DNA of 45,817 nucleotides from Candidatus Rokuibacteriota bacterium (lineage in GTDB: Bacteria > Methylomirabilota > Methylomirabilia > Rokubacteriales > CSP1-6). The notes below the pieces were generated by a model. That model was not told where the DNA came from, did no database searches, and was given only the letters and a program-made list of their open reading frames with translations. Position numbers and translations under genes: made by a program. Numbering within the stretch: position 1 is the first letter of the stretch; every line of letters starts with the position of its first letter. The DNA is taken from positions 1 to 45,817 of the forward strand of contig QHSP01000061.1 in NCBI GenBank assembly GCA_003220495.1, in the 5' to 3' direction. This document shows positions 1-45,817 of this stretch, piece by piece.

Positions 1-675
1 CTCGCCGATCCGAGTCGCCCCCAGGAGGTCGGCCGCTGGTGGATGCCCGGGCAGTGGGCGGCGGGCGGCGAGACGCCCACGTGGTCGGGACGACAGCATC
101 GCTGCCACCACCCGATCCGCTCGGGCAACCGACTCTACGTCAGCTACTGGCATGGCGGCTTCGTGATTCTCGACATCGAAGACATGGCCAAACCGCGCTT
201 TGTCTCCGGGCTCGACTGGAGCCCGCCGTTCCTGACGCCGACGCACACGGCGCTGCCGGTGCCGTTCCCGCTCCACGGCCGCAAGGTCATGCTGGTCGCG
301 GACGAGGATGTCGCCAAGCTCGCGCAGGGGCCGCCCTCGTTTCTGTGGCTGGTGGACATCTCCGATGAGAAGAAGCCCGTGCCGTTCGCGAGCTTCCAGG
401 TGGACACCGACGGAGCGCCGCAGCCGGAATTCACGGGCTGTCACCAGCCGTGCGAGACGATCACGAGCACCGAGATTCCCGTGGCGTGGTTCGCCCACGG
501 CCTGCGCCTCGTGGACATCGCCAACCCGCACGCGCCGCGCGAGGTCGGCCACTTCCTGCCGCCGGTGCCGGAGGGCTCGTCGCGCGTCTGCAGCAACGAC
601 GTCTGCGTGGACGACCGCGGGCTGATGTATCTCGTGGACCGCGGGCGCGGAGTCCACATTCTCGAGCGCACGTGA
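1..675 (+). CDS. LVIVD-repeat protein, 3' part (5' end outside window)
   Basis: The frame is open from base 1 and ends at TGA 673-675, so this is the C-terminal 224 residues of a longer protein; the ATG at 43 is internal. The visible part has repeated units of the LVIVD type (beta-propeller-like), for example DPSRPQEVGRW near the start, LVDISDEKKPVPFASF in the middle and LVDIANPHAPREVGHF near the end, finishing with YLVDRGRGVHILERT. Proteins with this repeat are usually secreted or surface proteins of unknown biochemical role. The stop overlaps the start of proS by one base (TGATG), so the two are probably translationally coupled. The family call is good; no specific function can be given. 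Confidence 0.72.
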   Translation, partial: LADPSRPQEVGRWWMPGQWAAGGETPTWSGRQHRCHHPIRSGNRLYVSYWHGGFVILDIEDMAKPRFVSGLDWSPPFLTPTHTALPVPFPLHGRKVMLVADEDVAKLAQGPPSFLWLVDISDEKKPVPFASFQVDTDGAPQPEFTGCHQPCETITSTEIPVAWFAHGLRLVDIANPHAPREVGHFLPPVPEGSSRVCSNDVCVDDRGLMYLVDRGRGVHILERT

Positions 676-2114
676 TGGCTGATAGCCTGCCGACCCGCCA
701 GCAGGACTTCAACGAGTGGTACAACCAGCTCGTGCTGCGCGCCGACTTGGCGGACTACGCGCCGGTCCGCGGCTGCATGATCGTGAAGCCCTACGGCTGG
801 GCGCTCTGGGAGAACATCCAGGGCGCGCTCGACCGGCGCTTCAAGGCCACCGGTCACGTGAACGCCGCGTTCCCCCTGTTCATCCCGAAATCCTTCCTCG
901 AGAAAGAGAAGCAGCACGTCGAGGGATTCTCACCCGAGCTGGCCGTGGTCACGATCGGCGGCGGCGAGGAGCTGACCGAGCCGCTGGTGGTGCGGCCGAC
1001 GTCGGAAACCATCATCGGCCACGCGTACGCCCAGTGGATCAAGTCGTATCGGGACCTGCCGGTGCTGATCAATCAGTGGAACAGCGTCGTGCGCTGGGAG
1101 CTTCGCACGAAGCTCTTCCTTCGCACCCTCGAGTTCTGGTGGCAGGAAGGCCACACCGCGCACGCGACCTACGACGAGGCCGAGGCCGAGACGCGCCAGA
1201 TGCTCGACGTCTACACGGACTTCGCCGTCAACGAAGCCGCCGTGCCGGTCATCCCCGGCGCCAAGTCGCCGTCGGAGAAGTTCGCCGGCGCGCTCCACTC
1301 CTACACGATCGAGGCCATGATGGGCGACAAGCGGGCGCTCCAGGCCGGCACCTCGCACAACCTCGGTCAGAACTTCGCCAAGGCGTTCAACATCCAGTAC
1401 CTCGACCGCGACAACCAGCTCCAGCACTGCTGGACGACGTCGTGGGGCCTGTCCACACGCTTCATCGGCGCCATCATCATGGTCCACGGCGACGATCAGG
1501 GGTTGATCCTGCCGCCACGGCTGGCGCCGTACCAGGTGGTCGTGGTGCCGATCTATCGCAGCGACGCCGAACGGGCCTCGGTGCTCGAAACGGCTGCGCG
1601 CGTGAAGACTCAGCTGGTCACAGGCGGCGTGCGGGTGCGCCTCGACGAGCGTGACGGCGTGACGCCGGGCTTCAAGTTCAACGACTGGGAGATGCGCGGG
1701 GTGCCGTTGCGCATCGAGATCGGTCCCCGCGACGTCGAGAAGCGCTCGGTGGTCCTGGCGCGCCGGGACACTCCGGGCAAGGCCGGCAAGTCGTTCGCGC
1801 CCGAGGAAGGGCTCACCGGCGCGGTGACGGCGGCGCTGGAGTCGATCCAGAAATCGATGTACGAGCGCGCCCAGTCGTTCATGCGCGCCAATACCGCCGA
1901 GCCCCGGACCTACGACGAGTTCAAGCAGGCGATCGAGGCCGGGCTGTTCTGCCGGGTGTGGTGGTCGGGCGACGGTGAGCGGGAGGCGGCGATCAAGGAG
2001 GAGACGAAGGCGACGATCCGCTGCATCCCGCTCGAGCAGCCGGACGGAGAAGGGGTCTGCATCGGCACCGGCCGCGCGGCCAAGCAGGTGGCGATCTTCG
2101 GGCGAGCGTACTAG
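675..2114 (+). CDS. proS: Prolyl-tRNA synthetase, archaeal/eukaryotic-like type
   Basis: Charges tRNA-Pro with proline in the cytoplasm. The 479-residue protein starts at ATG 675, overlapping the preceding stop; the longer open frame from 450 is out-of-frame read of the upstream gene. Class II synthetase signatures are visible: RPTSET at residues 107-112, the QAGTSHNLGQNF proline-site block, and HGDDQGLILPPRLAPYQ in motif 3, followed by an anticodon-binding domain. Length and the C-terminal extension ending FGRAY fit the short ProRS without the editing insertion. The C-terminal zinc domain looks degenerate: of the four Cys expected from the archaeal/Thermus-type enzyme, the first pair is replaced (WWSGDGER) and the last pair reads CIGTG. 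Confidence in identity is very high. Confidence 0.97.
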   Translation: MADSLPTRQQDFNEWYNQLVLRADLADYAPVRGCMIVKPYGWALWENIQGALDRRFKATGHVNAAFPLFIPKSFLEKEKQHVEGFSPELAVVTIGGGEELTEPLVVRPTSETIIGHAYAQWIKSYRDLPVLINQWNSVVRWELRTKLFLRTLEFWWQEGHTAHATYDEAEAETRQMLDVYTDFAVNEAAVPVIPGAKSPSEKFAGALHSYTIEAMMGDKRALQAGTSHNLGQNFAKAFNIQYLDRDNQLQHCWTTSWGLSTRFIGAIIMVHGDDQGLILPPRLAPYQVVVVPIYRSDAERASVLETAARVKTQLVTGGVRVRLDERDGVTPGFKFNDWEMRGVPLRIEIGPRDVEKRSVVLARRDTPGKAGKSFAPEEGLTGAVTAALESIQKSMYERAQSFMRANTAEPRTYDEFKQAIEAGLFCRVWWSGDGEREAAIKEETKATIRCIPLEQPDGEGVCIGTGRAAKQVAIFGRAY

Positions 2115-2138
2115 GCGACCGGGCGGCGCGTCGAGGTG

Positions 2139-2333
2139 TTACGTCGCGACCGCGACGCGCGTCACCGCGGCGAGCGGTAGCCGCACTGATTCGGTGCAGG
2201 CCAGGCAGGAGAAGCTCAGCTCCTGCGAATCGCGGGCGGTCAGCACCATCCGCTGAGAGCACTTCGCGTGGTGGATGCCGCCGTCGAGCGCCCAGTACAC
2301 GGTCTCGATCGCAACAGATGCCGTGGCGTCCAT
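2139..2333 (-). CDS. Small hypothetical protein with Cys/His pattern (64 aa)
   Basis: Not a recognised family. The start was set at the ATG complementary to 2331-2333 because a GGAGGGA ribosome site lies just upstream on the minus strand; the longer frame to 2426 lacks one. The 64-residue product begins MDATASVAIETVYWALDGG and contains HHAKC (Cys25) and SCLAC (Cys43, Cys46), which could form a small metal site, but this is inference. It ends in a hydrophobic/Val-Ala-rich tail. It is convergent with proS, 24 bp away. The upstream stretch 2334-2485 shows no further gene. Confidence 0.5.
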   Translation of the reverse strand: MDATASVAIETVYWALDGGIHHAKCSQRMVLTARDSQELSFSCLACTESVRLPLAAVTRVAVAT

Positions 2334-2485
2334 CTTCGTCCCTCCGAAAATGCTAGAAGGCGAAAGTCGTGCCAACGTCTGGGCGTGTCGGAAGGCTTCT
2401 GCAATCAATAGTTGCTCGCGCGCCATTCCCGGTGGTCATGTAAGGAAGATCACACAGAAGGGGAAAACTTTACTCAGTCCGGAGG

Positions 2486-2920
2486 CTATCGCTTCAGTCC
2501 GAGGATCAGGACTCCGGCGGCCACCATGAGGATGCCGATCCACTCCCGTCCTGACGGTCGCTCGCTGAGAAACAGGAATGCAAACACCGCCACCAGCACG
2601 AGGCTCAGCTTGTCGACCGGCGCGACCTTCGAAGCGTCGCCGGCCTTCAGGGCGCGGAAGTAGCAGACCCACGAGGCGCCGGTGGCCAATCCGGACAGCA
2701 CCAGGAAGAGCCACGTCTTCGGGGCGAGCGCGAGCGGGTTGCTCCACTTGCCGGTGGCGTAGACGAACCCGGCCAGCACGACGATGATGACCGCCGTGCG
2801 CACGAGGGTCGCCAGGTCGGAGTCGACCCCTTCGAGCCCGAGCTTGGCGAAGATGGCGGTGAGCGCCGCGAACGCGGCGGACCAGAGCGCCCAGTAGAAC
2901 CAGGTGGTGTCGCCCGCCAT
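2486..2920 (-). CDS. EamA/DMT-family membrane protein, single domain
   Basis: A 144-residue, strongly hydrophobic protein with about five membrane segments, beginning MAGDTTWFYWALWSAAFAAL. It carries the typical EamA half-domain pattern, including WVCYFRALKAGDASKVAPVD before a membrane segment and LFLSERPSGREWIGILMVAAG near the C-terminus. Most EamA transporters have two such domains; single-domain members of about 140 residues are known and may dimerise. Substrate cannot be inferred. It follows the metallohydrolase gene by 4 bp on the minus strand, so the two are likely co-transcribed. Confidence 0.85.
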   Translation of the reverse strand: MAGDTTWFYWALWSAAFAALTAIFAKLGLEGVDSDLATLVRTAVIIVVLAGFVYATGKWSNPLALAPKTWLFLVLSGLATGASWVCYFRALKAGDASKVAPVDKLSLVLVAVFAFLFLSERPSGREWIGILMVAAGVLILGLKR

Positions 2921-2924
2921 GCCT

Positions 2925-3821
2925 CTATCGCCGCCTGGCCGGCACGACGTGAGTCTCGAAGTGGCGGGGAATTACCACACGCGTACGTGGCGAGACCGCC
3001 TTGACCTCCTTCACGAACAGCGCGGCCTCGCGCAGCCGCTGGTCTTGCGGAGCCCCGTATGGGAGCGATTGCTCGTCCCAGTGCGTGGCGAAGACGAGCC
3101 GCGGGCGGCCCAGGGCCCGCATCAGGCGGCCCGTGTAATCGTGGATCTCGAGCCGCTGGCGGGCGGCCGCGATCAGCGCGACGTCCGGTCGCAGGCCCTC
3201 GACCTCGCGTTCGATGTAGTTCATCGAGCCGAACCAGAGGAGCCGGCGTCCGGCCAGGCGGATCAGATACGCAAGGGTCCCGCCCTCCACGTCGTTGGTC
3301 ATGCGCCGCGGCCCGCTGAAGTCGCGCGGCACGACGCGGCCGTCGTGGTAGTGCTTGCCGTTGAGCGCCGAGTGCAGGCTCGGGATCACCTTGATCGACA
3401 GCGTGCCGAACTCGTAGTCCTCGCCGCCGCGCACGGCGAGAAGCTGCGCCTCCGGCACCCCGCCGGCGCGCGCGAGGATGGTCGTGCTCTCGGTGCCGAT
3501 CACGGTCGCGCCGGTCTTGCGCGCGATGTGGGGCATGTCGAGGCAGTGATTGAAGTGCGAGTGCGAGATCAGGATGAAGTCGGCCCGCGTGATGCGGGCG
3601 TCGACGGCGGCCGTGTCGGAGGCGAGCTCGTCGTCGGGGCCGAAGGCGCGCCGCGTGTCACCCGGCAGCTCGGGGGTGTCGAGCAGGCCGAAGCGAGCGC
3701 GATACCGCAGGCGTGAGAGATACGGATCCATCAGGATGACCCGCCGGCCGTCCGTGATCTCCCAGCCGGCGGCGCCAAGATGCGTCAGCCGCACCTCGGC
3801 GCCTCGGCTATCCCGCTTCAC
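2925..3821 (-). CDS. Metallo-beta-lactamase-fold hydrolase with altered metal motif
   Basis: About 298 residues from a GTG start; a second GTG ten codons later (VRLTHLGAAGWEITDG) is an equally plausible start and fits the usual family N-terminus. The fold resembles UlaG-like hydrolases: beta strands, then the metal motif HSHFNHCLD at residues 87-95, His150 in IPSLH, and a terminal ATHWDE (His247). The canonical motif is HxHxDH, but here the Asp is Asn91, and the later bridging-Asp position reads FGSMNY. Metal binding may therefore be altered. It lies between a VOC-domain gene and an EamA transporter in a tight minus-strand cluster. Substrate unknown. Confidence 0.85.
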   Translation of the reverse strand: MKRDSRGAEVRLTHLGAAGWEITDGRRVILMDPYLSRLRYRARFGLLDTPELPGDTRRAFGPDDELASDTAAVDARITRADFILISHSHFNHCLDMPHIARKTGATVIGTESTTILARAGGVPEAQLLAVRGGEDYEFGTLSIKVIPSLHSALNGKHYHDGRVVPRDFSGPRRMTNDVEGGTLAYLIRLAGRRLLWFGSMNYIEREVEGLRPDVALIAAARQRLEIHDYTGRLMRALGRPRLVFATHWDEQSLPYGAPQDQRLREAALFVKEVKAVSPRTRVVIPRHFETHVVPARRR

Positions 3822-3843
3822 GCGAGCGCGTGCGATGACCGCC

Positions 3844-4260
3844 TCAGCAGCCGCCGCCGGCGCCGCCCTTGCGCGGCTCGATCAGCTCGACCCTGACGTC
3901 GTCGGGCGCCCACATGAAAGCGATGCGTGGCCCGTTCGGGATCTGGATCGGCCCTTCCAGCAGCCGGGCGCCGAGGCCTTCGAGCCGCTTGATGTCGGTC
4001 TCGAGGTGCGTCGAGTCGAAGCCGAAGTGCTCGAGCCCGTGATGGGCGCTCGCATCACCCGGGCCGAGGCGCTCGCCGGTGCGCGCACCGGAGATGTTCA
4101 CACCCATCCCGCCGTCCTCGCTCTGGCAGCGGATGAAGCGGTCGCCGAACACGCGGGTCTCGTCGCTCATGATCTTGAAGTTGAAGGCCCTCGCGTACCA
4201 CTCCGCCGTCTTCCGCGGATCGGGTGCCTTCAGGTGGATGTGGTTGATGCGGAACGCCAT
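3844..4260 (-). CDS. VOC-family (glyoxalase/dioxygenase fold) protein
   Basis: A 138-residue single VOC protein starting at ATG 4260, preceded on the minus strand by AGAGGAGG at good spacing. The beginning MAFRINHIHLKAPDPRKTAEWY and the later LEHFGFDSTHLETDI are typical of the glyoxalase/bleomycin-resistance superfamily. Likely metal ligands are His7, His77 and Glu125. Members act as lyases, isomerases or ring-cleaving dioxygenases, usually as dimers; the reaction here cannot be assigned. The tail is unusual, KGGAGGGC followed by TGA. It begins the minus-strand cluster with the metallohydrolase and EamA genes and is divergent from an SDR gene, with a palindrome between them. Confidence 0.85.
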   Translation of the reverse strand: MAFRINHIHLKAPDPRKTAEWYARAFNFKIMSDETRVFGDRFIRCQSEDGGMGVNISGARTGERLGPGDASAHHGLEHFGFDSTHLETDIKRLEGLGARLLEGPIQIPNGPRIAFMWAPDDVRVELIEPRKGGAGGGC

Positions 4261-4307
4261 GACGGGCCTCCTCTGGAAGGTTCTGCTGGAATGTGCTCCG
4301 GGAACTC

Positions 4308-4317
4308 TGTATATACA
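4308..4317. promoter_or_regulatory. Palindrome TGTATATACA, candidate operator
   Basis: A perfect 10-bp palindrome lies in the 77-bp gap between the divergent VOC and SDR genes. It is AT-rich in a GC-rich background and resembles the GTATAC-centred operators of many GntR-type regulators. No regulator gene is adjacent, so a specific binding protein is not claimed. Confidence 0.4.
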
Positions 4318-4337
4318 CCCATTCGGGAGGCGCGACG

Positions 4338-5126
4338 ATGGGACAGCTCGACGGACGGACGGTGCTCATCACCGGCGCGGCGCGCGGGATCGGCGCGGCC
4401 TGCGCGCGCCGGCTCGTGGCGGACGGCGCCAGGCTCGTGCTGGCCGACCTCGATGCGGGCGTGGACAAAGTGGCCGCCGACCTCGGCCAGGTGGCCGTCC
4501 GGGCGGACGTCACCCGACCCGGGGACATCGAGCGCATGGTCGACGAGCCGTACCGGCGCTGGGGTCGGCTCGACGTTCTCTTCAACAACGCGGGCGTCAT
4601 TCGCGTGCAGCCGATGCTGGACGTGACGGAGGACGAATGGGACCGCGTGATGACGGTCAACCTGCGCGCCGTGTTCTTCGTCCTGCAGGCGGTGAGCCGA
4701 CGCATGCTGCGCCAGGATCTCATCGCCGGCTCGGAGCTCCGCGGCAAGCTCATCCAGACCGCGTCGATCGCGTCGTATCGCGGCGGCAATCACCTGATGA
4801 CGCCGTACTCGGCCTCGAAGGCCGGGGTGGTGAGCCTCACACGCTCGGCGGCCCAGGCGCTGGCGCGCGAGCGCATCACCTCGAATTGCGTCTGCCCCGG
4901 CGCGGTCGAGACCGCGATGTGGGAGCAGATCGACAAGGAGTGGGGCGCGCTCGAGGGCCTGGGCGCCGGCGAGGTGTGGAAGCGCCGGATTCGCGGCATT
5001 CCGCTCGGCCGCCCGGAGCGGCCCGAGGACGTGGCGAAGGTCGTCGCGTTCCTGGCCGGCCCCGACTCGGACTACATGACCGGCCAGGCGATCAACGTGG
5101 ACGGCGGGCTCGTGATGGGCAACTGA
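4338..5126 (+). CDS. Short-chain dehydrogenase/reductase (sorbitol/galactitol dehydrogenase-like)
   Basis: An NAD(P)-dependent classical SDR of 262 residues. The start is ATG 4338, after GGGAGG; the upstream ATG at 4293 would add 15 unconserved residues. Visible signatures are TGAARGIG at 12-19, NNAG at 83-86, the catalytic Ser in TASIAS (about 143-146), and Tyr157/Lys161 in YSASK. The C-terminal PEDVAKVVAFLAGPDSDYMT and INVDGG are family-typical. The product probably oxidises a sugar alcohol or similar secondary alcohol, but the substrate is inferred only from overall resemblance. Its stop codon lies in the base of an 11-bp hairpin shared with the convergent 93-residue gene. Confidence 0.92.
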   Translation: MGQLDGRTVLITGAARGIGAACARRLVADGARLVLADLDAGVDKVAADLGQVAVRADVTRPGDIERMVDEPYRRWGRLDVLFNNAGVIRVQPMLDVTEDEWDRVMTVNLRAVFFVLQAVSRRMLRQDLIAGSELRGKLIQTASIASYRGGNHLMTPYSASKAGVVSLTRSAAQALARERITSNCVCPGAVETAMWEQIDKEWGALEGLGAGEVWKRRIRGIPLGRPERPEDVAKVVAFLAGPDSDYMTGQAINVDGGLVMGN

Positions 5127-5162
5127 GACGCAAGGGGACGGTCTATGTAGGCTTGCGTCTCA
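5124..5162. terminator. Hairpin at convergent gene ends
   Basis: TGAGACGCAAG (5124-5134) is exactly complementary to CTTGCGTCTCA (5152-5162), giving an 11-bp stem with a 17-nt loop. It begins at the SDR stop codon and includes the last codons and stop of the convergent 93-residue gene, so it may end transcription from both sides. No T-run follows, so intrinsic termination is uncertain. Confidence 0.5.
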
Positions 5163-5424
5163 CATCGTCCCACAGCACGAAACAGTCGCCATGCAGCAAC
5201 ACGAACGTCGTGTCGTGGGGGAGCGGGATGGCCATGACGAGCTGCGCCGGATCCAGAACGAGCCCACAGGCGTCGCATTCTTTGCCCGTACCCGGGGCGC
5301 CGAAGAGCCTGGGTGCGCTTTCATAGAGGAGACAGCCAGCTTCGAGCTTCTGACGGATCCGCAGACGAAGGCTCGCCGTCGACTCGTGCGTTTCCTCTCG
5401 GACTAGCGCGTGGCTCAGGGCCAT
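5143..5424 (-). CDS. Small CxxC/HxxC putative zinc protein (93 aa)
   Basis: A 93-residue protein with a helical N-terminal part (REETHESTASLRLRIRQKLE), then GAPGTGKECDACG with Cys50 and Cys53, a beta-rich stretch, and LLHGDCFVLW with His78 and Cys81. The Cys-x-x-Cys plus His-x-x-Cys arrangement suggests a treble-clef-like zinc knuckle. Small proteins with this layout occur in other high-GC environmental bacteria, but no function is known to me. Its first 104 bases overlap the end of the truncated anti-sigma/cupin gene in another frame, which suggests that a deletion brought the two genes together. Confidence 0.62.
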   Translation of the reverse strand: MALSHALVREETHESTASLRLRIRQKLEAGCLLYESAPRLFGAPGTGKECDACGLVLDPAQLVMAIPLPHDTTFVLLHGDCFVLWDDVRRKPT

Positions 5425-5917
5425 GGACAGACGTCAGCGAAGGACGTCGCGACTTGTCGTCGATCATCAGCTCGTCGTGAAGCAGGTACAACTCTTCGAC
5501 TCCGCCATGGCGATGAGGCGGATACGCGGCGCCCGGGGCAAGCCGTACGAGCAGACTGACGCGGTCGTTCTCTGTATCCGCCGCAAGCAGTCTGTAGGAA
5601 AGACCGGGCGCCGCTTCTTCCCAGTCCTGTTCAGCCTGCCGTTCTGGCGCTGGCACCACCGGCTCCTGGCCCGTCTCCAATGCGATTCGTCGCGTAAGGC
5701 GCTCCCACAGGGAGACTGATGGGCGCAGCACATCCGTTGGCCAGGCGACGAAGGCGCCGAGGATCGGCCGCAGCGTCTCCATCTCCTGGCGGCAATCCGG
5801 ACAAGCGGAGAGATGAGCCTCCACGACGGGAACTTCGCTCGAAGGCAGGGCCTGCAGTGCGTACAGGAACACCGATTCCGTGTGCCCCTGATCGTGTTGG
5901 CTGGATTCTGCACTCAT
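5321..5917 (-). CDS. ChrR-like anti-sigma factor/cupin, C-terminally truncated
   Basis: The N-terminal part has an anti-sigma zinc motif, His35-x3-Cys39-x2-Cys42 in EAHLSACPDC. It is followed by a ChrR-type cupin beginning near residue 105, with metal motif PPHRHGGVEELYLLHDEL (His135, His137, Glu141). ChrR-type proteins hold an ECF sigma factor inactive until redox stress. After ELMIDDK at about residue 155 the expected last cupin strands are missing and the frame runs into unrelated residues that overlap the next gene. The last 44 residues therefore look like junk generated by a deletion. No sigma-factor gene is present beside it. It may be a decaying gene or an N-terminal zinc domain still in use. 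Bases 5918-6116 upstream hold no gene. Confidence 0.68.
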   Translation of the reverse strand: MSAESSQHDQGHTESVFLYALQALPSSEVPVVEAHLSACPDCRQEMETLRPILGAFVAWPTDVLRPSVSLWERLTRRIALETGQEPVVPAPERQAEQDWEEAAPGLSYRLLAADTENDRVSLLVRLAPGAAYPPHRHGGVEELYLLHDELMIDDKSRRPSLTSVHGPEPRASPRGNARVDGEPSSADPSEARSWLSPL

Positions 5918-6116
5918 AGGCCCTTCAAGGTCCCGGCGAGCAACTGTCGGAGCTTCCCCAGGCCGGTCGAGCCTTCTCGCGTAGGGGACACTCGTCGTTC
6001 ATCTGGCTCGCCCGGTCATCCTATCTAGAAGAACGTCAAACAGGCCCGTCCGGATTGTGGACGGTAAGAAAGAATGGGCGAGACGAGCCGGCGCCGGCGT
6101 CTTACCTCGGCTTCGC

Positions 6117-6893
6117 TCAGTGCATGACGAGGCCGCCGTCGACGCTCAGGGCTTGTCCCGTCATGTAGCCCGACTTCTCCGAGACGAGAAAGCCGATCAC
6201 GTTGGCGACGTCCTCGGGGCGCTCCATCCGTCCGAGCGGCACGGTGCCGGCGCGCTGGCGGGTGAATTCCTCGGCGGTCATCCCCATCAGCTTGCCCTGG
6301 TCACGCGCAACGGCGGTCCACATGTCGGTCTCGACGAACCCCGGGCAGACGCAGTTCACCCGGATTCCGTCGGCGGCGTGGGCCAGCGCCAGGCTCTTGG
6401 TCATGCTGACGACCGCGGCCTTGCTCGCGTTGTAGGGCAGGTTGCTGCGGCTGCCGATCTTGCCGGCCATCGAGGCGAGGCTGACAATCGCGCCGCGCTT
6501 CTGCGCGATCATCGCCGGCAGGACCGCCTGGCTGGCGAAGAAGACGGCCTTGGCGTTGACGTTCATGATCGCGTCCCAGTGCTCCTCGGTCACGTCCAGC
6601 GGGAGCGCCGCCCGATAGATCCCGGCGTTGTTGATGAGAATGTCGATCCGCCCGAACTCGGCGCGTGCGCGATCCGCCATAGCCTTGAGGTCGGCCCGCG
6701 ACGTCACGTCGGTCCTCACGACACTCACCCGCCGCCCCAAACCCTTGACCTCGGCGGCCGTGCGCTCCGCTCCCGCCTGATCCAGCTCGGCGACCACGAT
6801 GTCGGCGCCCATTCCAGCCAGCTCCAGCGCCGTGGCGCGGCCGATGCCGCGGCCCGCGCCGGTGACGATCGCGATCTGTCCTGAAAGCTCCAT
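6117..6893 (-). CDS. Short-chain dehydrogenase/reductase (FabG-like)
   Basis: A 258-residue classical SDR with TGAGRGIG at 11-18, NNAG at 88-91, catalytic Ser141 and the pair Tyr154/Lys158 in YNASK. A GGGAG ribosome site lies upstream on the minus strand. It probably oxidises a hydroxyl or reduces a keto group using NAD(P)H. It is the last gene of a minus-strand run (LLM oxidoreductase, zinc alcohol dehydrogenase, CoA-transferase, then this SDR). The run looks like a pathway that activates an acid as its CoA ester and oxidises it stepwise. The substrate is unknown. Confidence 0.92.
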   Translation of the reverse strand: MELSGQIAIVTGAGRGIGRATALELAGMGADIVVAELDQAGAERTAAEVKGLGRRVSVVRTDVTSRADLKAMADRARAEFGRIDILINNAGIYRAALPLDVTEEHWDAIMNVNAKAVFFASQAVLPAMIAQKRGAIVSLASMAGKIGSRSNLPYNASKAAVVSMTKSLALAHAADGIRVNCVCPGFVETDMWTAVARDQGKLMGMTAEEFTRQRAGTVPLGRMERPEDVANVIGFLVSEKSGYMTGQALSVDGGLVMH

Positions 6894-6933
6894 GAGCGAT
6901 CTCCCTTCGTGTGACGGTACCGACGCGCGCGCG

Positions 6934-8154
6934 TCAGGTCTTGACGGGCTCGATCACGCCAGCAGTGTGCAGCGCGGCCAGCTCGTCCTTCCCGAGGCCG
7001 AGAATCTCCGCCAGCACACGGTCCGTGTCTTGACCGAGGAGCGGAGCCGGGCGGGCGACGGCCGCCGGCTCGGCGCCGTGCAGGCGGATCGGCGAGATCG
7101 GGACCTTCGTCTTCCCACGCCGCGGGTGCTCGATCTCTTTCCAGACGCCGCGCGCGTTCAGGTGGGGATCGGCGACGACTTCGGCCGCCGTGCGCACGGG
7201 CGCGCAGGGCACGTGGGCCTCGGTGAGGATCGCCATCACCTCGTTCTTCGTGCGCTCGCGCGTCCACGCCGTCACCATCGCGTCGATCGGCTCGACCCTG
7301 GCGGCCCGACCCGGCGTCGTGGCGTAGTCCGGGTGCACGAGCAGATCCTCGCGCCCGAGCACCTTGGTGATGCTCTCCCAGTGGCGATCCGACGCGGTGA
7401 AGATCGCGATGTGGCCGTCGCGCGTCTCGTAGACGTTGTAGGGCGCCATCGCGAGCGCGGGATGGCGATTGCCGGTGCGCGCGGGCACCGACGTGTCGCC
7501 GTCCATGAAAACGCCGAGCGCGCTGGCGAGCGCGATGATCGCGGCGTCCAGCATCGCGACCTCGACGAACTGGCCCTGACCGGTGCGCTCGCGCTGCACG
7601 AGCGCGCCCAGGATGCCGGCGCAGAGGTGAACACCGCCGAGGAAGTCGCAGACCGCGGGGCCGGCTTTCACCGGCGGGCGATCGGGGAAGCCGGTCGCGT
7701 TCATGATGCCGCTCATCGCCTGGATCGTCAGATCCATGGCCGGCAGGTCGCGGTACGGGCCGGAGAGGCCGAAGCCGGTGCCGCTGCCGTACACGAGTCT
7801 CGGGTTCTCCTGGTGGAGCACCTCCCAGCCGAGACCGAGACGGTTCATCACGCCGGCGGCGAAGTTCTCGACGACGACGTCGGCCTTGCGCGCCAGGCTC
7901 AGAAAGATCGCTTTGCCGTCGGCGTGCTTCAGGTCGAGCACCACCGATTCCTTGTTGGAGTTCAGCATCACGAGCGGGTAGGGCTCCACCTGGCGCTTGC
8001 GGCGCCGGACGATGTCGCCCTCGGGGCCTTCGATCTTGAGCACCCGGGCGCCCATGAAGCCGAGCAGCAGGCCGCAGTAGGGGCCGTTGTAGATCTGGCC
8101 GAGATCGAGCACGAGCATGCCCTCGAGCGGGCGGCGGATGGCGGTGGTCGTCAT
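6934..8154 (-). CDS. CaiB/BaiF family (family III) CoA-transferase
   Basis: Transfers CoA between carboxylic acids in the cytoplasm. The 406-residue length is standard. Recognisable blocks are MLVLDLGQIYNGPYCGLLLG near the N-terminus, GARVLKIEGPEGD, the AMDLTIQAMSG block holding the likely catalytic Asp141, and APVRTAAEVVADPHL near the C-terminus. The start ATG 8154 has GAGGAG upstream. It is 15 bp downstream of a zinc alcohol dehydrogenase gene and 40 bp upstream of an SDR, so co-transcription is likely. Family members act on carnitine, bile acids, formate/oxalate or aromatic acids; specificity cannot be read here. Confidence 0.95.
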   Translation of the reverse strand: MTTTAIRRPLEGMLVLDLGQIYNGPYCGLLLGFMGARVLKIEGPEGDIVRRRKRQVEPYPLVMLNSNKESVVLDLKHADGKAIFLSLARKADVVVENFAAGVMNRLGLGWEVLHQENPRLVYGSGTGFGLSGPYRDLPAMDLTIQAMSGIMNATGFPDRPPVKAGPAVCDFLGGVHLCAGILGALVQRERTGQGQFVEVAMLDAAIIALASALGVFMDGDTSVPARTGNRHPALAMAPYNVYETRDGHIAIFTASDRHWESITKVLGREDLLVHPDYATTPGRAARVEPIDAMVTAWTRERTKNEVMAILTEAHVPCAPVRTAAEVVADPHLNARGVWKEIEHPRRGKTKVPISPIRLHGAEPAAVARPAPLLGQDTDRVLAEILGLGKDELAALHTAGVIEPVKT

Positions 8155-8169
8155 GACTTCGGCGACTCC

Positions 8170-9174
8170 TCAGGCGGCGCTCGCCGGCACGATCATGGTC
8201 TTGACACCGTGGCCGGCGGCCGCGTGAGCGAACGCGTCGCCGATGCGCTCGAGCGGGAAGTGCGCGGTGACCAATCGCTTCAACCCGAGCTTGGGCATCA
8301 GCGCGAGCGCGCGCTCGTAGGCGGTACCTCGGCCGAACGCGCCGCCGATCCTGATCTCACGGAAGTGCACGTCCCAGAGGTCGAGCGGCAGGACGCTGCC
8401 CTTGGGATTCACGCCGACGAGCTGGAAGAAGCCGTTGGGGCGGGTGAGCGCGATCGCTTCCTTGACCAGCTCGGGCTTGCCGACCGCCTCGCACACGACG
8501 TCGGCGCCGCGTCCGCTCGTGAGCTCCATCACGCGATCTCTGAGGCTCTCGCGCACCGGATCGATCACGACGGCGGCGCCCAGGCTCTTCGCCATCTTGC
8601 GGCGCTCCTCGATCGGATCCGACAGGATCAAGCGCTTCGCGCCGAGGCGACCCGCCAGCACCATGGTCACGAGCCCCATGATGCCGCCGCCGATGACGAG
8701 GACCGCGGCGCCGCGTGGCATCCGGAACGTCTCGAGACCCGCCAGGCAGCAGGCGGTGGGCTCCGTCATCGCAGCGGTGATCGGGTCCAGGCCGCGCGGC
8801 AGCGCGTGGACGTTGCGCGCGGGCAGCGCGACCCGCTCGGCGAAGCCGCCGACGCGCACGCACTGGGCGCACTGGCTCACGCGCCCGGCCGCGCACGCCG
8901 CGCATTTCCCGCAACCGTAGGAGGGCTCGCAGCCGACGGTGCGTCCGAGGAGGCTCTTGGCGACGCCGCGGCCGACCTCGCGCACGACGCCGGTGTACTC
9001 GTGGCCGAGCACCAGCGGTGGCTTCCACGGAAACAATCCCTGCGTCGCGTGGACGTCGGTGCCGCAGATGCCGGCGGCGTGCACGGCGACGACGACCTGC
9101 CCGGGCCCGGCGACGGGCTCCGGTGCGGTGTCGATGGTGAAGCGATCCGCGCCCTGCCAGGTCGCGACCTTCAT
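8170..9174 (-). CDS. Zinc-dependent alcohol dehydrogenase (MDR family)
   Basis: A 334-residue medium-chain dehydrogenase. Catalytic zinc ligands appear as Cys37 (GICGTDVH), His58-Glu59 (GHEYTG) and Glu138 (MTEPTACCL). The structural zinc loop has Cys88, Cys91, Cys94 and Cys102. The Rossmann motif GGGIMG is at 162-167, followed by Asp in LILSDP, which favours NAD over NADP. The protein probably oxidises a polyol or threonine/sorbitol-type alcohol. The gene lies 9 bp after the LLM oxidoreductase gene and 15 bp before the CoA-transferase gene in one minus-strand operon. Class assignment is strong, substrate unknown. Confidence 0.94.
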   Translation of the reverse strand: MKVATWQGADRFTIDTAPEPVAGPGQVVVAVHAAGICGTDVHATQGLFPWKPPLVLGHEYTGVVREVGRGVAKSLLGRTVGCEPSYGCGKCAACAAGRVSQCAQCVRVGGFAERVALPARNVHALPRGLDPITAAMTEPTACCLAGLETFRMPRGAAVLVIGGGIMGLVTMVLAGRLGAKRLILSDPIEERRKMAKSLGAAVVIDPVRESLRDRVMELTSGRGADVVCEAVGKPELVKEAIALTRPNGFFQLVGVNPKGSVLPLDLWDVHFREIRIGGAFGRGTAYERALALMPKLGLKRLVTAHFPLERIGDAFAHAAAGHGVKTMIVPASAA

Positions 9175-9183
9175 GTCAGCACC

Positions 9184-10296
9184 TCACCTCGCGGGTGTCG
9201 CCTCGGCGTGCCGCGAGAATCTGGGCATCACCTCGGTCGCGAGCAGCTCCATCGAGCGGCGCCAGAGCTTGGGCTGATCCCAGTCCTGGCCCGACATCAA
9301 GAGGGTCCCGAAGTGACCGATCTCCTCGCGCAGCGCGACGAGCTGGTCGAGCACGCGCCGCGGGCTCCCGGCGATGACCAGCGCACGCTTGACCGCATCG
9401 AGGGTGACCGCCTCGTCGGGCATGTCAAGGTCGGGCTTCAGCATGAACAGCGCCTTGCGACCCTTGGAGAAGCTATGGATGAAGAAGTGGTAGTAGAACG
9501 AGAGCCCGTTCTCCGGGTCGGAAAGATAGTCTTCAGCTTCGGCGTCGGTCTCGGTGACGAGCACGCTGCGCGATACGCGCCAGACGCCCGGATCGGCGCG
9601 CCGGCCGACCTTCTCGCAGCCTTCGATGTAGCGCTCCCAGTGGCCGCGGAGGTATCGGCGGTGGAAGAACTGGCCGGAGATGGGGATCCAGCCCCGCTCG
9701 CCGGCCGTGCGCGCGCTCGTCGAGTTCGGCGTCAGGATCGACAGCGCGATCGGCGGATGCGGCTGCTGGAACGGCCGGGGAATGTAGCCCACCTTGAACT
9801 CGGGCCAGATCGCCTGCTCGAGCGAGATCTTCCAGAAGCGGCCGTCGATCCGGTAGGGCGGATCCTGCGCCCAGAGCCTCAGCACCATGTCGATCGACTC
9901 GAGCACCATCTGCGGGCGTAGCTCGGCGGCGCCCGAATCGAAGAGCTCGAGATCGCTCACGAGACCGCCCGGGCCGATGCCCATGATGAAGCGGCCGCGG
10001 GCCAGCTGGTCGAACATGGCCGCCTGCGCCGCCACCGTCGCCGGGTGGACGTGCGGCATGTTGATGACGCCGGTCCCGAGCCGGATGTCGCGCGTGCGGT
10101 TGATCACCGTCGCCAGGAAGATCAGGGGCGACGTGATGCGCTCGCTCCACGAGCTGAAGTGCTCGCCCACGAAGGCCTCGGAAAAGCCGAGCCGATCCGC
10201 CAGGACGATCGCCTCCTGGTCTTCTTCGAGCAGGTCGGCGTAGTCGCGCGCGGGGTGGTGGAAGGGCATCGTGAACATGCCGAGCCTGACGGTCAC
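9184..10296 (-). CDS. LLM-class flavin-dependent oxidoreductase
   Basis: A luciferase-like monooxygenase of 370 residues that starts at GTG 10296, preceded by AAAGGAG on the minus strand. Family features include RLGFSEAFVGEHF near residue 35, RLGTGVINMPHVHPATVAAQ, FDQLARGRFIMGIGPGG, and a C-terminal GSPRRVLDQLVALREEIG. These enzymes use FMNH2 or F420 to oxygenate small organic molecules; cofactor choice is not evident. It is the first gene of the four-gene minus-strand operon and divergent from a carboxymuconolactone-decarboxylase-like gene across 107 bp. Confidence 0.93.
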   Translation of the reverse strand: MTVRLGMFTMPFHHPARDYADLLEEDQEAIVLADRLGFSEAFVGEHFSSWSERITSPLIFLATVINRTRDIRLGTGVINMPHVHPATVAAQAAMFDQLARGRFIMGIGPGGLVSDLELFDSGAAELRPQMVLESIDMVLRLWAQDPPYRIDGRFWKISLEQAIWPEFKVGYIPRPFQQPHPPIALSILTPNSTSARTAGERGWIPISGQFFHRRYLRGHWERYIEGCEKVGRRADPGVWRVSRSVLVTETDAEAEDYLSDPENGLSFYYHFFIHSFSKGRKALFMLKPDLDMPDEAVTLDAVKRALVIAGSPRRVLDQLVALREEIGHFGTLLMSGQDWDQPKLWRRSMELLATEVMPRFSRHAEATPAR

Positions 10297-10403
10297 GGGA
10301 AGCTCCTTTCGATCTCCGTGAGGCTATCACAGTCTATGGGCGCGCCTCGGCCGCCGCCGAATGGCATACAATCCGGCCAATCTCTCGAAAAGGAGCTCCG
10401 ACC

Positions 10404-10796
10404 ATGGCCGTGAGCGAGACCTACGAGAAGGGACGCGAGATGCGTCGCCAGCTGCTCGGCGACGCCTACGTCGAGCGCGTCAACCAGACCGCGTACAACG
10501 ATCCCCTCATGAAGAAGTTCATCGACGTCGCGACCGAGACCGTATTCGGCGCCCTGTGGACGCGACCGGGACTCGATCTGAAGACCCGGACGTTGATTTG
10601 CGTCGTCTCGGACGCCGCGACCGCACGGACGCCCGAGCTCGCCATCCATTTGCGCATGGCGCGCCGGCAGGGCTGGAGCGAGGACGAGCTGATCGAGGTG
10701 TTGCTACACCTCTCCGGTTATGTCGGGGTGCCGCTGATCCGCGAAGCGATGCTGACGGCGAAGGAGGTGTTCACCGAGATGAGGAAGGAGCGCTGA
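10404..10796 (+). CDS. Carboxymuconolactone decarboxylase (CMD) family protein
   Basis: A 130-residue all-helical CMD-fold protein. It starts at ATG 10404, preceded by AAAAGGAG. Visible family elements are NDPLMKKFIDVATETVFGAL, LDLKTRTLICVVSDAATA and the HLRMARRQGWSEDELIEVLL block. It fits the gamma-carboxymuconolactone decarboxylase branch more than AhpD, because there is no redox CxxC. In aromatic degradation the enzyme decarboxylates 4-carboxymuconolactone, but many relatives have other or unknown jobs and no pca gene is nearby. A TACAAT hexamer at 10367-10372 could be its -10 box. Confidence 0.9.
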   Translation: MAVSETYEKGREMRRQLLGDAYVERVNQTAYNDPLMKKFIDVATETVFGALWTRPGLDLKTRTLICVVSDAATARTPELAIHLRMARRQGWSEDELIEVLLHLSGYVGVPLIREAMLTAKEVFTEMRKER

Positions 10797-10808
10797 CCGC
10801 GCGGGCGA

Positions 10809-10892
10809 TCAGGTGAGGAAGCGCCGGTAGGCCAGCGCGACGATCAGTGCCAGGGCGAGCTGGAACAGGTCCAAGGGCGAAATCATAGTCAT
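10809..10892 (-). CDS. Putative 27-residue single-span membrane peptide
   Basis: A very short frame beginning MTMISPLDLFQLALALIVA and ending YRRFLT, with one hydrophobic helix and a positively charged C-terminal end. GGGAGGG lies about 12 bases upstream of the ATG on the minus strand. The composition (hydrophobic span, compact start site) resembles small regulatory or accessory membrane peptides, but no homologue is recognised. It could be a chance frame. Confidence 0.3.
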   Translation of the reverse strand: MTMISPLDLFQLALALIVALAYRRFLT

Positions 10893-11144
10893 CACGGTTT
10901 GCCACCCTCCCACAGGGTGTCTGGATCGTTGTCGGTTTCGACCACGGCCCCGGCGTGCGCGGTGAGGCTGCAAGCGACGTACCCGTCGCGCGCTCGGTGA
11001 CGAGCGCATCGACGAACCGCGCGAAAGACCACGGCGATCGAGACGCGACCGCGCGCGCTCCCGGGGCGCGCCGGCGCGTCGCGACGCCCAGATCGTAAAG
11101 TTTCCCGACGATCGGGCGTGCTATCGTCGCCCCGGGAGGTTCTC
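10893..11144. other. Intergenic stretch without convincing gene
   Basis: Together with the small peptide frame this forms a 348-bp gap between the CMD-like gene and the SDR remnant. Six-frame reading gives only Arg-rich shadow frames. A 6-bp inverted repeat GATCGT/ACGATC surrounds 11091-11113. Nothing else is supported. Confidence 0.4.
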
Positions 11145-11303
11145 ATGTCCGTCGTCCTCGTTACGGGTAGCAGCGCCGGCATCGGCCTCGCCACCGCGCT
11201 TCACTTCGGGCGCCTTGGCGAGGGAGTGTACGCCGGAGTCCGCAACATCGCCACCGCGACCGAGCTCACGAAGGCGATCGTGCGAGCCTTAGGAGAAAAC
11301 TGA
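11145..11303 (+). pseudogene. SDR N-terminal remnant (52 aa)
   Basis: The 52-residue frame starts at ATG 11145 after GGGAGG, so its translation start is intact. It begins MSVVLVTGSSAGIGLATAL, a clear Rossmann dinucleotide motif of a short-chain dehydrogenase, and reaches ATATELTKAI. It then ends after VRALGEN, where a full SDR needs about 200 more residues. No NNAG or YxxxK follows in any frame before the next gene. It is best read as a deletion remnant. It lies 14 bp before the selenoprotein gene and could serve now only as a leader frame coupling translation into it. Confidence 0.7.
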
Positions 11304-11317
11304 AGGAGGAAGCGTCC

Positions 11318-12967
11318 ATGGGTAGCCCTGAGAAGATCTCGGTTCTGAACCCGATGGGCTTCGCGCCGAAGGTGGTCGAGAAGCCCCTCGCGCCCCGTCT
11401 CTCCACGCTCGAGGGCAAGACCGTCTATCTGGTCGACTGCCGCTTCGACGACTCCGACGTGTTCCTCAAGCAGATGCAGGCGTGGTTCGGCGAGCATCTG
11501 CCGGGCGTCCGCACCGTCTTCAAGCCGATCTCGAGCGTCTATCTCAAGGACGATCCCACGACCTGGGAAGAGATCAAAGCGAGGGGGCACGCCGCGATCG
11601 TCGGCGTCGGCCACTGAAGCACCTGCGCGCCGGCGGTCGCCGCGCACGCAATGACGATCGAAGCGCAGTACGGAGTCCCCACCGTCGCCATGCACACCGA
11701 CAAGTTCGACCGCGTGGCCCGTTCGGTGGCGGCGGTGAACGGGATGCCGGAGCTCCGGCAGGTGTTCGTCCCCCAGCCGGTCATGGGCAAGTCGCCCGCC
11801 GAGCTCCGCGCCTACGTCGACGGCCGAGATCCGCTCACCGGGCGTCCGGTCATGCAGGAGGTCATCGAAGGGCTCACGACGCCGTTCGATGGCCAGGGGG
11901 TCGGGACGATCGAATACGATCGGTCGACGCCTCGGCTCGTCGAGGCCGACACCGAGGAGAATCTCCAGCGGCTCTTCATGGAGAGCCGCTGGACAGACTA
12001 TCTGCCGATCGTGCTCCCGACCGAGGAGCGGGTGGCGGCGATGCTGGCCGCGACGCGCCGCAAGCCGGACGAGGTCGTGGGACGCATGCGTCCGACCCAC
12101 TTCCGCGAGGCGTGGGAATACACGGTGGAGAAGGTCGCGGTGAACGCGGTGATGGCGGGCGCCCGGCCGGAGTACTTCCCGGTGATCCTGGCGCTGGCGG
12201 CCACCGGCGTGAGCGCGCGCGGCAGCACGACCAGCTCGATGGCCGCCATGGCCGTGGTCAACGGGCCGATCCGCAACGAGATCGAGATGAACGCGGGGAC
12301 CGGCGCCCTGGCGCCCTACAATCACGCCAACGCGGCGATCGGTCGCGCGTACGGGCTGCTCTCGCAAAATCTCCAGGGTGGGTCGGTGCCCGGGCTCACC
12401 TACATGGGCTCGCAGGGCAACAACTACGCCTACAACAGCATCACCTTCCCCGAGAACGAGGAGCGAAGCCCGTGGGAGCCGTTCCACGTCCAGCACGGCT
12501 TCCGCCCGACCGACAGCACCGTGAGCGTCTTCAGCGGCTGCCGCGCCACCGCCTACACGCTCGGCATTCGCGAGAAGCACTGGCGCGAGCATGTCCGCAA
12601 CATGCTGCGCGGCATGGATCCGCACATCCCGCCGGTCTTTGTGCTCGATCCCATCACCGCGCGCCAGTTCATCGACCGCGGTGGCTTCACGAAGAAGGAC
12701 GCGCTGATCGACTGGGTGTACGAGAACGCCCGGATGCCGGCCGGCGAGTTCTGGGACTACCAGCTCGTTCAGAACTATCTCTACCCGCGCGCGACGTTCG
12801 GCGAGGAGCCGTGGGCGACGAAGCTCAAGGCCGCGCCCGACGAGATGATCCAGATGTTCAAGCGCGAGGACATCCACGTGGTGGTCGTGGGCGGGGAGAC
12901 CAACGGCTACTGGCGGATCATGGGCGCCACGTACGCGAAGACCGTCTCGGTCGACGACTGGCGGTAG
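11318..12967 (+). CDS. UGSC-type selenoprotein, UGA-decoded (Sec100)
   Basis: One 549-residue gene interrupted by an in-frame UGA at 11615-11617, read here as selenocysteine. The upstream 99 codons (start ATG 11318, after GAAGGAGGA) and the downstream open frame are in the same phase. There is no stop between UGA and TAG 12965-12967, and the sequence continues smoothly: VGVGH-U-STCAPAVAAHA. The U-x-x-C redox motif (U100, C103) matches the seleno/cysteine protein family named for its UGSC motif. The C-terminal two thirds, from the RWTDYLPIVLPTEERVAAML block to the end, contains conserved-looking Gly/Asn-rich stretches (YNHANAAIGRAYGLLSQNLQ). Biochemical function is unknown. A bacterial-type SECIS hairpin follows the UGA. 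Standard annotation would split this into 99- and 438-residue proteins. Confidence 0.87.
11615..11617 (+). other. In-frame UGA, predicted selenocysteine codon 100
   Basis: The TGA is flanked by coding sequence in the same frame on both sides and is followed by Ser-Thr-Cys, giving U-S-T-C. The next in-frame stop is 1,347 bases downstream. The UxxC spacing is the common redox arrangement in selenoproteins. Confidence 0.85.
11624..11646 (+). promoter_or_regulatory. Candidate bacterial SECIS hairpin
   Basis: TGCGC (11624-11628) pairs with GCGCA (11642-11646). After a three-base 5' bulge, GGC (11632-11634) pairs with GCC (11639-11641) around apical loop GGTC (11635-11638). The loop starts 18 nt after the UGA. 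In E. coli fdhF the apical loop also contains GGUC at 19-22 nt. High GC makes chance hairpins common, but position and loop both match the known rule. Confidence 0.65.
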
Positions 12968-13046
12968 ACACCTGCCGGCTTCGCGCTAGCTATCGCGTCC
13001 GACTGGTTGCTTGGTGGGCCGGTTGGCGGCCGTCTAAGGTGATGGT

Positions 13047-13868
13047 ATGGCCACACACCATCACCGCTCTGGGCGCCACTGGAGCACCATCCCATCATTG
13101 GTCGTCCTGATGGTCGGCCTCCTCGGGGCTGTGCCGCTCGCGGGTACCGGCCCGGCCCAGGTGACGTTCCCGGCCGCTCCCGGCCCGGGCCAGATCGTCG
13201 TGGACGAAGCGAGTCTGATCGTCCCGCTCCATCAAGTCGATATCGAAGGGCTGGCCGGAGAGCTCAAGCGCGAGCACGGCTATCCCGTGACCGTGGTCAC
13301 GATCCGGTCGCTCTCGGCTCACGGCGCCGCGGGCTACACCATCGAGCGTTACACGTCCGAGATGCTGAAGGGGTGGCCCCCCGACGCGGGCCGGCAGGCC
13401 TACGGGCTCACGCTCCTGGTCTCGGCCGACGATCGACTCGCGCGCATCGAGCTCGGCTCCGCGTGGCGTGGAGTCCACGACGGTCGGGCTCGAGAGATCA
13501 TGGACCATCTGATCCTGCCCGCATTCCGCCGCGGCGAGCTCTCCCAGGGGATCCTGGCTGCCGTGAAGGGATTCGACGCCATGGGCCGCGGGCGTCGGCT
13601 GCCGGGCGAGTCCCTGTTCGGGTGGCTGATCCCGGAGTTTCTCGCCCCGGCGGATCAGCCGTGGTGGTTCATGCCGGCGATGATCGCGGGCCTCGTCGTG
13701 CTCGTCGGCGGCGCCGTCTCGCTCGCTCGAAGCGGACGAAGAGGGCTCGCATGGGCCGCCGCCGGGTTCTTTGGCGCGATCCTGCTCTCGCGAGTGATCG
13801 CTTTGGCCAGGGGCGATGACTCGGGCGATTCTGGCAGCTCGAGTAAAGGCGCGACCGGGAAGTGGTAG
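13047..13868 (+). CDS. TPM-domain (YgcG-like) membrane-anchored protein
   Basis: A 273-residue protein with an N-terminal hydrophobic segment (about residues 16-33) that may be a signal peptide. A TPM domain follows from roughly residue 47, with DEASLIVPLHQVDIEGLAGE, PVTVVTIRSL and RLARIELGSAWRGVHDG. Two membrane segments lie near residues 210-255, and the tail is Gly/Ser-rich (DSGDSGSSSKGATGKW). TPM proteins are envelope proteins, some linked to photosystem repair or phosphatase activity, mostly uncharacterised in bacteria. It follows the selenoprotein gene by 79 bp in the same direction; no functional link is evident. Confidence 0.85.
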   Translation: MATHHHRSGRHWSTIPSLVVLMVGLLGAVPLAGTGPAQVTFPAAPGPGQIVVDEASLIVPLHQVDIEGLAGELKREHGYPVTVVTIRSLSAHGAAGYTIERYTSEMLKGWPPDAGRQAYGLTLLVSADDRLARIELGSAWRGVHDGRAREIMDHLILPAFRRGELSQGILAAVKGFDAMGRGRRLPGESLFGWLIPEFLAPADQPWWFMPAMIAGLVVLVGGAVSLARSGRRGLAWAAAGFFGAILLSRVIALARGDDSGDSGSSSKGATGKW

Positions 13869-13892
13869 TGCGCGCCGAAGATCGTCGCGGGG

Positions 13893-14888
13893 CTAGATGC
13901 CCAGCAGACGCTCCAGGTTCCGCCAGAGGATCGCTTCCTTCTCCGCCTGCGTGAGGCTCTCCATCGCGAGGATCCAGGAAACAGGCCAGTCGAGCGCCAT
14001 GTCGTACGGCCAGTCCGTGCCGAAGACCACGCGATCGGCGCCGACCGTGTCGATGAGAAAGCGCAAAGCCGATTCGGTGTAGACGATGCAGTCGTAATAG
14101 AAGCGCCGGAGATAGGCGCTCGGAGGCTGGCTGATGTTCGCGCGAGCCTCCGTGCGGACCTGCCAGCCGCGATCCATCCGCCCGATCCCGTAGCAGGTGT
14201 AGCCGCCGCCGTGGCCGAGCACGATCTTGAGGTCGGGGCACTCGTCCATGACCCCGCCGGACACGAGCGTCGCGAAAGTCACCGCGCGGTCGACCAGGTT
14301 GCCCACGGTGTTCGGCAGGTGATAGCGCTTCGTCCGCGGGGTCACGAGCGTCTCGCCGGCCTGGTGGAAGAAGATCAAGGCGCCGAGCTGCTCCGCGGCC
14401 TTCCAGAACGGCCGGAACTCCGGCTCCTCGAGCGTTCGGCCGTTGACGTGGTCGTTGATCTCCGCGCCCTTGAGGCCGAGCTGGGTCACGCAGCGCTCGA
14501 GCTCGACGATCGACGCCTTCACGTCCTGCATAGGCAGCGTGCCGAGCCCGGCGAACCGTTTGGGCCACGCGCGTGTCATCGACGCGATCTCGTCGTTGGT
14601 CGCGCGGGCCGTGGCCGTGGCGATCTTCGCGTCGAGCTGGTAGTTGTAGAAGCCGACGTACGGCGAGACGACGTGCACGTCGACACCGAGCGAATCCATG
14701 TCGGCGAGCCGCTCCTCGGGCGTCCACTTCGCGCGCGGCGGGAGCACCTGTCGCCCGCTGCCGACGATGGCGATCTCCTGTCCGCGCTCGTCTTTCTCGC
14801 GGCGGAGCGTGTGCCAGTCGCCGCCCTTCCCGGTGGCCTGCCAGAAGCACTGCGGAGTCAGGTGCGCGTGCACGTCGATGCTACGCAT
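13893..14888 (-). CDS. Amidohydrolase family 2 (ACMSD-like) metal enzyme
   Basis: A 331-residue TIM-barrel amidohydrolase. It starts at ATG 14888 with GGAGG upstream on the minus strand. The N-terminal metal motif is DVHAHL (His7, His9). Further family blocks are GVDVHVVSPYVGFYNYQ, the HQAGETL strand with its metal His, LGHGGGYTCYGIGRMDR and the terminal FGTDWPYDM with the catalytic Asp. Relatives decarboxylate or hydrolyse aromatic or keto acids (ACMSD, gamma-resorcylate decarboxylase). It is divergent from a Gfo/Idh gene over 31 bp, so the two may be co-regulated. Confidence 0.93.
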   Translation of the reverse strand: MRSIDVHAHLTPQCFWQATGKGGDWHTLRREKDERGQEIAIVGSGRQVLPPRAKWTPEERLADMDSLGVDVHVVSPYVGFYNYQLDAKIATATARATNDEIASMTRAWPKRFAGLGTLPMQDVKASIVELERCVTQLGLKGAEINDHVNGRTLEEPEFRPFWKAAEQLGALIFFHQAGETLVTPRTKRYHLPNTVGNLVDRAVTFATLVSGGVMDECPDLKIVLGHGGGYTCYGIGRMDRGWQVRTEARANISQPPSAYLRRFYYDCIVYTESALRFLIDTVGADRVVFGTDWPYDMALDWPVSWILAMESLTQAEKEAILWRNLERLLGI

Positions 14889-14919
14889 CGTCTCCTCCTG
14901 TCCCTGCTATCCTTGCGCT

Positions 14920-15912
14920 GTGCCCATACGCGTCGCAGCGACCGGGGTCGGTCACTGGCACTCGCTCTACGACTCGGCCTATCTGCGTCATCTCGCCGGC
15001 ATGCCGGACATGCAGCTCGTCGCGCTTCAAGATCCGAGTGCGGAGATTGCCGCCCAGCGGGCCGCGGCGCTGGGCGGTCCATCGGTCTACACCGACTACC
15101 GGCGGATGCTCACGGAGACCCGGCCCGACTTCGTGATCGCGCTCGGCCGACACAGTAGCATGGCGGAGACCGCGCTCTATCTCCTCGATCAGGGCTATCC
15201 GTTCCTGATGGAAAAGCCGATGGGCGTCGACGCAGACGAGGTGCGTCGCATCGCCGACCGCGCTGCCGCGAAGCGCGCGTTCGTCGCAGTGCCGCTTGGC
15301 CAGCGCTACCAGCCGTTCGTCGCCCGCGCGCGCGCGCTCGCGGGCGAGGCGCGCTTCGGCCCGCTGTCGCACATCTACTTCCGCCTGAATCGCCCAACCT
15401 CGGCGCGCTACGTCGCCTGGGACGCGCCGTGGATGCTCGATCCAAAGGACGCGGGCGGCGGCTGCCTGCGTAACCTGGGCCCGCACGGCTTCGACCTGTT
15501 CCTGTTCTTGACGGGCGAGGAGGCGCAGGTGACCGGGGCCCAGATCAGCGCGCGCGCCCTCGATCGGGCGGTCGAGGACTACGCGTCCGTCCTGCTGCGC
15601 TCGACCAGTGGCGTGCTGGGCACGATCGAGGTCGGCAACACGTTTCCGCGCATCGGTACCGACGGGGAGTCGAAGATCGCCTGGCGCGACGCGCTCTTGA
15701 CCTTGAAGGACGACACGCTTCGACTGACGACGGCGGAGGGCGAAGAGACGGTATCGGGCGCTCCCGCCGAGCCGATTGCGCTGACGGCGCTGCGCGACGC
15801 GCTCGATCACTGGCGGCGAGGCGCGCCACCGCCCATCAGCGTCCACGACTGCCTGCGCGCGGTACGCCTGATCGATCAGGCGTACGCGCTGGCCGGGCCG
15901 CCGCGAGGCTGA
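14920..15912 (+). CDS. Gfo/Idh/MocA family oxidoreductase
   Basis: Predicted NAD(P)-dependent sugar or cyclitol dehydrogenase of 330 residues. The GTG at 14920 was chosen because the Rossmann strand begins directly (MPIRVAATGVGHWHSLYDSA); the longer open frame from 14698 lies antisense to the amidohydrolase gene. The EKP motif appears in FLMEKPMGVDADEV, followed by an alpha/beta C-terminal domain with DAGGGCLRNLGPHGFDLFLF, whose His is a likely catalytic residue. The close divergent arrangement with the amidohydrolase suggests a common pathway. A large hairpin follows the stop. Confidence 0.93.
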   Translation: MPIRVAATGVGHWHSLYDSAYLRHLAGMPDMQLVALQDPSAEIAAQRAAALGGPSVYTDYRRMLTETRPDFVIALGRHSSMAETALYLLDQGYPFLMEKPMGVDADEVRRIADRAAAKRAFVAVPLGQRYQPFVARARALAGEARFGPLSHIYFRLNRPTSARYVAWDAPWMLDPKDAGGGCLRNLGPHGFDLFLFLTGEEAQVTGAQISARALDRAVEDYASVLLRSTSGVLGTIEVGNTFPRIGTDGESKIAWRDALLTLKDDTLRLTTAEGEETVSGAPAEPIALTALRDALDHWRRGAPPPISVHDCLRAVRLIDQAYALAGPPRG

Positions 15913-15918
15913 ACGAGA

Positions 15919-15963
15919 TCGCGGCGTGCCGCGAGCGAGATGTCTCGCCGCGGCACGCCGCGA
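15919..15963. terminator. Long perfect hairpin between convergent genes
   Basis: TCGCGGCGTGCCGCG (15919-15933) is fully complementary to CGCGGCACGCCGCGA (15949-15963), a 15-bp stem. Inside, after one bulged A, GCGAGA (15935-15940) pairs with TCTCGC (15943-15948). The total is about 20 paired bases in a 75-bp gap between convergent genes. It is symmetric and could serve both strands. It lacks a T-run, so termination would be through structure or Rho. Confidence 0.6.
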
Positions 15964-15987
15964 GGACCACGCCGCCTGCGGGCGGGG

Positions 15988-16584
15988 TTACTTCTTGGCG
16001 AGCCCGAGCCGCTGCTCGAGCACGAGCCGAACTTCCTGCGCGGCGGCGCGCCAGAGCGGACCACCCGCAGCCGCGTACAGATCACCGACCTGCTTGCGCA
16101 TCTCGTTCATCGCCTCGTCCGCCTTCTCCTTCGGCGCGACGTCGACGGTCTTGGCGCGGATCTGCGCGGCCTTGCCCGTCGCGGCGTGAGAGCGCTCGAT
16201 CCAACGGCCGATCTCGTTCCAGTCCTTGTCGAAGAACGCTACGACCGGAATGGACTGATAGCCGTTGTTGAGATAGGTGTCACGGAGATCGGTTTCCTTG
16301 TCGCGGAAGAAGACCCGAAGCTCGCAGCCCGGGATCGCTTCGCAGATGTGCGCGAGCAGCGGCGAGTTGCGATGCACGTCACCACACCAGTTCTCGGCCA
16401 GCATCATGGCGTACTTGACCCCGTTGACGCCGCCGAAGAACTTCCGCTCGTCGTCGGTCAGCGCCGACTTCGAGTAGTACTCCTCGGTACGCGCCCTGGT
16501 GTCGCCCATCTGGGCCATGTAGTCCTTCCAGGACAGGCCTTTGGAAAAGCGCTGGGCGTCGATCGGAATCTTCAGCTGGGCCAT
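15988..16584 (-). CDS. Thioredoxin-family protein with single active-site Cys
   Basis: A 198-residue thioredoxin-fold protein. It starts at ATG 16584 with AAAGGAG upstream on the minus strand. The active-site region reads AENWCGDVHRNSP, so Cys67 is present but the expected second Cys (WCGDC in many relatives) is Val70. The cis-Pro is at about 113 (SIPVVAF). The first 50 residues and the last 60 are helical extensions. A monothiol mechanism, or reduction by Cys81/Cys87, is possible but inferred. No signal peptide is seen, so it is cytoplasmic. Confidence 0.85.
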   Translation of the reverse strand: MAQLKIPIDAQRFSKGLSWKDYMAQMGDTRARTEEYYSKSALTDDERKFFGGVNGVKYAMMLAENWCGDVHRNSPLLAHICEAIPGCELRVFFRDKETDLRDTYLNNGYQSIPVVAFFDKDWNEIGRWIERSHAATGKAAQIRAKTVDVAPKEKADEAMNEMRKQVGDLYAAAGGPLWRAAAQEVRLVLEQRLGLAKK

Positions 16585-16888
16585 CGAGTCTCTCCTTTGT
16601 TGATGTTCGACTACGGTGTAGGTGTTCGACTACGGGCCTTTGTTATACACCAAAGCCGAAGGCCGCGACAGCGATGCCCCGGCCGCCGATGTCCAGACGT
16701 CTAGACCGACAGTCTGTGGCACCCCAAAGACGGAAACGGCAACGCGGACGCTGAAACCCGCCCGGCGCTGCCTCGTAACCGCCCGATTTCTCTAAGGGCC
16801 GCCGTGGCACACCCGTTGCTCGATCCCCTGGTGGCGTATTGCGCGCGGTGTCCCGGCGCGCGGAACCCCGGAAGGGGGAGGGCCGGTC
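16585..16888. other. 304-bp intergenic region with promoter-like elements
   Basis: Separates the minus-strand thioredoxin-like gene from the plus-strand Lys-Pro-rich protein. It contains a 13-bp direct repeat (16605-16617 and 16624-16636), the inverted CTTTG/CAAAG pair flanking TTATACAC around 16640-16656, and AGACGTCT (palindrome) near 16695-16702. On the minus strand, TATAAC near the CTTTG pair could be a -10 box for the thioredoxin-like gene. No gene is supported. Confidence 0.45.
16605..16636. repeat. 13-bp direct repeat upstream of thioredoxin-like gene
   Basis: TGTTCGACTACGG occurs at 16605-16617 and again at 16624-16636, 19 bp apart. The copies lie 21-52 bp upstream of the ATG, inside the likely 5' leader or promoter. 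They could bind a regulator in tandem. Confidence 0.5.
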
Positions 16889-18232
16889 ATGAAGACCGCG
16901 GTCGGACTGATTACGGCGACGATTATTACGGCGATAGTGGCCCCCGGTGCCTCCGCCGAGTGGCGTCTGTACGTGAATCGCGACAACAAGGCCTGGTCGC
17001 TGGAGCGGGCCTACGTATCCAATGGCGAGTGCGATCGCGCCGCGCGGGCGCTGTACCGGTCCGGGCAGGCGCTCGGTGTCGGCTGCGCCGAGTATCCAGC
17101 GCCCAGCCTGGCGCAAGCTCCGACTCCCCGGTCTGCCGAATACTCGCGCTCGACCTCGTCGATCGAGCGACAAGTCGCGAGAGTAGATGAGGCGCGGCGT
17201 ACGAGCCCGCCGCGGGCGCCGCGAATCACAGAATATCCCGCTCGGTCCGCGCCACGCTCGGCCCCGATGGCCGAGTCTCACCCCGCAGCGGTCATCTTTC
17301 CGCCGAGCGGTGGCATCGAGATCCGACGGGAGGAGTCGCCGCGCGCCGCGGTCGTCGCGCAGGCGTCGGCGCAGCCGCGCCGTCAGGCCGTGCCCGCGAC
17401 CGCGCAGCCCAATCCGGTCGCTCAGTCCACGAGCGACGACGACAAGAATTCAGCGGCGGTGACGCTCGCCAAGGCGGCGACCGAAGCTTCGGCTGCTTCC
17501 GCGCGCGAGGCGGAAGCTGACGCGGCCAAGCGCGAGGCGGTGGGCGTGGCCGACAAAGCGGCGCGGCGCACGACGCTCGCGGTCTTCGGCGGCGTGGCGC
17601 TCGTGATGCTCGCGATCATCACGGGCGTTGCCTATAGCGTGTATCGAGTCGCCCGCACGAGTCCGCTTCGCGGGCTGGCCGCTTGCTTGATCGAGGTCGG
17701 TGTGCTCACGGCCGCGCTCGCGTACCCCGTCGTCGAGATGTGGACGCGGCTCAGGACGTCCGAATCGATCGTGATCTCGTGGATCCCGGGCTTGCTCGCC
17801 GGCATCGTGATCGCGGGCGTAGGCGTCATCGTGCTCGCTCTGAATCTCACGCGGAAGCCCGCGCGCCCGCGCAAGCCTCAAGCTCCGGTGGAGCTGATCA
17901 AGCCCGGCGAGTACATCAAGACCGGAGAGCCGAGCAAGCCGGTCGAGCCCGTCAAACCTCTGCAGCCGATGAGACCGCTCGAGCCCATCGCGCCGCTCGA
18001 AGCGCCCATGCCGCCTGACAAGCCCAAGTGGGTCGCGGCCAGGCCGGTTGAAGCGGCCAAGCCGCTCGAGCCCGCTAAACCCGTCGCAGTAGCGAAGCCG
18101 GCCGAACCCGTCAAGCCGGTCGAGCCGGCGAAGCCACTCCAGCTCGTCACACCGCTCGACGGGGCCAAGCAGGTCGAACCCGCAAAGCCCGCCGAGCCTG
18201 TGAAGCCTGCCGACGCGCCCGCGCGATCCTGA
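16889..18232 (+). CDS. Membrane protein with Lys-Pro/Glu-Pro-rich C-terminal tail
   Basis: A 447-residue protein of no recognised family. The ATG 16889 follows AAGGGGGAGGG. Residues 1-23 form a signal peptide ending GASA before EWRLYVNRDNKAW. A low-complexity, Ala/Pro/Ser-rich region follows to about 215, including an Ala-rich helix (AATEASAASAREAEADAAK). Three hydrophobic segments lie near 225-250, 256-280 and 290-315. The last 130 residues are degenerate repeats of the type KPVEPVKPLQP, similar in character to the periplasm-spanning part of TonB. It may be an envelope-spanning protein; function unknown. DNA with the same repeat character continues beyond the stop. Confidence 0.7.
   Translation: MKTAVGLITATIITAIVAPGASAEWRLYVNRDNKAWSLERAYVSNGECDRAARALYRSGQALGVGCAEYPAPSLAQAPTPRSAEYSRSTSSIERQVARVDEARRTSPPRAPRITEYPARSAPRSAPMAESHPAAVIFPPSGGIEIRREESPRAAVVAQASAQPRRQAVPATAQPNPVAQSTSDDDKNSAAVTLAKAATEASAASAREAEADAAKREAVGVADKAARRTTLAVFGGVALVMLAIITGVAYSVYRVARTSPLRGLAACLIEVGVLTAALAYPVVEMWTRLRTSESIVISWIPGLLAGIVIAGVGVIVLALNLTRKPARPRKPQAPVELIKPGEYIKTGEPSKPVEPVKPLQPMRPLEPIAPLEAPMPPDKPKWVAARPVEAAKPLEPAKPVAVAKPAEPVKPVEPAKPLQLVTPLDGAKQVEPAKPAEPVKPADAPARS
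17930..18229 (+). repeat. Degenerate KP/EP-encoding repeat tract
   Basis: Repeating codons give units such as EPSKPVEPVKP, AAKPLEPAKPVA, and EPVKPVEPAKP. Unit length varies between about 6 and 12 residues. Such tracts are prone to slippage and length change. Confidence 0.65.
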
Positions 18233-18459
18233 CCCGAGACCATCGCTGGCGTGGTCCCGCTGCTGGCTGTCGGATGCGTGCTGCCGGGTTCGGCGACCGA
18301 CACATTCCCGCCGTCTGTCGACGCTCAGACGCAGCTCACGATCAGGCTCAACCGCGGCGCGGTCGGCCCCGTCGGGGGCGAGATCACCTCTGGTCCTCGC
18401 TCAGCCAGTCGAGCAACTCAAACCGGCCGAGCCCGCCAGAGCCGGTAGAGCCCGTACCT
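18233..18459 (+). other. Intergenic stretch with repeat remnant
   Basis: No firm gene. A 65-residue frame from 18251 (VPLLAVGCVLPGSATDT) looks faintly like a lipoprotein start but loses coding character after about 45 residues. From 18402 a third frame reads QPVEQLKPAEPARAG, resembling the repeat tail of the upstream gene, so the tract once extended or was copied here. Confidence 0.4.
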
Positions 18460-20142
18460 CTAGAAGGCCAATCTCACACGCGCGGAGACCAGGTAGGCGT
18501 CGTTCGCGTCCCGCCGCGTGTGCACGCCGTTGAGGACCTCGGCCGTGTTGAGCGCGGAACCGGCGAAGAGATACCCACCCTGCAGATCGAAGGCGGTGTT
18601 CGGGGCGAACCGCCACGTTATCCCGAGGTCCAGCTCCGTGCCGAGGTATCGGGAATCGCCCTTCACCCAGCTCTGATCGTCCACGGTCGCGCGGTTCGTG
18701 TAGGTTTGCTGGGGAGCGAGGACGACCGTCGTGTCCGTGTCGACCTTCTCCGCCGTCCAGGTCGGGCTCCCGATCCCGTACAACGCCAGCGCCGGCGTGA
18801 GGCTATACGTCGCCCTGAAGCCGAGCGAGGCCCGACCGTAGCGGTCGTACCCGACGTTGGTCGCCATGCTCTGGCTGGGACCGCCGCCACCGTTGAAATA
18901 GTCGACACCGGTGCCGACGAGAATCGCCCCCCAGCCGGTGTTGTAGCTGCCATCCTCGTCGAGCGGCTCGTAGTAGCGCTTGCTCAGGGAAAGGTTGTCG
19001 CGGGCCTTGTTGCCGGTGCTGTAGATGGCGCGGGCCTCGAGGAGCAGCGGTCCGAGCTGGTAGCTGGCGATCACGTCGGCGAGCCAGGCCGACGCATCAC
19101 CCCGGGCCCTCCCCACCGTTCCGTTGGTTCTCTGGGCCTGCGTGTCGTAGGCGCCCCACTGATACGCGATCGTCGGGTCCAGGCCGAACGAACCCACGCG
19201 CCACCGCGCGTCGAAACCGACCGTGTAGCGCTCCTCGTGCATTGACGGGTCGCCGGGGGCAGTGGTCCCGAAGGTGGCGGCGGCGCCGGCGAGCGGGATC
19301 CCGGCGTACGCGGACGCGCCGTTCATCGAGCCGCCTACCGTACGACGGTTGGTTGCGTTCCGGCGCGAGGCGTTCGTTGTCACGCCATCGGCGTGGAACC
19401 ACGAGAACATCGGCTTCAGGTCTAGCCCCTTGAACGGCGTGAACTCGGGGCTTTCGATGATGGCGAAGTCCTTACCGCGGTCCGTTCGTGTCTGTGCGTT
19501 GATGTACCTGTTACCGCCGGCCAGCGTGTCCTCGACGTCCACCCACGCAAGGTGGTTCTTGATGTTCGGAGCGAACGTCGTGTAGAGGTCCAGGCCCGCG
19601 AAGTCACCATTGGCGTAGTAGACCTTGTAGTTCGCGATGGTCGCGAACGGCTGGCCACCGGCGCGGGCCACGGTCTGAACCGGGATGAACGGCAGCAGGC
19701 TGTCCTTGCCGGTCAGATCGAACTCCGTGTAGATCCACTTGATCTCGAACAGGCCCGCCACGTCGGTGTTGATATCAAGGCCGCCTCCGGTGGCGAAATG
19801 GCAGCCTCCGACGAAGCCGCAGTTTTGACCGGAATTGTTGCCGGGAAAGCCCCCGTCATTCGAGCCGGTCTGGCCGTAGGTCAGGTCGAGCTCGATCCCG
19901 AGCACGGCCTTCGTGCGGCCGACCGCGAACTCGAAGTCGGGGCGGAAGCGAGTCCGGGCGTACCATTCATGATCGCCGTCGCGCGCGTAGTTGCCGTCGT
20001 AGAAGTTCCGGCCCGCCGAGGTGACCTGATCGAAGAGTCCGCTGATCGTCACTTTCGGCGCGGGCACCTGCGCGCGCGAAGGCGGCGCCAGTGCGAGAAG
20101 GGTCAGGAAGGCGAAGAGTGCGAGGACAAGTCGTTTCCTCAT
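18460..20142 (-). CDS. Outer-membrane beta-barrel protein
   Basis: A 560-residue exported protein. The ATG 20142 was chosen because it follows GGGAGG and begins a signal peptide (MRKRLVLALFAFLTLLALA) ending near SRAQ; the longer frame to 20319 is upstream sequence. The mature part alternates aromatic and polar residues throughout, as in porin-like barrels, for example WYARTRFRPDFEFAVGRTK and YGRASLGFRATYSLTPALAL. It ends VSARVRLAF with the C-terminal Phe recognised by the BAM complex. One Cys pair lies in NSGQNCGFVGGCHFATG. It probably forms a general or substrate-selective pore. It is divergent from an MFS transporter across an AT-rich control region. Confidence 0.85.
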   Translation of the reverse strand: MRKRLVLALFAFLTLLALAPPSRAQVPAPKVTISGLFDQVTSAGRNFYDGNYARDGDHEWYARTRFRPDFEFAVGRTKAVLGIELDLTYGQTGSNDGGFPGNNSGQNCGFVGGCHFATGGGLDINTDVAGLFEIKWIYTEFDLTGKDSLLPFIPVQTVARAGGQPFATIANYKVYYANGDFAGLDLYTTFAPNIKNHLAWVDVEDTLAGGNRYINAQTRTDRGKDFAIIESPEFTPFKGLDLKPMFSWFHADGVTTNASRRNATNRRTVGGSMNGASAYAGIPLAGAAATFGTTAPGDPSMHEERYTVGFDARWRVGSFGLDPTIAYQWGAYDTQAQRTNGTVGRARGDASAWLADVIASYQLGPLLLEARAIYSTGNKARDNLSLSKRYYEPLDEDGSYNTGWGAILVGTGVDYFNGGGGPSQSMATNVGYDRYGRASLGFRATYSLTPALALYGIGSPTWTAEKVDTDTTVVLAPQQTYTNRATVDDQSWVKGDSRYLGTELDLGITWRFAPNTAFDLQGGYLFAGSALNTAEVLNGVHTRRDANDAYLVSARVRLAF

Positions 20143-20403
20143 CACGGACCTCCCTCGACAGACGCGCAGACGGGCCAGTCGGCCATTTGAATGGTGAGTG
20201 GGCGTGGAAAGACTGTCCGGGGCCATCGAGCCAGGGGCATTCCTGTCTCCCTGAGGGCCGGACGATCGGAACGGGCGGCGCCGGCGAGAGTCGTTTTTCT
20301 CGCCACGGCGCGGCGTCAACAGAGCGGCTTATAGCAGGCTCAAGGAAAATTACAACTTAAGTTAATTTAAGGTTGGCGAGAACGGTGTGATAGAAGTTTC
20401 CGC
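20143..20403. promoter_or_regulatory. Divergent control region with AT-rich island
   Basis: This 261-bp gap separates the outer-membrane barrel gene (minus) and the MFS gene (plus). Bases 20345-20372 are strikingly AT-rich and include the perfect palindrome AACTTAAGTT (20354-20363) followed by AATTTAA. These are natural -10 or operator elements in this GC-rich DNA. The remainder is GC-rich without a gene. A shared regulator for pore and transporter is inference. Confidence 0.5.
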
Positions 20404-21600
20404 GTGCGCCCGGTCCCGCGTCGCTGGCTGATCGTCGCCGCGCTCTTCACGGTCACCTACGGAGTCTCGACTCCGCTCGCAGCGTACGGCGTGTTCCTGC
20501 CGGTTTTCGCCGAGACCTTCGCCTGGAGCCGCGGGGCGATCTCGACCGCGCTATCCCTGAACTTGCTGCTCGGCGGCGTCGCCGGGTTCGGCATCGGCGC
20601 GCTCGCCGATCGTCATGGTCCCCGCGTGATGCTCGTCGTCACGGTGATCCTCGCGGGCTCCGCCTTCGCGCTCGTCTCGAGCGTCAGCACCTTGTGGCAG
20701 CTCTATCTGCTCGTCGGCGTGCTGGGCGGGATCGGCATGTCGAGCTTCTACTTGCTCTCCGCGACGACCGTCACGCGCTGGTTCGACGAGTATCGCGGCC
20801 TGGCCCTGGCGCTCGTTCTCGTAGGCTTCAACCTCGGCTACATCACGGCCGGCCCCCTGTCGGCGTGGCTCATCGCGAAAGTCGGCTGGCGTGCCGCCTA
20901 CGCGCTACTCGGGAGCACGTGCGGGCTCGTCACGATGCTCGCGGCCTTGACGGTCCGCTTGCCGCGCACTCGCGAGATCCCCGAGCCGCGCGCACCGGGT
21001 CCGCGCGTGCCGGCTACGACCGGCCTGACGCTGGCCCAGGCGCTGGGCGATATGCGGCAATGGGTCCTGAACGTGTCCTGGCTCCTGCTCGGCGCCCTCT
21101 CGCTGATGGTCTCGGTTCACATCGTGCCCTTCGCCCACGACCAGGGGATCAGCCTCGCCGGCGCATCGCTGGCACTCACCGCGTACGGAATCGGTGCGGT
21201 ATCCGGGCGGGTCGTGTCAGGCATCGTGTCCGATCGGATCGGCACCTTCACGACGATCCGCCTGGGCTATGCGCTGCAGCTGGTCGCGCTCCTGGCTCTC
21301 CTCGGTCTCTCGTCGCGCGAGGCCCTTTTGGGATCGCTCGTCGCGCTCGGGGTCGGCTTCGCGGCCGCCGACACGATGCTCGCCAAGGCGGTACCCGACG
21401 TGTTCGGGACGCGGGCGCTCGGCGCGATCCTGGGCGTGCTCAATCTCGGCTGGCGATGTGGGGCGGCGCTGGGTCCGGCCGCCGCGGGGTTCTTGTATGA
21501 CCTGACCGGATCGTACACGATCCCGTTCGGCGCCGCGCCGTTCGCGGTACTGGCCAGCTGGGGGCTGTTCGCGCTAGGCTCAGCGCGCCGGCACACCTGA
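20404..21600 (+). CDS. MFS transporter (monocarboxylate/oxalate-type)
   Basis: A 398-residue, twelve-segment major facilitator, starting at GTG 20404. The loop 2-3 motif appears as GALADRHGPRVML. The mid-protein GLALALVLVGFNLGYITAGP and the second-half SGIVSDRIGTFTTIRLGYAL match the OxlT/monocarboxylate branch. A cytoplasmic loop rich in Pro/Arg separates the halves. It probably carries an organic acid across the inner membrane by proton symport or exchange. The divergent outer-membrane barrel gene suggests both envelope steps of uptake are encoded here. Confidence 0.92.
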   Translation: MRPVPRRWLIVAALFTVTYGVSTPLAAYGVFLPVFAETFAWSRGAISTALSLNLLLGGVAGFGIGALADRHGPRVMLVVTVILAGSAFALVSSVSTLWQLYLLVGVLGGIGMSSFYLLSATTVTRWFDEYRGLALALVLVGFNLGYITAGPLSAWLIAKVGWRAAYALLGSTCGLVTMLAALTVRLPRTREIPEPRAPGPRVPATTGLTLAQALGDMRQWVLNVSWLLLGALSLMVSVHIVPFAHDQGISLAGASLALTAYGIGAVSGRVVSGIVSDRIGTFTTIRLGYALQLVALLALLGLSSREALLGSLVALGVGFAAADTMLAKAVPDVFGTRALGAILGVLNLGWRCGAALGPAAAGFLYDLTGSYTIPFGAAPFAVLASWGLFALGSARRHT

Positions 21601-21642
21601 GCGCCGGCACTACGCTCGGAGCGTCAGACAAGGAGAGCCGTG

Positions 21643-22638
21643 ATGGATTGCTGTGCTCACGAAGGACCCGGCGGCGGAGACGCGCGGTTCGACATCCACA
21701 AGGTCGCCGACGGCGTGTACGCGGCGGTGGCGTCTGCGGCGTACAAGGTGAACTGCAACACCGCCATCATCGAGAGCTCCGACGGCGTCATGGTCGTCGA
21801 CACGCACTCGAAGCCGTCGGCGGCCCGGGTGATCGTGGAGAAACTGCGTGAGATCACGAACAAGCCCGTCCGCTACGTGGTCAACACGCACTTCCACTGG
21901 GACCACTGGCACGGCAACGAGGTCTACCCGGCGGCGTATCCCGACGCCGAGATCGTCAGCAACAACATCACGCGCGAGGCCATGGTGAAGAAGGGGCTCA
22001 AGCGCATTCAGGATCACATGCGCCAGGTTCCGACCGAGATCGCCAAGCTCAAGGCCGACATCCAGGCCGCGAGCCCCGCCCAGCGCGCCAAGCTCGAGGC
22101 CGATCTCAAGCTCGCCGAGTCCTACCTCGCCGAGGTGCGCGCGCTCAAGCCGGCGCTGCCGACGATCGCCTTCGAGCAGACGATGAAGCTCTACCGGCGC
22201 GACCGCGAGATTCACCTGCTGCATCTCGGCCGCGCTCACACCGAGGGTGACGTGTTCGTCTATCTCCCGAAGGAGAAGGTCGTGATCACCGGTGACGCGA
22301 TGATCGGCTGGACGCCCTACATGGGCGACGGCTATCCAGAAGATTGGGCCGGGACGCTCGATCGACTCGCGCAGCTCGACTTCACCCACGTCATCATGGG
22401 GCACGGCGACGTGACGGGGCGAGAGTGGCTCAACACGTTCCGGAGCTACGTCCACGACATGGTCGAGGCCGTGCGCCAGGAGGCCGCCACCGGCGCGACG
22501 CTCGACGAGGTCAAGCAGCGGGTCACCGAGAAGCTGGCGCCGCGCTACGAGAAGCCGTTCTCCACGTACGGCGAGTATCGACCGTGGCGCGCCGGCCTGG
22601 CGGCCAACATCGAGCGTACGTTCGGGATGGTGAGCTAG
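21643..22638 (+). CDS. Metallo-beta-lactamase-fold hydrolase
   Basis: A 331-residue MBL-fold enzyme. ATG 21643 is preferred, with AAGGAG upstream; the GTG at 21640 is one codon earlier. The complete metal motif THFHWDHWHGN (His83, His85, Asp87, His88) is present, followed by LGRAHTEGDVFVYLP, the bridging Asp in VITGDAMIG, and GHGDVTGRE. Between residues 118 and 155 a charged helical insert (PTEIAKLKADIQAASPAQRA) is unusual. The N-terminus has Cys-Cys (MDCCAHEG), possibly a metal site. Substrate unknown; relatives hydrolyse lactones, thioesters or alkyl sulfates. Confidence 0.92.
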   Translation: MDCCAHEGPGGGDARFDIHKVADGVYAAVASAAYKVNCNTAIIESSDGVMVVDTHSKPSAARVIVEKLREITNKPVRYVVNTHFHWDHWHGNEVYPAAYPDAEIVSNNITREAMVKKGLKRIQDHMRQVPTEIAKLKADIQAASPAQRAKLEADLKLAESYLAEVRALKPALPTIAFEQTMKLYRRDREIHLLHLGRAHTEGDVFVYLPKEKVVITGDAMIGWTPYMGDGYPEDWAGTLDRLAQLDFTHVIMGHGDVTGREWLNTFRSYVHDMVEAVRQEAATGATLDEVKQRVTEKLAPRYEKPFSTYGEYRPWRAGLAANIERTFGMVS

Positions 22639-22642
22639 CGGC

Positions 22643-23071
22643 TCAGCCCAGGCGCTTGCGGAGGAAGATCCGGACGTCGGCGCCGGGCCACCCGGGCAGC
22701 TCGCCGATCACGTCGTAGCCATGGCGCCGGTAGAAGTCCGGCGCCTGATACTTGTGCGTGTCGAGGTGCATCTGGTGGCAGCCGCGGCGCGCCGCTTCGG
22801 CTTCGGCCGCGGCCAGCAAGCGCGAGCCAAGACGGCGCCCGCGAAGCTTCTCGTGGACCCAGATCGCCTGCACGAACCCGGTCCCGCCCCACGTCCATCC
22901 GTGCAGGCCGGCGACGATCGTGCCGTCGCCCTCACGCACGAAGATCGCGAGCGAGCGCCCGTCGTCGACGCCGCTCGCGGCCGCATTGAATTCGTAGAGT
23001 CGCTCGTCGAGGAGCGCCACGTCCTCGCGGCGCGGATCGTCCTCGATCCAGAACTCCTCGGGCGGCCCCAT
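22643..23071 (-). CDS. GNAT-family N-acetyltransferase
   Basis: A 142-residue GCN5-related acetyltransferase using acetyl-CoA. The strand-helix core shows AIWVHEKLRGRRLGSRLLAA, the CoA pyrophosphate loop, then HLDTHKYQAPDFYRRHGYDV in the acceptor part. The length is normal for one domain. It lies 8 bp downstream of the aldehyde:ferredoxin oxidoreductase gene on the minus strand and is likely the last gene of that operon. The acceptor cannot be inferred. Confidence 0.92.
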   Translation of the reverse strand: MGPPEEFWIEDDPRREDVALLDERLYEFNAAASGVDDGRSLAIFVREGDGTIVAGLHGWTWGGTGFVQAIWVHEKLRGRRLGSRLLAAAEAEAARRGCHQMHLDTHKYQAPDFYRRHGYDVIGELPGWPGADVRIFLRKRLG

Positions 23072-23079
23072 CGACTCCG

Positions 23080-24897
23080 CTAGCCGGCGTGAACGGCGTC
23101 GGCCTCGAGCTCGAGCACGCGAATGGTCTCCCGCGTCGGCACGCCGGTAGCTGGGTCCCAGCCCTGCTCGACATAGTAGTCGGTGACGATCTTGTCCTGC
23201 TGCTCGCGGGTGAGGCCCGCATGCTTGGGCAGGGGGTCGCTGAAGCGCGCCGGAAGCCGATCATCGGCGCGGCTCATCCCCTCGCGCAGGTTGTACAGGC
23301 GGGCGAGCGTGAGCCCGCGATGGGCCGTCGTCACCATCTCCTCGGGCGTGATGTCCCAGCCGGTGACCGTCTTGAGGATCTGCAGCGACTGATCATCTTC
23401 GTACGCGAGGAAGTGGCAGAGCCCGATCTGGTTGCGCAAGCCGTTGCGGTTGCTGGTCTGGCGCATGTGATCGCCGCCGGTCGGCGCCAGCAGATACGAC
23501 GCGCGCATGGCCGGCATGTGACGCGGGTCGTGCATCGCCATCTCCATGCCCTTCACGGTCGTCAGGAACGCCTCGGAGCCTCGGCCGAGGCGCTGCGCGG
23601 CGCGCTGGGAGCCTTCGGCGAGCAGATCGCCGATGCCCTGCCGATACGCGATCATCTCGACCAGCTTGATGACGCCGTCGGCGTCGCGGAAGCGCAGCGG
23701 GACACCGCCGGTGTCCTCGAGCGTGAGGATGCCCTTCTCGAAGCACTCCATCGCCCACGCGAGGGTGCAGCCGAGCGAGACCGTGTCCATGGCGAGGTAG
23801 TTACACATCTCGTTGGACTTGCAGATGGCGATGAGGTCATCGAGGCCCAGGTTGACGCCCAGCGAGGCGAGCGACTCGTACTCGGGCCCGCCGTAGCGCG
23901 GGTCGACCCGGTAGCGCCCGAGTGGATCGACGGCCACCTTCGCCCGTCCCTTATAGATGGTTTCCATGGCCGCGCGCGCCGCTTCTTCCTTCTCCTCGAT
24001 GTGGACGACCTTCTTGCATCGCACGGAGCACGCGTAGCAAGCCCCCATCTTCACGCGCACCTGATCGCGCACCGCGATCGCATCGACCTTCGCGATGGTG
24101 TCGGCGGCGCCGAGACGGTAGTTGAGCACGGGCATGCCGCCCTCGAGGCTCTTGCCCTGCATCGCCGCCCCGGTCCCGAACTCGTGAAACGCGCGATGCT
24201 TCTCGTCCATCGTGCCCGAGACCCACTTGGCGATCGCCAGGAGGCCCGGCTGATCGGCGATCTTCACCGGGCTCTTGCCCCGGACCGCGATGGCCTTGAG
24301 CCGCTTCGATCCCATCACGGCGCCCATGCCCGTTCGGCCCGCGACCTCGTTGAGCTCGTTGGCGATGCACGCGAAGCGCACGAGGTTTTCACCCGCCGGC
24401 CCGATCTGAGCGACGCGGATGCGTGGGTCGCCGAGCTCGGCGAGGATCGCGTCCTCGACCTCGCCGGTGATCTTGCCCCAGAGGTGCCCGGCGTCGCGGA
24501 ACTCGACGGCGCCGTCGTTGATCCAGAGATAGACCGGGGTCGGGGAGACCCCGTGGAAGACGATTCCGTCCCAGCCGGCGCGCTTGAGCTCGGCGCCCCA
24601 GTACCCCCCGGATTCCGACTCTCCGAAGCCCCCGGTGAGCGGCGACTTGGCCCCTACGCTGTGGCGTCCGGCGCCCGGCACCGGCGCGCCGGTGAGCACG
24701 CCGGGTGCGATCACGAGGATGTTGTCGGGCCCGAGCGGGTCCGCGCCCTTCGGCACGTACTTCAGGAGATAGTGAGCGATGAGCCCGCGCCCGCCGGCGT
24801 AACGACGGAAGAAGAGATCGCCCGGCTCCTCGATCCAGGTCGTGCGGTCGGACAGGTTCACGTGCAGGATCTTGTTCCAGTAGCCGTAGCGTTCCAC
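23080..24897 (-). CDS. Aldehyde:ferredoxin oxidoreductase (tungsten-type AOR family)
   Basis: A 605-residue AOR-family enzyme, starting at GTG 24897 immediately at the stop of the MoaD-like gene. Family hallmarks are the N-terminal domain (YWNKILHVNLSDRTTW), YAGGRGLIAHYLL, SPLTGGFGESESGGYWGAEL and the [4Fe-4S] ligands Cys287, Cys290 and Cys294 in CYACSVRC, with the fourth in IGLCHF. AORs bind a bis-pyranopterin W or Mo cofactor and oxidise aldehydes to acids with ferredoxin, or run in reverse. Such enzymes are typical of anaerobic or low-redox metabolism. Tungsten rather than molybdenum is inferred from the family only. Confidence 0.95.
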   Translation of the reverse strand: MERYGYWNKILHVNLSDRTTWIEEPGDLFFRRYAGGRGLIAHYLLKYVPKGADPLGPDNILVIAPGVLTGAPVPGAGRHSVGAKSPLTGGFGESESGGYWGAELKRAGWDGIVFHGVSPTPVYLWINDGAVEFRDAGHLWGKITGEVEDAILAELGDPRIRVAQIGPAGENLVRFACIANELNEVAGRTGMGAVMGSKRLKAIAVRGKSPVKIADQPGLLAIAKWVSGTMDEKHRAFHEFGTGAAMQGKSLEGGMPVLNYRLGAADTIAKVDAIAVRDQVRVKMGACYACSVRCKKVVHIEEKEEAARAAMETIYKGRAKVAVDPLGRYRVDPRYGGPEYESLASLGVNLGLDDLIAICKSNEMCNYLAMDTVSLGCTLAWAMECFEKGILTLEDTGGVPLRFRDADGVIKLVEMIAYRQGIGDLLAEGSQRAAQRLGRGSEAFLTTVKGMEMAMHDPRHMPAMRASYLLAPTGGDHMRQTSNRNGLRNQIGLCHFLAYEDDQSLQILKTVTGWDITPEEMVTTAHRGLTLARLYNLREGMSRADDRLPARFSDPLPKHAGLTREQQDKIVTDYYVEQGWDPATGVPTRETIRVLELEADAVHAG

Positions 24898-25256
24898 TAG
24901 TCTCCCCCTTCTGTTGACGTGCTCGCCTCGCCTGCGGCTCCCCCCTCTGTCGACGTGGTCGCCTCGCCTGCGGCTGCGGCTCCCCCTTCCATTGGCGTCA
25001 GCAGCATGACGTCGGCGCCGTTGTGGAGTGGCGTGTCTCTCGCAGCCTGCTCGCCATCCACGGCAATGGTCAGATCGGTGTCAGGGGCGACGCCGATCAT
25101 CGCCAGCAGATCGTCGACCGTCGCACGCTCGGGCACCGTGTAGCGCTGCGGTCCGTCGGCGCCGCGTGGCAGGAATCGGCGGAGGTCGGCGAAGAAGGTG
25201 ACCATCACGGTGATGGTCCCCGCCTGCGTCTTCGTCAGGTCTCGAGGCCCGGTCAT
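24897..25256 (-). CDS. MoaD/ThiS-like sulfur-carrier protein with three GG motifs
   Basis: A 119-residue ubiquitin-fold protein. The core (residues 16-92) begins TVMVTFFADLRRFLP and ends LLTPMEGG at 85-92, exactly where normal MoaD/ThiS proteins stop with their activated Gly-Gly. Here the chain continues with a low-complexity tail containing two more GG ends (105-106 and 117-118, both in STEGG) and one final Asp. The tail comes from a 36-bp tandem duplication. Activation would need trimming after a GG. The gene directly precedes and overlaps the AOR gene by one base (TAGTG), so a role in its pterin cofactor sulfuration is likely. The N-terminal start is uncertain (ATG 25256 lacks a good ribosome site). 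Confidence 0.85.
   Translation of the reverse strand: MTGPRDLTKTQAGTITVMVTFFADLRRFLPRGADGPQRYTVPERATVDDLLAMIGVAPDTDLTIAVDGEQAARDTPLHNGADVMLLTPMEGGAAAAGEATTSTEGGAAGEASTSTEGGD
24911..24975. repeat. 36-bp-period tandem duplication in MoaD-like tail
   Basis: Bases 24911-24939 and 24947-24975 match over 29 positions with two differences. They encode the Glu-Ala-Ser-Thr-Ser-Thr-Glu-Gly-Gly-type units at the C-terminus of the MoaD-like protein. Confidence 0.8.
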
Positions 25257-25307
25257 GGCAATCGGCTGGAGTATACTGCGCGGCGTCGGTTAGCCACGGC
25301 TCGAAGT

Positions 25308-25325
25308 TCGAGAGGAGATTCTCGA
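25308..25325 (+). promoter_or_regulatory. Ribosome site inside small hairpin
   Basis: TCGAGA (25308-25313) pairs with TCTCGA (25320-25325), placing the GGAG ribosome site in the loop and the first base of the start codon in the stem. It may limit translation of the following flavin oxidoreductase gene. A TATACT hexamer at 25272-25277 may be its -10 box. Confidence 0.3.
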
Positions 25326-26101
25326 TGGGACTTGGTTTCGCGGTATTTGCCGGGACCTCACCCGAGGTCATCCGCGCCTCGGCGCGAGAGGCCGAGCGGC
25401 TCGGCTACAGCTCGTTCTGGGTCAATCATCCCGGCCCGACCGACGGGCTCGCGGCGCTCGCGCTCGCGGCGCGCGACACGCAGCGCATCGAGCTCGGCAT
25501 CGGCGTGATCCCGCTGCACACACGTGGGCCGGAGAGCATCGTCCAGGGCGTGAAGACCACCGGGCTTCCGCTCGATCGGCTGCTCCTCGGGGTCGGCAGC
25601 CCGAACCCGGAGGCGCTCAAGCGCGTGCGCGCGGGGATCGCCGAGCTGCGGCGGCAGCTCTCGACGCGGCTCGTTGTGGCGGCGCTCGGTCCGCAGATGT
25701 GCCGGCTCGCCGGCGAGGTCGCCGACGGCGTGCTCTTCAACTGGCTGACGCCGGAGTACGCCCGCGAGTCCGCCGAGCGTGTGCGCGAGGGTGCGGCGGC
25801 CGCCAAACGGCCGGCCCCGAGGCTCTGCGCGTACGTGCGCGTCGCCCTGGGCCCCGGCGCGAGCGACCGGTTGGAGGAAGAGGGGAAGCGCTATGCGAGC
25901 GTGTCGGCTTACGGCGCCAACTTCACGCGCATGGGCCTGAAGCCGGTGCAGACGGCGATCGCCGCCGAGAATCCGGACGCCGTCAAGCGCGGGCTCGCGA
26001 AATGGCAGGGCGCGATCGACGAGGTCGTCATCCGCGCGATCACCGCCAAGGACACGGTTGAGGACCACCTGGCGCTCGTGCGCGCCGCCGCGCCAGTGTA
26101 G
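25325..26101 (+). CDS. LLM-class flavin oxidoreductase, short form
   Basis: A 258-residue luciferase-like protein, shorter than the usual 300-370. It begins MGLGFAVFAGTSPEVIRASA and keeps the barrel core: RIELGIGVIPLHTRGPESI, LDRLLLGVGSPNPEA, VVAALGPQMCRLAGEVADGV and LFNWLTPEYARESAERV. These last blocks are typical of F420- or FMN-dependent members such as methylenetetrahydromethanopterin reductase-like proteins. Reaction unknown. It is divergent from the AOR operon and convergent with a mandelate-racemase-like gene. Confidence 0.88.
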   Translation: MGLGFAVFAGTSPEVIRASAREAERLGYSSFWVNHPGPTDGLAALALAARDTQRIELGIGVIPLHTRGPESIVQGVKTTGLPLDRLLLGVGSPNPEALKRVRAGIAELRRQLSTRLVVAALGPQMCRLAGEVADGVLFNWLTPEYARESAERVREGAAAAKRPAPRLCAYVRVALGPGASDRLEEEGKRYASVSAYGANFTRMGLKPVQTAIAAENPDAVKRGLAKWQGAIDEVVIRAITAKDTVEDHLALVRAAAPV

Positions 26102-26110
26102 CGTTCGAGC

Positions 26111-27220
26111 TTAGTCGACCCGGTAACGCCGCACCAGGTCCTCGTCGAGGACGAGCCCGAAGCCCGGACCCTGCGCAACCTCCATCATGCCGTCCTTGAT
26201 CGACGGTCGGTTGGCCCACATGGTCTGCCACACCGGATCGCGCTCGGGATCGGCGAAGCACTCGGCGTAGGTGCCGTGCGGCACCGCCGAGAGCAGGTGC
26301 TGCGAGATCTGCGACTCCTCGTGGTGCGCCATCGACAGGCCCGCCACGCCGCACAGCGCCGCGGCGCGGCGCCACTCGGTGACGCCGCCGCACTCCGAGG
26401 CGTCGACGTTGACCAAATCCACGGCGCCGACGTCGATCAGGCGACGCACGCCGTGGCTCGTGATCTCCGACTGGCCGGCGGTGATCGGGATGCGCGTCGC
26501 CTGGCGCACGCGGGCCATCAGCGCCGCGTCGTCGTACCAGTGGCACGGCTCCTCGAACCACCGGATGTCGAGCGGCTCGACGAGCCGCGAGAAGCGGACC
26601 GCGTCGTCGGCCGACCAGCCACGGTTCGCGTCCACTGCCAGAATGAAGTCGGCGCCGGCGGCCTTGCGCGCGGCTTCCACACGCCGGGCGTCCTCCTCGG
26701 GCGCGAGGCCGCCAACCTTGAACTTGCACCCGGCCATGCCGGCCCGGCGGTAGGCTTCCATCTCGCGTCCGATGTCGGCGAGGGTCTTGCCCTCCATGTA
26801 GTATCCGCCGATCGAGATGATCGGCAACCGCGAGCGATAGCCGCCGAGGAGCGCGCACACGCTCTTGCCGAGCGCCTTGCCGACGAGATCCCAGAGCGCG
26901 CAATCGATGCAGGCGATCGCCTCGAGCAGCACCTTTCGATCGCGGCTCAGGTGACTGGTGGCGAAGAGCCGCTCCCAGACGCGCTCGCCCTCGAAGATGC
27001 TCATGCCGCGGGCGAGGGGCGCGAGCGTCTCGCGGATCAGGCGCACGATCTCTCGCCCGTGCTCGCGGTTGTCGCCGTTGTAGACCTCGCTGACGAGGCC
27101 GTCGGTGGTGCGCATGCGCGTGACGACGGTGCAGCGGGTGAGAACGGTGTAGGTGCTCCCGCCGAAGTTCTTCTTGAGCGGGATCTCGATCGGGATCGCT
27201 TCGACGCTCTCGACTCGCAT
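26111..27220 (-). CDS. Mandelate racemase/muconate lactonizing enzyme family (enolase superfamily)
   Basis: A 369-residue enolase-superfamily protein; ATG 27220 was chosen at MRVESVEAIPIEIPLKKNFG, the normal family N-terminus, while the longer open frame runs antisense through neighbours. The acid/base Lys166-x-Lys168 (CKFKVGG), metal ligands Asp197 (VDANRGW), Glu223 (WFEEPCHWY) and Glu252 (GQSEIT), and His299/His300 (MAHHEE) are all present. It should remove an alpha-proton from a carboxylate, acting as racemase, epimerase or dehydratase on a sugar acid or related compound. It follows an LLM gene by 17 bp in the same direction, probably one operon. Confidence 0.94.
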   Translation of the reverse strand: MRVESVEAIPIEIPLKKNFGGSTYTVLTRCTVVTRMRTTDGLVSEVYNGDNREHGREIVRLIRETLAPLARGMSIFEGERVWERLFATSHLSRDRKVLLEAIACIDCALWDLVGKALGKSVCALLGGYRSRLPIISIGGYYMEGKTLADIGREMEAYRRAGMAGCKFKVGGLAPEEDARRVEAARKAAGADFILAVDANRGWSADDAVRFSRLVEPLDIRWFEEPCHWYDDAALMARVRQATRIPITAGQSEITSHGVRRLIDVGAVDLVNVDASECGGVTEWRRAAALCGVAGLSMAHHEESQISQHLLSAVPHGTYAECFADPERDPVWQTMWANRPSIKDGMMEVAQGPGFGLVLDEDLVRRYRVD

Positions 27221-27237
27221 GGTCGATCGTGCGCCGG

Positions 27238-28119
27238 CTAGACGGCCGGGCGGACCTCCTTCGTCAAGCGCTCCATCGCGTGCGTCATGCCCGCGACGTC
27301 GCCGCGCGGCAGATCGAACGTCATCCACTCGCACCCGAGCGCGCGAACCCGACGGATGTCGCCGGCCACCTCGTCGACCGATCCCTCGAAAGCGCCACGG
27401 CCGGCGCCCTTCGTCTTGTCGGCGAGCGCCAGCATGTTTCGCGGTGCGAAGCCAACGGTTCGGCCGGCCTTGCCCGCGAGCTCGCGGATCGTGGCGATCC
27501 CCTTCTCGATGTCGGCGAGGCTCAGGGCGAGAGGATGCCAGGCGTCGCCGAGCAGCACGACACGCCGGAGCGCCGGCGACGAGATCGTGCCGGGCGAACC
27601 ACCGACCCAGATCGGCGGGTGCGGCGTCTGCACCGGCCGCGGCGCGAACGTGGCGCCGGAGAAGGTCAGATACTTGCCGGTGAAGCTCGGCTGGTCCGCA
27701 CTCCACGCCGCCTTGATCACGCGGAGGTATTCGTCGGCCCGCGCGCCGCGCTGGCGGAAGGGGAGCCCGAGGTTCTTGAACTCCTCCTCGTCCCAGCCGA
27801 CTCCGATACCGAAGATGAAGCGCCCCCGCGAGGCCTGGTCGACCGTCGCGGCGGCCTTGGCGGTCACGAGCGGGTTGCGGTACGGCAGGACGATGACGCT
27901 CGCGCCGACGTGGATCCGCTGGGTCCGTCCCGCGATGAAGGCCAGGAGCGAGAACGGGTCGGGCCAGTTCGGGCCGTAGTGCTGCGTCGTCGCCGGCGGC
28001 GCCAGGATGTGGTCCGGTACGAACACGCCGTCCAAGCCGAGGTCTTCGGCCTTCAGCGAGAGTGTCTCGGCATCGCGCACCGACAATTGCCAGATCGGGA
28101 GGATGACACCGTATTTCAT
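27238..28119 (-). CDS. LLM-class flavin-dependent oxidoreductase
   Basis: A 293-residue luciferase-like enzyme. ATG 28119 is preferred over ATG 28131 because GGAGG lies between them at correct spacing. The sequence shows LKAEDLGLDGVFVPDHIL, RIHVGASVIVLPYRNPLV, FIFGIGVGWDEEEFKNLG and PPIWVGGSPGTISSPALRR, typical of TIGR03619-type F420-dependent proteins. F420 use is inference. It is transcribed ahead of the enolase-superfamily gene and divergent from an O-methyltransferase-like gene. Confidence 0.92.
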   Translation of the reverse strand: MKYGVILPIWQLSVRDAETLSLKAEDLGLDGVFVPDHILAPPATTQHYGPNWPDPFSLLAFIAGRTQRIHVGASVIVLPYRNPLVTAKAAATVDQASRGRFIFGIGVGWDEEEFKNLGLPFRQRGARADEYLRVIKAAWSADQPSFTGKYLTFSGATFAPRPVQTPHPPIWVGGSPGTISSPALRRVVLLGDAWHPLALSLADIEKGIATIRELAGKAGRTVGFAPRNMLALADKTKGAGRGAFEGSVDEVAGDIRRVRALGCEWMTFDLPRGDVAGMTHAMERLTKEVRPAV

Positions 28120-28222
28120 CGCCGCCTCCATGGGCGCTACTCTCCCACGCGGCCAGCGGGGATGGCAACCTCGCGCGTCCGTCGGCCGTGTTAGGCTCTC
28201 AGGTCGTCACGCGGGAGGCGGT

Positions 28223-28831
28223 TTGACCAAGCCACTGGATCCGCTCCTGGCCGAGCTCGAGCAGTTCGGTCAGACCAACGATCGCTCGAGCACCGAGCGG
28301 CCGCGCCGGATGCTCAACATCACCCGCGACACCGGCGAGCTCCTGGCGGTGCTGGTGCGCGCCACCGCCGCGCGGCGGGTGCTGGAGATCGGCACGTCGA
28401 ACGGCTATTCGACCTTGTGGCTCGCGAGCGCCGCGCGCGCGATCGGCGGAGCGGTGACCACCGTAGAGCTCTCCGAGTACAAGATCGGGCTCGCCACCGC
28501 CAACTTCGCCCGATCCGGCCTCGCCCGCTACATCTCGCTGCTGCACGAGGACGCTGGCCGCGTGCTCCGGCGCTCGGCCGACGGCGCGTTCGACCTCGTG
28601 TTCCTCGACTCCGAGCGCCCGGAATATCCGGGATGGTGGCCGGATCTCAAGCGCGTGCTGCGGCCCGGCGGGCTGCTGGTCGTCGACAACGCGACCTCGC
28701 ATCGAGCCGAGATGGCGCCGTTCGTCGCGCTGGTCACCGCCGACGTCTCGTTCGTCACGAGCCTCGTTCCCGTGGGCAATGGTGAGTTTCTCGCCGTGAA
28801 GGCCGATCAGGCATGGAGCGATCCGACATGA
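28223..28831 (+). CDS. SAM-dependent O-methyltransferase-like protein
   Basis: A 202-residue Rossmann methyltransferase. TTG 28223 is taken as start because GGGAGG precedes it by five bases and no ATG or GTG is suitably placed; the frame upstream to 28007 is antisense to the LLM gene. The SAM-binding motif is [19 protein letters not shown], followed by [30 protein letters not shown] and [12 protein letters not shown]. This matches the family 3 O-methyltransferases (catechol/caffeoyl type). The acceptor is unknown. Its stop overlaps the next start (ATGA), implying coupled translation with the dehydrogenase. Confidence 0.9.
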
Positions 28832-29805
28832 ACATCACGATTCTCGACGACTACCAGGACACGATTCGCACCTTGGCCTGCTACCCCAAAGTCTCCGGCC
28901 ACAAGGTGACGATCTGGAACGATCACACCAAGGACGTCGACACGCTCGCCGGGAGGCTCAAGGACACGGAGGCGCTGGTGCTGATCCGCGAGCGCACCCC
29001 GATCCGGGCGCCGCTGCTCGACCGACTCGACAAGCTCCGGCTGATCAGCCAGGCCGGCGTCTTTCCCCATATCGACGTCGAGGCGTGCACGCGGCGCGGC
29101 GTCCTCGTGTGCTCGCAGACCGGCCGCGGCCGGCCGTCGTACGCGACGGCCGAGCTCACGTGGGGGCTCGTCATCGCGGCGTTCCGCCGGATCCCGCAGG
29201 AGATGAACGCGCTCAGGGCCGGCAAGTGGCAGGCCTATCCGATCGGGATCGGTCTGCGCGGCAAGACGCTCGGCATCTACGGCTACGGCAAGATCGGCGC
29301 CGTCGTCGCCGGCTACGGCAAGGCCTTCGGCATGAACGTGCTCGCCTGGGGCCGCGAGAACTCGGTGAGTCAGGCGCGCGCCGACGGATTCACCGTCGCC
29401 GCGAGCAAGGACGCGTTGTTCGCCGAGTCCGACGTGCTGTCGCTCCACCTGCGATTGATCGACGCGACCCGCGGCATCGTCACCGCCGGCGACCTGGCGC
29501 GCATGAAGCCGACGGCGCTCATCGTCAACACGAGCCGCGCCGGGCTGATCGCGCCCGGAGCGCTCGAAGCCGAGCTTCGCGCTGGACGTCCGGGCATGGC
29601 CGCCGTCGACGTCTACGAAGACGAGCCCGTGCTCGGCGGCCGGCATCCGCTCCTGTCGATGGACAACGTGATCTGCGCTCCGCACCTCGGCTACGTCGAG
29701 CGGGACGGGCTCGAGCACATGCTGGCCGGCATCTTCGAGCAGATCCTGGCGTTCGCGAACGGCAAGCCGATCAACGTCCAGAACCCCGAAGCGCTACGGC
29801 GCTGA
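28828..29805 (+). CDS. D-isomer-specific 2-hydroxyacid dehydrogenase
   Basis: A 325-residue NAD-dependent dehydrogenase that reduces a 2-keto acid or oxidises a D-2-hydroxy acid. Start ATG 28828 overlaps the upstream stop; the ATG at 28813 is less likely. The NAD motif GYGKIG is at 152-157, with catalytic Arg237 (NTSRAG), Glu266 (YEDEP) and His286 (APHLGYV). N-terminal [19 protein letters not shown] is typical of a phosphoglycerate-dehydrogenase-like subgroup in this order. It is coupled to the methyltransferase and convergent, with a 12-bp overlap, with a malate/lactate dehydrogenase-type gene. Confidence 0.95.
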
Positions 29806-30867
29806 CGGGAGCATCCCGACGCCGAAGCGGGCGGCCACGCCGCGGAGCTCGTCGACGATCGGGCGCGGCAGCGGGATGCCGTCGCGGGTGCGCGCGGCCA
29901 GCGCGCGCGCGCCGCGCTCGCCGGGCATGAGGATCTCGAGCACGCCGGGAGCCCGAGGCAGGGCTTTCAGCGCCGCGATCACGCGGTCGACCTCCGAGCG
30001 AAACACCTCCGGATCGCCGAACCGCCGCAGATCGATCGCGAGCACCAGACCGTTCTGCCGATGGCGGTGGCCGTCCGCTTCGCCCTCGAGCGCCCCGGCG
30101 ATGATCGGGTTCGAGACGACGAGGCTCGTGATCAGCTCGATCATCAGCGAGAGACCGGAGCCCTTCGGCCCGCCGAGCGGCAGGGGAATCAGCGCGGCCT
30201 GAGGGTCGGTGGTCGGATTGCCGTCCCGGTCCAGCGCCCATCCCGGGGGAATGGGCTGGCCCGTTTTTCTCGCCTGCACCAGCTTGCCGCGGGCGACGAC
30301 GCCCGTCGCCATGTCGAGGACGACCGGCCCCCGCTCGCCGCCCGGCACCGCGATCGAGAGCGGGTTCGTCGACACGCCGGGCGCGCGAGTGCCGTGATAC
30401 GCCATGAACGGCATCGACGCCGCGAGCGCGACGGCCGCCATGCCTTCCTGCGCCGCCATCAGGGTGTAGTAGCCGAGCGCCGCGGTGTGGGTCGTCGCCC
30501 GCACCAGGCCGAGGCCGACGCCGGCGTCGCGGGCCTTGCGCATCGCGGCGTTCATCGCGGTGGTCATCGCGATCGGACCGGCGGCGCGATCCGCGTCGAC
30601 GAGGATCGAGGCCGAGGTCTCCGTGCGGATCTTGATGGACGGCGTCAGGTTGAGATCGCCGTCGTCGATCAGCCGCAGGTACATCGGTATCCGCGACACG
30701 CCGTGCGTGTCCACGCCGCGGAGATCCGCCCACACCAGGACGTCCGCGACCACCGCGGCGTCGACCTCCGGCATTCCCGCCCGTACGAACACGTCGCGCG
30801 TGAAGCGGTGGAGAGCCCCGGCCGTGACGGTCGTGGCCGGCGCCGCGGCGCGAGGCGGCTCGCTCAT
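29794..30867 (-). CDS. Malate/L-lactate dehydrogenase family (LDH2/MDG2)
   Basis: A 357-residue NAD(P)-dependent enzyme of the type 2 malate/L-lactate/sulfolactate dehydrogenase family, unrelated to Rossmann LDHs. Family blocks are [15 protein letters not shown] (51-65), the catalytic His127 in [36 protein letters not shown] and [16 protein letters not shown]. The reaction is oxidation of an (S)- or (R)-2-hydroxy acid. Start ATG 30867 overlaps the stop of the alpha/beta-hydrolase gene (ATGA), so they are one transcript. An ester- or amide-derived hydroxy acid passing from one enzyme to the other is a reasonable guess. Confidence 0.94.
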
Positions 30868-31784
30868 CGCGAGCGGGGAGATGACGGGAAGTACTTGTCG
30901 AGCCAGTTGCGGAGCAGCGTGACGACGAGCGTGTTGCCCTCCGAGAGCACGAAGTGATCGACGCCCGCGACCAGATGGAGGTCGGTCGGCTGACCGGCGT
31001 GCCGGAAGAGGTCGATCGACTGCTCGGTCGGCGTCACCGAGTCGTTCGCCGGGTGGAGCAGCAGGAGCGGTCGCGGCGAGATCTTGCCGACCACGTCGTT
31101 GGCGCGGAAGGCGTACATGCTCTCGACGACCTCGAACGGGAACTCCATGATCGAGCCCGGCGCCACGTTGCCGCGAAGAGCGGGCGGGATCGGCACGATG
31201 TCGTAGCGCGGCACCTTGAGCGACTCGCCCGTCTGCGCGCGCCGTCGCCGGCCCTCCGCGAGCATGGCCGTGAAGCGCCCCCACGCCTCGGGCGACTCGT
31301 GCTGCTTGCGGAACTTCTTCTCGCCGTCGCCCCAGCCGCCGGCGGAGACGCACGCGGCGACCCGCTGATCGACGCCCGCGGTGTAGACGGCGACCGCGGC
31401 CCCGAAGCTCGCGCCCATCGCCCCGATGCGATCGGCGTCGATCTCGGGCCGGGTCGCGAGGAACGCGAGCGCGCTCTGCGTGTCCTCGACCTGCTCGAGG
31501 CAGATCACGCGGCCGCGGACGCCTTCACTCTGGCCGCAGCCGCGCATGTCGAAGCGGAGCGCCGCGTAGCCCAGATCCGCGAACAGCTTCGCGCTGGCGA
31601 CGCTGCCGCCGCTGTCCTTGCTGCTGCCGAACCCGTGCAGGACCAGGAAGGCCGGCCGCCGCTCGCGCGGGCCGCGCGCGTCGGGCACGTGGAGCACCCC
31701 CGCGAGCTTGAGACCGCCGGAGACGAACGTGACGCGCTCTTCTTGCTGGGCCGCGGCCTGGTCCAGGAGACGTGTGTCGTTCAT
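30864..31784 (-). CDS. Alpha/beta hydrolase
   Basis: A 306-residue serine hydrolase. The oxyanion-hole segment FLVLHGFGSSKDSGG and nucleophile elbow GASFG (Ser126) are present. The acid is probably Asp in HPANDSVTP and the base His in AGVDHFVLSEG. A cap-like helical insertion (about 155-215) is rich in charged residues. No signal peptide is visible. Relatives include dienelactone-type and acetyl-xylan or cephalosporin esterases; substrate unknown. It is the first gene of a two-gene minus-strand operon and divergent from the molybdenum hydroxylase gene across 66 bp. Confidence 0.92.
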   Translation of the reverse strand: MNDTRLLDQAAAQQEERVTFVSGGLKLAGVLHVPDARGPRERRPAFLVLHGFGSSKDSGGSVASAKLFADLGYAALRFDMRGCGQSEGVRGRVICLEQVEDTQSALAFLATRPEIDADRIGAMGASFGAAVAVYTAGVDQRVAACVSAGGWGDGEKKFRKQHESPEAWGRFTAMLAEGRRRRAQTGESLKVPRYDIVPIPPALRGNVAPGSIMEFPFEVVESMYAFRANDVVGKISPRPLLLLHPANDSVTPTEQSIDLFRHAGQPTDLHLVAGVDHFVLSEGNTLVVTLLRNWLDKYFPSSPRSR

Positions 31785-31833
31785 GGTGTTTCTTGTATCA
31801 CGGCCGGCCCTTCACGCGGCTCGTCGCCTCGCG

Positions 31834-31839
31834 TATACT
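31834..31839 (+). promoter_or_regulatory. Candidate -10 box of a leaderless transcript
   Basis: TATACT lies 11 bp upstream of ATG 31851. Transcription would start about 7 bp after it, at or just before the start codon, and no ribosome-binding sequence is present. This fits a leaderless mRNA for the molybdenum hydroxylase gene. No clear -35 box is seen. Confidence 0.4.
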
Positions 31840-31850
31840 CCCGCACCATC

Positions 31851-34211
31851 ATGGCCAATCCGGTGACGGTCGAAAAATTCGGCATCGGGCAGTCGGTGCG
31901 TCGCATCGAAGATCCTCGCCTGCTCCAGGGGTTCGGGCGCTACGCGGACGACGTGAACCTGCCCCACCAGGCCTACGCGGTCGTGGTGCGTTCTCCCCAC
32001 GCGCACGCCGCCATCCGCTCGATCGACGCGACCGCCGCCCGGAACGCGAGCGGCGTTCTCGCCGTGTTCACCGGCGCCGATCTGGCGGCCGACGGGCTCG
32101 GCAACCTGCCGACCGACAAGTCGCGCAAGCGTCGCGACGGGTCGCCGGCGTTCGCGACGCCGCGGCCGGCCCTGGTCCGCGACCGCGCGCGCCACGTCGG
32201 TGACCCCGTCGCGCTCGTCATCGCGCAGACGACCGAGCAGGCGGTCGACGCGGCCGAGCTGGTCGCGATCGACTACGAGCCGTTGCCGGCCGTCGCCGCG
32301 ACCGCCGACGCCATGCGCGCCGGCGCGCCGGCGGTGTGGGCGGAGGTGCCGGACAACATCGCCTTCGTCTGGGAGGCCGGCAACAAGGAGGCGGTGGCGC
32401 GCGGGATCGCGGGTGCGGCCCACGTGACCCGCCTCGATTACGTGGTGTCGCGCGTGGCCGCCGCGCCCATGGAGCCCCGCGGCGCGGTCGGCGAGTGGGA
32501 CCGGCGCACGGGCCGCTACACCCTCCACACCGGTATCCAGGCGCCTCACGGCCTGCGAACCTTGCTGGCCGATCAGGTGTTCAAGATCCCGCAGAGCCAC
32601 CTGCGGGTGATCACCGGCGAGGTTGGCGGCAGCTTCGGGATGAAGAGCGGCGCCTATCCCGAGCCCGTGCTGGTGCTCTGGGCCGCGAAGCGCCTGGGGC
32701 GGCCGGTCAAGTGGACGTCCGATCGGCGCGAAGGCTTCGTCACCGACGAGCACGGGCGTGACAACGTCTCGACCGCCGAGCTGGCGCTGGACGCGAACGG
32801 CAAATTCCTGGCGCTGCGCGTGGCCATCAACTTGAACATCGGCGCCTATTTCACGCCGCGAAGCGCCGGCCCCGGCACCAACAACGTCGGCGGCATCGCC
32901 GGGATCTACACGACGCCGGTGATCCACGTGCAGACGACCGGCGTGTTCTCGAACACGACACCGACCGGGCCCTACCGCGGCGCCGGGCGTCCGGAGGCGA
33001 CGTACGCCATCGAGCGCGTCATCGACGTGGCGGCGATGGAGCTCAAGATCGACCCGATCGAGCTGCGCCGGCGCAACCTCATCCCGTCGTCGGCGATGCC
33101 GTTCAAGACGGGCCTCGTCTTCACGTACGATTGCGGCGAGTTCGCGCGCGGGATGGACATGGCGCTGAGTCTGGCCGACCGCGCCGGGTTCGAGAAGCGT
33201 CGAACCGAGGCGCGTCAACGGGGCAAGCTGCGCGGTCTGGGCATCGCGAACCCGATCGAGGTCGCCGGCGGGCCCTACACGGCGATGAATCCGGACACGG
33301 CGGAGCTGCGGGTCAACGCCGACGGCTCCGTCTCGCTGTTCGCGGGCTCGACGTCGATGGGCCAGGGCAACGAGACGGCGTTTGCGCAGATCGTCAGCGA
33401 GAAGCTCGGCGTCCCGCCCGAGCGCATCCAGGTGTTCTGGGGCGACAGCGACTTGCTCGGCGCCGGCCGTGGCAACGGCGGCTCGGGCGCCCTCACCGTC
33501 GGCGGCTCGGCGGTGACGCGCGCGACCGAGAAGATCATCGAGCGCGGGCGACGGATCGCCGCGCGCCTGCTCGAGGCGGCTCCCGAGGACGTGGTCCACC
33601 AGGACGGGAAGTTCACCGTGAAGGGCACCGACCGCGGCGTGACGTTCGCCAACGTCGCGCGCGCCGCCTACGTGCCGCGCCAGCTTCCTCAAGGGATGGA
33701 GCCGGGCTTCAGCGAGGAGGCGTCGTTCACTCCGCCGGCGGTCACGTTCCCCAACGGCTCGCAGATCTGCGAGGTCGAGATCGACGAGGAGACCGGCGCC
33801 GTGCGCGTCGTGCGCCACACGGTCGTCGACGACGTCGGGCGCATGGTGAACCCGATGCTCGTGAAGGGACAGATCCACGGGGGCGTGGTGCAGGGGCTCG
33901 GCCAGGGGCTCTACGAGGAGCTCACCTACGAGCCGACGACGGGTCAGCTGCTCGCAGGCTCCTTCATGGACTATGCGATGCCGCGCGCCGACGACATGCC
34001 CGCCTTCGACGTCGACTCCCACGAGGTGCCGACTCAGGTCAATCCGCTCGGCGCCAAGGGAGTCGGCGAGGCGGGCACGGTGGGAGCGCTGCCCGCGCTC
34101 CTGAACGCGGTCAACGATGCCCTGGCGCCGCTCGGCGTGCGCCACCTCGACATGCCCGTGACGTCCGAGCGCGTCTGGCGCGCGATCCAGGACGCGAAGG
34201 CGCATCGCTGA
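31851..34211 (+). CDS. Xanthine dehydrogenase-family molybdenum hydroxylase, large subunit (form II CoxL-like)
   Basis: A 786-residue molybdopterin-binding subunit. ATG 31851 (MANPVTVEKFGIGQSVRRIE) fits the family N-terminus; the longer frame to 30954 is antisense. Visible are GEVGGSFGMKSGAYPE, the active-site loop GPYRGAGRPEATYA (Tyr375 to Arg380) and the catalytic Glu740 in GAKGVGEAGTVG. The loop has the RGAGR form of CoxL form II, not the CSFR loop of true carbon monoxide dehydrogenase, so CO oxidation is unlikely. It should hydroxylate an aldehyde or N-heterocycle. The usual FAD and [2Fe-2S] subunits are not adjacent. An amidohydrolase follows by 16 bp. Confidence 0.94.
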   Translation: MANPVTVEKFGIGQSVRRIEDPRLLQGFGRYADDVNLPHQAYAVVVRSPHAHAAIRSIDATAARNASGVLAVFTGADLAADGLGNLPTDKSRKRRDGSPAFATPRPALVRDRARHVGDPVALVIAQTTEQAVDAAELVAIDYEPLPAVAATADAMRAGAPAVWAEVPDNIAFVWEAGNKEAVARGIAGAAHVTRLDYVVSRVAAAPMEPRGAVGEWDRRTGRYTLHTGIQAPHGLRTLLADQVFKIPQSHLRVITGEVGGSFGMKSGAYPEPVLVLWAAKRLGRPVKWTSDRREGFVTDEHGRDNVSTAELALDANGKFLALRVAINLNIGAYFTPRSAGPGTNNVGGIAGIYTTPVIHVQTTGVFSNTTPTGPYRGAGRPEATYAIERVIDVAAMELKIDPIELRRRNLIPSSAMPFKTGLVFTYDCGEFARGMDMALSLADRAGFEKRRTEARQRGKLRGLGIANPIEVAGGPYTAMNPDTAELRVNADGSVSLFAGSTSMGQGNETAFAQIVSEKLGVPPERIQVFWGDSDLLGAGRGNGGSGALTVGGSAVTRATEKIIERGRRIAARLLEAAPEDVVHQDGKFTVKGTDRGVTFANVARAAYVPRQLPQGMEPGFSEEASFTPPAVTFPNGSQICEVEIDEETGAVRVVRHTVVDDVGRMVNPMLVKGQIHGGVVQGLGQGLYEELTYEPTTGQLLAGSFMDYAMPRADDMPAFDVDSHEVPTQVNPLGAKGVGEAGTVGALPALLNAVNDALAPLGVRHLDMPVTSERVWRAIQDAKAHR

Positions 34212-34227
34212 CCGGCTGAGCGCCATC

Positions 34228-35718
34228 GTGACGACGATCATCCGCGGCGGCCGGGTCCTCGACGCGCGCGCCCATCGCGCCGAGGTCGCCGACCTCCTGG
34301 TCACGGGAGACACCATCACCGAGATCGGCGCGCCGGGAATGCCCGCACCGCCGGACGCGACCGTCCTGGACGCGCGCGGCAAGCTGCTTCACCCCGGCCT
34401 GATCAACGCCCACACGCACGCCCACGGTAACCTCGCCAAGGGCATGGGCGACCGGTGGACGCTCGAGCTCCTGCTGACCGCCGGCTCGTGGATCAGCAGC
34501 GGCCGCACGCTCGAGGACAAGCACCTGAGCGCCAAGCTCGGCGCCGCCGAGATGGTGCTGAAGGGCTGCACGGCCAGCTACGATCTGCCGCTCGAATGGC
34601 CGGCGCCGACCCCCGAGGGCCTCCACGCCGTCGGGAGCGCCTACGCGGCCGTCGGCCTGCGCGCGGTCGTGGCCCCGATGGTCGCCGATCGGACCTTCTA
34701 CGAGGCGATTCCCGGTCTGCTGGAGGTCCTGCCGCCCGCGCTGCAGCAAGACGTCGAGAAGCTCCGCCTGGCGCCGTGGAAGACGAGCATCGACAACATG
34801 CGGAACGCGCTGCGCGAGTGGAGGCTCGACCGCGACCAGGTCCGACTGGCCGTCGCGCCGACGATCCCGCACCACTGCTCGGACGAGCTCATCCGCGCCT
34901 GCGTGGCGCTCGCCGCCGAGCACGGCGTCGGGCTCCACACGCACGTCGCCGAGTCCAAGGTGCAGGCGATCGTCGGGCTGCAGCGCTACGGCAAGACACT
35001 GACCGCGCACCTCGACGATCTCGGCGTGGTCGGCGAGCGCTTCACGGTCGCCCACGGCGTGTGGCTCGACGACGACGACATGCGCCGGCTGGGCGACCGG
35101 GGCGCCTCCGTCGCGCACAACGCCGGCAGCAACATGCGCCTTGGCAACGGCTTCGCTGACATGCGGGCCATGCTCGATCGCCGCGTGAACGTGGGCCTCG
35201 GCACCGACGGCGCCAACTGCTCGGACAACCTGAACATGTACGAGTCGATGCGTCTGGCCTCGTTCGTCTCGAAGGCGCAGCGCCCGGATCTCGAGCGGTG
35301 GGTGACGACGGACGAGGTCGTGCGGGCGGCGACCGAGGGCAGCGCGCGGGCGCTCGGCTTCGAGGCGGCGATCGGGCGGCTGGCGCCGGGCTACAAGGCC
35401 GACATCGTGTTTCTCGACCTGGGTCACGTCAACTGGATCCCGCTGAACGATCCGACCAACCAGCTCGTGCACACCGAGGACGGCGGCGCGGTGACGCACG
35501 TGATGATCGGCGGCCGGATGGTCGTGCAGGATCGTCGGCTGACGACGGTCGACGTGGCGGCGCTCGCCCGCGAGGCCGAGGCCGCGCGCGAGCGGCTGGC
35601 TCGGCTCAACGCGCCCGGGAAGGAGCTCTACGAGCGGCTGGCGGCGGTGGTCGGCCGGTTTTGCCCCGGCCTCGCCCACACGCCGTACCACGTCGCGCGC
35701 TACGTCGGCGGCGCCTGA
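34228..35718 (+). CDS. Amidohydrolase, cytosine/guanine-deaminase-like (TrzN/SsnA type)
   Basis: A 496-residue metal-dependent hydrolase with composite beta-sandwich and TIM barrel, starting at GTG 34228. The metal site begins AHTHAHGN (His62, His64). Further ligands are in GLHTHVAESK, TVAHGVWL and GLGTDGANCSDNLNMYES, the last with the catalytic Asp. The C-terminal GYKADIVFLDL closes the sandwich. Members deaminate or dechlorinate N-heterocycles such as guanine, triazines or hydroxy-purines. Placement 16 bp after a molybdenum hydroxylase suggests successive hydroxylation and deamination of an N-heterocycle, which is inference. Confidence 0.94.
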   Translation: MTTIIRGGRVLDARAHRAEVADLLVTGDTITEIGAPGMPAPPDATVLDARGKLLHPGLINAHTHAHGNLAKGMGDRWTLELLLTAGSWISSGRTLEDKHLSAKLGAAEMVLKGCTASYDLPLEWPAPTPEGLHAVGSAYAAVGLRAVVAPMVADRTFYEAIPGLLEVLPPALQQDVEKLRLAPWKTSIDNMRNALREWRLDRDQVRLAVAPTIPHHCSDELIRACVALAAEHGVGLHTHVAESKVQAIVGLQRYGKTLTAHLDDLGVVGERFTVAHGVWLDDDDMRRLGDRGASVAHNAGSNMRLGNGFADMRAMLDRRVNVGLGTDGANCSDNLNMYESMRLASFVSKAQRPDLERWVTTDEVVRAATEGSARALGFEAAIGRLAPGYKADIVFLDLGHVNWIPLNDPTNQLVHTEDGGAVTHVMIGGRMVVQDRRLTTVDVAALAREAEAARERLARLNAPGKELYERLAAVVGRFCPGLAHTPYHVARYVGGA

Positions 35719-35777
35719 CCCGGGGCCGCCTCACCAGTCCGACGCGGACGGATGGCCGCTCGGGCGAACAGCTCGAG

Positions 35778-36686
35778 TCATCGGCGGCTCGCCTCCTTGC
35801 GCAATCCCTGGAGCGCCGACCTTTCTTCCTTGAACGAGGTGCGAATCCAGTCGATCAGGAGTCGCACGCGCGGGACGGTCTTGAGGTCGGGATGGACGAG
35901 CAGCCAGTAGGTGTCACTGAGCTCGGCCAGCGGCGCCGTGAGCCGCACGAGCGTCGGGTCCGAGTCGCCGACGAAGCACGGCAGGATGCCGAGCCCGGCG
36001 CCGGCGCGGATGGCTTCGAGCTGCAACGAGAACCGCGAGGCGCGCACGCGCGGGCGACGCTCGCCGAGGTGTCCCATCAGGAAGGCCATCGAGCGGAAAT
36101 ACTCGTGCGGCGCGTCGTACGCCACCCACGGGCATGTGCGCCAGCGCGCCTCGGTCCGTGTCGACGGCTGCGACTCGACCAGGCTCGTCGCGCCGTAGAC
36201 CGCCGCCTCGATCGTCCCGAGACCGACGCGAACGAGGTGGTTGCGCGCCAGGAGCCCGTGCCGAATCCACAGATCGGTTTCACGCCGATCCAGATCCGGC
36301 TCGCTGTGCGTCTCGGCCAGCTCGACCGTGAGGTCGGCGTGCCTGGCGCTCAGGCTCCCCAGGCGCGGGGCGAGGAAGCGCGCCGGCCATTCGCCCGCGG
36401 AGACCCGCACGACGCCACCGCCGTCGTCGCCGAAGGCCATCCGCCGGCGATCGATGGCCGTGGCCGCTTCGGCCATGCTCTGCGCCATCGGCATGAGGTG
36501 CTGGCCCCCCTTCGTCAGCCGATGACCATCCGGGGTGCGCTCGAACAACCGTGTGCCCAGGCTCTGCTCGAGCTGACGGAGATGGCGGATCACCGTGGGC
36601 TGGCCGAAGCCGAGCACGCGAGCGGCCCGTCGCAGGCTCCCGGCCTGGGCGATGGCGAGAAACACCCGGAGATCGTCCCACTGCAC
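35778..36686 (-). CDS. LysR-family transcriptional regulator
   Basis: A 302-residue LTTR. The winged helix-turn-helix occupies residues 1-60 (MQWDDLRVFLAIAQAGSLRR, then VLGFGQPTVIRHLRQLEQSL). The effector-binding periplasmic-binding-like domain follows from about 90 to 290. It is convergent with the amidohydrolase gene and divergent from a small gene and the large ABC exporter. LTTRs usually control a divergent neighbour, so the small gene/exporter/selenoprotein run or the amidohydrolase group are candidate targets. Confidence 0.94.
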   Translation of the reverse strand: MQWDDLRVFLAIAQAGSLRRAARVLGFGQPTVIRHLRQLEQSLGTRLFERTPDGHRLTKGGQHLMPMAQSMAEAATAIDRRRMAFGDDGGGVVRVSAGEWPARFLAPRLGSLSARHADLTVELAETHSEPDLDRRETDLWIRHGLLARNHLVRVGLGTIEAAVYGATSLVESQPSTRTEARWRTCPWVAYDAPHEYFRSMAFLMGHLGERRPRVRASRFSLQLEAIRAGAGLGILPCFVGDSDPTLVRLTAPLAELSDTYWLLVHPDLKTVPRVRLLIDWIRTSFKEERSALQGLRKEASRR

Positions 36687-36720
36687 GGCGCCAGATTAGC
36701 AACTTCAAAGGGCCGGACGC

Positions 36721-36736
36721 GCTCCGAATGCGGAGC
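36721..36736. promoter_or_regulatory. Inverted repeat upstream of LysR gene
   Basis: GCTCCG-AATG-CGGAGC, a perfect 6-bp inverted repeat with a 4-bp centre, 35 bp upstream of the LysR start and 75 bp upstream of the divergent small gene. It could be an operator for autoregulation or just a small hairpin. Confidence 0.35.
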
Positions 36737-36810
36737 GGGGCGATCCGCCTCTGGCGGCTTCCGCGCGGGCGCCGGCGATGGTGGAGTACCAGATCAAGGA
36801 GGGACACACG

Positions 36811-37023
36811 ATGTGCGACAACGAGTACCTCGCTCATTACATCGTCAGGGAGCGTCTGCGGGAAGCCGAGGCGCGGGGTGTGCTGCGCTCGATGCTTCGC
36901 GAACAGCGCGCCCGAGACGCGACTCGCGAAGAGGCCCAGCCGACGAGGCTCGAGCTCTGGTGGCGGGCGTCAGCCGCGTGGGTTGTTCATCTCACGCTTC
37001 CCAAGATGTGGAATAGGCTCTAG
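36811..37023 (+). CDS. Small hypothetical protein (70 aa)
   Basis: Unrecognised. The ATG 36811 follows AAGGAGGG at ideal distance and is preferred to the ATG at 36778. The 70-residue product (MCDNEYLAHYIVRERLREAE) has a charged helical N-terminal half and an amphipathic or membrane-associated C-terminal segment (LWWRASAAWVVHLTL) ending PKMWNRL. It lies 9 bp upstream of the double ABC exporter and is probably co-transcribed with it. It could be a small accessory membrane peptide, but this is only positional inference. Confidence 0.55.
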   Translation: MCDNEYLAHYIVRERLREAEARGVLRSMLREQRARDATREEAQPTRLELWWRASAAWVVHLTLPKMWNRL

Positions 37024-37032
37024 GCTAGCGCC

Positions 37033-40000
37033 GTGTACCTGGACCCGAGGCTCTGGGCGCTCACGGCGGGCGTCCGCGGTCGAATCGCCGCCACCGTGCT
37101 GGTCGGTCTCGCTGCCGTCGCCGCGGGAATCGCGCGGCTCGCCCTTCTCGGCTTGCTCCTCGGCCGCGTGCTGGCCGGCGAGTCGCTCGCCGCGCTCGCC
37201 CCCGCAATCGCGCTCACCGCGCTGGCTCTGGCCGCCCGCAGCGCGCTCGACTACGCCCGCACGATGGTGGCGCACCACACCGCCGCCCGGGTGCAGGAGC
37301 GCCTGCGCCAGATCCTCTACGCCCAGGTCGCGTCGCTCGGTCCGGCCCACTTCGCGCGCGCCCGAACCGGCGACGTGATGCTCTCGCTCGTGGAGGGCGT
37401 GCAGCAGCTCGAGACGTATTTCGGCCAGTATCTGCCCCAGCTCTTCGTGTCCGCCCTGACGCCGCTGCTCATCTTCGCCTTCGTGGCGTTCGTGGATCTG
37501 CCGGTCGCGCTCGTGCTGCTGGCGGCCGCGTTCGTCGTGCTGCTGGCGCCCGCGCTCTGGCATAGCCGCGATCGTCAGGCGAGCCTCGCCCGCAATCGCG
37601 CCTACGCCGCCTTCGGGGCCGATTTCCTCGACGCCGTGCAGGGGCTGGCGACGCTCAAGGCCTTCGGCCAGAGCGGCGCCCGGGCGCGCGCGCTCCAGCA
37701 GCGCGCTCACGAGCTCTTCCGGAGCACGATGTGGGTGCTCGGCAGCAACACGATGGCGCGCGGCATCACCGACACGGGCATCGCGCTCGGGGCCGCGGTG
37801 GCGCTGGCGCTCGGCGCCTGGCGGGTGAGCACGGGTGCCATGTCGGTGCCCGCGCTGCTGGTCATCCTGATGCTCGGCGTCGAAGTCTTTCGACCCCTGC
37901 GCGAGCTGCGCATCTTGCTCCACCAGGGGATGCTGGGTCTCTCCGCGGCCCGGGGCATCTTCGCGCTGCTCGACGCGGTCCCGGCGGTGTCCGATCGTCC
38001 GGATGGTCCGGAGCCTGCCGACGCCCGTGTGGCCTTCGAAGGCGTCACGTTCGCCTATCCGGGTGCGCGGCGCCCGGCGCACGTGGCGCTGAGCTTTCAC
38101 GTGAGACCGGGCGAGCGCGTCGCGATCGTGGGACCGAGCGGCTCGGGCAAGTCGACGATCGCGCGGCTCCTGCTCCGGTTCCACGATCCCGATCGCGGCC
38201 GGGTCGCGATCGGCGGGCGCGATCTGCGCGAGCTGAGCCTCGAGCAGATCCGGAGCCGCGTCGCGCTCGTCAGCCAGGACACGTGGCTCTTCCACGGCAC
38301 GGTCGAGGACAACCTCCGCATGGGCAAGCCCGACGCGAGCGCCGAGGAGCTGCGGGTGGCCACGCGCGCGGCGAACGCGGAGGAGTTCATCCTGCGTCTG
38401 CCGCAAGGCTACGACACCGTCGTCGGCGAGCGCGGCGTGCGGCTCTCGGGCGGCCAGCGCCAGCGCATCGCGATTGCCCGCGCGCTCCTGCGCGACGCAC
38501 CCATCCTTGTGCTGGACGAGGCGCTCTCATCGGTCGACGCCGAGAGCGAGGCGCTGATCCAGGGCGCGCTCGACCGTCTCATGCGGGGCCGCACGACCCT
38601 CGTCTTCGCGCATCGCCTCTCGAGCGTGGTCGGCGCCGACCGGATCCTCGTGCTCGACGAGGGGCGCCTGGTGGAGCAGGGGACCCACGCCGAGCTGATC
38701 GGCCGCGGCGGCGCCTACACGCGGCTGATGGCCGGGCAGGCGCGTGACGGCGCGGGAGCCGTGGCGGTCGGCGCCCGCCAGATCGCGACGATGGCCAACG
38801 GCGACGGCGCCGCCGCCGACGCCGAGATGCCGGCGGATGAGCCGCAAGCCATCGTCGGCGCCGAGCACGTCGGCTGGGGCCCGGTGCTCCGCACGCTCGT
38901 CGACAAGACGCGCGGCTACCGCACCCGGCTGACCTTGACGTTCTTTCTCGGCGTCGCGCGCGTGACGGCCCTGATCGGCGTCGGCGTCATCAGCGCGCTC
39001 GCGGTGCGAGCCGTCAAGCGGGGTGAGCCGGCCGGGATGCTACTCGGCAGCTTGCTCGTGGTGGCGCCGCTCGCCGGCATCCTCCACTGGTGCGAGTCGT
39101 GGCTGGCTCATGACGTCGCGTACCGTCTGCTCGCCGACATGCGCCTCGCGGTGTTCCAGAAGCTCGACGCGCTCGCGCCCGCCTATCTCACGCGGCGCCG
39201 GTCCGGCGATCTCGTGGGCGCGGCCACGCACGACGTCGAGCTGATCGAATACTTCTTCGCCCACACCGTCACTCCAGCCTTCGTCGCTGTGCTCGTGCCC
39301 GCGGCCGTGCTGGTGGCGCTCGGCGAGTTCGGCCTCGCCCTGGTGCTCGTGCTCGTGCCGTTCCTCTTGTACACGGCGCTCGTTCCCGTGCTCGGCCGAT
39401 CTCGCATCGATCGCCTGAGCTCGCGCGCCCGCGAAGCCTCCGGTGATCTCAATGCGCACGTGGTCGACACCGTCCAGGGCCTCGCCGAGATCGTCGCGTA
39501 TCGCCGCGTCGCCGCCTGGGGGGAGGCGCTCGGCGCCAAGGCCCGTCGTTTCTACGAGCTGCGCCTGCCGTTCCTGCGCGACCTCGCCCGGCAGACGGCC
39601 TTCCAGGAGACGGCCACGGGCCTCGGCGGTCTTGCGGTGATCGGCGCCGGCGCGTGGCTCGCGCATCAAGGACGGATGGACGCGGCGAGCCTGCCCTTGC
39701 TGACCCTGCTCGCGCTGTCCGCGTTCGTCCCCTTGTGGGAGATCGCCCAGGTCGGCCGCCAGCTCGCCGACACCTTGGGCGCCGCCCGCCGGCTCAGCGC
39801 CGTCGAGGCCGAGCCCATTCCGGTGACCGACGGGCCGGGTGTCCCGGCGGCGGCCGCGCGCGGAGGGCTCGCGGTCGAGCTCGCGGACGTTCGTTTCACC
39901 TATCCCGGTCGTACTCGCCCGGCGCTCGGCGCCGTCTCGCTCCGGATCAAGGACGGCAGCACGGTCGCGCTGGTCGGACCGTCCGGCGCGGGAAAGACGA

Positions 40001-40620
40001 CCGTCGCCAGCCTTCTCCTGCGCTTCTGGGATCCGCAATCGGGAGTGATCCGTCTGTTCGGCCATGACCTTCGTGAGTATCAGCTGGACGAGCTTCGCAA
40101 GCGGATCGCGCTCGTCGCGCAGGACACCTACCTCTTCAACGACACGCTTCGCGCCAACGTCATGCTGGCCCGACCCGACGCGGACGACGCGTCGCTCGGC
40201 CTCGCCGTCGAGCGCGCGGCGCTGCAGGAGCTCGTCGCGAGCCTGCCCGACGGGCTCGACACGATCGTGGGCGAGCGCGGCGCGCAGCTCTCGGGCGGCC
40301 AGCGCCAGCGCGTGGCGATCGCCCGGGCCTTTCTCAAGGACGCGCCCGTGCTGATCCTGGACGAGGCGACCTCGCATCTCGATGCGGTGAGCGAAGCCGC
40401 CGTGCGCTCCGCGCTCGAGCGGCTCGCGCGCGACCGGACCACGCTCGTGATCGCGCACCGCCTGTCCACGGTGCGCGACGCCGACGCGATCGTCGTGCTC
40501 GAGGACGGCAAGCTGGTCGAGGTTGGCCGCCACGCCGAGCTCCTGGCGCGGGGCGATCTCTACGCCCACCTGGTCGCCCGCCAGCTCGGCGGTGGCCTCT
40601 CCGCCGCTGCCGCAGACTGA
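37033..40620 (+). CDS. Fused double ABC exporter (CydDC-like, TMD-NBD-TMD-NBD)
   Basis: A 1195-residue protein comprising two complete ABC exporter halves. First half: about six membrane segments, Walker A GPSGSGKST near 366, LSGGQ near 472 and Walker B ILVLDEALSS. A linker at about 570-610 joins the second half, with Walker A GPSGAGKTT near 982, LSGGQ near 1086 and VLILDEATSH. Both ATP sites look intact. The layout resembles CydD plus CydC (thiol/heme-related export for cytochrome bd assembly) joined in one chain; other lipid or drug exporters share the architecture. Start GTG 37033. It ends 17 bp before the GrdB-like selenoprotein, so co-transcription is plausible. Confidence 0.92.
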   Translation: MYLDPRLWALTAGVRGRIAATVLVGLAAVAAGIARLALLGLLLGRVLAGESLAALAPAIALTALALAARSALDYARTMVAHHTAARVQERLRQILYAQVASLGPAHFARARTGDVMLSLVEGVQQLETYFGQYLPQLFVSALTPLLIFAFVAFVDLPVALVLLAAAFVVLLAPALWHSRDRQASLARNRAYAAFGADFLDAVQGLATLKAFGQSGARARALQQRAHELFRSTMWVLGSNTMARGITDTGIALGAAVALALGAWRVSTGAMSVPALLVILMLGVEVFRPLRELRILLHQGMLGLSAARGIFALLDAVPAVSDRPDGPEPADARVAFEGVTFAYPGARRPAHVALSFHVRPGERVAIVGPSGSGKSTIARLLLRFHDPDRGRVAIGGRDLRELSLEQIRSRVALVSQDTWLFHGTVEDNLRMGKPDASAEELRVATRAANAEEFILRLPQGYDTVVGERGVRLSGGQRQRIAIARALLRDAPILVLDEALSSVDAESEALIQGALDRLMRGRTTLVFAHRLSSVVGADRILVLDEGRLVEQGTHAELIGRGGAYTRLMAGQARDGAGAVAVGARQIATMANGDGAAADAEMPADEPQAIVGAEHVGWGPVLRTLVDKTRGYRTRLTLTFFLGVARVTALIGVGVISALAVRAVKRGEPAGMLLGSLLVVAPLAGILHWCESWLAHDVAYRLLADMRLAVFQKLDALAPAYLTRRRSGDLVGAATHDVELIEYFFAHTVTPAFVAVLVPAAVLVALGEFGLALVLVLVPFLLYTALVPVLGRSRIDRLSSRAREASGDLNAHVVDTVQGLAEIVAYRRVAAWGEALGAKARRFYELRLPFLRDLARQTAFQETATGLGGLAVIGAGAWLAHQGRMDAASLPLLTLLALSAFVPLWEIAQVGRQLADTLGAARRLSAVEAEPIPVTDGPGVPAAAARGGLAVELADVRFTYPGRTRPALGAVSLRIKDGSTVALVGPSGAGKTTVASLLLRFWDPQSGVIRLFGHDLREYQLDELRKRIALVAQDTYLFNDTLRANVMLARPDADDASLGLAVERAALQELVASLPDGLDTIVGERGAQLSGGQRQRVAIARAFLKDAPVLILDEATSHLDAVSEAAVRSALERLARDRTTLVIAHRLSTVRDADAIVVLEDGKLVEVGRHAELLARGDLYAHLVARQLGGGLSAAAAD

Positions 40621-40637
40621 GAAGGGACGGAGGCGCC

Positions 40638-41987
40638 GTGGAAAAGCCAGTCCGCGTGGTGCACTACCTGAACCAGTTCTTCGGCGGCATCGGCGGCGAG
40701 GAGCGGGCTCAGACACCGCTCGAGGTGCGCGAGGGACCTGTGGGCCCGGGACGCGCGCTCCAGCAGGCGCTGGGGACCAAGGGCACGGTGGTGGCCACGC
40801 TCATCTGCGGCGACGACTACGTCGCGGAGCGCGAAGAAGTGGCCGGCCCGAGCATGCGGGATGCGCTGCAGCGCTACCGGCCCGATCTCGTGATCGCCGG
40901 CCCCGCTTTCGACTCGGGCCGCTACGGTCTGGGCTGCGCGCTGGCATGCCGTGTGGCCCGATCGCTCGGCATTCCCGCGGTGACAGGCATGTATCCGGAG
41001 AACGCGGCCGTCATCACTCATCGCCGCGAGCTCCTCGCGGTGCCCACCGGGCTCAACACGACCGACATGCGCAGCATCGTCGAGCGCATGACCGTCCTTG
41101 GGCTCAAGGTGGTCCGCGGCGAGCCTCTCGGACCCGCGCTCGAGGAAGGCTACATTCCCCACGGCGTCCGGAAGCTGGTGACGAAGGATCGGGTCGGGTA
41201 CGAGCGGGCGGTCGAGATGCTCCTGGCGCGGGTCGCGGGCCGGCCGTTCGTCTCCGAGATCCTGGTCCAGCAGTACGAGCGCGTCACGCCGGCGCCGCCG
41301 GTGGCCGACCTCTCGCGCGCGACGATCGGAATCGTCGTCAGCACGGGCATCGTTCCGCGAGGTAATCCCGATCATCTGCCCGGGGCCAGGGCTCTCACCG
41401 CGGGCCGCTATTCGATCGACCGGCTGCCGCGCCTCGACGTGGGTGACTGGGAGTCGGCCCACGGCGGGTTCAACACGAAGGTGCTGAATACCGAGAACCC
41501 CGACTACGCGCTGCCGCTCGCCACCTTGCGCGCGCTCGAGGCCGAGGGGGCGATCGGCGGCATCTATCCCTGGATCTACAGCACCGTCGGCAATCAGACC
41601 GCGGTCGGGCCGGCGCGCAAGATCGGGCAGCTCGCCGCGGCCGAGTTCCGGGACGCCGGAGTCGCCGTCGCGCTCCAGGTGTCCGGGTGAGGGAGCTGCC
41701 ATCGTTGCGGCGCAACGATCACGAAAGAGCTGGAGCGAGTCGGCATTCCCACAGCGCTGATCGGCGCGCTGCCGGCGATCGCCATTGCCGCCAACGCCAA
41801 CCGCGTTGTTCGCGGTGTGCAGGTCCAGCATCCCTGCGGTGACCCGAAGCTGCCCGCGGAGGCCGACCGGGACCTGAGCCTCCGGATCGTCCGGACGGCG
41901 CTGCTGGCGCTGCAGACGGCGGTCACCGGCCCGACGCTCTTCGAGCCTCCCTCCACGACCGCCGCCGAGCGCGTCCATGCGTCTTGA
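40638..41987 (+). CDS. GrdB-like selenoprotein (glycine/betaine/sarcosine/proline reductase component B, gamma), Sec351
   Basis: One 449-residue gene, read through an in-frame UGA at 41688-41690. Start GTG 40638 follows GGACGGAGG. The N-terminus matches component B of glycine/sarcosine/betaine reductases: VVHYLNQFFGGIGGEE, EGPVGPGRALQQALG, TLICGDDY and AGPAFDSGRYGLGCALAC. At residues 351-357 the sequence reads U-G-S-C-H-R-C, followed by GATITKELERVGIPTALI, the conserved GrdB redox motif. The frame ends at TGA 41985-41987, overlapping the next start by 11 bp. GrdB forms a selenoether with substrate during reductive C-N cleavage. Substrate here is unknown and GrdA, GrdC and GrdD are absent nearby. 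Ordinary calling would end it at 350 residues. Confidence 0.93.
41688..41690 (+). other. In-frame UGA, predicted selenocysteine codon 351
   Basis: The TGA falls exactly where GrdB has its selenocysteine. The downstream 98 codons are open and encode the expected C-terminal continuation, with UxxC and CxxC spacing. Confidence 0.92.
41701..41719 (+). promoter_or_regulatory. Candidate bacterial SECIS hairpin
   Basis: ATCGTTGC (41701-41708) and GCAACGAT (41712-41719) form a perfect 8-bp stem with loop GGC (41709-41711). The loop starts 19 nt after the UGA. Distance and a G-first apical loop fit the SelB-binding hairpin rule for bacteria. Confidence 0.8.
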
Positions 41988-43278
41988 GCTGGCCGCCTTT
42001 CCGGTGCGCGACGTCCGCTTCGGCGCGACGACGCGATGGCGCGACGGCGTTCTCGAAATCGATCCCGACGAAGTCCTGGAGCCGGTTCGCCGCGACCCGC
42101 TGGTCGAGCGAGCCGAGCTCGCGGTGGCGCGGCCAGGCGAGTCGATCCGCATCGTCACGATTCAGGACATCATCGAGCCGCGCGTGAAAGCGACGGGGCG
42201 GGGCGCCACATATCCCGGCATCGTGGGGCGTCCGGTGGAGACCGTTGGCGAGGGTCGAACGAACCGGCTCTCCGGCTTCACCCTGATGACGTGCACGCCG
42301 CCCCAGGACGTCAAGCGTTACGGCCTGCTCTCCTCGTTCCGGCCCGGCACCGCGTACGGCGACTTCCTGGACATGTCGGGTCCCGGCGCGATCAGCCCCT
42401 GGGCGAGCACCGTCAACCTCTGCCTGCTCGTCGAGCCGGTGCGCCATCTCGATCCTGACCCGGCCAACCGGGTCGTGCAGCAAGCGACCTTGGCCGTGCA
42501 AGACCAGCTTGCGCGCGCCACTCTCGCAGAGACGCCCGCCGAGGTCGAGGTGCTCGACCTGACGCCGCGGCCCGGCCTGCCCGGCTTCGTCTACATCCAC
42601 AGCATCGTGTCGCCCGAGCCCATCTATCTGAATCCGGACTCGACGCTCTCCACCGCGGTCTACGGCATCACGCGACTCACCCAGCCGTGGCTCTTGCACC
42701 CGACCGAGGTTCTCGACGGCGCCGTCTGCGGAAGCTTCTTCAGCGGCGACTTCTACCGGTGGTTCACCTGGCCGCTGACGAACAGCATCGTCCTTCACAT
42801 GTGCCGCCGTCACGGGATCGACTTCAATTTTCTGGGCTGCATCATGGTGCGCACGATGTGGGAGGAGCAGCGACAGAAGGAGCTCATGGCCAACCGCGCG
42901 GCGCTCATGGCCACGACGCTCGGCGCGGCCGGCGCCATCGTCACGCCGACGCTCCGCGGCCAGCGGATGCTGGACACGATGGCCGTGGTCCGGGCGTGCG
43001 AGGAAGCCGGCGTCAAGACCGTGCTCATCACCGAGGAAGAGGACGACGAGGACGGCTCGGCGCCGCCGCTGCTGGTGACGGCACCCGACGGCGTCGGGCT
43101 CGTCTCGACGGGCGACGGCAGCGCGCCCGGGCCCTTTCCACCTGTGCAGCGCGTGATCGGCGCCGGCCCGATCGGCGACCACTGGCATGCCGAGCAGCCG
43201 GCCCCTCACGGCCGGTACGGGACGAGCCACCTCAACGACGTCTGGGGATTCTCCCGCCTGTCCTGTGTGGACTACTAG
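41977..43278 (+). CDS. GrdE-like (glycine/betaine/sarcosine reductase component B alpha/beta proprotein)
   Basis: A 433-residue protein matching the pyruvoyl-type proprotein of component B. Start ATG 41977 lies inside the end of the GrdB-like gene. Family blocks include LAAFPVRDVRFG, TIQDIIEPRVKATGRGATYP, HIHSIVSPEPIYLNP-like YIHSIVSPEPIY, and LLHPTEVLDGAVCGSFFSGD. The Cys251 in GAVCGS lies at about the position where GrdE is cleaved to generate the pyruvoyl group that binds the substrate amine, so self-processing into about 250- and 180-residue chains is expected by analogy. The C-terminal part keeps GAAGAIVTPTLRGQ and KTVLITEEEDDED. With the GrdB-like partner it would form a substrate-specific component B. 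Confidence 0.9.
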   Translation: MRLELAAFPVRDVRFGATTRWRDGVLEIDPDEVLEPVRRDPLVERAELAVARPGESIRIVTIQDIIEPRVKATGRGATYPGIVGRPVETVGEGRTNRLSGFTLMTCTPPQDVKRYGLLSSFRPGTAYGDFLDMSGPGAISPWASTVNLCLLVEPVRHLDPDPANRVVQQATLAVQDQLARATLAETPAEVEVLDLTPRPGLPGFVYIHSIVSPEPIYLNPDSTLSTAVYGITRLTQPWLLHPTEVLDGAVCGSFFSGDFYRWFTWPLTNSIVLHMCRRHGIDFNFLGCIMVRTMWEEQRQKELMANRAALMATTLGAAGAIVTPTLRGQRMLDTMAVVRACEEAGVKTVLITEEEDDEDGSAPPLLVTAPDGVGLVSTGDGSAPGPFPPVQRVIGAGPIGDHWHAEQPAPHGRYGTSHLNDVWGFSRLSCVDY

Positions 43279-43312
43279 CCTGGCCCCGCCTTGCCCAAGG
43301 GTGTCCCGAGCT

Positions 43313-43340
43313 TTGACAGGTGTTCATCGGGGCTGATAGC
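43313..43340 (+). promoter_or_regulatory. Candidate sigma70-type promoter
   Basis: A consensus TTGACA (43313-43318) is followed after 16 bp by GATAGC (43335-43340), 43 bp upstream of the binding-protein start codon at 43384. It would allow the ABC importer genes to be transcribed separately from the GrdB/GrdE-like pair. Confidence 0.5.
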
Positions 43341-43383
43341 CTGCTGGCCATTCGCGAGCCTTCCAACGTGCAGGAGGACCCCC

Positions 43384-44460
43384 ATGCGTGAGGACATCTC
43401 TCGTCGAGACGTGCTGCAGGCCATGGGGCTGGGCGCGGTCGCGATCGCGCTCGCCGAGCTTGGCGAGGCGCGGCCAGCCTGGGCCGAGGACGCGTTCACC
43501 ATCGCCTCGACGGGAGGGTCCTGGGGCGACGGCTTGAAGCAGGCCTACGTGGTGAACGCCGGCTTCGAGAAGCGCTTCAACGCCCAGGTCAGCTACGCGC
43601 ACATGATCGACTCGGTGATCGCGACCAAGGCGATCGCGCAGTGCGGGAATCCGCCGTTCACGGTCCCGGCGCTCCTGAACGCCGAGGCGGTGATGCTGGC
43701 GGAGGGCGGCTGTCTTCAAGATTACGATCTCGGCGTCGTCACCAACTACAAGGACCTGCTGCCCGGCACCTTCGAGGCCCCTCGGGCGGGCCTCAAGTCC
43801 TACTGGGCAGCGCACACCCAGATCATCATGGGCCTCGTCTACAACACCAAGCGGGTGGCGGCGAAGCCGACCTCGTTCATGGACCTGGGGAGCGCGAAGT
43901 ACAAGGGCAAGATCGCCATCCCGGCCTATGGCTGGGTCGGCATCCAGTGGCTGCACGCGCTGAACCAGTCCCTGGGCGGCTCCCCCGACCAGATCGACCC
44001 GGGCATGAAGGCGATCGCGGAGCTCGTCAAGAAGAACGACGCGATCGTCATGGAGAACACGGATGTGACGCTCAAGGCCTTCACGCGCGAGGAGATCTGG
44101 ATGATGCCGTTCTGGAACGGACGGTGCTTCTCGCTGCAGGCCGAGGGGGTACCGGTGGACATCGTCTACCCCAGAGGCAGCTTCCAGGTAGGCAACGGCT
44201 TCCCGATCCTCAAGGGCACGAAGTTCGAGCGCCCGGCGCAGCACTTCGTCAACATCACCCTGGATGCGGACTACCAGCTCGAGATGACGCGGCGGTTCCG
44301 ATATCCCCCGTCCAACAAGAAGGCGAAGCTCCCGCCGGAGATCGCACACTATGCCCTGAAGGACGCCGACCTCAAGGCCATGATGCCGCTCGATTTCCAG
44401 AAGATGAACCAGCACCGCGCCGCCTATCTCGCCCGCTGGAACAAAGAGGTCCTGGGCTAA
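43384..44460 (+). CDS. ABC transporter substrate-binding protein (PotD-like), Tat signal
   Basis: A 358-residue periplasmic binding protein. Start ATG 43384 follows AGGAGG; the upstream ATG 43291 gives no signal peptide. Residues 1-35 form a Tat-type signal with twin arginines (SRRDVLQAMGLGAVAIALAE), cleaved before EDAFTIAST. The mature protein has the spermidine/putrescine or iron-binding family fold: TIASTGGSWGDGLKQAYVVN, PTSFMDLGSAKYKGKIAIP and FWNGRCFSLQAEGVPVDIVY. The ligand may be a polyamine, an amine or a related cation. Adjacent GrdB/GrdE-like genes make an amine compound attractive, by inference. Confidence 0.92.
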   Translation: MREDISRRDVLQAMGLGAVAIALAELGEARPAWAEDAFTIASTGGSWGDGLKQAYVVNAGFEKRFNAQVSYAHMIDSVIATKAIAQCGNPPFTVPALLNAEAVMLAEGGCLQDYDLGVVTNYKDLLPGTFEAPRAGLKSYWAAHTQIIMGLVYNTKRVAAKPTSFMDLGSAKYKGKIAIPAYGWVGIQWLHALNQSLGGSPDQIDPGMKAIAELVKKNDAIVMENTDVTLKAFTREEIWMMPFWNGRCFSLQAEGVPVDIVYPRGSFQVGNGFPILKGTKFERPAQHFVNITLDADYQLEMTRRFRYPPSNKKAKLPPEIAHYALKDADLKAMMPLDFQKMNQHRAAYLARWNKEVLG

Positions 44461-44465
44461 GGGTC

Positions 44466-45548
44466 GTGCGCGGCCAGCTCGAGGTGAGGGGGCTGACCAA
44501 GCGGTTTTCGCCTCAGGTCACGGTCGGTCCCCTGTCGTTCGAGGTGATGGAGGGCGAGTTCTTCTCGCTGCTCGGCCCCAGCGGCTGCGGCAAGACGACG
44601 ACGCTGCGCTGCATCGCCGGGTTCGAGGAGCCGTCCGAGGGTTCGGTGCTCCTGGGCGGCCACAGGCTTGACGGTCGGCCTCCGCACCGCCGTGACGTCG
44701 GACTCGTGTTCCAGACCTACGCCCTGTTCCCGCACCTGACGGTCTTCGACAACATCGCGTTCGGCCTGCGGCTACGAAAGGCCGGCAAGCCGGAGATCGC
44801 GCGCCGGGTGGGGCAGATGCTGGAGCTCGTGGACCTGCCGAACCTGGCCGAGCGCTACCCGTCCCAGCTGTCGGGTGGCCAGCAGCAACGCGTCGCCATC
44901 GCCCGCTCGCTGGTGCTGGAGCCGAGCCTGCTCCTCTTCGACGAGCCCCTGTCCAACCTCGACCTCAAGCTACGCATTCAGATGCGCTACGAGCTACGCG
45001 ATCTGCAACGGCGGCTCGGCAAGACCGCGGTCTACGTCACCCACGACCAGACCGAGGCGCTCGCCCTGTCCGACCGTATCGCCGTCCTGTCGCAGGGCCG
45101 GATCGAGCAGATCGGCACGCCGAACGAGATCTACGAGTCCCCGGCGAGCGCCTTCGTCGCGGATTTCATCGGCAGCTCCAATCTCCTCACGGCCTGGGTC
45201 CGCGGCCAGAACGGCGGCGATACCACCCTGGAGACCGAGCACGGCCTCGTCCTCACCCTCCCCCGCGTTGCCGACGTGTCGGGCGCGACGGTGACCCTGC
45301 TGCTGCGCCCCGAGCGGTTCCAGGTCGCCGCCATCGGCGAGTCCGACCAGATCGTCGCCAATCGCTTCCGGGCGCGCGTGCGGGACGTCACCTACATGGG
45401 AGAGGACCTCCACCTGCGCGTCCTCGCGCTCGAGAAGCAGCCCTTGCTCGTGTCCATCAAGAACAGCAAAGGGACGCGCGCCATCGTCCCGGGCGTCGCC
45501 ATCGAGCTGGCGATCGATCCCGAGGACATCCACATCCTGCGACGCTAG
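44466..45548 (+). CDS. ABC transporter ATP-binding protein (PotA-like)
   Basis: A 360-residue ATPase of the spermidine/putrescine and iron group. The start is GTG 44466, five bases after the binding-protein stop. Walker [10 protein letters not shown] lies at 37-45, the Q-loop in [19 protein letters not shown] at 135-139, Walker [13 protein letters not shown] and the H-loop in [13 protein letters not shown]-terminal TOBE-type beta domain follows from about 240. It energises the importer made with the upstream binding protein and the downstream permease. Confidence 0.95.
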
Positions 45549-45556
45549 GGCGCGCG

Positions 45557-45817
45557 ATGGAGGGAGGACGGCCCTCGCCATACTGGGCGCTGTTCGTCGG
45601 CCCCTACGGCGCCTACCTGCTGCTGTTCCTCGTCCTGCCCTTCGTCAACGTGGCGCTCCTCAGCGTGTACCTCCACTCGCCGACCAAGATCGCGGTGGCC
45701 GAGTTCACCGGCACGAACTACGCCAAGCTCTGGGAGGTGTACTACGCCACCCTGTTCCTGCGCACGCTCCGGCTCTCGCTCCTCGTCACGATCGGCTGCG
45801 CGGTGCTCGGCTACCCG
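45557..45817 (+). CDS. ABC transporter permease (PotB-like), 5' part only
   Basis: Starts at ATG 45557, 8 bp after the ATPase stop, and runs off the window after 87 codons. It begins MEGGRPSPYWALFVGPYGAY, with a first membrane segment LLLFLVLPFVNVALLSVYL, an external loop (EFTGTNYAKLWEVYYATLFL) and the start of a second segment (LSLLVTIGCAVLGYP). The pattern matches the first permease of spermidine/putrescine-type importers. The rest, including a probable second permease, lies outside. Confidence 0.9.
   Translation, partial: MEGGRPSPYWALFVGPYGAYLLLFLVLPFVNVALLSVYLHSPTKIAVAEFTGTNYAKLWEVYYATLFLRTLRLSLLVTIGCAVLGYP

Follow-up and report, generated by a model that had tools for sequence, protein, structure and literature searches.

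Does the stretch of DNA analyzed here (the window, 45,817 nucleotides from a Candidatus Rokuibacteriota bacterium) carry two truncated genes side by side, or a single selenoprotein gene that is read through an in-frame TGA, and, in the latter case, what might its product do?

Gene structure and decoding of the in-frame TGA

The two nominal open reading frames (ORFs), at positions 11318 to 11617 and 11618 to 12967 of the forward strand, share one phase, and the TGA is all that separates them (Table 1). It is preceded by 99 sense codons, and the same frame is then free of stops up to the terminal TAG; reading through yields a product of 549 residues, including the selenocysteine (Sec), with the motif GVGH-U-STC (GHUSTC). 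The sequence thus bears out the initial annotation, which had described a 99-codon and a 438-codon frame in one phase, joined by a single UGA and read continuously through U-S-T-C, a U-x-x-C motif. The 438-codon ORF starts at an internal ATG (position 11651, codon 112) that has no evident ribosome site, and the 11 codons between the TGA and this ATG, which encode STCAPAVAAHA, lie outside both nominal ORFs. When the window was scanned for TGA codons flanked on both sides by coding-like sequence, the sites returned were the one at 11615, one at 41688 in a GrdB gene, and four more. Of these four, two (8172 and 9186) are normal ends of genes; the other two are at 18230 and 38529. Directly upstream of the selenoprotein gene there is a short ORF (11118-11303, +) that by eye resembles the truncated N terminus of a short-chain dehydrogenase (TGSSAGIGLATALHFG) and is probably a gene remnant.

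Table 1. Positions of the features discussed in the text
Feature	Positions	Strand	Remarks
Shine-Dalgarno sequence GGAGG	11305..11309	+	8-nt spacer to ATG 11318, an ideal ribosome site; from sequence
Complete selenoprotein gene (predicted)	11318..12967	+	549 residues with Sec encoded by codon 100; ends at TAG 12965-12967
UGSC domain	11342..11818	+	Residues 9-167; PF24696, 89.1 bits (cut-off 25); predicted flavodoxin-like/CheY-like alpha/beta fold
In-frame TGA, predicted selenocysteine 100	11615..11617	+	Directly follows the model's third strand and precedes the next helix; Cys in six orthologs
Codon of Cys103 (UxxC partner residue)	11624..11626	+	Shared with the 5' end of the hairpin; invariant in alignments A1 and A4
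Predicted bacterial SECIS hairpin	11624..11650	+	Apical loop GGUC at 11635-11638; 17 nt from UGA to loop
Second domain	11930..12964	+	Residues 205-549; well modeled, without a confident known fold; family absent from Pfam and NCBIfam
GrdB-family selenoprotein gene	40638-41984	+	TGA 41688-41690, UGSCHRC; TIGR01918 383 bits, PF07355 369 bits
GrdE-like gene	41977-43278		Overlaps the GrdB gene
ABC-transporter-like genes	43411-45817		After the GrdE-like gene

Among the relative genomes searched, 15 other full-length orthologs from the genus and family (76 to 95% identity), each in an independently assembled genome other than the window's own, have a TGA at the same codon, which indicates that it is neither a product of chance nor a sequencing error; the TGA is also present in a further ortholog that is cut at its 5' end. 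In eight ortholog comparisons, dN/dS was approximately 0.10 to 0.34 before the TGA and 0.05 to 0.22 after it. Codons 101 to 111 had no nonsynonymous differences in any of the eight, and their synonymous divergence was approximately 0.12 in seven of them, compared to 0.38 to 0.52 for the whole part after the TGA, as would be expected if an RNA structure were also under selection. These comparisons indicate that purifying selection acts on either side of the TGA and also on these 11 codons. Interrupted orthologs were observed in two genomes of the same genus (L018 in one, L019/L088 in the other) and may reflect assembly error or decay.

The search of the named genome contigs returned 80 relatives. 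The window gene belongs to a well-supported group of 22 (support 100/99) that spans Rokubacteria, Myxococcota, Chloroflexota, Acidobacteriota, Actinomycetota, and Pseudomonadota. In six copies of this clade (L073 to L077 and L090), codon 100 encodes Cys; these copies cluster as a single nested group (100/99), the simplest reading of which is one Sec-to-Cys replacement. The full-length Cys orthologs have 63 to 70% identity. Within the clade the exchange at codon 100 is always to Cys, and columns 100 and 103 (U/C-x-x-C) are invariant in alignment A4. Full-length homologs with either U or Cys at this codon, the pattern by which the initial annotation proposed to check its reading, thus exist, and none of the homologs found ends at codon 99. 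All 16 sampled genomes with a TGA copy contain selA, and none of the five genomes known in this analysis for a Cys copy only does; the genome of the sixth Cys copy (L073) also carries a TGA paralog (L084) and has selA. Five other full-length UGSC fusions (L099, L102, L106, L116, and L131) have Leu, Met, Ser, or Ala at the Sec position and are possibly non-redox members.

The host genome (98% complete, 159 contigs) encodes the entire Sec machinery that the initial annotation had listed: selB, selA, and the tRNA-Sec gene (selC) lie within 5 kb on contig C152, and selD is found on contig C1 (77537-78481). The selD gene has one in-frame TGA of its own, so that Sec synthesis probably requires a Sec-containing SelD. 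A recent paper mentions a Methylomirabilota genome in which 63 selenoprotein genes are predicted (PMC13188914).

The region just 3' of the UGA is predicted to fold into a putative SECIS element. Downstream of the UGA, a hairpin recurs whose loop, at positions 21 to 24, has the sequence GGUC, or AGUU or GACC in more distant relatives, and the stem flanks covary among relatives (GGC/GCC, GAC/GUC, CAC/GUG, and AAC/GUU). In 21 TGA sequences, the six-pair stem was 85.7% paired, with double-sided changes in four pairs and a covariation of 0.304, a value reached by none of 500 shuffles, although kinship alone can lift sequences above shuffles without any structure; versions slid along these TGA copies reached at most 0.235. 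The same columns in seven Cys sequences were 35.7% paired with a covariation of 0.079, and in most of these sequences the GGU is disrupted by a GCC codon. The window sequence itself does not form the outer stem pairs, and Rfam gave no match in the window at gathering scores. The folding energy is by itself not unusual (z -0.68), so that the case for a SECIS element rests on the comparative counts. By its GGUC loop, 17-nt spacing, compensatory changes, and loss in the Cys copies, the hairpin fits the bacterial SECIS model as quoted in PMC13188914.

Taken together, these data indicate that the UGA at 11615 is almost certainly read as Sec. Two other readings of the frame were weighed. A plain ORF finder does return two ORFs, as it would for two separate genes or for a pseudogene created by nonsense mutation or sequencing error; this reading is barely conceivable, given that the 15 sister genomes share the TGA, that the codons between the ORFs are conserved, that the Cys orthologs read through, and that the second ORF has no ribosome site. 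Similarly, the frame would be open under any code that reads TGA, and the UGA might be reassigned genome-wide, for example, to Trp, or be subject to leaky termination. We consider this very improbable, since several orthologs of this gene, and likewise the GrdB gene in the window, end in TGA, since tRNA-Sec, SelA, and SelB are present, and since exchange in the clade is always to Cys.

Domain composition and predicted folds

The initial annotation had proposed that the split gene is a UGSC-type selenoprotein, and the match to PF24696, the conserved TGA, and the sel genes uphold this; the label is correct for the family and not for the motif itself, which is U-S-T-C and not U-G-S-C. The NCBI equivalog for UGSC proteins, NF041046, scored 62.7 bits, below its cut-off of 125; judged by its sequence, the window protein is a divergent branch and not a member of this equivalog. 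Genomes of the window's genus contain 4 to 9 UGSC copies each.

The full-length structural model had a pLDDT of 94 and a pTM of 0.92. Its UGSC half has a flavodoxin-like arrangement of alternating strands and helices, in which Sec100 follows the third strand. Residues ~29 to 192 matched AerR, CheY-like, and periplasmic-binding-protein-like chains (top VIA Z 9 to 10, rmsd ~2.3 to 3.6), scores that are only modestly above background and therefore name a fold class, not kinship. The matches listed in the fold search with the full model were mostly Rossmann-like chains on the UGSC half and included no thioredoxin, an absence that does not amount to proof. A thioredoxin-like fold was suggested when the UGSC family was described (PMC2398784), and the fold class predicted here may argue against it. 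Sequence searches of the PDB with the full-length, second-domain, and UGSC profiles returned nothing convincing, with one match, 8ga6, at an E value of 0.002.

The second domain, which the initial annotation had put at some 500 residues, comprises about 345. Modeled alone, it had a pLDDT of 95. It matched no Pfam or NCBIfam family and gave no confident PDB match. In Foldseek, class I fumarases and the barbiturase/cyanuric acid hydrolase (Toblerone) fold matched weakly over ~350 columns, with E values of 3.7e-3 or worse, TM of ~0.25, and VIA Z of at most 6.1; OmpA/tubulin-like fragments were also among the weak matches. As regards the [4Fe-4S] ligands of class I fumarases, no Cys is found in the invariant or nearly invariant columns of alignment A3. 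Conserved polar positions are D227, N276, N338, R343, N351, and E379. Kinship of the second domain with GrdE was considered and rejected, as the comparison showed none.

The host genome has seven UGSC genes, each with one TGA, and five of them are fused to the second domain. Its eight second-domain genes comprise these five fusions, two that form adjacent pairs with a UGSC-only gene (contigs C1 and C21), and one orphan (contig C114). In relatives in which the domains are separate ORFs (L022, L023, and L142), the break lies between the domains and not at the UxxC motif. Because seven of the eight second-domain genes are fused or adjacent to UGSC and the splits fall between the domains, the two probably form one functional unit. 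These counts do not agree with the view of the initial annotation that the fusion makes the product unusual, and the UGSC family together with a UGSC/Unknown_1 fusion was published in 2008 in the Global Ocean Sampling selenoproteome (PMC2398784); the second domain of the window protein is likely Unknown_1. At some loci (L093, L097, L107, L111, L121, and L135), UGSC fusion genes occur in tandem arrays of two or three, which suggests multisubunit or substrate-diversified sets.

Kinship with GrdB, gene neighborhood, and proposed reaction

The window contains a second selenoprotein gene, of the GrdB family, whose product has the Sec region VSGUGSCHRCGATITKELERVGIPTALIG; the Pfam GRDB model ends just ahead of this Sec. 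When the UGSC and GrdB profiles were compared, U was aligned on U with a probability of 93% (P 3e-7). The controls gave 3.6% for the reversed profile, at most 0.3% for ten column shuffles, and 0.8% for the second domain against GrdB. Masking of the eight motif positions in both profiles weakened the match (28.5%, P 6e-4), which was still above every control. The NCBIfam UGSC model independently matched the GrdB protein of the window (E 5e-4). A distant homology between the UGSC domain and the Sec domain of GrdB/PrdB is thus probable, although not proven.

Gene neighborhoods at the 80 loci were clustered from gene calls made with a custom scorer. Apart from UGSC and second-domain genes, the commonest neighbor encodes a TrxB-like FAD/NAD(P)H disulfide reductase (18 of 80 loci), and 14 of these 18 loci belong to the group of 22 that contains the window gene. 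Such a neighbor fits, since a UxxC enzyme needs a partner of this kind. The gene lies just upstream in some loci and downstream in others; it was found in Alpha-, Beta-, and Gammaproteobacteria and in one actinobacterium, and it is kept by five of the six Cys copies of the clade, including an actinobacterium. All complete copies in the group have a CASCD active site (CASC motif). The neighbors at the 18 loci share with TrxB the FAD/NAD(P)H type and a CxxC, and the four that were tested reached 265 to 271 bits on TIGR01292, below its equivalog cut-off of 343, and are hence termed TrxB-like. The gene is not beside the window gene or the Rokubacteria copies examined; the host genome has one full-length TrxB-like protein, 35% identical. 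Neighbors identified by eye as similar to binding subunits of tripartite tricarboxylate transporters occur at 13 of the 80 loci, and a CoA-transferase-like gene (also by eye) lies at a greater distance from the window gene. These transporter and CoA-transferase neighbors hint at a carboxylic-acid-type compound or small carboxylates as the substrate. Closer neighbors in the window encode a carboxymuconolactone-decarboxylase-like protein, a luciferase-like oxidoreductase, a zinc dehydrogenase, and an amidohydrolase. Elsewhere in the window, the product of one gene (23083-24897, -) resembles, by eye, a protein of the aldehyde:ferredoxin oxidoreductase type, with a MoaD/ThiS-like gene ahead of it (24900-25256, -).

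The explanation of the whole to which we give a little better than an even chance is that of a Sec-decoded UGSC fusion that acts as a GrdB-like selenol reductase and is fed via a thioredoxin-reductase-like flavoprotein. SelB and tRNA-Sec would decode the UGA as Sec with the aid of the hairpin just 3' of it, and the UGSC domain would work like the Sec domain of GrdB/PrdB, the selenoprotein B of glycine/proline reductase. Sec100, as nucleophile or reductant, may attack a small organic substrate that the protein holds at the second domain or beside it; Cys103 would then resolve the selenenyl intermediate as an Se-S bridge. Reduction of this bridge would fall to the thioredoxin-reductase-like NAD(P)H flavoprotein whose gene is adjacent in many relatives. 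In Rokubacteria, the bridge is presumably reduced in trans by a housekeeping thioredoxin reductase. Only tentatively do we advance the wider proposal that the UGSC and second domains constitute a new branch of GrdB-type selenoenzymes, in which NAD(P)H delivered through a dedicated TrxB-like flavoprotein drives selenol-catalyzed reductive cleavage of a small organic substrate bound with the second domain, with a non-thioredoxin fold, without a pyruvoyl partner, and also in Cys genomes that lack selA.

Two other functions were considered for the same protein. The UxxC motif, the thioredoxin-like fold proposed in the original description of the family, and the TrxR-like neighbors would all suit a generic thioredoxin-like thiol-disulfide oxidoreductase, in which UGSC has protein disulfides or peroxides as its substrates and is only docked by the second domain. 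We consider this unlikely, because the predicted fold is flavodoxin/CheY-like (with the VIA Z scores to AerR and CheY given above), the profile kinship is with GrdB, and L106 and L116 retain both domains although they lack U and C. Alternatively, the second domain may be the true catalyst, resembling a hydro-lyase or cyclic-amide hydrolase, with UGSC as its redox switch or carrier; this would accord with the weak fumarase and barbiturase/cyanuric acid hydrolase matches from Foldseek and with the existence of the UGSC-free second-domain gene on contig C114 and of members without UxxC. The low scores of these matches and the missing Fe-S cluster Cys of fumarases in the conserved columns make it quite improbable.

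Comparison with known selenoprotein families

As the family and its fusion were already published in 2008, the window gene is a new member, from a clade with the USTC motif. To this the present analysis adds a Sec/Cys-exchange clade matched to the presence of selA, the probable link to GrdB, a predicted fold class, and the TrxB-like neighbor. The literature searched, which included few subscription papers, contained nothing on the function of UGSC proteins, on a GrdB link, or on a TrxB-like neighbor. In aquatic metagenomes, UGSC proteins count among the most abundant selenoproteins (PMC2398784), and the GrdB link, the flavodoxin-like fold, and the TrxB-like donor make the question of their function testable. 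The Cys orthologs in isolates (Microbacterium album and Rhodobacterales HKCCE4037) could be produced without Sec machinery.

The window protein resembles GrdB/PrdB, the selenoprotein B of the glycine, sarcosine, betaine, and D-proline reductases of anaerobes (PF07355, TIGR01918, and TIGR04483), in its UxxC motif and in a Sec half that aligns U on U. It differs from them in three defining features and is for this reason not classed as GrdB. (i) It has another second domain and lacks the GRDB N-terminal domain; PF07355 gave no match in the window protein and is not among the 25 families listed for the 68 members of alignment A2. (ii) Its USTCAPAV has no second downstream Cys, unlike the UxxCxxC of GrdB/PrdB. 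(iii) No pyruvoyl-type GrdE/PrdA gene is adjacent to it, the nearest GrdE gene being ~29 kb away in the separate GrdB pair. With the UGSC family (PF24696/NF041046), the window protein shares the N-terminal domain, the UxxC motif with Sec, and the attachment of a further domain of unknown function, whereas its clade has USTC in place of UGSC and its closest orthologs have about ten more residues near the end of the domain.
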